Below are positions 1-53,681 of a stretch of 53,681 bases of DNA, piece by piece. The stretch is from Synergistaceae bacterium (GTDB lineage: Bacteria; Synergistota; Synergistia; Synergistales; Aminobacteriaceae): NCBI GenBank assembly GCA_031280275.1, contig JAITGX010000040.1, forward strand, positions 1 to 53,681. The letters run 5' to 3'. Numbering within the stretch: the stretch's first letter is position 1; every line of letters begins with the position of its first letter. Both the position numbers and the translations under genes were made by a program. Below the pieces are notes generated by a model that was given only the letters and a program-made list of their open reading frames with translations, searched no databases and was not told where the DNA came from.

Positions 1-68
1 GGAAGTTAAGCTTGACAGCGCCGATGGTACTGTATGGGGTACATACGGGAGAGTAGGTCTCTGCCAGA
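1..68 (+). rRNA. rrf: 5S ribosomal RNA, 3' portion (truncated by window start)
   Basis: GGAAGTTAAGC...CAGCGCCGATGGTACTG...GGGAGAGTAGGTCTCTGCCAG matches the conserved 3' part of bacterial 5S rRNA. Confidence 0.9.
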
Positions 69-77
69 AAACTAGTA

Positions 78-130
78 AAGCGGGCGGGAGGGAATTCCTA
101 TTTAGGAATTCCCTCCCGCCCGCTTGCTTT
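78..130 (+). terminator. Intrinsic terminator of the rRNA operon
   Basis: AAGCGGGCGGGAGGGAATTCC / GGAATTCCCTCCCGCCCGCTT perfect 21-bp stem followed by GCTTTT. Confidence 0.85.
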
Positions 131-189
131 TATCCTATATCGTATATAATGTAAAATATAGTGAAACCGAAAATGGAGGGACGCGTGGT

Positions 190-774
190 ATGGTGGATAG
201 GGATAGGATGGATCGGGAACGCCCGATGATCATGATTGTGGACGACGACGTCACCAATCTAAAGGCCGCCAAAAACTCGCTGGTGGACTTTTACGAGGTG
301 TTCACCGTCCCCTCGGCGGAAAAGATGTTCGACCTGCTCCAACGCAACATCCCCAAGTTGATCCTGCTCGACATCAACATGCCGGGCATGGACGGCTACG
401 AGGCCCTGAAGCTCCTCAAAGCCGATCCAGTCATGAGCGTCATCCCCGTGATCTTCCTGACCGCCATCCATTCCCTGGAGAGCGAACTGGACGGTATCTC
501 TTTAGGAGCCGCCGACTACATCTCTAAGCCGTTTCTTCCCCAGCTTCTGCGGCGGAAGGTGGAACTGCACCTCATGCTCGAAGCGCAAAGGCGTCTGCTG
601 GAGGCTCAACTGTGGAAGATTGAATCCCTGGTGAAAGACCTCAACCACCTCAAAGAAAACTTTCGTAAGGCAACTGAGGCACTCCAGCTCATTCAAAAGA
701 AACACGGGGATCACCTCGACCCCATTCTGGTAGATGCCTTTGAGCAGGTGACCAATCTTTTAACGGAAGCGTAG
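190..774 (+). CDS. Stand-alone response regulator (REC domain plus C-terminal coiled-coil, no recognisable output domain)
   Basis: IMIVDDD...LILLDINMPGMDG...FLTA...YISKPF REC motifs; GGAGGG upstream of the ATG at 190; the longer ORF start at 124 lies in the terminator. Confidence 0.85.
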   Translation: MVDRDRMDRERPMIMIVDDDVTNLKAAKNSLVDFYEVFTVPSAEKMFDLLQRNIPKLILLDINMPGMDGYEALKLLKADPVMSVIPVIFLTAIHSLESELDGISLGAADYISKPFLPQLLRRKVELHLMLEAQRRLLEAQLWKIESLVKDLNHLKENFRKATEALQLIQKKHGDHLDPILVDAFEQVTNLLTEA

Positions 775-788
775 GCGTAAAAAACACG

Positions 789-3401
789 ATGAGTTCCCCC
801 TTTCAAAACATTCAGACAAGCACGGACTCGGATCCCGCTTTCGCAGGACAGCGCGCTTCGGCCAACGAAACCCAGCCGTCCCGGACCGTCCTGGATACGC
901 CGCGCCCAGTCGCCACAAGCATGTTGAGACTACGTTTTACCCTGATCTACGTGCTCTTTATCCTGGCGCTGTTTTTGGTGGTTGTCATCCTCTCTGTTCA
1001 GCAGTACTACGACGTGGGCGTCGGTATCGCCCTGCGTCAGGGCTTTCCCCTGCTGGAGCGCGCCGCCGCCCTTATCGAAGGCGACAAATTTGAAAAACTT
1101 TCCAAAACTCTCGACCCCTCCGATTCTTTTTACGAAGAAACCCGGAAAAAACTCGCCGCTTTGAAAATGGAAACGCGCTGCCGCCGTCTTTACACCATGG
1201 CGCCAGGCAAGGAAAACGTCCACCGATTCATCATCGACGGCGGCAACCCAGAGCAGGCGATCTTTTCCCCTCTCGGCAAGAAAGAGGACGTCAGCGCCGC
1301 GAAGGCCTACCTGCAAACTTACGAGACCTGGACCCCGCAGGTGGACGAAAGGGATTTCGCGGGCGTAGGAGCGGGCGTATCAGTATATGCCCCGCTGTTC
1401 AACTCTTCCGGAGCGATGGTGGGGGTTGTTGCTTGCGATCTGGACGCAGAGCGCATCTATAGAGTGGTTTTCAGGCGAATATGGCAGCAGCTCGGCATCT
1501 CGGCCCTTTTTATCATTGTGGGTCTGTTTTTTTACTTTCACATGTTGCGTGTGATTGCCCGGCAGAACGACGAGCTTCTGAAGATGACCCAAAGAGCTCA
1601 GACCGCGTCCCATTCAAAAAGCGCGTTTTTAGCCCGGATGAGCCACGAGATCCGCACACCCATGAACGCCATTATAGGCATGAGCGAGCTGGCTCAGAGG
1701 GAGTACGGTACGCCTAGGGCGGCGGGGTACATTACGGATATCCAGCGAGCTGGGAATCACCTCCTTTCCATTATTAACGATATTCTAGATTTTTCAAAGA
1801 TAGAGTCGAACCGCATGGAGATCGTGAGTGAACTCTATGACACGGCCTCCTTATTAAACGACGCCCTCACCGTTGCCCGCGTTCGTCTCGGCGAAAAACC
1901 CGTGGATTTTCTCCGGGACGTGGACACCTCCATCCCCGCTTTCCTCGTCGGAGACGTGGCCCGCATCCGGCAGGTTCTTTTGAACCTCCTCTCGAATGCG
2001 GAGAAGTACACGAAAAAGGGCTTCGTGAAGTTCACGGCCCGCTGCGAACCCAGGTCAGAGGGCAAGGTGTTCCTGACTTTCTCGGTAGAGGACACCGGTC
2101 TCGGAATCAAACCGGAGGACTTAGGAAAGCTCTTTGATAACTTTTCCCGCCTGGACGCACAACACAACGCCAACGTGGAGGGTACGGGCCTGGGGCTGGC
2201 GATAGCGCGAAACCTGTGCCGCCTCATGGGCGGGGACATCACGGTGACAAGTGAGTACGGTAAGGGTTCCACCTTCACGGCAACCCTGTTTCAGACCGTC
2301 GCGGACAGCAGGCCGATAGCGCTGGACAGTTTGGATAGGAACATCAGGCCCCACGGCGAAACAGGTGTGCGCTTCACCGCACCGGGCTTCCGCGTGCTGG
2401 TCGTGGATGACGTGCAGAGCAACCTGAGGGTCGCGGAGGGCCTCCTTGCCCCTTACGAGATGGTGGTGGACACCTGCGCCAGTGGGGAGGAATCGGTGGC
2501 GATGGTGCAGAAGCGCGAGTACGGCCTAGTGCTGATGGATCACATGATGCCGGACATGGACGGAATAATGGCCACGGAGGCGATACGGGCGCTGGGCGGG
2601 CGCTTCGAGAAAGTGCCCATCGTGGCCTTAACGGCCAACGCTGTCTCCGGCATGAGGGAGATGTTCCTGAAAAACGGCTTTAACGATTATCTTTCGAAGC
2701 CGATAGAGATCAAAAAACTGAACGAACTCATCAAGAAATGGGTTCCGCCGGAGAAGCGGTTTGAGAGGCAGGCGGAGAGGAGGAGGCCCCAAGCGTCTTC
2801 TTCCGTCAAGATCGAAGGACTCGACACGGTCTTGGGCATGGTATTAAGCGGCGGCACGGAGGCGCAATACCGGGAGTTGCTGGCGCTGTTTTGTCACGAC
2901 GCGGAGGTGCGGATGGAGTTTCTTTATTCCTCGCAGGTGGAGGCCGATTTAAAGAATTTCACGACACAGGCCCACGCTCTTAAAAGCGCCTCGGCAAACG
3001 TGGGCGCCAAGGCGTTGTCGGAGGATGCCGCGGCCCTGGAAGACGCGGGTAAACGAGGGGACATAGCTTTTATCCGGGAGCGGCTCGACGGGTTCCGTGA
3101 AAGACTTGCCGAGTTCGTGGGACACGTGCGCAGTACCCTAGCCGCCAGCTTGCGCCCGGCGCCGGCAGCGGGTTTGTCGGAGGTTCCCGTCGCCAGCCTC
3201 CTGCACCTGAAGGAAGCCCTTGCCAGGGAGGACGTGGGGAAAGCAGACAGCCTTTTGGCGGAGTTGGCTGGAACGGACAACGAGAAGACAAAAACCCTTC
3301 TCGATGAGGTCTCGGACTTGCTTCTAAAATCGGAGTTTGAAAAAGCCGCAGCCACCACCGACTCTTTCCTAAAAGCTCTGGGTCCTGACGAACGCCGATA
3401 G
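789..3401 (+). CDS. Hybrid sensor histidine kinase (TM sensor, HisKA, HATPase, REC, HPt)
   Basis: [14 protein letters not shown]-box; GTGLGLAI G-box; VLVVDDVQSN...VLMDHMMPDMDG REC; HALKSASANVGA HPt. Confidence 0.93.
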   Translation: MSSPFQNIQTSTDSDPAFAGQRASANETQPSRTVLDTPRPVATSMLRLRFTLIYVLFILALFLVVVILSVQQYYDVGVGIALRQGFPLLERAAALIEGDKFEKLSKTLDPSDSFYEETRKKLAALKMETRCRRLYTMAPGKENVHRFIIDGGNPEQAIFSPLGKKEDVSAAKAYLQTYETWTPQVDERDFAGVGAGVSVYAPLFNSSGAMVGVVACDLDAERIYRVVFRRIWQQLGISALFIIVGLFFYFHMLRVIARQNDELLKMTQRAQTASHSKSAFLARMSHEIRTPMNAIIGMSELAQREYGTPRAAGYITDIQRAGNHLLSIINDILDFSKIESNRMEIVSELYDTASLLNDALTVARVRLGEKPVDFLRDVDTSIPAFLVGDVARIRQVLLNLLSNAEKYTKKGFVKFTARCEPRSEGKVFLTFSVEDTGLGIKPEDLGKLFDNFSRLDAQHNANVEGTGLGLAIARNLCRLMGGDITVTSEYGKGSTFTATLFQTVADSRPIALDSLDRNIRPHGETGVRFTAPGFRVLVVDDVQSNLRVAEGLLAPYEMVVDTCASGEESVAMVQKREYGLVLMDHMMPDMDGIMATEAIRALGGRFEKVPIVALTANAVSGMREMFLKNGFNDYLSKPIEIKKLNELIKKWVPPEKRFERQAERRRPQASSSVKIEGLDTVLGMVLSGGTEAQYRELLALFCHDAEVRMEFLYSSQVEADLKNFTTQAHALKSASANVGAKALSEDAAALEDAGKRGDIAFIRERLDGFRERLAEFVGHVRSTLAASLRPAPAAGLSEVPVASLLHLKEALAREDVGKADSLLAELAGTDNEKTKTLLDEVSDLLLKSEFEKAAATTDSFLKALGPDERR

Positions 3402-3418
3402 ACGGAGGGGAAAACGTT

Positions 3419-4555
3419 GTGAGGACGAAAAAGAAGCTCTTATTTCTAGTGATCCTCGTGGTTTTAGCCCTGAGCTGGGTGTTTTTGCGGAACCCGCAGG
3501 GTCAGATCTGGAGGCCCGGCCGATCGCTGGACAGGAGACAGGTGAAGGTGGCTGTCCTCTACCTGGCAGATCCCTCCGCCGGAGGGTACAGCCGCGCCCA
3601 TGACGTCGGAATCCTGGAGATGCAGCGAGCCCTGGAACTCCGCGATGATCAGATCATCCGCAAGTTGAGTGTTTCGGACCTCAACAAACCGGCGGTGGAG
3701 CTTGCCATGAGGGAGTGCATCGCCGAGGGGGTTAACCTCATCATCTCCACCAGCGACGGTTACGCGGAGACCTGCGAAAAGCTCGCCGCAAGGTTCTCGA
3801 ACGTGGCTTTCGCGCAAATTTACGTAAAATTGCGCAACGCAACCAACCTCACCCACTACTTCGGGCGCATCTATCAGGCGCGGTATCTGAGCGGCATCGC
3901 GGCAGGACTGCGGACAAAAAACGGCAAAATCGGCTATGTGGCGGCCATGGGTCGGGCAAACAGTCAAGTCACCAGTGGTCTCAACGCCTTTGCCTTAGGG
4001 GTGGAGCGGGTCAACCGGGACGCTCAGATTCTGGTGAAGGTCACGTACAGATGGTATGATCCCATGGGAGAGAGACAGGCTGCCCGCGCACTGCTCGCCG
4101 AGGGCTGCGACGTCATCGCCCAGCACTGCGACACTCCGAACCCGCAGATAGCGGCCCAGGCAGCTGGTTTTTGGGGTGTAGGCTACAACACGGACATGAG
4201 CCGTGTCGCACCAGGAGCCGTGATAACGTCGGTCATGTGGAACTGGGGCGTGTACTATACCCGCTTGGTTCAAAGCGTGATTGACGGCTCCTTCACCACC
4301 GAACCCTACTTCGGCGGCCTGAGGGACGGAGTGGTCGACTTGGCCCCGCTCAACGAGAACCTCCTGCCCCCTGAGGCCGCCGAGACCGTGGCGAAGGCCC
4401 GCGCAGAGATCGAAGATGGGGTAAACGGCGTTTTTGACGGGGTGATGGAAACCAACGAGGGGAGGACTGTAGGCGTGGAGGGCGGCACGCTCTCCGACGC
4501 GGTTATATGCGACAGCCTGGACTGGTACTATCGCAACGTGAGAGAGCTTCGATGA
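3419..4555 (+). CDS. BMP-family (Med/PnrA-like) periplasmic binding protein with N-terminal signal/anchor
   Basis: KVAVLYLADPSAGGYSRAHDVG, KIGYVAAMG, GCDVIAQHCDTPN, VGYNTDMSRVAPGAVITSVMWNWGVYY typical of the BMP family; hydrophobic N-terminus. Confidence 0.85.
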   Translation: MRTKKKLLFLVILVVLALSWVFLRNPQGQIWRPGRSLDRRQVKVAVLYLADPSAGGYSRAHDVGILEMQRALELRDDQIIRKLSVSDLNKPAVELAMRECIAEGVNLIISTSDGYAETCEKLAARFSNVAFAQIYVKLRNATNLTHYFGRIYQARYLSGIAAGLRTKNGKIGYVAAMGRANSQVTSGLNAFALGVERVNRDAQILVKVTYRWYDPMGERQAARALLAEGCDVIAQHCDTPNPQIAAQAAGFWGVGYNTDMSRVAPGAVITSVMWNWGVYYTRLVQSVIDGSFTTEPYFGGLRDGVVDLAPLNENLLPPEAAETVAKARAEIEDGVNGVFDGVMETNEGRTVGVEGGTLSDAVICDSLDWYYRNVRELR

Positions 4556-7500
4556 ATGTTGGGTCCAACTGGAAGCATGTGATAAGGGCGAACTACCTGC
4601 AGCTCACTTTGGTGTTCGCCGCCTTTTTTTTGGTAGTGCTGGCTGGGTGCGCCTCCATCGGCAATATCATGCGGCGGCACCTTACCGAGGGGCTGAACGA
4701 CGCGATGCTGGCCGCCGAGATCAGCGTGGACGCGCTGCTTTCCAATGGGGCGGTCACTCTGTCCAACGCGGCCTACACCGTGCGGGACATGCTGGAAAGG
4801 AACGCAAGCCAAGGTCAGGTAATTGCGTACCTCAAAGAGATGACGGAAAAGATCCGCAGCGAGCGCTTCGGGCCGTCCCGGTATATATCCCTCAACGGGT
4901 TCATCGAGGGTAAACTCATCGACAGCCTGAACCTTATCCATCCCGGGCCAGACTACATCCCCCAGCAGCGCCCCTGGTACGATGCGGCGGTGAGGAGCGA
5001 GGGAGATACCATCATACACACCGAACCCTATGTGGACGTGAGGACGGGCGAGGTGATCCTGTCCATAGTGCAGAACGTCCGCGCCAGCTCCGGCGAATCC
5101 ATGGGAATCCTGATGTTGGACGTGGACATCTCGTGGCTGAAAAAGTACATCGACGCCCTTCACTTGGTGAGAGGCGCTTATGGGATGATCCTCACCCAGA
5201 ACATGGTGGTGGTGGGGCACAAACACGGAGAGTTCGTGGGTCGTCAGCTCCAAGACCTCGATGAGGACTATGCGGAGCTGCCTCAGCTGCTTTTGATGCG
5301 CAAGGCCGTGCGGTCCGCGCGGATCACGGACGCCGACGGAACCGCCTCCTTGGCGTCGTTTCTGCGCATGGGCAACGGCTGGTATCTGGGAGTTATCATC
5401 CCGCTTCACGACTACTACGGCTACATGTACAACACCATAACGCTTTTGGTACTGATGGGGGTTTCCCTGGCGGCTTGCCTGGGCTACCTGCTGCTGCGCC
5501 TGAGCGCGGCGAAAATGCGGTCCGACGAGGAGAACAAGAGTAAGTCGGCGTTCCTGGCCCGGATGAGCCATGAGATCCGCACACCCATGAACGCCGTCAT
5601 GGGCCTGAGCGAGCTGGGCCTGCGGACGGACAGTCTGCCCCTCACCGGGGAGTACTTCGCTGGCATCAAGCAGGCGGGGCAAAACCTTCTTTCTATCATC
5701 AACGACATCCTGGACTTCTCCAAGATTGAGTCTGGCAACTTGGGCATCACGCCCGCGCCCTACATCTTGGCCTCTCTTTTGAACGATGTGGTGAACATCA
5801 TACGGGTGCGGCTGTCAGAAAAGCCGCTGCTGTTCGCCGCCAACATCCAGTCCTCCCTGCCGAACAACCTGATTGGCGACGAGACGCGGGTACGGCAGGT
5901 GCTCCTCAACATACTCTCCAACGCCGCGAAGTACACCTTTGAGGGCTTCATTATGTTCTCCGCCACGGGGGAGCGGACGGGGGAAGACACTATCGTGCTG
6001 AAGCTTGAGGTAGCTGACAGTGGGATAGGCATAAAACCGGAGGACATAAAGGGACTCTTTGGGGAGTTCGTCCGATTCGATGCCAAGCGCAACAAGGGAG
6101 TAGAGGGAACCGGGCTGGGTCTGGCCATCACCAAGAAGCTCTGCCTGGCCATGGGCGGGGACATTACGGTGACGAGCGTCTACGGGGAGGGCTCGGTGTT
6201 CACCGCCGCCATTCCCCAGAAGTTCGACGGGGACTCGCCCGTGGCCGTAGTGGACGACGTGAAAGAAAAAAGTGTTTTGTTCTGCGACGAGCGTCCCCTT
6301 TACGTCGATTCGATTCACAAGACACTGGAGGACCTGGGCGTTGCCGTCACCACCGCGGCGGACGGAGAGGAGTTCATGGATAAGCTGGCGGAGGGCGCCT
6401 ACCGTTTCGCCCTCGTCTCGCCCACTCTTGCCGCTCGCGCGAGGGATTTTCTGAACGGCGCTAAAACCGCGAACGCAAAGGCCGATACCACGCTGATTTT
6501 ACTGGCGGGGCTGAACGAGATGCCCGCGTTTCGGGACCTTCCCGTCATCATCATGCCAGCCTACGCTGTCTCCCTTGCGAACGCGCTGAACAACGAGACG
6601 CTGATCATCAGCCCCAGCAAGCCCGGCGCGCGGTTCTCCGCTCCCAGCGCCAGGGTGTTGTTGGTGGACGACATTCTGACCAACCTGGTGGTGGCAAAAG
6701 GGCTTCTGGCCCCGTACATGATGACGGTGGACACCTGCGAGAGCGGCGAGGAGTCCATCGCGCTGGTTCGCGAGAACGAGTACGACCTGGTGCTGATGGA
6801 TCATATGATGCCCGGTATGGACGGGATTGAGGCGACGAAGGCCATTCGCGCCCTGGGCGGCGGCCTGGAGAAACTGCCCATTGTGGCTCTCACGGCTAAC
6901 GCCGTTTCCGGAATGCACGAGATGTTTCTGAAACGGGGAATGGACGATTTCATCTCCAAACCGATAGACCCCGCCAAACTAGACGCCATTCTCCGCAAGT
7001 GGATTCCCAAGGAAAAACAGCGCACGGCTGTTCATCGGGAACCGGCTGCACCCAAGGAGAGTGTTCTTTTCGAATTGGAGGGAGTGGACATGAAAAGGGG
7101 CATGGCCATGGCGAGTGGTTCGGAGGAGAACTACCGGGGTGTGTTGAAAATCTACTGCCGCGACGTTGCCGATAGAATGGAATTTCTCAGCGTAACCTGT
7201 GCCGAGAAAGACCTGAAAAACTTCGTCGTTCAGGTACACGCGCTCAAAAGCGCCTCCACCAACATCGGGGCCACGGCCTTGGCGGAGACGGCGGCGCTTC
7301 TGGAGAGCGCGGGGAAACGCGGGGATTTGGCGTTCATTTGGGAGCGAGTCGGCGTTTTTCGGGACGGCCTTACCGCTCTGGTGCAGAACATCGAAACGGC
7401 TTTGAGTCCTGCCGCGCCGGAGATCTCTCTCAGCGAACCGGAGTCAGCGCCGCTCGAGGAAGTTGTGCCCCTTTTGACCTCTTTACAGGAGTCCCTCGCC

Positions 7501-7701
7501 GCTGAAGACGTTCGCCGGGCCGACGACCTCATCGCCGAGTTAGGGGAGTTGCGCCTCGACACCGCTACCGCCGCGGTCGTCTCTCGCGTGTCGGATTTAC
7601 TCCTCCTAGCTGAATTCGAAGAAGCCGCCCAAACTATAAAAAGCAGAACCTTAAGCGGGGGCAGAGCCCCACAAGGGTTTAATCAGCACTTCCCTAAATG
7701 A
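4552..7701 (+). CDS. Hybrid sensor histidine kinase (dCache-like sensor, HisKA, HATPase, degenerate REC, REC, HPt)
   Basis: [35 protein letters not shown]...VLMDHMMPGMDG; HALKSASTNIGA; start overlaps the upstream stop (ATGA). Confidence 0.92.
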   Translation: MNVGSNWKHVIRANYLQLTLVFAAFFLVVLAGCASIGNIMRRHLTEGLNDAMLAAEISVDALLSNGAVTLSNAAYTVRDMLERNASQGQVIAYLKEMTEKIRSERFGPSRYISLNGFIEGKLIDSLNLIHPGPDYIPQQRPWYDAAVRSEGDTIIHTEPYVDVRTGEVILSIVQNVRASSGESMGILMLDVDISWLKKYIDALHLVRGAYGMILTQNMVVVGHKHGEFVGRQLQDLDEDYAELPQLLLMRKAVRSARITDADGTASLASFLRMGNGWYLGVIIPLHDYYGYMYNTITLLVLMGVSLAACLGYLLLRLSAAKMRSDEENKSKSAFLARMSHEIRTPMNAVMGLSELGLRTDSLPLTGEYFAGIKQAGQNLLSIINDILDFSKIESGNLGITPAPYILASLLNDVVNIIRVRLSEKPLLFAANIQSSLPNNLIGDETRVRQVLLNILSNAAKYTFEGFIMFSATGERTGEDTIVLKLEVADSGIGIKPEDIKGLFGEFVRFDAKRNKGVEGTGLGLAITKKLCLAMGGDITVTSVYGEGSVFTAAIPQKFDGDSPVAVVDDVKEKSVLFCDERPLYVDSIHKTLEDLGVAVTTAADGEEFMDKLAEGAYRFALVSPTLAARARDFLNGAKTANAKADTTLILLAGLNEMPAFRDLPVIIMPAYAVSLANALNNETLIISPSKPGARFSAPSARVLLVDDILTNLVVAKGLLAPYMMTVDTCESGEESIALVRENEYDLVLMDHMMPGMDGIEATKAIRALGGGLEKLPIVALTANAVSGMHEMFLKRGMDDFISKPIDPAKLDAILRKWIPKEKQRTAVHREPAAPKESVLFELEGVDMKRGMAMASGSEENYRGVLKIYCRDVADRMEFLSVTCAEKDLKNFVVQVHALKSASTNIGATALAETAALLESAGKRGDLAFIWERVGVFRDGLTALVQNIETALSPAAPEISLSEPESAPLEEVVPLLTSLQESLAAEDVRRADDLIAELGELRLDTATAAVVSRVSDLLLLAEFEEAAQTIKSRTLSGGRAPQGFNQHFPK
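7650..7694 (+). repeat. Partial copy (right half) of dispersed palindromic repeat family
   Basis: CTTAAGCGGGGGCAGAGCCCCACAAGGGTTTAATCAGCACTTCCC matches the right half of the copy at 47152-47259. Confidence 0.8.
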
Positions 7702-7815
7702 TGATAAAAGGTTCATTGGTGAAATAAAGGCTAGCAGGTTGAGTATAGTGACTCAACTTTCGCAGTAACTTTTCAGTGTCTGGCACCTTAAATTGTTGGA
7801 TATAACTTGGAAGGT

Positions 7816-7868
7816 AAAGTATCATTACAATAGAAAAATTTTTTCCTAAGGCTTAAGTTGTTGACGTT
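7816..7868. pseudogene. Short relic sharing sequence with the ISAs1-like relic near 49.9 kb
   Basis: AAGTATCATTACAATAGAAAA...CTTAAGTTGTTGA resembles the minus strand at about 49935-49885 (AAGTATCATTACAACAGAAAA...CTTAAGTTGTTGA). Confidence 0.5.
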
Positions 7869-7893
7869 GCTTTAAAATATGGGAGGTTGTATC

Positions 7894-8451
7894 ATGTTGG
7901 AAACAAACATGGAACGGAAGGTTCTTCCGTCCAATCCTAACGCGGGAGAGGCGTTTAATAGAGGTGCGCTCGAAAAAATTTACCTGGCCGGGGGGTGTTT
8001 TTGGGGCGCAGAGGCCTTCATGGCGCGGGTGCCGGGCGTTGCGGACACCACGGTGGGCTACGCTAACGGGACGACGGCTAACCCCATCTATGAGGAGGTC
8101 TGCCACAAGAACACCGGCCATGCCGAGACGGTAGAGGTTTTGTACGACCCCAAGCGGACATCTCTCGCAAGCCTGCTGACCGCCTTTTTCACCATTATCG
8201 ACCCTCTGAGCGTCAACCGTCAAGGCGAGGACTTCGGCACGCAGTACCGCACGGGCGTCTACTATCTAACGCTGGAGGACAAGGAAACCGCCGAAAAGGT
8301 GTTCGCCGCCGAACAGGCCAAGTACTCCCGTCCCCTGGCCGTGGAGCTGAAACCTCTGGAAAACTTCTACGCCGCTGAGGAGCACCACCAGGATTACCTG
8401 GAAAAGAACCCTGGCGGCTACTGTCACGTTGACTTTTCCAAGCTGGGCTAA
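7894..8451 (+). CDS. msrA: Peptide-methionine (S)-S-oxide reductase MsrA
   Basis: YLAGGCFWGAEAFM, GYANGTTANPIYEEVCHKNTGHAE; GGGAGG upstream of the ATG at 7894. Confidence 0.95.
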   Translation: MLETNMERKVLPSNPNAGEAFNRGALEKIYLAGGCFWGAEAFMARVPGVADTTVGYANGTTANPIYEEVCHKNTGHAETVEVLYDPKRTSLASLLTAFFTIIDPLSVNRQGEDFGTQYRTGVYYLTLEDKETAEKVFAAEQAKYSRPLAVELKPLENFYAAEEHHQDYLEKNPGGYCHVDFSKLG

Positions 8452-8453
8452 CC

Positions 8454-9029
8454 ATGACGGATCCCGAAATTCTGCGCGCTTTTGTCGCCGTGATCCCGCC
8501 GGAAGACGTGCTGGATCGACTGGAGAGGTTCGTGGCGCGTTTACGTCTTCTGGCCCTCTTCAAGTGGACAACGCGCAAGCAATGGCACATCACCCTGCGC
8601 TTTTTGGGTGAAGCACCCAAGGCCAAAGTCGAGGTCTTCGCCAATGCTCTGGAAAAAATGGAGATGGGGATGAGAGAACCTTTCAACGTCCGTCTGAGTC
8701 GGGCTGGCGGGTTTCCGAAATCTGCACAGTCTCGGGCGCTCTGGCTGGGTGGGGACGGGGGAAACGAGGACTTAACCGCCCTAGCCGGGCGCGTGGAGCG
8801 GATTGCCGTTGCTTCCGGTTTTCCCCCCGAAATGAAAAAATACACCCCTCACCTCACCCTGGCGCGGCTCCGCGAGGCGGCTCCCCTGCCACTGGGCCTC
8901 GCCGAGGCCCTCGCGGAGGCTCCAACGCTGACTTGGCGTTGCGAGGGATTTTTCCTCGTCAAGAGCGAACTGACCCCCGAGGGTGCGGTGTATACTCCCC
9001 TGCGCCTGTATCGCAGGGCAAACGCATGA
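8454..9029 (+). CDS. thpR: RNA 2',3'-cyclic phosphodiesterase (LigT/2H family)
   Basis: two 2H motifs: WHITLRFLG and YTPHLTLAR. Confidence 0.9.
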   Translation: MTDPEILRAFVAVIPPEDVLDRLERFVARLRLLALFKWTTRKQWHITLRFLGEAPKAKVEVFANALEKMEMGMREPFNVRLSRAGGFPKSAQSRALWLGGDGGNEDLTALAGRVERIAVASGFPPEMKKYTPHLTLARLREAAPLPLGLAEALAEAPTLTWRCEGFFLVKSELTPEGAVYTPLRLYRRANA

Positions 9030-9216
9030 AAATGAGCAGGTAAATTATTTACTTTATGAGAAAAGAGTATTAAAAAGTAGCTATTTCAATTATAAGATAG
9101 GAGATAGCTACAAATGCAAGCAGGCATAACCAGCATTCACAAATATTTACAATAACTTACAGACAAAATGACATTTTTCGAGCAGCCGCTGAAATTCTCC
9201 AGCAACAGTTTATTCT

Positions 9217-9459
9217 TCACAACATCTTCTGCCCCTTTTTTGCACCCGCTGAGTGCCGGCGGGCCTTACAAGATGTGCTGTCAATTGACATATCTTGCAT
9301 ATCCGCGTCACTGCTCAACGACTTGAACACTTTTTTGAAAACCTCGTCACATGACCATTTGCGATTCCATGTTGAGACAGAAAGAAGACGTTTGTGGTAT
9401 AATTCTGGAGCGTGAAAAAATTCTGTCCGATTAAGAACGAGGTCATGGCGGTTAATCAC
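9217..9459 (-). pseudogene. Degenerate IS5-family transposase fragment
   Basis: translation DMSIDSTSCKARRHSAGAKKG resembles the IS5-type IDST...KAHRHSAGAKKG segment; the rest is eroded. Confidence 0.6.
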
Positions 9460-9475
9460 GAACGGGAAAAAGTTG

Positions 9476-9493
9476 GGGTATCAGCGCGTAAAA
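9476..9493 (+). repeat. Left arm of 18-bp inverted repeat flanking the cupin gene
   Basis: GGGTATCAGCGCGTAAAA; exact reverse complement at 10044-10061. Confidence 0.85.
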
Positions 9494-9536
9494 TTTGGAC
9501 AAAAAGAGCCAACGGCTCTGAGGACGGGAGGTTTAT

Positions 9537-9974
9537 GTGATGAGACGGAAGTTGTTTTTTGTCGTTGCGTGCCTTTTTGTGGTAACTACTCTAGCCTCAT
9601 GCGCTTTTGCCGATATTTTCAAGAAAGAGTCCCTCATTATTCTGGACAAGGAGAAAGCTGGCGGCGGTGTTGGAACCCTTTACGGCAAGTACGCGTTCAC
9701 CCGGGATATGCCCCCAATGGAAAACCCCGTCCGGGAAATCGCCTGGTTGACCCTCAAGCCTGGAGACTCCATCGGTTTTCACAAGCATGAGGTCAACGAG
9801 GACGTCTACATCGTCGTCTCAGGCAGCGGGGTGTTTAAAAACGACGACGGTACGGAACACGAAGTGGGGCCCGGCGACATCACCATCGCCCGACTGGGTC
9901 AGTCCCATGCGCTCAGCAACACGGGCAAAGAAGACCTGGTGATCATTTCCGTGATCGCGGGCAAAACCCCCTGA
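9537..9974 (+). CDS. Secreted or lipoprotein-like cupin-domain protein
   Basis: signal-like N-terminus (FFVVACLFVVTTLASCAFA); cupin motifs GDSIGFHKHEVNEDVYIVVSGSG and GPGDITIARLGQSHAL. Confidence 0.85.
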   Translation: MMRRKLFFVVACLFVVTTLASCAFADIFKKESLIILDKEKAGGGVGTLYGKYAFTRDMPPMENPVREIAWLTLKPGDSIGFHKHEVNEDVYIVVSGSGVFKNDDGTEHEVGPGDITIARLGQSHALSNTGKEDLVIISVIAGKTP

Positions 9975-9996
9975 GCGTCAAGCCCCTCATCCCAAA

Positions 9997-10025
9997 CACT
10001 GAAAAAGGCCCCTGAGGCCCCTTTG
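9997..10025 (+). terminator. Probable terminator after the cupin gene
   Basis: AAAAAGGCCCCTGAGGCCCCTTTGTTTTC. Confidence 0.55.
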
Positions 10026-10043
10026 TTTTCATCTCCACAAAAT

Positions 10044-10061
10044 TTTTACGCGCTGATACCC
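10044..10061 (-). repeat. Right arm of 18-bp inverted repeat flanking the cupin gene
   Basis: TTTTACGCGCTGATACCC, exact reverse complement of 9476-9493. Confidence 0.85.
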
Positions 10062-10081
10062 GGCTTTTTGTTTTTTGGTTT

Positions 10082-11584
10082 TTAGCGGCGCCAGGTAGAG
10101 GGAAAGAGCAGAAGGATCACGGAGTAGAGTTCGAGGCGGCCGGCCAGCATACAGAAGCAGAAGACCCATTTGACAGCGGGGGGAAGCCAGGCGTAGGTTT
10201 CCGGCACGCCCAGATCGCCCAGGCCGGGACCTAGGTTGGACAGGCTGGCCACCACGCCGGAAACCGCCGTCGCCGCGTTAAGCTTGTTCTCCCCCATGGC
10301 AATCACCACCAAGGTGGACGCCACGAAGAGCATCACGTAGAGCGTAAAGAACGCCAGCACTGCGTTCAAGGCCTTGGGGGAAACCACCTTTCCGTTCACC
10401 CGTGTTTGGGTTACGGCGCGGGGGTGCAGCGTGCTCAATATCTCCCGCTCGATGCAGCGCCCCAGCACCAGCACCCGCACCACCTTCAGCCCGCCGCCGG
10501 TGGAACCCGCGCAGCCCCCGGCGAAGGCTAACAGCAGAATCAGGAACTGAGTGAAGTGCGGCCACAGGGTGTAGTTTTCCGAGACGAAGCCGGTGGTGGT
10601 CATGAAGCTCGCTACCTGAAAGGCCGCAGCCCGCACGGCTTGCTCGGCGCCGGTTCCCTTCAGCCAGAGCACCACGCCGATCAGGACTGAGACGCCGAGG
10701 AAGAGTTTCGTGTAAAGCAGAAACTCCTCGTCGCGCCAGGCCCTGCGCCAGCCGCCGGTCAAAAACAGAAAGTGCAGCGAGAAGTTGACCCCTGACGCGA
10801 ACATGAAAAACGTGATAACCCACTCAATGTAAGGAGACCGGTAGTAGGCTATCGACTCGTTCCGGTTGGAGAAACCCCCCGTGGCCACCGTTCCGAAGGC
10901 GTGGGTTAAGGCGTCGAAAAGGTCCATGCCCCCCAGCATCAGAAAAATCGTCTCCAGTCCCGTCAAAAGAACGTAGACCTCCCAGAGGAACAGGGCCGTC
11001 TGCTGCACCCGCGGAGTGAGTTTCTCCGGCGTGGGGCCGGGAACCTCGGCCTTGTAGAGTTCCATACCCCCCACACCCAGGAAGGGCAGGACAGCCAGAC
11101 TCAGGACGATGATCCCCATACCCCCCAGCCAGTGGGTCATGCTGCGCCAGAACAGCACGGCACGGGAGACCGGGCTCAGGTCCTCGATGACTGTGGAGCC
11201 CGTAGTGGTGAAGCCCGACATAGCCTCGAAAAAGGCATCCGTGTAGGAACGAAGCGCCCCCGCGAACAAAAACGGCAGAGCTCCCACCGCCGTCGCGATC
11301 ACCCAGGACAGTCCCACCACCGCCAGGGCCTCCCGTATTCCCAGCTCCTCGTAGGCCGCGTCGTCCTCGCCCAGAGGGAGTCGCCCCAGGTACGAAAGCC
11401 CGTAAAGGGCGGTGCTGATGGTTATCCCGCAGGCCAGGGATGCGCCGAAGGCCCACACGTCCCCGGAGTCGTCAAACCATGACCAAATCATGGGCAGGGT
11501 GAAGCAAAGTGAAATAACTAACGATATCAGGGAAAGAACCCGCGCTACCAAGCGGAACTTCAAGGTGCAAGCCCCCTTACCCAA
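10082..11584 (-). CDS. trkH: Trk/Ktr potassium uptake membrane subunit
   Basis: SGFTTTGSTVIEDLSPVSRAVLFWRSMTHWLGGMGIIVL; TGGFSNRNESI; GGCAGSTGGGLKV. Confidence 0.95.
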   Translation of the reverse strand: MGKGACTLKFRLVARVLSLISLVISLCFTLPMIWSWFDDSGDVWAFGASLACGITISTALYGLSYLGRLPLGEDDAAYEELGIREALAVVGLSWVIATAVGALPFLFAGALRSYTDAFFEAMSGFTTTGSTVIEDLSPVSRAVLFWRSMTHWLGGMGIIVLSLAVLPFLGVGGMELYKAEVPGPTPEKLTPRVQQTALFLWEVYVLLTGLETIFLMLGGMDLFDALTHAFGTVATGGFSNRNESIAYYRSPYIEWVITFFMFASGVNFSLHFLFLTGGWRRAWRDEEFLLYTKLFLGVSVLIGVVLWLKGTGAEQAVRAAAFQVASFMTTTGFVSENYTLWPHFTQFLILLLAFAGGCAGSTGGGLKVVRVLVLGRCIEREILSTLHPRAVTQTRVNGKVVSPKALNAVLAFFTLYVMLFVASTLVVIAMGENKLNAATAVSGVVASLSNLGPGLGDLGVPETYAWLPPAVKWVFCFCMLAGRLELYSVILLLFPSTWRR

Positions 11585-12938
11585 AAATCTCCGCGGCGAG
11601 GCGCATCTGGGCCGTAGACGCGAAAAGGATCACGTGGTCCCCGCCCTTAAGGCACGTGGAGCCGTCGGGGACGAAAACCTTCTTTTTCCTGGCCACCAGC
11701 GCCACCAGAACGCCCTTAGGCACCTTGAGCTGCGCCAAGGGGGCGTCCAGCAGGGCATGACCCTCCGGCATCACGATTTCCAGCATCTCGGCGTCGATCT
11801 TTTCGATGATGGACAGGGCTTTGGAACTCCCCGGATAGCGAATGTAGCGCAAAATCACGGCGGTTAGGGCCTCGTTGGGGTCAACCACGGCGTCGATGGG
11901 GATGCGCCCCGGCATGTCCAGGTAGAGCTTCCGCCGAACCACCGCCACGGCCTTGTGGGCCCCCATGGACTTGGCGATGGCGCTGTAGATCAGGTTGACC
12001 TCATCGGAGTCCGTGGCGCAGACGTAGCCGTCCGCTTCGGCGATGCCCTCCTCCGAAAGCAGGGCCTCATCTGCTCCGTCGGCGTTCAAAACCAGGGCTC
12101 CTTCCAACTCCGACGCCAGCCGGTCGCAGCGGGCCCTATCGCGGTCGATAAGCCGTACGTTCACGCCCCGGTAGTTCGTCTCCAATCCGTGAGCCACTTG
12201 AAATCCCAGCTTGCCCCCGCCCACGATGAACACGCGCCTCAGGGTCCGCGAGGAGTGGAGTCGGAAGAGCCTTTCCAGCTTCCACACCTGTTCCCGGTAA
12301 GAGACCACATAGCACAGGTCGCCCTCCCGCAGCACCGTGTCGCCGTTGGGAACCACGTTACCCTCTTCAGGGCGCTCCACGTAAACCACGATAGCGATGA
12401 GATCGGGGTTCTGCATGCGAACTTCCTTCAGCGAGAGGTTCGTCAGGGGAGAGCCCGGAGCCACCCGGAAGGCGTAGATCGCCGCCCGCCCGCCCAGAAG
12501 CTCAGCCGTGTGGACGGCGGTGCTGACGGAAAGAAGCTCCAGAATCTCCCGTGCCACGGAGCGTTCTGGGGAGATCATCATGTCGATGCCCAGGTCCTCC
12601 GCCCATGCGGGAGAATCGGTGAACTCCAGCCCCCGTGCCCGCGCTATGACCCGTTTCACTCCCGCCCGCTTGCCGATCCAGCAGGCGAGGATGTTGGCCT
12701 CGTCCCGGTTGGTGCAGGCCACGAGGAAGTCCACGCCGCAGCCGTCCCGCACCCCCGCCTCGTGGAGAATCTGGGGACGTGCCCCATTTCCCCATACCAC
12801 CCGGACGTTCAGCTCGTCCCCCGCCTTCGCGGCCCGCTCCTCGTCCTGCTCCACCACGTTCACATCGTGACCCTCCCCCGAAAGAGTGGCCGCCACGCCA
12901 AAACCAACCTCCCCAGCTCCCACAACCACGACCTTCAT
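11577..12938 (-). CDS. trkA: Trk potassium transporter regulatory subunit TrkA (two RCK-N/RCK-C modules)
   Basis: MKVVVVGAGEVGFGVAATLSGEGHDVNVVEQDEER; VFIVGGGKLGFQVAHGLE; overlaps trkH. Confidence 0.95.
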   Translation of the reverse strand: MKVVVVGAGEVGFGVAATLSGEGHDVNVVEQDEERAAKAGDELNVRVVWGNGARPQILHEAGVRDGCGVDFLVACTNRDEANILACWIGKRAGVKRVIARARGLEFTDSPAWAEDLGIDMMISPERSVAREILELLSVSTAVHTAELLGGRAAIYAFRVAPGSPLTNLSLKEVRMQNPDLIAIVVYVERPEEGNVVPNGDTVLREGDLCYVVSYREQVWKLERLFRLHSSRTLRRVFIVGGGKLGFQVAHGLETNYRGVNVRLIDRDRARCDRLASELEGALVLNADGADEALLSEEGIAEADGYVCATDSDEVNLIYSAIAKSMGAHKAVAVVRRKLYLDMPGRIPIDAVVDPNEALTAVILRYIRYPGSSKALSIIEKIDAEMLEIVMPEGHALLDAPLAQLKVPKGVLVALVARKKKVFVPDGSTCLKGGDHVILFASTAQMRLAAEIFG

Positions 12939-13094
12939 ACTCCACCACAGCTTTCGACGCGATAATCGTTTTCCGTTTCCGCAGCTTTACAATAAATATT
13001 TTATCGTTGAATATTTTATCGTATTGTAGGGCATAAGCAAAAAGAGACGGCGCACCCGTGGTTTTCGTCAAAAAGACGCGTATTCAGTCTTCCC

Positions 13095-14684
13095 TCAATC
13101 GAAGTTCAAACACCGCAAAAAGAGAGGTTCGTAGTTCGCGAGGGCGCTGAGGTCGAGGTACGCAATTTCACGAGCGAGTTCTTCCATTTCCCGTCGTGCG
13201 GCAGATGAGTTCAGGGCTAAGCGCGCCCCAGCTTTTGACGTATTGCCCAGGTATTCGACTTTTTTTTCCAGTCCAGGCGGGATCACCCCGCAGTCCGTCA
13301 GAAGCCCCGCTGAAAGGTGCGCCCCAAATTGCCCCGCCACCAATACCGCGTCCAGGTCTCTGACCTCCAGTCCGGTGTAAGCCAAAAGCGCGTGCGCGCC
13401 TGAGAGCAGCGCACCCTTCGCCAGCTGCACCTGGCGCACGTCTTTCTGGGTCACGGCGATCCCGCCGCCCAGCCGAATCGAAAGCCCATCCTCCGCGTAC
13501 AGAGCGGCCAGAACTTCCCCCGGCAGTCCGCCCCGCCCCGTGAAGGCGCCGTCTGTCCGTAAAAGCCCCACGCGCAAAAATTCCCGTACCGCCGCCAAAA
13601 CCCCGCTCCCGCAAAGCCCCAATAGAGGCGGGGCCGTATCGAAAGGGGGGTACCCGACACCTTGCCTGCCGACGATTTTCAGTCGCACCAGACCGTCCGC
13701 GCCGATAAAAACATCCTCCACCGCGCCGGGCGCGGCATGGGAGCCGTGGCTGATGTTCATTCCCTCCAGAGCCGGGCCCGCCGCGCAGGAACAGGACGCC
13801 AGCTTCCCGCCCCGCGACAGAACCATTTCCCCGTTGGTGCCGATGTCGATGAAAAGCGTGTTCCCCTCCCGCCGGGTCAAGCCGGAGGCGCAGACCCCCG
13901 CTACGATGTCTGCGCCGATAAAAGCCGACGCGGAGGGCGGACAGTATAGACGGGCGAGCCCTTTCAAGCCGGCCTCGGCGGCAGGGACGTCCAGGGCTTC
14001 CGTGAAGGCGGGCGTGAACGGAAAAGCCCCCAGCGGTGCGGGATTGACGCCCATGAGAATGTGAAGCATGGCGCAGTTCCCCGCGGCGGCAACCTGTTCT
14101 ATGGCGGACGGCCTCGCACCGACCTCCCGGCAAAGGGCTTCCGCCATCGCGTCCAGCGTTTTTGTCAGCATTCCTCGCATTTCCTGAAGACTCTCCGGCC
14201 GCGCCATGACGTGGGAGATACGCGACAGCACGTCCATGCCGAACCGCGCCTGAGGGTTGAGCGCAGACCGCGAGGCCAGCTCCCGCCCCGTGTTCAAATC
14301 CACCAGAGCTGCTTCCAGGGTGGTTGTGCCGATGTCCGCCGCCAGTCCCAGAGAAGACGAGATTTCCTTCTTCATCGAAGTGGAACTTTCTTCGGAAGAG
14401 ACCACTTCTTCTTCGGAAAGCACGTTAAGAAAGGCGGGGCCGCATAGCTCCACCGTTATATTTTCCGCTGGAACCAGGCGGCACGCCAGACGCCTTCGAT
14501 CTCCCAGGTTAAACGCCCGCTCGTTTAAAGACGGAGGAGGGGCTTCTCCGGAGAGAACCATCACCCCGCATTTGCCGCAGGTTCCCGCGCCCCCGCAGGG
14601 GCTCTCGATGTGAACGCCGCCTTCCCGCAAAATCCGCAATAAAGTCTTTCCGGAAGGAGTATTGAGCACCCTCCCTTCTGGCAA
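13095..14684 (-). CDS. 2Fe-2S ferredoxin plus ASKHA-domain (RACo/DUF4445-like) corrinoid-activation-type protein
   Basis: CGGAGTCGKCGVMV Fe-S motif; LAADIGTTTLEAALVDL, NTLFIDIGTNGEMV. Confidence 0.85.
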   Translation of the reverse strand: MPEGRVLNTPSGKTLLRILREGGVHIESPCGGAGTCGKCGVMVLSGEAPPPSLNERAFNLGDRRRLACRLVPAENITVELCGPAFLNVLSEEEVVSSEESSTSMKKEISSSLGLAADIGTTTLEAALVDLNTGRELASRSALNPQARFGMDVLSRISHVMARPESLQEMRGMLTKTLDAMAEALCREVGARPSAIEQVAAAGNCAMLHILMGVNPAPLGAFPFTPAFTEALDVPAAEAGLKGLARLYCPPSASAFIGADIVAGVCASGLTRREGNTLFIDIGTNGEMVLSRGGKLASCSCAAGPALEGMNISHGSHAAPGAVEDVFIGADGLVRLKIVGRQGVGYPPFDTAPPLLGLCGSGVLAAVREFLRVGLLRTDGAFTGRGGLPGEVLAALYAEDGLSIRLGGGIAVTQKDVRQVQLAKGALLSGAHALLAYTGLEVRDLDAVLVAGQFGAHLSAGLLTDCGVIPPGLEKKVEYLGNTSKAGARLALNSSAARREMEELAREIAYLDLSALANYEPLFLRCLNFD

Positions 14685-14742
14685 AATGGTTATACTAATG
14701 CAAAACGTTTTTTTGTTTTCCTTTCTTTATCATTAGGCTTAA

Positions 14743-14831
14743 GGAAACACCGATTAACCTCTTGCGGGGCCCAGCTTCACGCCCCGCTTAGGAGCCGTGA
14801 ACCCCCAAGAACCCCATTAATCAGTCCTTCC
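14743..14831. repeat. Degenerate copy of dispersed palindromic repeat family
   Basis: GGAAACACCGATTAACCTCTTGCGGGG...AAGAACCCCATTAATCAGTCCTTCCC. Confidence 0.75.
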
Positions 14832-15251
14832 CTAAAACTCAACCCATTCCGGCTCCCCGAAGCCTGTGATGATCATGGTCTTTGTTACGCGAATCTCGAA
14901 CACGTCCAGCGTGTCCCCAATTGCCGCGATAGTCTCGCCGTAATCGGGGATCGCAGACACGAACAGCTGTTCAACGTCTTTCAGCGTGAGTGCGCTCTTT
15001 CGCACCACGGCCCTGACAGACCGCACATGGGCTATTCCCTCCTTCGGAACAGACGTAAACGCCACGGTGTCGTTTTGGGCAAATTCCTCGACTTTGTGAT
15101 TGTCGCGACTGGACATGAAAAGCAGAACTCCTGGCTGCCCCGGCTTGCAGCAGACGTTGACAATCCTAACGTTCGGAACGTTCCCTACCGATGTGGCCAG
15201 CGCGATTTCTTTGTCACCCTCCAAAATTTCCAGGAACTTCTCTGCGCTCAT
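14832..15251 (-). CDS. Pyridoxamine 5'-phosphate oxidase (FMN-binding split-barrel) family protein
   Basis: IALATSVGNVPNVRIVNVCCKPGQPGVLLFMSSRDNHKVEEFAQNDTVAFTSV. Confidence 0.8.
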   Translation of the reverse strand: MSAEKFLEILEGDKEIALATSVGNVPNVRIVNVCCKPGQPGVLLFMSSRDNHKVEEFAQNDTVAFTSVPKEGIAHVRSVRAVVRKSALTLKDVEQLFVSAIPDYGETIAAIGDTLDVFEIRVTKTMIITGFGEPEWVEF

Positions 15252-18097
15252 GACAATGGCCTCCCTATGTTCGTGTTTTTTTCGTGGGTGGTCAACTCTT
15301 CCATGTATTCTTTCAGATATTTGGACGTGTAACCCTTGCCTGAGGCCGCCACCTTTTCCGGAGTGCCCTCGGTGACGATTCTGCCGCCCCCCTCGCCCCC
15401 CTCCGGACCCAGGTCCACGATGTGGTCGGCGGAGAGCAGCACGTCCAGGTTATGTTCAATGAACACCACCGTGTTACCCTGGTCCACGATACGGTGGACG
15501 ATCTCCAACAGTTTGCGCACGTCCGTGTAGAAAAGGCCCGTGGTGGGTTCGTCCAGCAGGTAGAGGGTTTTACCCCCGAAGCGCTTCGCCAGCTCCTTCG
15601 AGAGTTTTACCCTCTGGGCCTCGCCGCCGGAGAGGGTGAGGGCCGACTGTCCCAGGCGGATGTATCCCAGGCCCGCGTCCTGAATCAGTCGCAGCTTCAA
15701 CGCTATCCTCGGAATGTCCGCAAAAAAATCCACGGCCTCGTCAACGGTCATGGCCAGCACGTCAGCGATGGACTTGCCCTTGAACCGCACCTCCAGGGTT
15801 TCGTGATTGTAGCGCGTCCCGCCGCATATTTCGCAGTCCACGTAGATATCCGGTAAAAAGAGCATGGATACCTTCACCGACCCCGCTCCCCCGCAGGCCT
15901 CGCAACGCCCGCCCTTGACGTTAAAACTGAAGCGTCCCGCTTTGTAACCCCGTATCTTGGCCTCTGTCAGCTCGGCGAAAAAGTCCCGAATCAGTGAAAA
16001 AACCCCCGTGTAGGTGGCGGGGTTGGAGCGCGGTGTGCGCCCGATGGGGCTCTGATCCACCAGAACCACGTTCTCGAAGTCCGAGGCCCCGACGATTTCC
16101 TTATGCTGACCGGGGCGCTCGCGGAAGTCGCGATCAAGGAGGCGCCTCATGCCCTTGTAGAGCACGTCGTAGACGAAGCTGCTCTTGCCCGACCCCGACA
16201 CCCCGCATATGCAGGTGAACACCCCCTTGGGGATTTTTACGTCGATTTTTTTCAAGTTATGGTGTTCAGCCCCCTTTACGGCAAGCCATCCCGACGGTGC
16301 ACGGCGAGCCTCACGCCGAGTAATCCCCGTCGCCTGCCCCCGCAGGTATAGCCCGGTGAGGCCGTCCGCCGCCAGAACGTCGGAGTAGGTCCCGTTGCAG
16401 ACGATTTCCCCTCCCAGCTCCCCCGCCGCGGGGCCCATCTCTATCAGGGCGTCGGCGGCCTTCATCGTCTCCCGGTCGTGCTCCACCACCACCACCGTGT
16501 TACCCAGGTCGCGGATCGACGCCAGGGCCGTCACCAGGCGTTCCGTGTCGCAGGAATGCAGTCCGATGGTCGGCTCGTCCAGAACGTAAAGCACGCCGCT
16601 GAGCTTCGACCCGATCTGCGTCGCCAGGCGTATCCTTTGGCTTTCCCCCCCGGAGAGAGTGTCCGCGCGCCGCAGAAGCGACAGGTACCCCACCCCTACC
16701 TCCACCAGAAAGTCCAAGCGTTTTTGAATCTCCGCCATAACCTGCCCCACGACGTTCGCGTGGGTCGTTCCCAGGGAAAAGTTCTTTGTAACCTCGGCCA
16801 GCTTGTCCACGGGCATGGTCAGAAGCTCTCCTATACCGTACCCCCCCACCTTCACGGTCAAGGCCTCCGGGCGCAGGCGCAGCCCGTTGCAGGACGTACA
16901 GATGTCCTCCACTCGGTAGGGGGAAAGCTCCTCAATCACGGCCTCGGACTCGGTCTCGTTCCAGCGGGCCTCCAGCCAGTTGAGCAAGCCCTCATACCGC
17001 CCCATGTATTGGCGGTCTATTCCCTTTTCCGTGAAAATCATCGGAACCCGATCGTCGCTGCCGTACAGAATGAAATCTTTGACGTTCTGGGGCAAATCTT
17101 TATATTTTACGGAGAGGTTCCAGTGATATTTTTTCGCGAAGAGAGCGATTTTCGTCAGAAAGTAGGGCTTCGTCTTCCAGGGGAGGATGGCCCCCTCTTC
17201 CAGGGCGCGGTCCGGGTCAATGGAAAGCTCCTCGGAGAAGTGCTCGTGGCTGCCCAACCCAGCGCAGTCAGGGCACGCTCCGAAAGGGTTGTTGAACGAG
17301 AAGAGGCGCGGCTCGATCACCGGCATCGTCACGTCGCAGTTCGCGCAGGCGTAATTTTCCGTCAGCGTGCGCTCCGTCTCCTCCTTTGGGGCGATCAGCA
17401 CGTAGCCGTCCGAAAGCCGAAACGCTGCCTCGATAGACTCCGCGATGCGGCTGCGGCGGTCCTCCGCCACCTTCAGCCGGTCGATGACCACCTCGATGTT
17501 GTGGCGTTTCTTTTTATCCAGCTCAATGCCCTCCTCCAGCCACAACACCACGCCGTCCACGCGTACGCGGGTATAGCCCTTCTCCCGCGTCTGGGCGAAG
17601 AGGTTCTTGAACTCCCCTTTTTTCCCCCGCACCAGGGGGGAAAGAATCTCCACCCGCTTGTCCAGGTCGTTTTGGAAGATCAGCGCCACGATCTCGTCGA
17701 TAGAGTGCCGGATGACGGGCTTGCCGCACTGGGGGCAGTAGGGTATCCCCACGCGCCCGTAAAGCAGCCGCAGGTAGTCGTAGATTTCCGTGACGGTCCC
17801 CACGATGGAGCGGGGGTTGTGCCCCGTGCCCTTCTGCTCGATGGAGATGGCGGGGGACAGGCCCGATATGTCGTCTACGTCAGGTTTTTTCTGCATACCC
17901 AGAAACTGCCGCGCATAGGCGGAGAGGGACTCCACGTAGCGGCGCTGGCCCTCGGCGTAAAGGGTGTCGAAAGCCAGAGATGACTTTCCCGACCCCGACG
18001 GGCCCGTGATGACGATTAATTTTCCGCGTGGAATGTCCACGCTCACGTTTTTTAGATTGTGCTCCCTTGCGCCTTTGATGCTGATATATTCGGTCAA
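15248..18097 (-). CDS. uvrA: Excinuclease ABC subunit A
   Basis: GAREHNLKNVSVDIPRGKLIVITGPSGSGKSSLAFDTLYAEGQRRYVESLSAYARQFLG; zinc-finger CxxC pairs; LSGGEAQRVKL. Confidence 0.98.
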   Translation of the reverse strand: MTEYISIKGAREHNLKNVSVDIPRGKLIVITGPSGSGKSSLAFDTLYAEGQRRYVESLSAYARQFLGMQKKPDVDDISGLSPAISIEQKGTGHNPRSIVGTVTEIYDYLRLLYGRVGIPYCPQCGKPVIRHSIDEIVALIFQNDLDKRVEILSPLVRGKKGEFKNLFAQTREKGYTRVRVDGVVLWLEEGIELDKKKRHNIEVVIDRLKVAEDRRSRIAESIEAAFRLSDGYVLIAPKEETERTLTENYACANCDVTMPVIEPRLFSFNNPFGACPDCAGLGSHEHFSEELSIDPDRALEEGAILPWKTKPYFLTKIALFAKKYHWNLSVKYKDLPQNVKDFILYGSDDRVPMIFTEKGIDRQYMGRYEGLLNWLEARWNETESEAVIEELSPYRVEDICTSCNGLRLRPEALTVKVGGYGIGELLTMPVDKLAEVTKNFSLGTTHANVVGQVMAEIQKRLDFLVEVGVGYLSLLRRADTLSGGESQRIRLATQIGSKLSGVLYVLDEPTIGLHSCDTERLVTALASIRDLGNTVVVVEHDRETMKAADALIEMGPAAGELGGEIVCNGTYSDVLAADGLTGLYLRGQATGITRREARRAPSGWLAVKGAEHHNLKKIDVKIPKGVFTCICGVSGSGKSSFVYDVLYKGMRRLLDRDFRERPGQHKEIVGASDFENVVLVDQSPIGRTPRSNPATYTGVFSLIRDFFAELTEAKIRGYKAGRFSFNVKGGRCEACGGAGSVKVSMLFLPDIYVDCEICGGTRYNHETLEVRFKGKSIADVLAMTVDEAVDFFADIPRIALKLRLIQDAGLGYIRLGQSALTLSGGEAQRVKLSKELAKRFGGKTLYLLDEPTTGLFYTDVRKLLEIVHRIVDQGNTVVFIEHNLDVLLSADHIVDLGPEGGEGGGRIVTEGTPEKVAASGKGYTSKYLKEYMEELTTHEKNTNIGRPLS

Positions 18098-18294
18098 ACA
18101 GAAAACCCCTTGCCTGTTTTAGGTAGAATATGGAGCCGGAAACGCCCAAAAAGACGTGCTTCGCCCTGCACATATTATAAGGGAAATGCTGAGTTCATGT
18201 CATTCTTTTGTGTTACGATATCTAAATTTTGTGCTATTATTGTCGTGTGGGTCTTAATGGGGGTCATGGGTGCGTTCGTTTTTGCCGGACAGAG

Positions 18295-21200
18295 TTACCC
18301 CTTGACCGCAGGCTGTGGAGTTCGCCCCTTGCGGTTTTGGATGCCTTTGGAGGCCCATTTGTAGAAGGCGCGGTAGAGTTCATCCACGTTAATGGGTTTT
18401 GTGATGTGGTCGTTCATTCCCACGGAAAGGCTCTTTTCGAAATCCCCCTGCATGGCGTGGGCTGTCATCGCCACGATGGGCAGCACGTCCAGTCCGCAGC
18501 CGGGAAGCTCCCGGATTTGTTTCGTCGCGTCCAATCCATCCAGCACGGGCATCTGAATGTCCATGAAAATCAGGTCGTATTTCCTTTTTTTGACGGCCTC
18601 CACCGCCTCAGCCCCGTTGTTGGCCACGTCAATACGCGGCGCTTTGTCTCGGAGCAGCTCCAGGGCTATCTCCTGGTTGATCAAGTTATCCTCCACTAAC
18701 AGAACGTCCGCGTCCAGCATGGGTTCGCCGTCCTCGGCAAGTACGCCTTCGGTGGGTGCGTCCCCCGTTCGGTCCAGGGTGGATACTAGGGTGTCGTACA
18801 GGTCCGACCGGGAGACCGGCTTGGGTAAAAATCCCTCCACTTCAAGCCGCTTGCACACCTGACGACAGTCCTCGTCGTTGTAGGCGGAGACCATCACCAC
18901 GCGAGGACGCTCCCCTTCGCCAAGTTCGCCGCGCATGCAAAGCACGGTGGCCTCGCCGTCCATGCCCTCCATGCGCCAGTCTAAGACGAGGAAACTGTAG
19001 GCGTCTTTCTCGTCTATGGCCGTCTTCAGCTTTTTCAAAGCCTCGCCTCCGGAAGCGGACTCATCGGCCCGGAGGTTCAGGGAGGTCAACATTTCCCGCA
19101 GAATCTCGCGGGCCGCCTCCTCGTCGTCCACCACCAGCGCGCGCATCCCGCTAAGGTCGGCCGCAACGGGGTTAACCCCGTCATCACCCTCCTCCAGCTG
19201 CACCGAAAAGCGAAAGGTGCTGCCTTGCCCCAGGGTGCTTTCCACCGCGATGGTTCCCCCCATAGACTCCACCAGGTGCTTGCTGATGGAAAGCCCCAGC
19301 CCGCTGCCGCCATATTTGCGCGTCGTGGAGCTGTCGGCCTGGGTGAAAGGCGCGAAAAGGCGTGATACCTGCTCCTCGTTGATTCCAATGCCCGTGTCGC
19401 TGATGGAGAAGCGGAGCGTCACCATCTTGTTACCCTCCCGCTCTTCTGGAGGGTCAGAGGAAGCGGAGAGGATGATACTGCCCCGTTCCGTGAACTTAAC
19501 CGCGTTGTTGCAGAGGTTCAGAAGAACCTGCTGCAAGCGGAAGGAGTCCCCCACTAAGCTGTCTTGGGTGTTCCTGGCCACGTCCAGGGAGAAAAGCAGG
19601 CCTTTTTCCTCCGCGTTGACGGCGACCAGGTCCCACAGGTTTCTGAGCACGTCCGTCAGGCGGAAGCGGACCTTTTCAAAGGTCAGTTTGCCCGCCTCAA
19701 TCTTGGAAAAGTCCAGAATGTCGTTGATGATGGACAGGAGCGACGTTGCCGCCTGGTGTATTTTGGTCAGGTAATTGTGCTGCTTCTCCGTCATTTCGGT
19801 TTGCAGGCACAGGTGACTCATGCCGATAATGGCGTTCATGGGCGTGCGGATCTCGTGACTCATGCTGGCAAGAAACTCGCTCTTCACGCGGGCGGCCTGC
19901 TCCGCGTCCTCCTGAGCGCGTTTCAGATCGGTCACGTTGACGATCCAGGTCAGGAGCGCCCGCTTGCCGTCGTAAATGAAAGGCCGCAAGGATATGAGCG
20001 TGTTGTAGAAATTGCCTTTTTTGTCTTGCATCTTCACGGACCAATTTTCCACTCTCTCGCTGCGCTCAAGGAACTTCAAAAGGCGCGCTCGATCCTCCTC
20101 TTCGACGTATGCGGCGAGGGGCGGGTCGCCGATGGAGACGCCCAGCAGCTCCATCCCGTTCCGGTTCACGGTGTGTATCTTGTTGTCGATGACCAGGGCC
20201 AGAATGATGGGAGTCGAGTCCAAAATGTTCTGAAGCTGCTCGCGCTGCTGGGCCAGAGCGTCCTGGGCCTTGCGCTGATCACGCAGGTCGTGGACACTGA
20301 CCACCACCAGCTTGCGCCGGTTCACGTGAATAGCGGTCAGGCTCATCTTGCAGGGAATGAGGTTTTTCGAGGCGTCCATGTAAACCCATTCCAGCGCGGC
20401 GGAGCCGTTTTCGAGCGTTCGGGCGATGGCCTCGGCGAACTTCTCGTTAGAGGGCGTCCCGTCCGGCTGGAAAGTCGGGGAAAAGCGCGGGTACCCCTCC
20501 ACGAACCTCCGCTTGCTCCCCACGCTCAGCATGCGCGTCATAGCTGGGTTGCAGTCCAGAATTTGGAGGTCGTCCGAAACGGTAATGTAGCCGTTGTCCG
20601 TGGTCTTATAGATAGCGTCCATCATCTCGTAGGTCTCCAGGACGTTGGTCTGGTCCAGGAAGGCCAGGACAAAACCGGTCTGGACGTCGTCGCGCATCAC
20701 CGGTGCGGTATGAAGGCTGACAGGGAACCAGGAGCCGTCCTTCCGCACGAAGCCCACGCCAGAAACACGGCCCCGACCGCCGCTCCGCAGCGCCGCGTAA
20801 AGCGGGGAACCCGCCTTGCCGCACGGATCGCCTTCTCTGTCCGTCTGGGGGACGGCCTCGAAAAACTCGCGGGACATAAGCTCCCCCTCAGCAAAACCCA
20901 GCAGGGACATAGCGGCCTTATTGGCAAAGGTGACGCGAAGTTCCATGTTCAACTCCACGATGCCCTCGGAGGTGGAGTCCAGGATCAGCCGGACGCGCTT
21001 CTGAGATTCCTCCAGGGCCTCAGTGCGCCGTTGGACGAGTTCTTCCAGTTTGGAGGCGTGATGGGCCAGATCGGCCTCCGCAGCGCGTTGTTGGGCGTCT
21101 CTGGTCTCCAAAACGTCGGCCATCTCGTCAAAAGAACGTGCCAGCATCCCGATCTCGCCCAAGTCGTAGTTCACGTTGGAACGAGCCGTCAGGTCCCCCG

Positions 21201-22227
21201 CAGCAAAGCGCCTTGTGGCGGCCAGATAACGCTCCAGGGGCAAGGCCAGCCACTTGGTACCGAAATGGACGGCGAAGGAGCCGCTGACGGCAATGACGTA
21301 CAAAATAAAAAAGATGCTCTTGACGATGGCCAATGAGGCTCCATGGGGGACGTCGTTCTCGGCGTGGGTGGCCAGCACCGTCAGGTAAGGGAGCGGGTCG
21401 GAGTCCTGAAGGTAGAGCCGAACGTAGCCAAACACGCGCCACATCCCGTCGCTGTCCACATCTCGGAACCACCCCTGACGTTCCTTGCTCTCCAGGAGAT
21501 GATTCCAAATTTTCCCAGAGATTTTCGGGTCTTCGTCCACTCCCGAGGGCGCGTCACCAAAGGCCTGACCCTCGATAGGAAGTTCTGATGAGTGCCGGAA
21601 AAGGAACACTCCATTGGAGTCCAAGAGAAAGAAAGCCCATCTCTGGGGGGAATTAAGGGCGCGCATAATTGAGGTGTAGTACTTGGCGTCCACGAGGACG
21701 GCCAGGGCGTGGCTGGGTCGGCCCGTCTCGTCGGGGTTCAGGCCCAGGACATAGGGAACCACCCGATTTGGGTACGACTGGATGTAAAGGCTGGGCAGTA
21801 CTTGAACCTCCGTGCCGAGATCCGCCGGGAAAAGTTCGGGGATGAACTGCCCCGCGATGCCCCCTCCTGAGACCAGCACCTTGCCGCAGCTGTCCAGCAG
21901 AAAAATGTCCGTGTAGTTGTCGAAGGTGTGCACCCGACTGGCGAAAAGTTCCCCGCACCGCCAGAGGTCCAGTTCCTGCACGGCGCCTTGCATCTCCATA
22001 CGTTTGAGGAAGCTGCGGACCGAGGTGTTCATGACCTGCTCTGCGAAGGCCACGCTTCGCGCCACCTCCGTGGTGGTCATGGCCACGATGGAGATAACCT
22101 GGTTCTCGCTGCGGATTTTCAGCCACCCAAAAAGCAACAGGGAGGGAATCGACGTGCATAAGACCAAAATGACCAGCATGACCCGAACGCTGGGAATTTT
22201 TGCTCCGCGCAGAACAGTAGGAAGCAC
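18295..22227 (-). CDS. Hybrid sensor histidine kinase (Cache-like sensor, HAMP, multiple PAS, HisKA, HATPase, REC, REC)
   Basis: [39 protein letters not shown]...[18 protein letters not shown]...[12 protein letters not shown]. Confidence 0.95.
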
Positions 22228-22270
22228 CGCCGTTTTCCCCTTTCCTCATTAAAATAGCCTACTTTACTTC

Positions 22271-22376
22271 GGAAACACTGATTAATGGGGCTCTTAGGGG
22301 CCTCAGGCCCCTCGGGGTCTGAGACCCCTAGCGGGGTGTGGGGCGGAGCCCCGCAAGGGGTTAATCCGTGTTTTCC
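22271..22376. repeat. Full copy of dispersed palindromic repeat family
   Basis: GGAAACACTGATTAATGGGGCTCTTAGGGGCCTCAGGCCCC...GGGGTTAATCCGTGTTTTCC. Confidence 0.9.
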
Positions 22377-22461
22377 TTCGAAATTGTACCACAAAAAATT
22401 GGGGGACTTTCAGAAGCGTTTCGTCAAAAAGTGGTCTATATGGCCGCGTGGAAATCCAAAT

Positions 22462-23592
22462 TCACGATATCGTTCCCTCTTCGACGCGCCATACGGCGTT
22501 CGCGGCCTCCCCGAAGGGATTTTTACCGTCACTGGCGGAAGCGGAAAATACCTGCCAGCCGGAGGCGGCCAAAGCCCGGCCCGTTCGCTCCTGGCCTTCG
22601 GCGTCCAGTTCTGCGGCCACGTCGTCCAGGAGCAGAATGGGTTTCAGCCGCAGTTTCGCCTCAATCACCCGCCCGGCGGCCAGGATCGCCGCCATCACCA
22701 TTCGCCGCTTCTGCCCCCGCGAGAGCGACAGCGCTGCCGGCCGCCCCAGACACGAAAATGTCAGATCGTCCCGGTGCGGCCCCACGAGTGTCATCCCAGC
22801 GCGAAGCTCCAGGCCAAGCCCTGCTTCTAGAGCCGCGGCAAACTCGCCCGTGAGATACGGCAGGCTCGGTGCTGAACCCTCAAGAGTGAGGGTTTTCATT
22901 GTTCTTTCCTCGTGGTAGTCCCTGAACTCCAGCGAGAGTTCGGCTTCGAAGGGAAGAAGGCCAGAGGGTTCGTCCTTCAGCGCCCCGAAAAAATTGAAAA
23001 AAAACGCGGCGGCCTCCGCCCGGCTCCATCGTATCCAACCCCCCAATTGGGCCATGGGCGAGGTCAGTGCCCTCAGGGCGGCCCCCACCCCAGCTCGGCT
23101 TTGGCGTAGCAGGGCGGTTTTCTGACGCACGAGCTGCTTGTACTCCGCGAGACGGCGTGCGTAAAGGGGCGAGACCAGGGCGCAGAGTCGATCCAAAAAC
23201 CGGCGGCGGACGGAAGCGGCTCCCTCCAAGAGCCCCACGTCCTGGGGCAGAAAGGCCAACGAGGGGAGAAGGGCGCGCAGCTCCGAATGAGTGACCCGCT
23301 CATTCCCCGCCCGCAGGGAAATCCGAGCCCCTACCCGCGCCTCAGCGGTAAATTCCCGCTCCCCCGCGGCGGCGGCGGCGAGAAAAGCCCCATCCGCGTT
23401 CCAAGTCACCAGAGAAGACGTCTTTCCCAGCGATGGAAACGCTCCCCAGCCGGAGAGCACGCTCAAGGACTCCAAAAGATTTGTTTTTCCGGCCCCGTTG
23501 GGTCCCAGAAGAACGTTAAACCCCGGATGCCATCGCTGGCGGCGGGGCCGCAAATTTTTAAATCCCTTCCACGCGGTCTCAGAGAACTCCAT
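22462..23592 (-). CDS. recF: DNA replication/repair protein RecF
   Basis: FNVLLGPNGAGKTNLLESL Walker A; LSRGQKRRMVMAAILA; ILLLDDVAAELD; next to dnaN. Confidence 0.93.
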   Translation of the reverse strand: MEFSETAWKGFKNLRPRRQRWHPGFNVLLGPNGAGKTNLLESLSVLSGWGAFPSLGKTSSLVTWNADGAFLAAAAAGEREFTAEARVGARISLRAGNERVTHSELRALLPSLAFLPQDVGLLEGAASVRRRFLDRLCALVSPLYARRLAEYKQLVRQKTALLRQSRAGVGAALRALTSPMAQLGGWIRWSRAEAAAFFFNFFGALKDEPSGLLPFEAELSLEFRDYHEERTMKTLTLEGSAPSLPYLTGEFAAALEAGLGLELRAGMTLVGPHRDDLTFSCLGRPAALSLSRGQKRRMVMAAILAAGRVIEAKLRLKPILLLDDVAAELDAEGQERTGRALAASGWQVFSASASDGKNPFGEAANAVWRVEEGTIS

Positions 23593-23598
23593 CTCGTT

Positions 23599-24831
23599 CT
23601 ACTCCTGCTCTTTCTCATCCTTTCCCTCGGTTTCTTCGGCCGCGTTTTCCGCTGCTCTTTCTTCAGACTTTTCGAACTCATCGTCGTCGGGCTCGATGAT
23701 GTCCTGCTCGGTGATTCGGATGGGCATAAGCATGTAGAGAAAGTCGTCCGCCTCCTCGCGGCAGATGGTGGCCTGGCCTGCCTCGCCGTTAAGATTCATG
23801 CGGACGCTTTCGGTGCCCAGGGCCTTCAGACCGTCTTGGAGAAAACCCACGTTAAAGCCAGCCTGTATGGGATCACCGCCAATGTCCGCGTCCAGCTCCT
23901 CCACCACGACACCGAACTCCGGGGCCTTGCCCGTCAGCCGTAAGCTCCCGCCTGGCGATAAGTGCATAACCACCAGCCGCGTGTGAGAACGCACGATAAT
24001 GTCGATGCGGTCTAGTGCTGAGAGAAACTCGTCCCGCTTCAGAAGGATCGTGGTGGTCTTAACTGGATTCAAAATTTTCTCGTAGTTTGGGAAAGAAGAC
24101 TCCACCCGTCGGATGGAGAACTCCGTCTTTCCCAACTGGAACCAGGTCAGGGAGCCGTCGTACAGAATACGGACGGGTGTTTCGGGCGCCGTACTGGCCA
24201 GGAGCCGCTGAAGCTCTCGAAGAGGCAGGACAGGGAGCAGTAAATCCGACGGCTCACCTTTCTCCCCGACTTCCCCGCAGAGCCACTTGGAGAGCGACAG
24301 GCGGCGGGTATCCGTGGAGATCAGCCGGAGGTTTTCGCCGGTAAGCTGAAGCAAACACGCGCCCAGGTACTTCGGGAAATCGTCCGCGGGGGAACTGGCG
24401 ATGGAGCCCTCCACCAGAAGCCGCAGAAGTTCCCCTGCAGGTATATCGCACAATATCTGAGCTCCCCCGCTATCCGCTAGCTTGGGAAAGTCGCTGACGG
24501 GCCAGGTGGCGAATTTCGTCTTGTTCCGCCCCGCCATCAACAGGCCCTTTTCGTCCTTGACCTCCACGGTGAGCTTATCCGACGGGGCTTTCTTGAAAAG
24601 CTCTCCCAGGAGCTTCACCGGCAGAATAGCCGCTCCCTCCCGGATGACGTTCACGCCCTCCGCCGCACAGCGTATGGAGGTCTTCAAGTCCGTGGCCGAA
24701 AGCCAAACCTCCTCCCCCTCCGCCGTCACCAGCACCCCGCTTAAAGAGCTGAGCGTGCTTTTAGCACTGCTGGACCTCTCCGCCATTTGCCACGTCTTGA
24801 GAAAATCCGACCGAATGATTTCAATCTTCAT
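23599..24831 (-). CDS. dnaN: DNA polymerase III beta sliding clamp
   Basis: MKIEIIRSDFLKTWQMAERSSSAKSTLSSLSGVLVTAEGEEVWLSATDLKTSIRC; dnaA-dnaN-recF order. Confidence 0.95.
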   Translation of the reverse strand: MKIEIIRSDFLKTWQMAERSSSAKSTLSSLSGVLVTAEGEEVWLSATDLKTSIRCAAEGVNVIREGAAILPVKLLGELFKKAPSDKLTVEVKDEKGLLMAGRNKTKFATWPVSDFPKLADSGGAQILCDIPAGELLRLLVEGSIASSPADDFPKYLGACLLQLTGENLRLISTDTRRLSLSKWLCGEVGEKGEPSDLLLPVLPLRELQRLLASTAPETPVRILYDGSLTWFQLGKTEFSIRRVESSFPNYEKILNPVKTTTILLKRDEFLSALDRIDIIVRSHTRLVVMHLSPGGSLRLTGKAPEFGVVVEELDADIGGDPIQAGFNVGFLQDGLKALGTESVRMNLNGEAGQATICREEADDFLYMLMPIRITEQDIIEPDDDEFEKSEERAAENAAEETEGKDEKEQE

Positions 24832-24905
24832 ACCTTTTACCCCCTTTTTCAAAACCTTGTCTGGGGCTTTTGCCTTTTTTCTTTGTCAGGGGACAAGCCC
24901 CAAAG

Positions 24906-25190
24906 TTATCCCCATTCTTCTTCTACTACTATCTTTATATATTTAAAAATAGTAGTAGTAGTAGTAGTAGGGGATAAATTTGGTGGATAAGTCCCTTGAA
25001 GCCCCGCCGCCAGTGCTCTCATCTATGTGGATAAGTTGTGGATAGGTTGTGGATTGCCTGTGGATAAAATGTGGACAAAGAGGATAACTTTTTTGACCTC
25101 CCGTCCTCTTGTGGAAAACCCTCGTTTTTATCCACAAATTATCCACCGGTTTTTGGGGGTTATGCACAGCTTATACACAACTTATTCACA
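24906..25190. promoter_or_regulatory. oriC: Chromosomal replication origin (oriC) between dnaA and dnaN
   Basis: AT-rich core, TAG trio tract (24950-24970), multiple 9-mers close to TTATCCACA/TGTGGATAA, next to dnaA. Confidence 0.9.
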
Positions 25191-26532
25191 ATTTACTCCT
25201 GATATTTTCCACAATTTGGCAGATATTAGGATCATCTTTAATCAGTTGGCTGATCTTCCGTTGAGCGTGGATGAACGTCGTATGGTCTTTCTTGTTGAAG
25301 GCCCGTGCTATGGCCTGCTGACTCTGCTCCGTGAGTTCGCCGCACAAGTACATAGCTATCTGCCGAGCCTTGGCGATCTCCGCCGTGCGTTTGGGACTCA
25401 GCAGTTCCTCCACGGTTATGTTCAGGTTCTCGGCCACGACGCTCTGAATGGCGTTGATCGTCGAAGGACCCCTCACGTCCGGTCTCAGCATGTCTTTCAG
25501 CCACACGGAAGCGTTACCGACGCTGATAGGTTCCTTGGAGATCTTAGAATCGGCAATGACGCGGTTCAATGCACCCTCCAGTTCCCGGATATTGCTGGGA
25601 ATTCGTTGAGCCAGGAAGTCAATAACGTTCCTGGGGATGTCGCAGCCGCGCAATTGGGCCTTTTTCTGTAAAATGGCAATGCGAGTTTCCAGGTCCGGCG
25701 GCTGAATGTCCGTCACCAACCCCCAGGTAAAGCGGCTCTTTAAGCGGTCCTCAATGTTTTTCAGCTCCGTTGGGGCCCTGTCAGAGCAGATGACTATCTG
25801 CTTGTTGACCTCCCGCAGGCTGTCGAAGGTGTAAAAGAACTCCTCTTGACTGCTGTGCTTGTCTCCCATAAACTGAATGTCGTCGATGAGCAGGATGTCC
25901 ACGGTGCGGTACTTGTTTTTGAACTCCTGCCCCTGCTTCGTTTGAATTGATTGGATAAACTCGCTGACGAACTTCTCCGAGCTGACGTAGACCACATTGA
26001 GGTTGTTCTTTTTTTCGAGGGCGTAGTGACAAATAGCATGCATCAGGTGCGTCTTGCCCAGACCCACCCCGCCCCAGATGAAGAGAGGGTTGAAAGCGTC
26101 ACCGGGGGTCTCCGCCACGGCGGCGCTGGCGGCGTGGGCGAGACGGTTGGATTTCCCCACAACGAAGGACTTGAACGTGTAGCCTGCATTCAGGTTCAGT
26201 CCACTCTTGAATTTGGACCCGACGGCTCCTTTCGCGCGGTTCTCCCATTCCTCCCGGCTGCCGCCCGTGGGTTCCTCACTGACAGAAAGACGTATGATGG
26301 AGACGTCCCCGATCTCCTTGGCGGCCTTATTCAGCTCCCCCAAAAAGCGGCTGACGATCTGTTCCTTGACGAACACGTTCGCCACGTCCACCACGAGTTC
26401 CCCCTCATCCACGGCGGTAGGCACGCAGGACGAAAGCCACATCTCCTCGCTTCCCTCAGGAAGACTAGGCAGGGCCTTGTCCAACACGTCCCGCCACATT
26501 TCCTGCAAGTTTTTCCGCAATTTTGTCACCAC
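25186..26532 (-). CDS. dnaA: Chromosomal replication initiator protein DnaA
   Basis: NPLFIWGGVGLGKTHLMHAI; ILLIDDIQFM; domain IV KKDHTTFIHAQRKI. Confidence 0.98.
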   Translation of the reverse strand: MVTKLRKNLQEMWRDVLDKALPSLPEGSEEMWLSSCVPTAVDEGELVVDVANVFVKEQIVSRFLGELNKAAKEIGDVSIIRLSVSEEPTGGSREEWENRAKGAVGSKFKSGLNLNAGYTFKSFVVGKSNRLAHAASAAVAETPGDAFNPLFIWGGVGLGKTHLMHAICHYALEKKNNLNVVYVSSEKFVSEFIQSIQTKQGQEFKNKYRTVDILLIDDIQFMGDKHSSQEEFFYTFDSLREVNKQIVICSDRAPTELKNIEDRLKSRFTWGLVTDIQPPDLETRIAILQKKAQLRGCDIPRNVIDFLAQRIPSNIRELEGALNRVIADSKISKEPISVGNASVWLKDMLRPDVRGPSTINAIQSVVAENLNITVEELLSPKRTAEIAKARQIAMYLCGELTEQSQQAIARAFNKKDHTTFIHAQRKISQLIKDDPNICQIVENIRSKL

Positions 26533-26570
26533 CTATTACAGGACACGGGAATTTTAAGGTATTTGCATAG

Positions 26571-26657
26571 TTATCCACAGCGGGAAATGCCTATCCTGGC
26601 TTTTCCACGCCAATTATACACTTATCCACAACGAAAAGATATTTTTTTTGTGGATAA
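26571..26657. promoter_or_regulatory. DnaA-box cluster upstream of dnaA
   Basis: TTATCCACA at 26571 and 26622, TGTGGATAA at 26649, near-match TTATACACT at 26614. Confidence 0.8.
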
Positions 26658-26744
26658 AAATGAAGATTTATTATATTGATTTAACAAAATAATGCTGAAT
26701 TATAGATGCGTATAGAGCAGCGCTTCCTTGATATCCCACCTCAG

Positions 26745-26846
26745 GGAAACACTGATTAAGCCCTTGCGGGGCTCTGCCCCCCCCCGGGGTCTCAGACCCC
26801 GAGGGGGGGTCTCAGGCCCCTAAGAACCCCATTAATCAGTGCTTCC
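26745..26846. repeat. Full copy of dispersed palindromic repeat family (orientation opposite to 22271-22376)
   Basis: GGAAACACTGATTAAGCCCTTGCGGGGCTCTGCCCC...CCTAAGAACCCCATTAATCAGTGCTTCC. Confidence 0.9.
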
Positions 26847-27302
26847 TTAAAGGACTGCTCAGGGAGCGCTTGGTGTAGAGATTTATTATGGCTGGATGTA
26901 TTTTTTAAGCAAAAATACCTAAATAAACAAAGTAAATCCAGTAATTGTACAGTTTAACATAAATATCATGCCTTTGCCATGTGACAACGCGTAAAACCTC
27001 TTGCAAAATTAGAACTAAACCGTTATACTTTGCTAAAATAAATGCTCAATGTTTTAAAATATTTATTAGTCGTTCTTTAATGTTCTTTAGCGTTATTTTG
27101 TTAATTAACTATACCTTCATACTTTAAGCCCCTGACGGAAAAATATAGTATTTTGACTTTAAATAAGACCTATTGGCTCTTGCATAAGCAAAACCTTTTC
27201 GCTTGTTTTGAGCTTTTATTCACTATTATCGTGTTTATGACTATATAAAACGTTATACCTCAAAGCGAGTGCTATTATACGGACAAGGGGGTGGACTGAA
27301 CG

Positions 27303-28094
27303 GTGTACAGACGAAAGATAATCGTCTTGCCGTCGGAGACGGCGTGTACCAACGAGATGAAGATACACGCCCTGCTCAACCGCTTGCAGGACACGGCGGG
27401 AATGGCCGTCGGGGGCACGGAGGGCGCCCCGGCGGAGCTGATGCGGCGGGGCTATGGCTGGGTGCTCTTGAAGTACGATTTAGAGGTTCTGACGCGGCTG
27501 CCGGGCATGAACGAGTCCCTCATTATCGAGACGCGGCATACGGCGGGGGATGGGTTTCACATCCTGCGGGCTTTCCGCGTGTTCCGGGAGGCGGATGAGG
27601 CGGAGACCCTGGTGCTGGCTAAGACCTCTTGGGTGCTGATTGATCTGGCCGCGGGGCATCCGGTGCGGGCAGCCCAGCACCTGCCGGAGGTCTTTGCCGA
27701 CGTGAGCGGCGACCCCCCTATTGACGGGGAGTTCACCGCGATACCCCGGCTTTCAGGAGCGAGACTAAGGGACGAACCGGTGCTTGGAGAGACGGCGTTC
27801 CCGGTGCGCTTTCACGACCTGGACGCTAACGGGCACGTGAACAACGCGGTGTACTTTGAGTGGGCCTGGGAGGCCACGCCGCTGGATCCGGCGGGCTGGA
27901 GCGTCCGAGAGATGCACGCGGAGTTCCGGGTCAGCGCCAAACTGGGGGAAACGGTGGTGGTACGGGTAAAGGCCCTTCCAGCTAATGGTGGGACGCGGGC
28001 CTTCGTCTATGACATGGCTGAGGAGGGCAGGGACGCCGCGCGCCCTTTGGCGCGTTTCTCCTCGGTTTGGGTACCCTTAGGCGAGTGGCTCTAG
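27303..28094 (+). CDS. Acyl-ACP thioesterase (hotdog fold)
   Basis: double-hotdog pattern; GYGWVLLKYDLEVLTRLPGMNESLIIETRH, RFHDLDANGHVNNAVYFEWAWEA. Confidence 0.85.
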   Translation: MYRRKIIVLPSETACTNEMKIHALLNRLQDTAGMAVGGTEGAPAELMRRGYGWVLLKYDLEVLTRLPGMNESLIIETRHTAGDGFHILRAFRVFREADEAETLVLAKTSWVLIDLAAGHPVRAAQHLPEVFADVSGDPPIDGEFTAIPRLSGARLRDEPVLGETAFPVRFHDLDANGHVNNAVYFEWAWEATPLDPAGWSVREMHAEFRVSAKLGETVVVRVKALPANGGTRAFVYDMAEEGRDAARPLARFSSVWVPLGEWL

Positions 28095-28115
28095 AGACTA
28101 TGAACGCGCCAAAAC

Positions 28116-31040
28116 ATGGAAGAGGAGGTGCGAAAATTGCTGTCTTTATTAAAAATATCCATTCGTGCGAGGGTGACGATGGCGATCATCGTTATCGTGT
28201 TGTTCACGACGACGGCACAGCTGGGAATAAGCCTTTTTTTCACTAGAAGCCGCATCATTGAAACGGTGAGAAGCGATATTCAAGCTATCGTGGATATCGC
28301 TGACGAGTTCATCAGCGCAAGGATCGCGCTGCTGAAGTCCGACGCCGAGGTGGTCGCCCGCACGCTTGAGGGCGTCCCCGATCATCGCCTGAAACCGGTG
28401 CTCGACGAGCTCCTGGGCCGTTACCAGGATTTTTTGGCGTTCACGGTGTTTCGACGCGATCACTTGGTTGTCTCTTCTGGAACGCCGCCTACCCCGGAAG
28501 ACCGCCTGCGGGACAGCGAGTACCTCCAGGAGGCCTTCAAGGGGGCAACCATCATCTCCACCACCCGCCAAGATCCATCGGGGACTCTGGTGCTGCACGT
28601 CTGCACCCTCATCGACGAGGGGCGGGTTCTGTCCGTGACCGTGCCGGGGATGCTTTTCAGCGAGCTGATCGCGGACTTTCGAATATGGGAGACGGGGAAT
28701 ATTTTCATGCTGGACGAAACCGGCGTCCCCATCGCCAACGTACGGCCCTCTATGGTACTGGAGCGGGTCAACTACCCCGAACGCGGCAAGGTGAATCCCA
28801 ACGAAAGAAGCATGGGGGAGTTCGTCGAGCGGATGCTGTCGAGCAGCAGGGGCGTCGGGGTGTACAAGTACCTGGATGGCGCGGAACGGTTCTGTGCGTG
28901 GAAGACCCTCAGGACCTCCCGCAAAGGCTGGGTGGTGGGCATCGCAGCGCCCTTAATGGAAAGTCCCGCGGCCCAGTCCCAGGAGGGGCTGCTGATCGCT
29001 GCGGGGATGTTCTTGGGCCTGTGCGCCGCGTTGGCCGTTCTGGTCTCTCACTGGGTGTCGAGGCCCTTTTACAGACTCCAGGAACAGAACCAGTCTCTCG
29101 CCAGCCTCAACGCGGAGGTAAAGGCCGCCAACGAGGCGAAAAGCAACTTCCTGGCCAGCATGAGCCACGAAATGCGCACGCCGATGAGTGCCGTCATTGG
29201 CCTGTCGGAGCTGCTCCTCAGCGAGGAGTCCGTCGAGGGTGAGGTTCGTGAAAATTTGGAGAAAATATACCACTCCGGGGAGACGCTTCTGGCCATCATC
29301 AACGACATTCTGGACATCTCCAAAATCGAGTCCGGGAACTTCCAGTTGAGCCCTGTGGAGTACGAGACGTCCAGCTTCATCAACGACACTATTACGCTAA
29401 ACATCATGCGTATCGCCGAGAAGTCCATCACCTTCAAGCTGGACGTGGATGATAACCTGCCCAGCCGCCTTTTCGGCGACGACCTGCGGGTGAAGCAGAT
29501 GTGCAACAATCTCCTGTCCAACGCCTTCAAGTACACGCAGGAGGGAACGGTAGAGTGGCGAATAGCCTGTGAGCGAAAGGGAGACGTCATCTGGATGACG
29601 AATCAGGTGAAGGACACGGGCATCGGCATCAAGCCGGAGGACCTGCCAAAGCTCTTTTCCAATTACAGCCAAGTGGACATGTCCTCCCATCGTAAAATCG
29701 AGGGAACGGGGCTGGGGCTGGCCCTGGTCAAGCGCATGGCGGAAATGATGGGCGGCAGCGTCACGGTGGAGAGCGAGTACGGGAAAGGCAGCGTCTTCAC
29801 GGTGCGTTTCCGCCAGGGGTTCGTAACGGACGTGCCTCTTGGCCTAGAAGTGGCGGAAAGTTTGAGGAGCTTCCACTACCTCAAAAACAAGCGGGAGCGG
29901 CAGGTGAAGTTCGTGCGCGTTCCCATGCCCTACGCGAAGGTGCTGGTGGTAGACGACGTCCCCACCAACCTGGACGTGGCCAGGGGCATGATGAAGCCCT
30001 ACAAGATGCGGGTAGACTGCGCCCTCAGCGGCAGTCAGGCCATAAACCTGGTGCGCGGCGGGGACGTTCAGTACGATGTGATTTTTATGGATCACATGAT
30101 GCCGGAAATGGACGGCGTCGAAACCTTGCGGCGGATTCGGGAACTGGGTACAGACTACGCGAAGAACGTGCCCATCATCATCCTGACGGCCAATGCTATC
30201 GTCGGCAACGAGGAAGCGTTTCTGCAAGAGGGCTTTCAGGCGTTTCTCTCCAAGCCCATCAACGCCATGTTTTTGGACTCGCTGCTTCGCCGGTGGGTTC
30301 GGAACAAGAACCGGGAAAAGGAATGCGAGGACAAGGAACGCAAGGACTTGGAGGGAGTCACGAACCCCCCGGCCACGCTCCAGTCGGAGTCTCTTTCGGG
30401 CTCCCTTTTGTTGGAAGCGTGGAAGGAGCTTTTCGGTGCGCCGGACGTGGGCCTGATCGACCTGGAGCGGGGCATTGAGCGCTTTGGCAGGGACGAGGTG
30501 ATATACTTGGAGGTGTTGGAGTCCTACGCTAGGGATACCCCTCTTTTGTTGGAAGGGCTTCGTTGCGTGGAGCCAGAGACCCTTGCGGCTTACGCCGTCA
30601 CCGTCCACGGGATCAAGGGGAGCAGCCGCGGGATATGCGCCGGGGACGTTGGGGCGCTGGCGGAGGACTTAGAGCGCGCGGCGAAGGCGGAGGACCTGTC
30701 CTTCATTGAGGCGAAGAACAGCGCGTTTTTAGCGGCGGCGGAACAGTTGGCCGAGCGCCTCTCCGCTTTGATTCAGAAGGTACGCAAGGTCAGCGCGCCT
30801 AAGCCGTTGAAGCCCGAACCAGACCTCACGACTCTCGCCGCTCTGCGGGCAGCCTGCGAGAAGTTCGACATTGACGAGGCAGATAAGGCCATGAACAACC
30901 TGACTGCCTGGGAGTATGAGTCCGGCGGAGAGCTGATCACCTGGCTTAAAGAACAGGCCGCCCTTCTCAACTTCAAACAAATCGCTGAACGCCTATCGAG
31001 GCACAACGGCGCCAATACTCCAGGAAACCCGATTATATAA
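28116..31040 (+). CDS. Hybrid sensor histidine kinase (Cache-like sensor, HisKA, HATPase, REC, HPt)
   Basis: SHEMRTPMSAVIG; GTGLGLALVKRM; VLVVDDVPTN...IFMDHMMPEMDG; VHGIKGSSRGI. Confidence 0.93.
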   Translation: MEEEVRKLLSLLKISIRARVTMAIIVIVLFTTTAQLGISLFFTRSRIIETVRSDIQAIVDIADEFISARIALLKSDAEVVARTLEGVPDHRLKPVLDELLGRYQDFLAFTVFRRDHLVVSSGTPPTPEDRLRDSEYLQEAFKGATIISTTRQDPSGTLVLHVCTLIDEGRVLSVTVPGMLFSELIADFRIWETGNIFMLDETGVPIANVRPSMVLERVNYPERGKVNPNERSMGEFVERMLSSSRGVGVYKYLDGAERFCAWKTLRTSRKGWVVGIAAPLMESPAAQSQEGLLIAAGMFLGLCAALAVLVSHWVSRPFYRLQEQNQSLASLNAEVKAANEAKSNFLASMSHEMRTPMSAVIGLSELLLSEESVEGEVRENLEKIYHSGETLLAIINDILDISKIESGNFQLSPVEYETSSFINDTITLNIMRIAEKSITFKLDVDDNLPSRLFGDDLRVKQMCNNLLSNAFKYTQEGTVEWRIACERKGDVIWMTNQVKDTGIGIKPEDLPKLFSNYSQVDMSSHRKIEGTGLGLALVKRMAEMMGGSVTVESEYGKGSVFTVRFRQGFVTDVPLGLEVAESLRSFHYLKNKRERQVKFVRVPMPYAKVLVVDDVPTNLDVARGMMKPYKMRVDCALSGSQAINLVRGGDVQYDVIFMDHMMPEMDGVETLRRIRELGTDYAKNVPIIILTANAIVGNEEAFLQEGFQAFLSKPINAMFLDSLLRRWVRNKNREKECEDKERKDLEGVTNPPATLQSESLSGSLLLEAWKELFGAPDVGLIDLERGIERFGRDEVIYLEVLESYARDTPLLLEGLRCVEPETLAAYAVTVHGIKGSSRGICAGDVGALAEDLERAAKAEDLSFIEAKNSAFLAAAEQLAERLSALIQKVRKVSAPKPLKPEPDLTTLAALRAACEKFDIDEADKAMNNLTAWEYESGGELITWLKEQAALLNFKQIAERLSRHNGANTPGNPII

Positions 31041-31084
31041 TATATGGGGTTTTTAGGGGCCCAAGGCCCTTAAGCGGGGTGCGG
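31022..31084. repeat. Partial or degenerate copy of dispersed palindromic repeat family
   Basis: GGAAACCCGATTATATAATATATGGGGTTTTTAGGGGCCCAAGGCCCTTAAGCGGGGTGCGGG. Confidence 0.7.
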
Positions 31085-31108
31085 GAGCGACTGCCATAAA
31101 TTTTCCTG

Positions 31109-31180
31109 AAGCCGGTGAACAGATTCGAACTGTTGACCTGTGCATTACGAGTGCACTGCTCTACCCCTGAGCCACACCGG
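31109..31180 (-). tRNA. tRNA-Thr (anticodon CGT)
   Basis: reverse complement GCCGGTGTGGCTCAGGGGTAGAGCAGTGCACTCGTAATGCACAGGTCAACAGTTCGAATCTGTTCACCGGCT folds as a cloverleaf; anticodon loop CTCGTAA. Confidence 0.92.
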
Positions 31181-31442
31181 CCCTCTGCCTGTATTCATGT
31201 TTCCTGTTTCCTCTTTGTCCTGCCTGCCGGGAAACATGCACAGGAATATTAACACTTTCTCATAAGAATTACAAGGGCTTCTTCAAGAAGGGATAAAACC
31301 TTGCAAATACCTTATTGGATATTTTGCGTACTAAATTTAATCAATTAAGTGATATTATTGATTTATAATTTTTATACGTTTGCCCTGCTAAAATCCCCTA
31401 GCTAAAGCGAGGGGAGTATGTCAAAGTGCTAAAATATACATG

Positions 31443-31480
31443 ATTCTGCGTCCTTGTCGAAAGCGATAAGGACGCGGAAT
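31443..31480 (+). promoter_or_regulatory. Strong hairpin in the gyrA 5' region
   Basis: ATTCTGCGTCCTTGTCG-AAAG-CGATAAGGACGCGGAAT, 17-bp stem. Confidence 0.6.
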
Positions 31481-31548
31481 AATGTAGAGGGGCGAGCGAA
31501 AACCCTTTTCTAGGATTTTCCCATTTCCCCCTTTTGGAGGGCGTCTGA

Positions 31549-34065
31549 ATGACAGAAGAAGTGAAAGGCGAAAGCCTGTTCAGCAAAATTGTATCTTTGC
31601 CGCTGGTGGAGGAGATCAAGCAGAGCTATCTAAGCTACGCCATGAGCGTCATCGTGGGGCGCGCTCTGCCCGATGCCCGCGACGGCTTGAAACCTGTGCA
31701 GCGGCGTATCCTTTACACCATGATGGAACTGGGGCTGAAGCATAACTCCGCTTACAAGAAGTCGGCCCGCGTGGTGGGCGATGCCATGGGCAAATACCAC
31801 CCTCACGGCGACAGCGCCATCTACGAAACCATGGTTCGCATGGCCCAGCCTTGGAGCCTGCGTTACTGCCTGGTGGACGGTCAGGGAAATTTCGGCTCCA
31901 TTGACGGCGACAGCGCGGCGGCCATGCGCTACACAGAGGCGCGCTTTTTTGAACTGGGGGAACTCATGCTGGCCGACATAGGGGAGGACACGGTCGATTG
32001 GGGGCCCAACTTCGACGAATCCCTTCAAGAGCCCCTGACCCTGCCCTCGGCGCTCCCCAACCTTTTGGTAAATGGCTGCACGGGTATTGCGGTCGGTATG
32101 GCCACCAACATCCCTCCCCACAACCTCCGAGAGGTGGTGGACGTCCTATGTTGCATGCTCGACGCGCCGGAGGGGAAGGTCAGCTTGGAGGAGATAGCGA
32201 AGCTCCTGCCGGGTCCGGATTTCCCCACGGGGGGAATTATCTTAGGGCGCGACGGCATACGGGACGCCTATCGAACGGGACGCGGACGCGTGGTGGTCCA
32301 GGGGCGGCTGCACACGGAGGAGGGCAAGCGGGGCCGCATTTCCGTCGTCGTGACGGAAATTCCCTTCATGGTGAACAAGACCACGCTCATTGAGGCCATG
32401 GTCGCGGCAGTTCAGGAAAAACACGTGGACGGCGTGTCAGAAATCCGCGACGAGTCCGACCGGGAGGGCATGAGGATCGTGCTGGACCTGACCCGGGACG
32501 GCGACCCTGACCTGGTAACGCGCCAGCTCTACAAGCACACCCAGCTTCAGTCCACTTTCGGCGTCATCAACTTAGCCCTGGACAACGGTTATCCCAAGGA
32601 AATGCCGCTTTTGGACATGCTCTCGCTTTTCCTATCGCACCGGCGGGACGTGGTGCGGCGGCGCACGCAGTTCCGCATGAACAAGGCCCAGGCGCGGGAA
32701 CACGTCGTTCAGGGCCTTGTGAAGGCGCTAGGCGTCGTTGACAAGGTCATTCCCCTAATTCGTGCGGTCACGACCGCCGCCGACGCTAGGGAGGGCTTAA
32801 TGGAGCGCCTGGGGTTCTCAGAGGCCCAAGCCCAAGCCATTTTGGAGATGCGCCTCCAGCGCCTGACGGGTCTCGAACGCGAGAAGCTTAACGAAGAGCT
32901 GAACCAGCTTTTGGCTGACATTGAGGGATTCAAAAAAATTCTGAACGACGCCAAGGTTTTGGACGATGTGATCCGCGCTGAACTCACGGATATAGCGGCT
33001 CGATTCGGTGACGACCGCCGCACGGAAATATTGGACAACTACGAGGAGTCCACAGACGAAGACCTCATCCCTGAAAGCCACATCGTCGTTGTCCTGTCGA
33101 AGGACGGTTTCCTGAAACGCCAGGATCTGGAAAGTTACACCCTTCAGGGCCGAGGGGGGAAAGGGCGCAAGGGAGCGTTCGTCCACGAGGAGGACGCCAT
33201 CGCTATGGTGAGCGTCACCCACACCCACCGGGAGCTTTATTTCTTTACCACCAAGGGGCGCGTCTTGACCCTGCGAGGGCACATGATCCCGGAGACGCGG
33301 ACGGGCAAGGGCAAACAGGCGGCCAAGCTGTTGCCCCTCGAAGAGGACGAACGGGTGGTGACGCTCTACGGCGGCGAGCTGGAAGGGGTCAGCTACGCCT
33401 TCTTCATCACCAAGGGCGGGGTGGCCAAGCGTATCGAACTTTCCGACCTGGCGGACTCCAACAGGCCCCGGCGCGTCATCACCCTCGACCAGGGGGACGA
33501 GATCGCCCAGGTGCGCCTGACGACGGGCAAGGACGACATATTATTAATGACGGCGGAAGCTCAGGCCCTCCGCGCTCCTGAGGAGGAGTTCCGCTCTATG
33601 GGGCGCAGCGCGCGGGGCGTAAGAGGGATGCGCTTGACGCCGGGCGACCATATCATTAGCTGCGACGTGGTCAGCGCGGAGAGTCACATTTTCATTCTCA
33701 GCGAGAAAGGGGTGGGAAAGCGCTCGCGGTTTGAGGAATTCACGCCGCATCACAGGGGCACGAGCGGCGTCCGGGCTATGAACCTGGGCCCGAAGACAGG
33801 CAGGCTGGTGGGGTGCTGGGCCGTCCGGGAGCAGGACGAGATCATCGCCATCACTGCCCGCGGCAGGATGATCCGGGTGGCCGTGAACGAAACGCCGCTC
33901 CTGAGCCGCACCGCCATGGGCAACATCACGGTGCGGCTGGACGAGGGGGACGCGGTGGCGGATTGCAGTGTCGTCCGCATAGATGAAGACGACGCGCTCG
34001 CCAAGAACCAGGATGACCTTCCGGTCCAAACGCCGGAGGTTACGGAGAAGGAGGAAAAGATTTGA
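31549..34065 (+). CDS. gyrA: DNA gyrase subunit A
   Basis: [34 protein letters not shown]-terminal GyrA beta-pinwheel repeats including GRGGKGRKG box. Confidence 0.97.
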
Positions 34066-34685
34066 AGCTCGCGAAAGACGGGCTGCCGACGATTGGCACC
34101 CTTTTCATTTTGGCCGCGCTCGCCGCTTTCCTGCCTTGGCGGTGGCCTGTGGTGCTTTTGACCGTGCTGTTCGGGCTCGCCCTGTGGTTTTACCGCGACC
34201 CGGAGCGCGTACCGCCGAAGGGGGAAAATATCTTCGTCGCTCCAGCGGACGGCAAAATAGTGGAGATTGAGCCGGCGACGCACCCCTTTACGGGTCCCGC
34301 CGTGAAGGTGGGGATATTCATGAACGCCTTCAGCGTGCACGTGAACCGCGCGCCCTGTGAGGGCACGGTGGATTACCTGGAGTACGTTCCGGGCAGAAAA
34401 GTCGCCGCCTTTGCCCCCAAGGCTTCTGAAATCAACGAGCGCCACTGCGTGGGCCTGCTGACGAAATACGGCCCGGTGCTTTTGGTGCAGATAGCGGGAC
34501 TCATGGCGCGGCGCATCGTTTGCCGCGTCCGGCGCGGTGACGTTTTGCCCGCCGGAGGGCGCTACGGTATGATTAAGCTGGGTTCCAAGGTTGACATCTA
34601 CCTTCCTCGAAGCGTAGAATTACAAATCAAACTTGGGGATAAAGTTTACGCCGGAAAGTCCCCTATAGGAGTGGTGAGCGAATGA
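34062..34685 (+). CDS. psd: Phosphatidylserine decarboxylase, short archaeal/bacterial type
   Basis: [45 protein letters not shown]; overlaps gyrA and pssA. Confidence 0.92.
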
Positions 34686-35434
34686 AATTTTTCAGGGCAA
34701 AACAAGGACGGAAAAAGGGAAAGCCGCTTTCCTTCCGGCAGATCGCGCCGAACATGGTGACGAGCGGCAACCTACTGTGCGGCATGTTCTCCCTGATGTT
34801 CTCCTTCAATGAACACTTTGTCCCGGCTGGGTGGATGATCTTTTTCGCGGCGGTCTTCGACGGGCTGGACGGCAAGGTGGCGCGCAGCTTGGGCGGCGGC
34901 TCCCAGTTCGGCTTGGAGTACGACAGCCTTGCGGACTTGGTGAGCTTCGGCGTCGCTCCGGGGATGATGATGTACATCGCGGCGCTTAACGGCTTTTGGG
35001 GTATCTTCGGCGCGGTGGTTGCCTGCTTTTTTGCGCTCTGCGTCGCGCTGCGCTTGGCACGTTTCAACGTGGTGCACGTGCCGGGACCCTTCCAGGGACT
35101 GCCCAGCCCGGCGGGGGGGCTCTTCGTTGCTTCCTTTGTCCTGGCGCGCGTTCCCCTGGGGTCTCTATGGACGGCCGTCGTCCTGGTCTTCACGGGTCTG
35201 CTGATGGTGTCCAGCGTGCCTTATGCGAACCTCAAGAAGCTGAACCGGGAAAGCGCGGATAGGAAGAAATGTCTCGCCTTCCTGGGGCTCGTGACCCTCT
35301 GTTGCGTTCTGCTGCGAGGCGCCGCACCCTTGGCTCTGTTCTCGCTTTACGTCGTGGGCGGACTTTTGCGCTTCGACTGGGGTGAGTGGCTGCTCCTTCC
35401 CGAAGCCGAACCCGTGGAGGAGAAAACACGGTAA
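34682..35434 (+). CDS. pssA: CDP-diacylglycerol--serine O-phosphatidyltransferase
   Basis: CDP-alcohol phosphotransferase motif DGLDGKVARSLGGGSQFGLEYDSLAD; adjacent to psd. Confidence 0.93.
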   Translation: MKFFRAKQGRKKGKPLSFRQIAPNMVTSGNLLCGMFSLMFSFNEHFVPAGWMIFFAAVFDGLDGKVARSLGGGSQFGLEYDSLADLVSFGVAPGMMMYIAALNGFWGIFGAVVACFFALCVALRLARFNVVHVPGPFQGLPSPAGGLFVASFVLARVPLGSLWTAVVLVFTGLLMVSSVPYANLKKLNRESADRKKCLAFLGLVTLCCVLLRGAAPLALFSLYVVGGLLRFDWGEWLLLPEAEPVEEKTR

Positions 35435-35477
35435 AAACCTTTTACAGCTAAATATCTGCTTTTACAGCCAAATATCT

Positions 35478-35573
35478 AAAAGGGGAGCTTTTGCTGAGAG
35501 GACGGCATTTTTTTGTATGCCTTCGACCCTGATACCTGATCCGGATAATGCCGGCGTAGGAAGAAGGATGTAC
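35478..35573 (+). ncRNA. TPP (THI) riboswitch
   Basis: AGGGGAGC...GCTGAGAGGA...GACCCTGATACCTGATCCGGATAATGCCGGCGTAGGAAG core upstream of thiD. Confidence 0.95.
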
Positions 35574-35576
35574 GGC

Positions 35577-35606
35577 AAAGCGCGATTCCCCGGGGAGTCG
35601 CGCTTT
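35577..35606 (+). terminator. Hairpin in the TPP riboswitch expression-platform position
   Basis: AAAGCGCGATTCCCCGGGGAGTCGCGCTTT followed by ATATTTTC. Confidence 0.65.
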
Positions 35607-35631
35607 ATATTTTCGCTGGGAGGCGTATAGG

Positions 35632-36453
35632 GTGAAAAAGGTTTTGAGTATTGCTGGGTCGGATTGCAGCGGGGGAGCGGGTATTCAGGCGGACTTGAAG
35701 ACGTTCTCGGCTCACGGGGTGTTCGGCATGAGTGCCGTGGTCTCCGTAGTGGCGGAAAACACCAGTCGCGTCATTGGCATTCAGGACGTGCTGCCGGACA
35801 TGATCGAGAAACAGATCGACGCCGTCTTCGAGGACATCGAGGTGGATGCCGTGAAGGTGGGAATGCTGTCGGGTCCCTCCTGCATGAAGGCCGTGGCTGG
35901 AAAGCTGCGACAGTACGCCCCGGTTAACGTGGTCATCGACCCCGTGATGTACGCCAAAAATGGCTGTCCTCTGATGAATCCCGACGCTATCGACGAGCTG
36001 ATCGGGACGGTCATTCCCCTGGCGCTGGTTCTGACTCCCAACATCCCGGAGGCTGAGAAAATATCGGGTCTAACCATTGATGACATCGATGGGATGAAGG
36101 AGGCTGCGCGCCAAATCCACGTCATGGGCTGCCGTTACGTGCTCGTGAAAGGCGGTCACGCCAAGTACGGCCAAACCGCGTTGGACGTGCTGTTTGACGG
36201 GAAGGAGTTCCAGTATTTCGAGGCCCCCCGCGTGGACACCAAGAACACTCATGGCACGGGCTGTACCTACTCCTCGGCCATCGCCGCGAACCTGGCTCTA
36301 GGGCTGGGCGTAAAGGAGGCCGTGGCGGAGGCTAAGGAGTATGTCACCACGGCCATAAAGCACTCCCTTTCCATTGGCAAGGGACACGGCCCTACCCACC
36401 ATTTCTACGACCTTTATAAAAACGGACTGAAAAGGAAAGGTGAAGGAGAATGA
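35632..36453 (+). CDS. thiD: Hydroxymethylpyrimidine/phosphomethylpyrimidine kinase
   Basis: VLSIAGSDCSGGAGIQADLKTFSAHGVFGMSAV; KNTHGTGCTYSSAIAANLA. Confidence 0.96.
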   Translation: MKKVLSIAGSDCSGGAGIQADLKTFSAHGVFGMSAVVSVVAENTSRVIGIQDVLPDMIEKQIDAVFEDIEVDAVKVGMLSGPSCMKAVAGKLRQYAPVNVVIDPVMYAKNGCPLMNPDAIDELIGTVIPLALVLTPNIPEAEKISGLTIDDIDGMKEAARQIHVMGCRYVLVKGGHAKYGQTALDVLFDGKEFQYFEAPRVDTKNTHGTGCTYSSAIAANLALGLGVKEAVAEAKEYVTTAIKHSLSIGKGHGPTHHFYDLYKNGLKRKGEGE

Positions 36454-37265
36454 AGTTGATCGAGTGCAGCGAGGAAAAAGCCGCGGCGGCGTGGGGTCGG
36501 ATACGGGAGGTTCGCCCGCTGGTATTCCACGTGACCAACGCCGTCGCCGCGGCCTTGCAGGCCAACGTGTGCCTGGCGGCAGGAGCGTCGCCGCTCATGT
36601 CCCAGTATCCCGCCGAAGCCGAAGAACTGGTGAACCTGGCTCAGGGCTTTTTGGTTAACCTGGGCACCCCCACGGATGCCGCTTGGGAGACGGTGAGGCG
36701 CGCTCTGGCGCGGGCCAAGCAGACAGGATGCTTCACGCTGTTGGACCCCGTGGGCTACGGGGCCTCGCGCTATCGAAACGAGAGTACAGACGCGCTGCTG
36801 CGGGAGCACGAATTTTCCATCGTGAAGGGCAACGCGGGGGAAATCTCCCTCTTGGCCGGGACTGGGGGAGCTACCAAGGGCGTGGACGTCCTCGCGGCGG
36901 GGAATTTGGAAAGGGGGGTTCTGGCGTTGGCGCGGGAACAGCGGTGCGTGGCCTGCGCCACGGGCGAGGCGGACTTTCTGAGCGATGGTGAGGCGGTCAT
37001 TCGCGTCACCGGGGGGAGCGCCCTGCTTCCCGGTCTTTCGGGCAGCGGGTGCGCTGCTGGAACCGTCGTCCTCTCCGCGGCGGCAGCCTGCGGCGACGCA
37101 GCTCTCGGAACCCTTGCCGGGCTTCTGGCGATGGGAATAGCCTCGGAACATGCGGAGAAAAACTGCGCGGGGCCCGGTTCTTTCCCAGCGGCCTTCATCG
37201 ATGAACTGAGCCGCCTGACTCCTGGGGACTTCCGGGGCAGTCGTTCCCGCTGGAGCGTTTCATAA
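36450..37265 (+). CDS. thiM: Hydroxyethylthiazole kinase
   Basis: PLVFHVTNAVAAALQANVCLAAGASPLMSQ; SGSGCAAGTVVLSAAAA. Confidence 0.95.
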   Translation: MKLIECSEEKAAAAWGRIREVRPLVFHVTNAVAAALQANVCLAAGASPLMSQYPAEAEELVNLAQGFLVNLGTPTDAAWETVRRALARAKQTGCFTLLDPVGYGASRYRNESTDALLREHEFSIVKGNAGEISLLAGTGGATKGVDVLAAGNLERGVLALAREQRCVACATGEADFLSDGEAVIRVTGGSALLPGLSGSGCAAGTVVLSAAAACGDAALGTLAGLLAMGIASEHAEKNCAGPGSFPAAFIDELSRLTPGDFRGSRSRWSVS

Positions 37266-37275
37266 GGTAGCTATT

Positions 37276-37938
37276 ATGTGGGACAGGGAAAATTTGAGAC
37301 GGGCGCTGCGGCTTTACGTCATTCCCGACCGGGTTATAGGCGCGCCGCTGTCTTTGGAGGAACAGGCACGACTCGCCCTCGACGGGGGCGCGACGGCGAT
37401 CCAGCTCCGGGACAAGTCCATGAACGGCGGGGAACTGCTGAAGACCGCCAAGGCCCTAGCGACCCTTTGCAGGGAGAGAGGAGCGCTCTTCATCGTCAAC
37501 GACCGTCTGGACGTGGCGCTGCTCTCCGACGCGGACGGGGTTCACCTGGGGCAGGACGACTTACCCGTGACGGAGGCCCGAAGGTTGGCTGTGGCGGCCC
37601 AAGGGCTCTCTTATCCCTTCGTGATCGGCGCGTCGGTACATACGGCTTGCGAGGCGAAGGAGGCGGAGGGGGCCGGTGCCGACTACCTTGGGGTGGGAGC
37701 GGTGTTCGGGACGGGCTCGAAGGGTGACGTCACGATCATCGGGGTGGAGGGCTGCCGTGAGGCGGTGAAAGAAACCCTGCTTCCCAGCGCGGCCATCGGG
37801 GGTATCTCGCTCGATAACCTGGCTGAGGTGATGAGCGCGGGCGTGGACGGCGTGTCTGTTATCTCCGCCGTCGTCCGGGGAGACGTGAGGGAGCGCGCCG
37901 CCGCGATGAAAAAAGCCCTAATTCAACTTGCACGTTGA
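37276..37938 (+). CDS. thiE: Thiamine phosphate synthase
   Basis: GATAIQLRDKSMNGGELL; FIVNDRLDVALLSDADGVHLGQDDLP; AIGGI. Confidence 0.95.
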   Translation: MWDRENLRRALRLYVIPDRVIGAPLSLEEQARLALDGGATAIQLRDKSMNGGELLKTAKALATLCRERGALFIVNDRLDVALLSDADGVHLGQDDLPVTEARRLAVAAQGLSYPFVIGASVHTACEAKEAEGAGADYLGVGAVFGTGSKGDVTIIGVEGCREAVKETLLPSAAIGGISLDNLAEVMSAGVDGVSVISAVVRGDVRERAAAMKKALIQLAR

Positions 37939-37950
37939 ATGTTTGCCCTG

Positions 37951-39870
37951 CTATCCCTGATCCTTGACGATGAGGCGGCGATGTTTGCAAGGAGGAAGGC
38001 TTTCCAGGATTTTCCAGTCCCGGCGATCTAGGGCGCGTCCGTCCAACAGAGCCACCCGTCCTCGGTCCGTGCTGCTGCGGATCAGGCGGCCGACGGCCTG
38101 CCGCAGAAACATCTTGGCGTTGGGCAGCGTTGTCCCGATGAACGCCTTCTGACCCTCCAGCGCGTTGCGGGCCTGTACCAGGGGATCGTTGGGGTGAGGG
38201 AAGGGAATTCGGTCGATGATCACCTGAGTCAGCCCTCCGCCAGGGACGTCCACGCCCTCACGGAACGAGACGCTGCCGACCAGCACGGACGTCTCGTCCT
38301 CACGAAAGCGCCGGAGCAATTCCCTCTGCGGAAGCTCTCCCTGCACGAGGACCTCGTATTTCCGCTGACGCCCGCGCATGTGCCCAGCCAGCGTCCGCAG
38401 CAAGCGCATGGAGGAGAGCAGCACGAGGGTGCGCCCCCCGTTTTCCTCGCACAGCCTTTCAACTACGCGGCAAACCCTGGCGTCATAGCCGTTGCTGGCC
38501 ACGGGAATCCCAACGTCCACGACCAAAAGCTCCATCTGGCTTCGGAAATCGAAGGGAGACGAGGCGGCAAAGGTTACGTCGGGCGTAATACCTGTCTCAC
38601 GCGACCAGAAGGAAAAGTCGCCCTCAATGGACAGGGTGGCGGAGACCATAACGGCCTTTTCCGGGGTCTCGGACGCCAACGCACCCTGGACGATCTCCGC
38701 GCAGACAACGGGGGCGCTGGCCAGGGCGGTGGCGCTTCGCCAGTAGCCCCAGTTCGGGAAGTTGTCCACGCCCAGGCACCAGCGGACGGCCCGCTTATAG
38801 TCCCTCACCTCCTCGATCCAGTTCACTACGGCGGCAGCCTCACCCAGGTTGGGGTCGCTCTCGAACCCGCCCGATGCGAACCGATCCTCGATCCCGCGCA
38901 AAGGCGTCAGGAGCTTGTCCAGGTCGGCTATCAGTTCCTCCCCTTTGTGGAAAAGTTCTTCATTGCGCTCGGTTATTCCATCGCCCTGCCGATATTTCAG
39001 CCCCGCCAAATTGAAAAGGCTGGAAAGCGCCTTACGGCAGCTTTCCGCCTGTTTCTTGAAAAGGGACATATCGACCATGTTCCTGCCGAGCAGGCCGTCG
39101 AAGCTTGATAACGCCCTGGAACGCAAGAGGGATTCGCCGTTCTCGGCGTCCGCCTCCATCATGGCGGCGTTGCGGGCAGCGTCGGCCATGCGGTGGGCCT
39201 CGTCGCACACCAGCCAATCGTACTGGACAGGGAAAGAGCCCTTGCTTAGGATGTGCGAGAAAAAAAGGTGATAGTTGGCCACAACCACCTTCCAGTCCTG
39301 CGCGCGCCTGAGTGCTTGAGCGACGAAACAGCGCCCCCGGAAGGGACAGCCGTTCCCCAAGCAGCTCCGGGCGGTGGCGGACACCTGAACGGCAAGGGGG
39401 TGACTGGCGGACAGAGCCAATTCCGACAAATCGCCCGTCTCTGTTTCTTCAAACCAGCGGGGGAGGTCAAGGGGGGCGGAGCCTATGAGAGGCAGATAGC
39501 CATCCGGCACCGACGCGGCTCTTCTGAGACAGGCGTAGTTGCCCCTTCCTTTCAAGAGGCCGTAGGAAAAATTTCTGCTTAAAAGGGATTTGAGCTTGGG
39601 AAGGTCTTTGCCAATCACCTGCTCTTGGAGGGTGATGCTGGCTGTGAGGAACAAGATGTGCCTGTCCCTGGACTCCAAAAGGGCTGGGACAAGGACAGCA
39701 AAGGTTTTCCCCACGCCGGGAGGAGCCTCCGCCGCCATCACCGACTGACCAGGGTTTTGAAGAAACTCACGAACCGCGTGGGCGAAGCCGAGCTGCTGCG
39801 GCCGGTGTTCGTACCCTTCGAGGCGGCGCGCCAAGGGCCCGGAAGGAGCAAAAAAATCTTCGAATGACAT
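37951..39870 (-). CDS. DinG-like ATP-dependent DNA helicase (XPD/DinG superfamily 2)
   Basis: AEAPPGVGKTFAVLVPALL Walker A; CDEAH; GRLIRSSTDRGRVALLDGR; cysteines of a possible Fe-S cluster. Confidence 0.88.
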   Translation of the reverse strand: MSFEDFFAPSGPLARRLEGYEHRPQQLGFAHAVREFLQNPGQSVMAAEAPPGVGKTFAVLVPALLESRDRHILFLTASITLQEQVIGKDLPKLKSLLSRNFSYGLLKGRGNYACLRRAASVPDGYLPLIGSAPLDLPRWFEETETGDLSELALSASHPLAVQVSATARSCLGNGCPFRGRCFVAQALRRAQDWKVVVANYHLFFSHILSKGSFPVQYDWLVCDEAHRMADAARNAAMMEADAENGESLLRSRALSSFDGLLGRNMVDMSLFKKQAESCRKALSSLFNLAGLKYRQGDGITERNEELFHKGEELIADLDKLLTPLRGIEDRFASGGFESDPNLGEAAAVVNWIEEVRDYKRAVRWCLGVDNFPNWGYWRSATALASAPVVCAEIVQGALASETPEKAVMVSATLSIEGDFSFWSRETGITPDVTFAASSPFDFRSQMELLVVDVGIPVASNGYDARVCRVVERLCEENGGRTLVLLSSMRLLRTLAGHMRGRQRKYEVLVQGELPQRELLRRFREDETSVLVGSVSFREGVDVPGGGLTQVIIDRIPFPHPNDPLVQARNALEGQKAFIGTTLPNAKMFLRQAVGRLIRSSTDRGRVALLDGRALDRRDWKILESLPPCKHRRLIVKDQG

Positions 39871-40046
39871 AGTCGTGACACACTCCCCCGAACTGTTTGC
39901 TGGGTTTTTCTCACGAAATTGGAATCTACACCTTGCGTAGATATTATAACGAATGATAGAATACACTTCATACGCGATAAAATAAAAAGGAGGAACTGTT
40001 CTCCTGTTTAGTGAAAGTGAAATTTTTTGGAGGAGGTGATTTCCGA

Positions 40047-40316
40047 ATGCCCAACAAGAAATCGGCGGAAAGACGCGTCCGTATCGAGGAGCGCAACCAC
40101 CTTTACAACCGTTACTGGACCACGCGCTGCAAAAACGCTGTCAAGAAGGTGTTGGCGGCGGTGGACGCCAAGGACGGGGCCGCGGTGACCCAGACTTTCA
40201 ACATGGCTCAAAGTGTGATCGATAAGGCTGTGGTCAAGGGTGTTATGCACCGCAACACGGCCGCGCGGCGCAAAAAAATGATGGCCCGGCGCATTAAAAC
40301 CCTGAGCGAGGCCTAG
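40047..40316 (+). CDS. rpsT: 30S ribosomal protein S20
   Basis: MPNKKSAERRVRIEERNHLYNR...; GGAGGAGG upstream of the ATG. Confidence 0.95.
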   Translation: MPNKKSAERRVRIEERNHLYNRYWTTRCKNAVKKVLAAVDAKDGAAVTQTFNMAQSVIDKAVVKGVMHRNTAARRKKMMARRIKTLSEA

Positions 40317-40342
40317 AGCCGAGTCAGAGAACCTCGCGAATG

Positions 40343-40369
40343 GGAGGCCCCTAAAAAAGGCCTCTTTTT
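40343..40369 (+). terminator. Intrinsic terminator after rpsT
   Basis: GAGGCCCCTAAAAAAGGCCTCTTTTT. Confidence 0.8.
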
Positions 40370-40430
40370 GTGTTTCAGCGGCGAACAGGTGTTCTCAGCG
40401 CGGACAGGTTTGGGAAAGGCGGTAAAAATT

Positions 40431-40928
40431 ATGGCCGATTACGCAAAAGTTTCCACACCGCTTGGAGAAATGTTTTTAGTGTCGGAGGAGTCCGCGCTTT
40501 GCGGAGCCTGGTTCGTGGGGCAGAAGTATTTCCCAAGTTTGGAGAACTGGCAAGAACGAGAAAATAGCGTGCTCAAAGCCGCGGCACAGGAGCTGAGGCT
40601 TTACTTCGCTGGGAAGCTGCGGAAGTTCTCCATCCCGGCCCACCCCGTGGGAACGGCGTTTCAGCAAAAGGTCTGGATGGCCATCGCGGAGATTCCCTAC
40701 CAACACGTTTCAAGCTACGGAGAGCTGGCCGCGAAACTGGGTTCGAGCCCTCGCGCCGTCGGTGCGGCCACGGGCCGCAACCCTGTTAGCCTCTTCATCC
40801 CCTGCCACCGCGTCGTCGGAAGCGACGGCGCCATTACCGGCTACGCGGGCGGTCTGGATAAGAAAAAAGCTCTCCTGGCCTTGGAAGGCGTTAAAGTGGA
40901 CGAGGATAAAGTGGTAAGGAAGCACTGA
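40431..40928 (+). CDS. ogt: Methylated-DNA--[protein]-cysteine S-methyltransferase
   Basis: SSPRAVGAATGRNPVSLFIPCHRVVGSDGAITGYAGGLDKKKALLALE, PCHRV active site. Confidence 0.95.
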   Translation: MADYAKVSTPLGEMFLVSEESALCGAWFVGQKYFPSLENWQERENSVLKAAAQELRLYFAGKLRKFSIPAHPVGTAFQQKVWMAIAEIPYQHVSSYGELAAKLGSSPRAVGAATGRNPVSLFIPCHRVVGSDGAITGYAGGLDKKKALLALEGVKVDEDKVVRKH

Positions 40929-40943
40929 TTAATGGGGTTCTTA
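40918..40943. repeat. Partial copy (left end) of dispersed palindromic repeat family
   Basis: GGAAGCACTGATTAATGGGGTTCTTA identical to the left end of 47152-47259. Confidence 0.8.
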
Positions 40944-40947
40944 TTTT

Positions 40948-41964
40948 TTAACTTGAAAGTACCTCCGTGTACAGAATATTTATTTCTTCTTTAACGGTCT
41001 CGAGGGAAGGAAGAGAGGCGGCACGAGGCTGGGGAAGCGGGCCTTCCCGCCAAAGGGGGACGCCGCAGTCCGCCGCGAAAGCCTCTACCTTGGGGTCGTA
41101 AGGCGCGGCCACCAGGGGAATACGGGCCATGCCTGCCAAGATCGCAAAGTGCAGCCTCATTCCAGCGGCTCCGGCAGCGCCGCTAAAAACCTGAGCGGCC
41201 TCCCGCAGGGACGTGACGCGCTCCACTCGGGACAAAGAAATCTTCTCCTCCTGCGCGAGATGGTTCATCAGGGCTTCGTCCTCCGCGGAAAGCGCCACTC
41301 CAACGACCTCCCCCGCGAAAGTACGGGCGTAGGCGGAAATTGCCTCAGCGAATCGTTCCGGCAGCCCGCCGGGATGGGGTCGGAGGTTCACCAGCAGTCT
41401 TGGGGAAACTTCTTCGTCTCTTGAAACCCTCAAAAAGGCCGAAAAAGCGTCTCCCAGGAAGAGCACCGGGTCGTGCCCAGCTTTGGGGGAGGGGGAAAAT
41501 TTCCAGTTTTCGCAGAGAAACAGCGACGCTTTGTCCCGCACGTGGAGGACGCGGCATCTTTTCAGGGCGTCCCGCGCCAGCCATGGACCCAGGCGCGTGG
41601 AAAACGGCCCCACTGACTGACCTACGGCCCAGGGAACAGCCTCTAGAAGCGCCGCCAGCCGCACGAGTCCCCAATAATAAAAACAGGAGCGGAGGCTGGT
41701 GGCATCCTGGAACAGTCCCCCGCCCCCCAGCAGAAAGGTTTCGCTTTGGATCAGAACCCGACTTACGTCGGCCAAACTCCATCGATTCACGGCGTCGATT
41801 CCCAATTTTTCTTTCGCGCCCTCGGCGTCGTTGGTGAGGATCACGATGGAACCGCGTTCGACGCCATGCCGCAGGAGCGACGTCACAAGGGCCTCGGCCA
41901 GAAGCTCGTCGCCCAGGTTGCCAAACCCGTAGTAGCCGGCTAAGGCGACGCGGTAGCGCCTCAC
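40948..41964 (-). CDS. csaB: Polysaccharide pyruvyl transferase CsaB
   Basis: AGYYGFGNLGDELLAEAL; LLGGGGLFQDATSLRSCFYYWGLVRLA; GMRLHFAILAGMARIPLVAAPYDPKVEAFA. Confidence 0.9.
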   Translation of the reverse strand: MRRYRVALAGYYGFGNLGDELLAEALVTSLLRHGVERGSIVILTNDAEGAKEKLGIDAVNRWSLADVSRVLIQSETFLLGGGGLFQDATSLRSCFYYWGLVRLAALLEAVPWAVGQSVGPFSTRLGPWLARDALKRCRVLHVRDKASLFLCENWKFSPSPKAGHDPVLFLGDAFSAFLRVSRDEEVSPRLLVNLRPHPGGLPERFAEAISAYARTFAGEVVGVALSAEDEALMNHLAQEEKISLSRVERVTSLREAAQVFSGAAGAAGMRLHFAILAGMARIPLVAAPYDPKVEAFAADCGVPLWREGPLPQPRAASLPSLETVKEEINILYTEVLSS

Positions 41965-41968
41965 CCTC

Positions 41969-43756
41969 CTACTCCGCCAGAAACCGCGACCTCTTCCACA
42001 GAGGCAAGGCGACGTACTTCACGGCCGCCACGGCGGCGGCGCCCAGCAGCACTCCCGTCCAGAGCCCGTGAAATTCGCGCAGCAAAATGAACAGAAGCGG
42101 CGTGTGGTAGTGACAGAAGCTGTTGACCACGGAGGAAAAGCCCACGGCCACCCCCACGCGCAGCGCTTCCCGGCAACGTGCCCACAGCCCCGCTCTCGCC
42201 GCGAAGGCCCAGAGCAACAGGCAGGGATAGCCGATAAACACCTCCTTGCTGCGGGGACGGGCGACCAGAAAACGCTCTAGGGCGGCGCGTATCTGGGTCT
42301 CGACGCCAGGGATGAACTGGACGTTGTCGCTGCGGAAAAGCGCCACGACCAGCCCCGCTAACAGAGCGCTCCCCAGAAATAGCTCTCCCCAGAGCGGCGG
42401 GCGAGAGAGGAATGCCGACAAGGACTCCGGGTGAACGCGGCGGTGCATGTCGTGCAGGAGCACCAGGAGCGGCGGCAGCATCAGGGTGAGTTTCACCCCG
42501 GAAAAGGTTCTGAGACGCAGCATATAGGAGGGTTCGCTGAAAAGCGTCGCTATGGCCAACCCTCCGACGAAAGCGTACAGAACCCCGGACAAGAGCGGCC
42601 TCCAGAGGCGTTTAGGGTTGTCCATTGCCAGCAATGACGCCTCCGTCACCACGAAGACGGCGGTGAGAGCACCAAGCCAGCGGGCCAGGGGAGGCACGAG
42701 CGCGGCAGCGACAGCGAGAAGAAAAGAGCCGGGCACGATAATGCGGTTTTCCCATTGGAACATCGGTTTTCCCGCGATGCGCCCCGCGTAGCGGAACGCG
42801 GCTAAGAAAAAGAAAATGGAGCAGGGCAGAAAGAACCCTAGGTACATATAGGGCCGTTCCGGCCAATATCTGGCAAACATAGCGCTTATCCCTGCCCCGT
42901 CCGGCGGATACTTGGCGAACACCGCCTCGGGCCAGCCAATTCGCAGGCCGTGGGCTCTCAGGTCATCCGCCAGGCGCTCCACCTCCGCGCCGAAGTCATG
43001 AAGAGCGGAGCCCCCGCCGCCGGAAGTTGACGGGCGAAAGATCAAAAGACGCACGGAGCGCTCGACCGCCGCGCGCACCAGGCGCTCGCGCAGGGCGGAG
43101 CGGCTGATTCTGCGGACGAGTAATTCCTCGTTGGTCACACTGTGCAGGGGAATAATATGGGGAGACATCAGCTCCTCAAGCCGCGCCGCGCCCAGTTGGC
43201 GGGAAAACTCGACCCACGCCACGGGCATAGAAAATTCCTTCAGGAGGGAGGCCAGGGGAACCAGGTTGGGATAGCCTAAGACCACGTCACCTGACGGGGC
43301 GGCGACGGCGATGTTCCGATACGCGGAGAAAACCCCCCGCGCCGTTTCCAGGGCCTCTTTCAGCCTCCAGGCCGGTGCGGGCGCGACGCGGTAGAACACG
43401 GGCATGTCCGCTTCCGCCGCAGCGTTCAGGCCCTCTCTGTCAGGACCAGTCCGCTTAGGGCCGCGGCCGCCCGTGGTAATGTCTTTTTGCAGGTCCTCGG
43501 GGCTGTAGTCCCTAATCATCACGCCGCCGAGCCCCTTCCCCTTCAGGTACTCCAAGGCCGCTTTGGGTGAGAGCCCCACGGCCTCCGCCAGAGGAAGCAC
43601 CTCACGGTAGTCGGCCACGACCGCAACGGTTGCGTTGGCTGCCTCCAGCCTCAGACGCGGCTCCAGACAAACGCAGACCACAAGCGCCGCGAAAGACAAA
43701 CAAATCCCTCTTGCGGTCAGGCGGGATTCACAAAAATTTTTACACCACTTCCCCAC
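41969..43756 (-). CDS. DUF5693 family multi-TM protein
   Basis: periplasmic GLSPKAALEYLKGKGLGGVMIRDYSPEDLQ domain plus C-terminal TM helices; adjacent to csaB. Confidence 0.75.
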   Translation of the reverse strand: MGKWCKNFCESRLTARGICLSFAALVVCVCLEPRLRLEAANATVAVVADYREVLPLAEAVGLSPKAALEYLKGKGLGGVMIRDYSPEDLQKDITTGGRGPKRTGPDREGLNAAAEADMPVFYRVAPAPAWRLKEALETARGVFSAYRNIAVAAPSGDVVLGYPNLVPLASLLKEFSMPVAWVEFSRQLGAARLEELMSPHIIPLHSVTNEELLVRRISRSALRERLVRAAVERSVRLLIFRPSTSGGGGSALHDFGAEVERLADDLRAHGLRIGWPEAVFAKYPPDGAGISAMFARYWPERPYMYLGFFLPCSIFFFLAAFRYAGRIAGKPMFQWENRIIVPGSFLLAVAAALVPPLARWLGALTAVFVVTEASLLAMDNPKRLWRPLLSGVLYAFVGGLAIATLFSEPSYMLRLRTFSGVKLTLMLPPLLVLLHDMHRRVHPESLSAFLSRPPLWGELFLGSALLAGLVVALFRSDNVQFIPGVETQIRAALERFLVARPRSKEVFIGYPCLLLWAFAARAGLWARCREALRVGVAVGFSSVVNSFCHYHTPLLFILLREFHGLWTGVLLGAAAVAAVKYVALPLWKRSRFLAE

Positions 43757-43768
43757 GCAAATCCCTCC

Positions 43769-44383
43769 CTATAACTCTGTACCCCACAAGCGGGGCAAGG
43801 TCAGCTCCAGCTCTTCGGCCATCACGCCGAGCCTGCACAGCGGCAGGCCCACCACGTTGAAGTAGTCCCCCTCTATGGACGAAACCAACAACGAGCCCTT
43901 GCCCTGAATGGCGTAGGCTCCCGCCTTGTCTATGCCCTCCCCCGTGACGACGTAGGCGCGGGCAGCCATCTCGTCCAGAGGACGGAACGTCACCCGCGTC
44001 CGCTCTGCGGCGTTTAGGGCGCGTCCCCGCCACCGCAGGGAAAGCCCCGTCAAAACCTGGTGTGTTCGCCCCTGAAGGCGTAGGATCATCCTCAAGCTCT
44101 CGGTTACGTCCCTGGGTTTTCCCAGAACGTCCCCGTCCACCACGACCACCGTGTCAGCCGCGATCACCAGGGCGTTCTCCTCCCCGACGGCCACGGAGCC
44201 CGACTTCGCCGCGGCCAGCCGGACGCAGAGGGCCTCCGGGGCCTCGCTGGGCCTAGGGGTTTCGTCAATCTGTGGAGCGATGACGCGGAAATTCCACCCC
44301 AAAGCCGTCAGAAGCTCGCGCCTCCTGGGGCTGCCAGAGGCCAAAACAACGTCAGTGTCCATGTCAGTGTCCATCGTCAACAA
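43769..44383 (-). CDS. maf: Maf-family nucleoside triphosphate pyrophosphatase
   Basis: VVLASGSPRRRELLTALG; VIAADTVVVVDGDVLGKP; YVVTGEGIDKAGAYAIQGKGSLLV. Confidence 0.94.
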   Translation of the reverse strand: MLTMDTDMDTDVVLASGSPRRRELLTALGWNFRVIAPQIDETPRPSEAPEALCVRLAAAKSGSVAVGEENALVIAADTVVVVDGDVLGKPRDVTESLRMILRLQGRTHQVLTGLSLRWRGRALNAAERTRVTFRPLDEMAARAYVVTGEGIDKAGAYAIQGKGSLLVSSIEGDYFNVVGLPLCRLGVMAEELELTLPRLWGTEL

Positions 44384-44402
44384 AATCTATCGTCAACAAA
44401 CG

Positions 44403-45200
44403 TCAAAAGGTCGCCATGACGCTGGAAACGACGGCGGCCAGCCCCAGCAGGAAACAGTAAAGCCCGAAATAAGCCCACCGGCCCGACAACACCAGCCGCC
44501 GTAGAAGCGACAGGGAGCAGCACCCCAGGATAAAGGCGAGTAAAACCGCCCAGGGCCAGCCCTCCGGCAGGGATATGGGGGAAAATTCAAGGCTTTCCAG
44601 GAGGCTTGCCCCAAGGATGGCGGGAACGGACATTAGAAAAGAAAGGCGGAACGCCTCCGCCGCGGATAGCCCCAAGAACAGCGCTGAGGCGATGGTGGCC
44701 CCCGACCGGGAGACGCCCGGAAAGACGGCCAGTCCCTGGACCAGCCCCACCGTCAGGGCCATCGTCAGGGTCAGGCGTTTTTGACGCTCCCGCGCCAAAG
44801 GGACCAGACACAAAAGCCCCGCCGTCACCAGGAAGCCGCAACCCACAGCCAAGGGCGACGACATCGCCGCCTCAACCGCACCCTTCAATGGGAGGGCCGC
44901 CAAAGCCGTCACGGCCGTTCCCGCCAGCACCAGCCAGCCATAACGCCAGCCCTCTGACGTGCGAGCCCTCCCGCAGAACAGCCCCCCGCACCATTGTCCC
45001 AGGAACAAGACCACGTCTTTGCGGAAAAAGATCAAGACGGCCAGTACCGTGGCGCAGTGGAGCAGCAGGTCGAAGGCCAAAAGCCCAGGCATCTCGAAAA
45101 AAATTTGCAGCAGGGCCAAGTGCCCGGAACTGCTCACCGGAAGAAACTCCGCCGCGCCTTGCACAACGCCGAGGGTCAGAGTCTGCCATACAGAATCCAT
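44403..45200 (-). CDS. uppP: Undecaprenyl-diphosphate phosphatase (BacA/UppP)
   Basis: LGVVQGAAEFLPVSSSGHLAL; VFPGVSRSGATIASALFLGLS. Confidence 0.95.
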   Translation of the reverse strand: MDSVWQTLTLGVVQGAAEFLPVSSSGHLALLQIFFEMPGLLAFDLLLHCATVLAVLIFFRKDVVLFLGQWCGGLFCGRARTSEGWRYGWLVLAGTAVTALAALPLKGAVEAAMSSPLAVGCGFLVTAGLLCLVPLARERQKRLTLTMALTVGLVQGLAVFPGVSRSGATIASALFLGLSAAEAFRLSFLMSVPAILGASLLESLEFSPISLPEGWPWAVLLAFILGCCSLSLLRRLVLSGRWAYFGLYCFLLGLAAVVSSVMATF

Positions 45201-45209
45201 CGATACCTC

Positions 45210-46964
45210 CTAAAAATCAAACCAGTTTTTGGAGCCTCGGCCTCCCGCCACGGAGATCAGGGGCAGAACGACGGCGTAAGAGGCGTTGCGGCGGCGTACG
45301 ACTTCCCGCACGCGGCTCTTTATCCCTTTGACCAGCGCCTCGATGTCGATCCCCCGGCCTGCCGCTGATGAAAACTCCTTCAATACCTTCTCCGAGGCGG
45401 AGCGTATTTCGTTCAAAACGTCGCTGTCCTCGTCTTGGGCAAAAAAACCCCGGCTCTCAACGGCCACGGGGGCCAGCGGCTCTCCTCCCGGTCCCAGCGC
45501 CATAAAGACCACGATAATGCCGCCCTCCGCCAGTTCCAGACGTTCTTTCATCACCTGGCCCTTGATCTCGCCCACGGCGTTTCCGTCAATGACCACGGCG
45601 CCAGCCTGAACGCGTTCCCGCGTGTGGGGCCGGGCGCCTTTCTGAAAGGTCAGCACCTCGCCGTTTGTCATGATGAAGATATTGCGGCTGGGGATTCCCA
45701 CGTCCTGGGCAAGCTGGGAGTGGTGCGCCAAGTGACGGTACTCCCCGTGAATGGGAACAAAGTACTGCGGGCGCACCAGGTTCAGCATTATCTTGAGTTC
45801 CTCGGAAGAAGCGTGCCCGGAGACGTGGGTCAGCTTGTCCGACTCGTAGACGACCTCGCAGCCGATGGAGAACAGGCGGTTGATAGTGTTGTTGACCAGT
45901 TTCTCGTTGCCGGGAATAACCGAGGCCAGGAGGAACACCGCGTCCCGCTCTCCCAGGGCGATCTGTCTGTGCTCGCCCCGGCTCATCATCACCAGCCCAG
46001 AAAAGGGTTCCCCCTGGCTGCCCGTGGTCATAACCACGAGCTGGTTCTCCGGGGCCTTCCCGATGTCCTCCACGGGGAGGATCATTTTTTCGTCCACGCG
46101 GAGGTACCCCAGGTTTTTCGCCAGTTCGACGTTGCGCACCATGCTGCGCCCCAGGAACACCACCTTGCGGTTGAAGCGCGCCGCCCCGTCCACCACCTGT
46201 TGAATGCGGTGGACGTTGCTGGCGAACGAGGAAATGATGAGCCGCCGCGTTCTGTAGTTCCTGTAAAGGTGGTCAAGGGTCCCGCCAATGAGCCGCTCCG
46301 ACGGGGTGAAGCCCTTGCGTTCGGCGTTGGTGGAGTCGGACAGCAGCAGGAGCACCCCCTTGTCCCCCTCCTCGGCGAAGGCGCCGTAGTCCGTGATCCG
46401 TCCGTCGATGGGCGTGGAGTCCAGCTTGAAGTCGCCTGTGTGAACCACCCGGCCCAGGGGGGTCTCGATAGAAAGGGCCACCCCGTCGGGTATCGAGTGG
46501 CTGACCGCGATAAAGCGGACTTTGAACGGCCCCGTCTCGATCACGTCTCCTGCCTTAACCTCGTTCATCCGGGGTTCCAGCAGGGGCAGGTCCTCCCGGA
46601 GCTTGTTTCCCACCAGGCCCAGCGTCAGGCGCGTCCCGTAGATGGGGACGTTGAGCCGTTGAAGGACAAAGGGGAGTCCGCCGGTGTGGTCCTCGTGCCC
46701 GTGAGTCAGAAGGATACCCAGCACCTTCTCCCGGTTGGCCTCCAGGTAAGAAACGTCTGGGACGATGAAGTCGATCCCAGGCAATTCCTGATCGGGGAAC
46801 ATCAGGCCGCTGTCAATGACGATGATGTCATCGCCGTATTCGAGGGCGTACATGTTCTTTCCGATCTCCCCTACCCCTCCCAGGGGGATAAATCTCAATC
46901 GCTCGCTCTTTCCCGTCTTTCCTGCCGCGGGCGAGACCCGCTTGCGGCGTGGTTTCGTAACCAT
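45210..46964 (-). CDS. rnj: Ribonuclease J
   Basis: RFIPLGGVGEIGKNMYALEYGDDIIVIDSGLMFPD; LTHGHEDHTGGLPF; HVSGHASSEELKIMLNLVRPQYFVPIHGEYRHL. Confidence 0.96.
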   Translation of the reverse strand: MVTKPRRKRVSPAAGKTGKSERLRFIPLGGVGEIGKNMYALEYGDDIIVIDSGLMFPDQELPGIDFIVPDVSYLEANREKVLGILLTHGHEDHTGGLPFVLQRLNVPIYGTRLTLGLVGNKLREDLPLLEPRMNEVKAGDVIETGPFKVRFIAVSHSIPDGVALSIETPLGRVVHTGDFKLDSTPIDGRITDYGAFAEEGDKGVLLLLSDSTNAERKGFTPSERLIGGTLDHLYRNYRTRRLIISSFASNVHRIQQVVDGAARFNRKVVFLGRSMVRNVELAKNLGYLRVDEKMILPVEDIGKAPENQLVVMTTGSQGEPFSGLVMMSRGEHRQIALGERDAVFLLASVIPGNEKLVNNTINRLFSIGCEVVYESDKLTHVSGHASSEELKIMLNLVRPQYFVPIHGEYRHLAHHSQLAQDVGIPSRNIFIMTNGEVLTFQKGARPHTRERVQAGAVVIDGNAVGEIKGQVMKERLELAEGGIIVVFMALGPGGEPLAPVAVESRGFFAQDEDSDVLNEIRSASEKVLKEFSSAAGRGIDIEALVKGIKSRVREVVRRRNASYAVVLPLISVAGGRGSKNWFDF

Positions 46965-47151
46965 CTATACACCTTTCTTTCAGTATTTTATAAGCTTTAG
47001 CATTTGAAAATATATTAAAAAAACTATTGACAAACAAATTTATTGTTTGAAAAGCACCGGTCATTTAGATGATATAGTACAAAACAAAATTTAGCTAAAT
47101 AAGGTGCTTTAACATAATTATAGCGCAAAAAATCAAGGGTCTGATAATTAG

Positions 47152-47259
47152 GGAAGCACTGATTAATGGGGTTCTTAGGGGCCTAAGGCCCCAAGGGGTC
47201 TCTCAGACCCCTAAGCGGGGCGTGGGGCAGAGCCCCACAAGGGCTTAATCAGCGTTTCC
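47152..47259. repeat. Full copy of dispersed palindromic repeat family
   Basis: GGAAGCACTGATTAATGGGGTTCTTAGGGGCCTAAGGCCCC...GGGCAGAGCCCCACAAGGGCTTAATCAGCGTTTCC. Confidence 0.92.
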
Positions 47260-48309
47260 TTAGAATATTCTTTTCAGGTCCTCGAAAGCCACATGGCGCG
47301 TGAAGGCCTCTCCGACGCGCCGCAGCAGTACCATCTGCACCCCGCCGCCCGCGCTTTTCTTGTCCGCGGACAAGAGTGGAAACAGGCTCATGAGGTCGCC
47401 GGGGTACTCCGTTTCCAGACCCTGGGCCGTCAGGGCGCGGCGCAGGGCATTTACAGTTCCCGGTTCCGTGAAACCCATCGCCTCCCCCGCCTCAGCGGCC
47501 AGCACCATACCCATCGCCACTGCCTCCCCGTGACGGTACGTCTCAAAACCTCCGCTTTTTTCTATCGCATGCCCCAGGGTATGCCCGAAGTTCAGCAGCA
47601 TCCGCTCACCAAAATCCCGTTCGTCTCGCGCCACGATCTCGGCTTTGATTTGGCAGCAGGTGTGAATAAGCCCCGCCAAATCCGGTTCTCCGTCCTCCAA
47701 TAGGGCCTCAAACAGGGAACGCGAGCGGATGGCTCCGTACTTGACAACTTCCGCCATACCGCACCGCCGCTCCCGTTCCGGCAGGGAATCCAGCACGGCA
47801 GGGTCGATGACGGTCAGCTCCGGCTGGTGGAAGGCCCCGGCGAGGTTTTTCCCCTGAGGAAGGTTGACGGCTGTCTTGCCGCCCACGCTTGAATCCACCT
47901 GAGCCAGGAGTGTGGTGGGAACCTGGACGATCCGGACGCCCCGCATCCACGTGGCGGCCGCGAACCCCGCCAGGTCTCCAATAACCCCCCCGCCGAAGGC
48001 CGCGACAAGGCCGTTCCGCGTCAGTTTCCGCCGCGCGAAGTCCCCGTACAGGCGCGACAATCCCTCCAGGGACTTGATTCCCTCGCCGGGAGGCAAGACG
48101 ATCACCGGGTCGAAGCTGTCCACCGACGAGGCGAAGGTCTCCCCGTGGGCAGCCCAGACGTTCTCGTCGCTGACTACCGCCAACGGGGCGTTCTTCCGGA
48201 GGGGCGCCAGCAGTCCGCCCAGCTCTCTCAGCAGCCCCTTGCCGATGAGAATGTCGTATCGCCCGCCCTCGAATCCCACCGTCAGTTTTTGAGCTTTCAC
48301 CGCGTCCAT
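47260..48309 (-). CDS. aroB: 3-dehydroquinate synthase
   Basis: FGGGVIGDLAGFAAATWMRGVRIVQVPTTLLAQVDSSVGGKTAVN; NFGHTLGHAIE. Confidence 0.97.
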   Translation of the reverse strand: MDAVKAQKLTVGFEGGRYDILIGKGLLRELGGLLAPLRKNAPLAVVSDENVWAAHGETFASSVDSFDPVIVLPPGEGIKSLEGLSRLYGDFARRKLTRNGLVAAFGGGVIGDLAGFAAATWMRGVRIVQVPTTLLAQVDSSVGGKTAVNLPQGKNLAGAFHQPELTVIDPAVLDSLPERERRCGMAEVVKYGAIRSRSLFEALLEDGEPDLAGLIHTCCQIKAEIVARDERDFGERMLLNFGHTLGHAIEKSGGFETYRHGEAVAMGMVLAAEAGEAMGFTEPGTVNALRRALTAQGLETEYPGDLMSLFPLLSADKKSAGGGVQMVLLRRVGEAFTRHVAFEDLKRIF

Positions 48310-49151
48310 CGCTTCAGCATCTCCCTTTTGTTCTCCCCAGCGCGCTTTAGAAGCGCATGAAGCGCCGCTCCATCCCCTGTCATCAGAGCGTCTCGGATTT
48401 CCCTCAAACCCTCCATGTAGGTTTCGAGGCGGACCAGAGTGTGAACGCGGTTGTCCATCAGCAATTCCGTCCAGGCTTCGGCGTTGATGTCGGCGACTCG
48501 GGTGCAGTCCCGGAACGCCCCCGCCGTGAACGCGGGCCCCGTGTCAGGGTGAGGCTTGAGGCAGAGCCCTGCTGAAGCGATGTGCATCAGGTCGCTGGTG
48601 TAGGCGATGACCGCGTCGTGTTCCGCGGGCGCCGCCACCGCCACACGACTCGCGCCGATGTGGCCGGCCAGCTCTCGCATAAGTTCCACGCTTCCCGGCC
48701 TCGTGGAGGGAAGCGGGCAAAGGATCAGTCCAGAATTTTTAAACATCGCCGGGTCCGCGTTGTCGAAGCCATCGCGTTCCTTGCCGGTCATGGGATGAAT
48801 GCCCACGTAGTCCACGCTGGAGGGTAACAGGTCAGCGAGTTGGGCATAAAGGCCGCTCTTGACGCCGCAGATGTCCGAGACCACCGCGCCTTCCCGGAAC
48901 ATCCCGGCGCATTGCTCGACCATCGGCGGGATGTGGTGAGCGTAGACGCAGAAAATAACCAGATCGGCATCCCTCACCACGGACTCCGCGTTCGTGACGG
49001 CCTGGTCCACCACGCCCGCGCGTTCCGCTTTCCGGCACACGTCCTCCAGCGCGTCAGCGCCCGTTATCCGTGCGTCCCGAAAACCGCGCAGAGCTCCCGC
49101 CAGCGAGGCCCCCATCAGGCCCAGACCCACCACGCAAATCCCGTAACTCAC
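48297..49151 (-). CDS. tyrA: Prephenate dehydrogenase
   Basis: GICVVGLGLMGASLAGALRG; HPMTGKERDGFDNADPAMFKNS; GTG start at 49151 preceded by AGGGAG (upstream ATG at 49178 also possible). Confidence 0.92.
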   Translation of the reverse strand: MSYGICVVGLGLMGASLAGALRGFRDARITGADALEDVCRKAERAGVVDQAVTNAESVVRDADLVIFCVYAHHIPPMVEQCAGMFREGAVVSDICGVKSGLYAQLADLLPSSVDYVGIHPMTGKERDGFDNADPAMFKNSGLILCPLPSTRPGSVELMRELAGHIGASRVAVAAPAEHDAVIAYTSDLMHIASAGLCLKPHPDTGPAFTAGAFRDCTRVADINAEAWTELLMDNRVHTLVRLETYMEGLREIRDALMTGDGAALHALLKRAGENKREMLKRWTR

Positions 49152-49181
49152 TATTTCTCCCTGCTTTCTGCGCGGCACGCG

Positions 49182-49216
49182 AAAAAAGCCGGGACCCTAT
49201 CTCGGACCCCGGCTTT
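49182..49216 (-). terminator. Intrinsic terminator between leader ORF and tyrA (candidate attenuator)
   Basis: minus strand AAAGCCGGGGTCCGAGATAGGGTCCCGGCTTTTTT. Confidence 0.75.
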
Positions 49217-49243
49217 ACCTGCGCTTTGTCGCAGCTTTGTTTT

Positions 49244-49366
49244 TTAACGGCGGCACAAACCACGACGCGCACAAACTCCCCGCAAAGCGGAATCCATGCC
49301 CTCCAAGGAAAAGCTCGCGAAACAATAATAAAGCGCCGCGTAACCCTTCGCCGCCTCGTGCCTCAT
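49244..49366 (-). CDS. 40-aa leader ORF MRHEAAKGYAALYYCFASFSLEGMDSALRGVCARRGLCRR
   Basis: ATG at 49366 with GAAAGGGAG upstream, downstream of a promoter and upstream of a terminator. Confidence 0.5.
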   Translation of the reverse strand: MRHEAAKGYAALYYCFASFSLEGMDSALRGVCARRGLCRR

Positions 49367-49424
49367 ATTCGCAAGTCTCCCTTTCTATCGCCGGTTTCAC
49401 CAAACTTTCCTCTTGACTTGTGAG

Positions 49425-49453
49425 ATTATAACCTTAAAAATTTTAGAACGCAA
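49425..49453 (-). promoter_or_regulatory. Predicted sigma70-type promoter for leader-tyrA-aroB
   Basis: TTGCGT - 17 bp - TATAAT on the minus strand. Confidence 0.65.
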
Positions 49454-49538
49454 GACCCCTGAGCAATGAATCAGGGCAAAGGCATCAAACGGCAGCAAGC
49501 AACTGGAGGATATAATCGTCGTTCCAAGAAGCTTACCT

Positions 49539-49880
49539 CTAAAACTTATCTTTAGAAGAGCGTTCTTTTTTTACAAGGTTGACTGCCATATGCCTGAGGA
49601 GCGCCATATTCTCCGCGCTATGCCGCTTCCTGTTTCCAGCATAATCTTCTCGGAAATTTATATCCAGTACCCAATGCAAGCTGTTTTCAATTCCTCAATA
49701 CGCCCGGATAGCTTTTCCTATACCCTCTGCATCCGCCTCAAGACTGCTTTCGTATACGGTATGCGGCATATTTTTAAATCCGTCCTTTTCTTCGCACGAA
49801 AAAAGCAGCTTCACCGCTTCAAATGTATTTCCCTGGTTTCCTTTCAAACCTAAAACATAGTCGGCATTGGCGTTTACAAT
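49539..49880 (-). pseudogene. ISAs1-family transposase C-terminal relic with internal stop
   Basis: minus-strand translation IVNANADYVLGLKGNQGNTFEAVKLLFSCEEKDG...AIRAY*GIENSLHWVLDINFREDYAGNRKRHSAENMALLRHMAVNLVKKERSSKDKF*. Confidence 0.85.
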
Positions 49881-50506
49881 CCAATATCAACAACTTAAGT
49901 ATTTATGCGTGGGATTTTCTGTTGTAATGATACTTAGTCTTTCCCGAAGTAAGCGGTCTTTCCACAGAACGTCCCGGCCGTATGGGCACGACGGATTTTT
50001 CAATCTCAATGGTAATAATATCCAAAGCACGAAGACGCTCCTCTGTTGAGGTCAAAAAACAGGCTGCCGCTGGATGATCCCGAAGTGCCGCGATAATCTG
50101 GTTTAAATTGGCAGCGTACTCGTATTTGTTATCTTTGCCGGCGCGTTTCTTCTGCATGACCCGGAACATTTTTTCGAATGGAGAATGGTCGAAATGGCCG
50201 CGAGCCTTGCTCAAAGCCTGCTGTTCATCCTCGCGCTTTTTTCCTGCTGCGAAAGTTGAGATGTATAATGAGACTCAAGAGAGGCGCTTTAGAACATCAA
50301 AGCGAGGCTGTCTGGGGTATCCCCCCGAAAGGGGGTGATTGAATAAGGCGTCCAACGATAATTAAACTTGCACGAGAGTTGACTAATCTCGTGCGAGCCC
50401 TGGCGGAACCTCTCCGCGTTGCGGTTGTGTTGGAACTGCTCCAATTCCTTCGCTAAGGGCGTAAGTCCGAGGTGAGGGTAACAGCCCCGCCATCGCTCTA
50501 CCCGAT

Positions 50507-50785
50507 ATGCCGAAACTGCTTGAAGCGTTTGGCGGAACCGGGCGCAACGCCGACGCGCCAACCGCAAGAACTTTGATACTCTGCGACGTTTTGCGGGTCA
50601 AGAGCAAATGGAACTGCGATGTGGATAACGCTTTAGGTACCGACAGTCTGGTAAAGCTGGATAACGGAACGATGGTGCGCGTTGTGAAGTTTAAATTGCC
50701 GGGAGGCAAGATGGAGACCCTCATCACCGATCTGTTCGAGTTGCCGGAGGAGTGTTTTCCAAAGCTGTATTTTCTATTTGTCTGA
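50507..50785 (+). pseudogene. IS4-like transposase fragment
   Basis: LILCDVLRVKSKWNCDVDNALGTDSLVKLDNGTMVRVVKFKLPGGKMETLITDLFELPEECFPKLYFL, ends before the expected downstream motif. Confidence 0.6.
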
Positions 50786-50812
50786 ATATTTTTAGGGCGA
50801 ACTTCCTCTTCA

Positions 50813-50835
50813 AGCCCCCGGCTTTGCCGGGGGCT
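50813..50835. terminator. GC-rich hairpin downstream of the nitrilase-family gene (weak T-tract)
   Basis: AGCCCCCGGC-TTT-GCCGGGGGCT. Confidence 0.5.
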
Positions 50836-50841
50836 ATTGAT

Positions 50842-51672
50842 CTACCCGAGGCGCTCTTTTGTTGAAAGATTGCATTCCCTGATGTTGTCGGCGATGAAAT
50901 TTCTCCTCAGGTCTTTTAGGTAAGGGATAGCCTCTCTTTGTTTTTTTACGTTTTCGAGGTTTATCTCCGCTGTTATAACGTCGTATTCAGAGCCAGCGCT
51001 TGCAATTAAATCGCCTCTGGGGTCTACTATTCTGCTGTTGGCCGCGAACACCGTATCAGTTTTCTCGGTTCCTGACCGATTGCAGGCCACCACGTAGATG
51101 CCGTTTTCAACTGCCCTGGCTCTGGACAAAAGGTCCCAGGCGTACAGCCTAGGCATTCCAAAAGCCGAGGGGCACGCTATCACCTCAGCACCGCGCAGAG
51201 CAAGCACCCTGGCGCCTTCAGGGAAACCTATCTCGTAGCATATCTGCAATCCCAGTCTGCAAACACCTATATCGAAAACGGCGTAGCCGTCTCCATACGA
51301 AAAGCGATCTTTTTCACCCGCCCACAGGAAATTTTTTCTGTACGTCCCCACTAGCCCGTCCGGTCCCGTCAAAAACGCCGTGTCATAAAGAACACCGTTG
51401 GCCGACTCAATTACCGTACCCGTTGCAAATATCCCCTTATCCCGGCAAAGCGAAGCCATTTTCTCGGTTGTGGGGCCGGGTATGGGGGACGCCAGTTCAC
51501 TGTCCTTCTCCTCAACCCTATATCCTGTGTCAAAAAGTTCCGGCAGTACTACGAGCAACGCTCCTTTTTCCGCCGCAGCGACGGTCATATCCACCGCTAC
51601 GCCGAGGTTTTTGGCGACGTCAAACGGGGCGCAGTTCATCTGCACCGCAGCCACTTTAAATGATTCTGACAT
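50842..51672 (-). CDS. Carbon-nitrogen hydrolase (nitrilase superfamily)
   Basis: LLVVLPELFDTGY (Glu), YRKNFLW (Lys), GLQICYEIGFPE (Cys) catalytic triad context. Confidence 0.92.
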   Translation of the reverse strand: MSESFKVAAVQMNCAPFDVAKNLGVAVDMTVAAAEKGALLVVLPELFDTGYRVEEKDSELASPIPGPTTEKMASLCRDKGIFATGTVIESANGVLYDTAFLTGPDGLVGTYRKNFLWAGEKDRFSYGDGYAVFDIGVCRLGLQICYEIGFPEGARVLALRGAEVIACPSAFGMPRLYAWDLLSRARAVENGIYVVACNRSGTEKTDTVFAANSRIVDPRGDLIASAGSEYDVITAEINLENVKKQREAIPYLKDLRRNFIADNIRECNLSTKERLG

Positions 51673-51702
51673 GGAAGCACCTCCATATATTTTGGGATAA
51701 CA

Positions 51703-51798
51703 TTAATACCATTTTTGGAGAAGGACTACGCTGACTACAACAGTAAAAGCACACCCGGCAACCCAAACAGCGAGCATCGGACTGGCAAACATTATCAT
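51703..51798 (-). CDS. 31-aa single-TM peptide MIMFASPMLAVWVAGCAFTVVVSVVLLQKWY (candidate symporter accessory subunit)
   Basis: GGGGAG-5 nt-ATG; hydrophobic; located between the symporter and the nitrilase gene on the same strand; absent from the ORF track. Confidence 0.65.
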   Translation of the reverse strand: MIMFASPMLAVWVAGCAFTVVVSVVLLQKWY

Positions 51799-51847
51799 TA
51801 TATCTCCCCTTTGCATAATCAAGCTATGTTTTCATCAAATGTTTTCC

Positions 51848-53314
51848 TCAAAAAGCGGTACTTTTTGCCGCCTTGCCGGCTGTTAGGCAGCCCACAAGAA
51901 ACATGACGATGAAACTTACGATTACCCCCCATGCTCCAGCGGCCATAACGCTCTTTTCAATACCGCTGATAATATAAACATACAAATAGAAACCAAGTCC
52001 GCAAAATGTCGCGCAAATAGCCGCTATAGCGCTCTTGAATCTTGGAAACAATATCGCAACCATCAAGGGCGCAAGCGTGGCGGACGCCACTCCGGAAATG
52101 CCTATCCAAACCATAACTCCCATAAATGCAGGAGGGTTGAGCACCAAGTACAGTGAAACGGCGACTATAAGGGTCGGGAAAATTCTTGTCAGAAGAAAAG
52201 CCACCCTGTCCGCTTTTTCTTCGCTCATTTTTAAAATTCCGCGTTTTACTAAAGTTTTTTTGAAAACATCCGTGGCTAGGCATGTCGTTATGACAATGGT
52301 AAGCCCGCAAGCTGTCGACATAAGTGCGGCTATAATCGCCACGGCAATTAATGTCGAAATTATAGGATGGAAAAGTTTGGAATATACGACTAAAGAGCTG
52401 TCTGGCACGGTAAGGGTTGGATCGATTGCGCGCATGTATATGCCGCCAAACATAACCAGCAGACAGCAAAACGCGGAGATCATCCAAGTAATAATCATTT
52501 TTTTCATATCTTTGGGATTTTTGAGCGCCATAATTTTATTGAGCAGCTGCGGTTGTCCCGCAAAGGCGAACTCGACGAACAACACCCCAAATACCGCAGC
52601 ATAAGAATACATATGCAGGGCATTTGGGTTGGTTACGGCAACAAAATTCGGATCTTGCGCCGCAATGATCATGGACACTTCCGTCAAGCCGCCCTGAAAA
52701 ATTACAAACCCCGAAAGAAAAACGAAAACGCCGCAGAACATCATGATAATCATCTGGCCAATGCTGGTGTAAACGTCGGCGAACAGCCCTCCCATAGTCA
52801 CATAAACAGCGGTGACAATGGCGACGGAGTATAATGCCGCCTTATATTCAACACCTTCTATCATGCCAGATATCACCGAAGCGCCCGCGGAAAACTGTCC
52901 CGCTATATAGAATATCTGGAGCAGAAATGCGATTGCTATAATGCAGCGCAGAGTATCGCTCTTGTAGGAAGTGGCTAACCAGTCGGCCATGGTATCAACC
53001 TTCAGGCTTTCCGTTCCTTCCCGCACGCCCTTTGCGATAATAATGAATCCCAGCGTAGACGCTCCAAATATGGCAAGAAAAATCCATAGGGCGGTCTGCC
53101 CCCAAGCGTACATATAGCCGACATATCCCTGAAATGTGGCCGCGCTGAAGAAAGAGGCGGAGAAGGCGAGTCCTAACGGAATCGGCCCCAAAGATTTACC
53201 GGCCAACGCAAAATCACTGGCGTCTTTTATCTTTTTAGCTCCAATAAAACCTACAAAAATGACAAAGAACAAATAAAGGCTGATGCCAATGATCATCCAT
53301 GTGTTTAACGACAT
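51848..53314 (-). CDS. Sodium:solute symporter (SSS) family protein
   Basis: start MSLNTWMIIGISLYLFFVIFVGFIGAKKIKDASDFALAGKSLGPIPLGLAFSASFFSAATFQGYVG; about 13 hydrophobic segments. Confidence 0.9.
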   Translation of the reverse strand: MSLNTWMIIGISLYLFFVIFVGFIGAKKIKDASDFALAGKSLGPIPLGLAFSASFFSAATFQGYVGYMYAWGQTALWIFLAIFGASTLGFIIIAKGVREGTESLKVDTMADWLATSYKSDTLRCIIAIAFLLQIFYIAGQFSAGASVISGMIEGVEYKAALYSVAIVTAVYVTMGGLFADVYTSIGQMIIMMFCGVFVFLSGFVIFQGGLTEVSMIIAAQDPNFVAVTNPNALHMYSYAAVFGVLFVEFAFAGQPQLLNKIMALKNPKDMKKMIITWMISAFCCLLVMFGGIYMRAIDPTLTVPDSSLVVYSKLFHPIISTLIAVAIIAALMSTACGLTIVITTCLATDVFKKTLVKRGILKMSEEKADRVAFLLTRIFPTLIVAVSLYLVLNPPAFMGVMVWIGISGVASATLAPLMVAILFPRFKSAIAAICATFCGLGFYLYVYIISGIEKSVMAAGAWGVIVSFIVMFLVGCLTAGKAAKSTAF

Positions 53315-53417
53315 GAAACACACGCCTCCTCGTGAAATAAATTTGTTGAAAGTAAGCCGAACATCCGGTAAATTTCCACCGTAAAGATTCGTCGGGTAAG
53401 CTCGTTCCACCCCCTCA

Positions 53418-53571
53418 CGGCATATCTGCAACCTGAGTCCGCAAAACCTGTATCGGAGACTGCTTAACCATCTCTATACGAGAAGCGGTTTACCTCCCTC
53501 CCAAAGAAATTTTTTAGTCACGGGCCAGGTACCAGGAACGCCAGTCCGCAGCCCTTCTATACCCTAAATCC
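53418..53571 (-). pseudogene. Eroded, internally deleted duplicate of the nitrilase-family gene
   Basis: CATATCTGCAACCTGAGTCCGCAAA...CTATACGAGAAGCG...AAGAAATTTTTT resembles 51237-51330; GGGCCAGGTACCAGGAACGCCAGTCCGCAGCCCTTCT resembles 51474-51511. Confidence 0.8.
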
Positions 53572-53638
53572 CCCAAAAATTATATGCTTATATCTATCAA
53601 ACATAGATTAAGCTCATATTTAGGGATAGACAAGACCC

Positions 53639-53681
53639 CCCTATAAGCATATAATAATTGGAATTTTATATGCTTATAGGG
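53639..53681. repeat. 16-bp inverted repeat, 11-bp spacer, at the window edge
   Basis: CCCTATAAGCATATAA - TAATTGGAATT - TTATATGCTTATAGGG; third half-site at 53580-53592. Confidence 0.85.

Follow-up and report, generated by a model that had tools for sequence, protein, structure and literature searches.

A single-helix peptide gene beside one clade of SSS-family sodium symporters: a candidate accessory subunit

A 31-residue peptide with one transmembrane (TM) helix is encoded in a 53,681-nucleotide contig of a Synergistaceae bacterium (the whole stretch analysed, hereafter the window), and its gene is linked exclusively, one-to-one, with a single clade of sodium:solute symporters of the SSS family. 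Homology to the peptide is found next to all eight close homologues of the window symporter, under strong purifying selection, and the frame is thus a genuine gene far beyond what chance would allow. The encoded membrane protein of 29–31 residues is probably a dedicated accessory subunit of the adjacent symporter, itself likely to be an amide importer. That the peptide could be such a subunit had been suggested in an earlier note made from the letters of the window; among the readings considered here it is the best supported, and from the conservation of the peptide and its restriction to one kind of symporter we infer both an association with the carrier and an effect on transport.

A short conserved gene between a symporter and a hydrolase

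The open reading frame (ORF) lies on the minus strand at positions 51703–51798, with its ATG at 51798–51796 and a TAA stop at 51705–51703, and its product is MIMFASPMLAVWVAGCAFTVVVSVVLLQKWY. The ribosome-binding site (RBS) claimed in the earlier note, GGGGAG with a 5-nt spacer before the ATG, was found at 51804–51809 on the same strand, and AGGAGG/GGAGG-type sites occupy the corresponding place in most homologous loci. The place where most homologues begin fits a second in-frame ATG (M3, 51792) just as well, and the product is therefore 29 or 31 residues long. The neighbours are as described earlier, an SSS symporter and a nitrilase-family hydrolase, all three genes being on the minus strand. 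The symporter (51848–53314, 488 aa), the presumed partner of the peptide, ends 49 nt before the ORF and scores above the gathering threshold of Pfam PF00474 (E = 1.6e-32, 113 bits, cut-off 22.8). The hydrolase, a nitrilase-superfamily amidohydrolase of 276 aa (50842–51672; PF00795, E = 1.5e-58), starts 30 nt after it. The ORF is shorter than gene-caller length. Scans of the window peptide and its homologues against Pfam and NCBIfam returned no match, nor did an Rfam scan of the neighbourhood. Kyte-Doolittle maxima of 2.2–2.7 over 17 residues in these peptides fit a single TM helix.

A single search with the symporter through 84,980 species genomes revealed eight close homologues (60–81% identity) in Synergistota and Firmicutes. 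Their hosts include a Synergistaceae MAG and, among Firmicutes, Succiniclasticum, Phascolarctobacterium, Lachnospiraceae and another Clostridia MAG. The search for the peptide downstream of related symporters, as the earlier note had advised, recovered a homologous peptide of 30–31 aa directly downstream in every case (8/8), at a distance of about 2–30 nt compared with 49 nt in the window. The consensus of the family is MLWxSPMLTVW...LTVVISYILLKKWY, and 9 of the 30 aligned positions are invariant (M8, L9, W12, T19, S23, L27, K29, W30 and Y31 in window numbering). A neutral dN/dS had been named beforehand as speaking against the proposal; instead, pN/pS among the homologues ranges from 0 to 0.46 with synonymous sites near saturation, and the peptides of loci L007 and L008 are separated by 10 synonymous and 0 nonsynonymous differences.

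Linkage of the peptide to one symporter clade and its relatives

Both flanks were read for all 49 SSS genes in ten genomes. The peptide was present beside 9/9 orthologues of the window symporter and beside 0/40 of the other SSS genes, and a profile search indicated a single convincing copy in each genome. A close symporter orthologue occurs in just two of 188 Synergistota genomes, and these two alone also contain a full-length peptide match; among 399 genomes of the phylum to which genome G192 belongs, such a match occurs in G192 only. A maximum-likelihood tree unites the nine symporters in a single clade (100/100), in which the two Synergistota sequences form a group nested among those of Firmicutes. 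This placement suggests that symporter and peptide may have been transferred together between phyla, the rooting of the tree being uncertain. Outside this SSS branch, only 2 of 39 SSS genes (L050, weak; L065) have next to them a comparable hydrophobic ORF of up to 50 aa led by an RBS. In L065 the ORF has 31 aa (MFGFPWDTSLFLWIIPLGLAIAQLIYVLLKN) and an AGGAGG RBS; some 100 nt further downstream begins the SSS gene, a third and distant one whose frame is broken in two. A C-terminal fusion (Rosetta stone) was also considered and rejected, the sole long-frame match checked (L044) being a chance match to a polysaccharide flippase-like protein.

The linkage, conservation and specificity of the peptide would fit equally well a post-translational regulator, one that inhibits the carrier or controls its turnover by a membrane protease, in the manner of MgtS, MgtR and MgtU for Mg transporters. 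Bacterial transporters are indeed controlled in this way by single-helix proteins of similar length (PMC10710835). A regulator is nonetheless rather unlikely here: the peptide is encoded in an operon-like unit, 2–49 nt from the symporter and with its own RBS, and no separate minus-strand promoter stands out next to the ORF. Being part of a shared unit, the peptide should always be produced together with the symporter, as would be expected of a subunit more than of a switch.

The 31-aa peptide is similar in length and hydrophobicity to small type I toxins, and an independent toxin-like or general membrane stress peptide might stand beside a symporter by chance. This explanation is very improbable, since each genome holds one convincing copy, always next to the same symporter clade and never next to the 40 other SSS genes, and a free-standing peptide would hardly track one transporter across phyla.

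Relatives of the pair extend beyond the close homologues. The sister symporter L054, of about 30% identity and from another Synergistota family, is accompanied by a homologous 27-aa peptide, MLTVWAVGSVVSWVLLYVVLKMMFKND, with a GGGGAGG-type RBS. Comparison of this peptide with the profile of the family described above (here the KWY family) gave a probability of 95.5% and E = 1.4e-8. It lies upstream of its symporter rather than downstream, indicating that the linkage survived a change of position. In two plasmids of the haloarchaeon Natribaculum, a symporter of 37% identity is directly followed by GGAGG and MTTLMLWIALIGTTLSLATMYAMLRVWYEPK..., a peptide that runs to LRVWY and then a short tail. 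As these records hardly differ in this region, they were counted as one observation. They were found with the symporter as the query in plasmid records, in which tblastn with the peptide gave chance matches only. A haloarchaeal plasmid row was left out of one alignment.

Short one-helix ORFs also lie just upstream of the more distant Firmicutes symporters L097–L100 (e.g., MTVLGVVGITSLLYLAVTALWVYWLEEHLEERD...). The peptides of L098–L100 are conserved among themselves (MTVLGVV.ITS..YLA...WVYWLE(D/E)...) and have no Pfam or NCBIfam match. No sequence homology was found between these three and the KWY family, so that homology of the peptides across the wider group would be conjectural. The main exception to the linkage is L096 (genome G537), a fairly close symporter without a small peptide ORF in the available flanking sequence, whose genome also lacks any KWY match; this symporter adjoins a sigma-54-type regulator. 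It is conceivable, if somewhat short of an even chance, that the whole SSS branch in bacteria and haloarchaea consists of obligate two-protein carriers, each with an adjacent one-helix subunit of 27–45 residues. Such carriers would form a prokaryotic counterpart of SGLT2–MAP17 that annotation has overlooked owing to the shortness of the subunit genes.

Gene neighbourhood and predicted substrate

A nitrilase homologue adjoins the symporter in L006–L010, upstream and on the same strand, while an asparaginase gene is found beside it in L012 and L013 and an amidase in L011. The earlier note had proposed a symporter–peptide–hydrolase operon. This order is indeed that of the window, but it is not fixed: hydrolase–symporter–peptide is the order in most relatives, and the constant link of the peptide is to the symporter. 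Remnants of a second, decayed nitrilase gene, interrupted by stops, lie at 53420–53571 on the minus strand of the window. Blastn aligned them to the intact copy with 77% identity over 100 nt (E = 1e-16) and 72% over 53 nt, and they were seen among the repeats as well. They sit upstream of the symporter, where L006–L010 keep an intact gene, as if an ancestral hydrolase–symporter–peptide order had been rearranged in the window.

Nitrilase, asparaginase and amidase families all cut C–N bonds, mostly of amides. Judged from these amide-cleaving partner genes, the best guess is that the symporter probably imports an amide-containing nutrient, which is then cleaved by the co-encoded hydrolase.

In L007, L008, L009 and L013, the genes for a response regulator of LytTR type and for a membrane protein resembling sensor kinases lie upstream on the opposite strand, divergent from the nitrilase–symporter–peptide cluster, of which they are perhaps the regulators; the contig of L010 holds only part of the sensor kinase-like gene. 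At the contig end, window positions 53573–53681 contain two overlapping inverted repeats of the TTATATGCTTATAGGG type with arms of 16–20 nt, possibly the end of a mobile element. Positions 49540–50800 hold short broken ORFs only, and the pieces tried gave no Pfam or Rfam match; this region looks like decayed mobile-element sequence.

The ORF of the window fills the gap between symporter and hydrolase, and the peptide gene is likewise followed by one for an amidase or asparaginase in L011 and L013. From this arrangement, the ORF could be taken to serve the hydrolase gene after it, as a leader or through translational coupling, the peptide product itself being unimportant. Such a role is highly improbable, as the peptide is the last gene in L007, L008, L010 and L012, where terminator-like hairpins, the contig end or opposite-strand genes follow. 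Moreover, the conservation sits in the amino-acid sequence, and the L054 peptide is encoded ahead of its symporter. A spurious ORF, which the lack of a Pfam or NCBIfam match and a length below that of gene callers might suggest, is ruled out by amino-acid conservation across phyla, saturated synonymous sites and conservation of position in 8/8 loci.

Known small subunits and the proposed role of the peptide

The statement of the earlier note that small accessory subunits are known for some NSS and SSS transporters holds for NF045580 by its name, for MetS, for MAP17 and for DUF997 proteins beside SSS genes. The window peptide (31 aa) is almost equal in length to NF045580 symport_access (33 positions), which we take to be, as named, a family of small accessory proteins of symporters, and it is likewise encoded next to a symporter. 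At the curated cut-off of 35 bits, this model matches neither the window peptide nor its homologues, and nothing was found in the window's own genome at E ≤ 10. Across 188 Synergistota genomes nothing exceeded the cut-off, and two sub-threshold matches fell inside a large multi-TM protein. Membership of this family was therefore rejected, the model not matching the peptide family.

MetS is the small membrane subunit of MetPS, the NSS-family methionine/alanine importer of Corynebacterium glutamicum, and is needed for transport. Like the window peptide, it is a small membrane protein encoded beside a LeuT-fold sodium symporter, but its partner is an NSS carrier whereas that of the peptide belongs to SSS (PF00474). 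Small-subunit models in Pfam and NCBIfam, including those of the MetS/NSS type, gave no match to the peptide, and no open literature on MetPS or on small subunits of bacterial SSS carriers was found.

MAP17 (PDZK1IP1) is eukaryotic, longer than the peptide and not encoded beside its carrier. The likeness lies in its being the one-helix partner of an SSS-superfamily carrier, as human SGLT2 (SLC5) belongs to the same SSS family as the window symporter. The single TM helix of MAP17 packs onto TM13 of SGLT2 and stays attached to the fixed bundle domain, and the carrier depends on MAP17 to be robustly active or stable (PMC10803289). Comparison of the KWY peptide profile with PDB chains gave no match, and no sequence homology to MAP17 was seen.

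DUF997 proteins (PF06196, YhdT-type) are also small membrane proteins encoded just upstream of SSS genes, including one in the source genome (G000:C50). They differ in size, with about 80–88 aa against one helix of 30 aa, and accompany another SSS clade. PF06196 (about 77 positions) does not match the window peptide; the partner of another SSS gene in the source genome matches at 2e-19. An RBS-led small membrane ORF adjoins three of the other SSS genes of that genome, L051, L083 and L086: an 88-aa DUF997 protein, an 81-aa ORF downstream and an 85-aa ORF upstream, the latter two below the Pfam cut-off. KdpF, AcrZ and MgtS are single-helix proteins of about 30–50 aa that stabilise or tune a transporter (PMC3618439, PMC7267776, PMC10710835), but their partners come from unrelated families (P-type ATPase, RND pump and Pit).

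As an accessory subunit, the peptide would be produced from the same gene cluster as the symporter and inserted with its short uncharged N-terminus outside and its conserved charged and aromatic (Q/K/E)KWY terminus at the inner face of the membrane, an N-out/C-in topology predicted from the positive-inside rule. Its helix would most likely pack against one of the symporter's peripheral helices, and the symporter may depend on it to fold stably or to be fully active, as SGLT2 does on MAP17 and MetP on MetS. The amide nutrient brought in by the complex would then be cleaved by the co-encoded hydrolase of nitrilase, asparaginase or amidase type.

A structure model was calculated with AlphaFold (AF2) from the natural L010 symporter–peptide tandem, entered as a single chain with one TAA read through. 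The whole chain reached a mean pLDDT of 84 and a pTM of 0.83, with the symporter at about pLDDT 88. The peptide helix was modelled at low confidence (pLDDT 42–57), and its position supports no docking site. In Foldseek, the solved folds closest to the L010 symporter model were SiaT, NIS and SGLT2–MAP17 (TMq 0.72 for SGLT2), in line with the LeuT-type SSS fold.

The peptide family is new and has no Pfam or NCBIfam entry, while its kind, small accessory subunits of sodium symporters, is already known. It may span bacteria and archaea and switch sides of its partner gene, and it would be an addition to the curated families used by annotation pipelines. The amide-hydrolase neighbours provide a testable substrate prediction for a so far unassigned symporter clade that occurs in gut bacteria. 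If real, uncalled one-helix subunits would explain failed reconstitution of such symporters from the large gene alone. The pair would also offer a minimal natural system for studying the activation or stabilisation of an SSS carrier by one extra helix, a matter still debated for SGLT2–MAP17.
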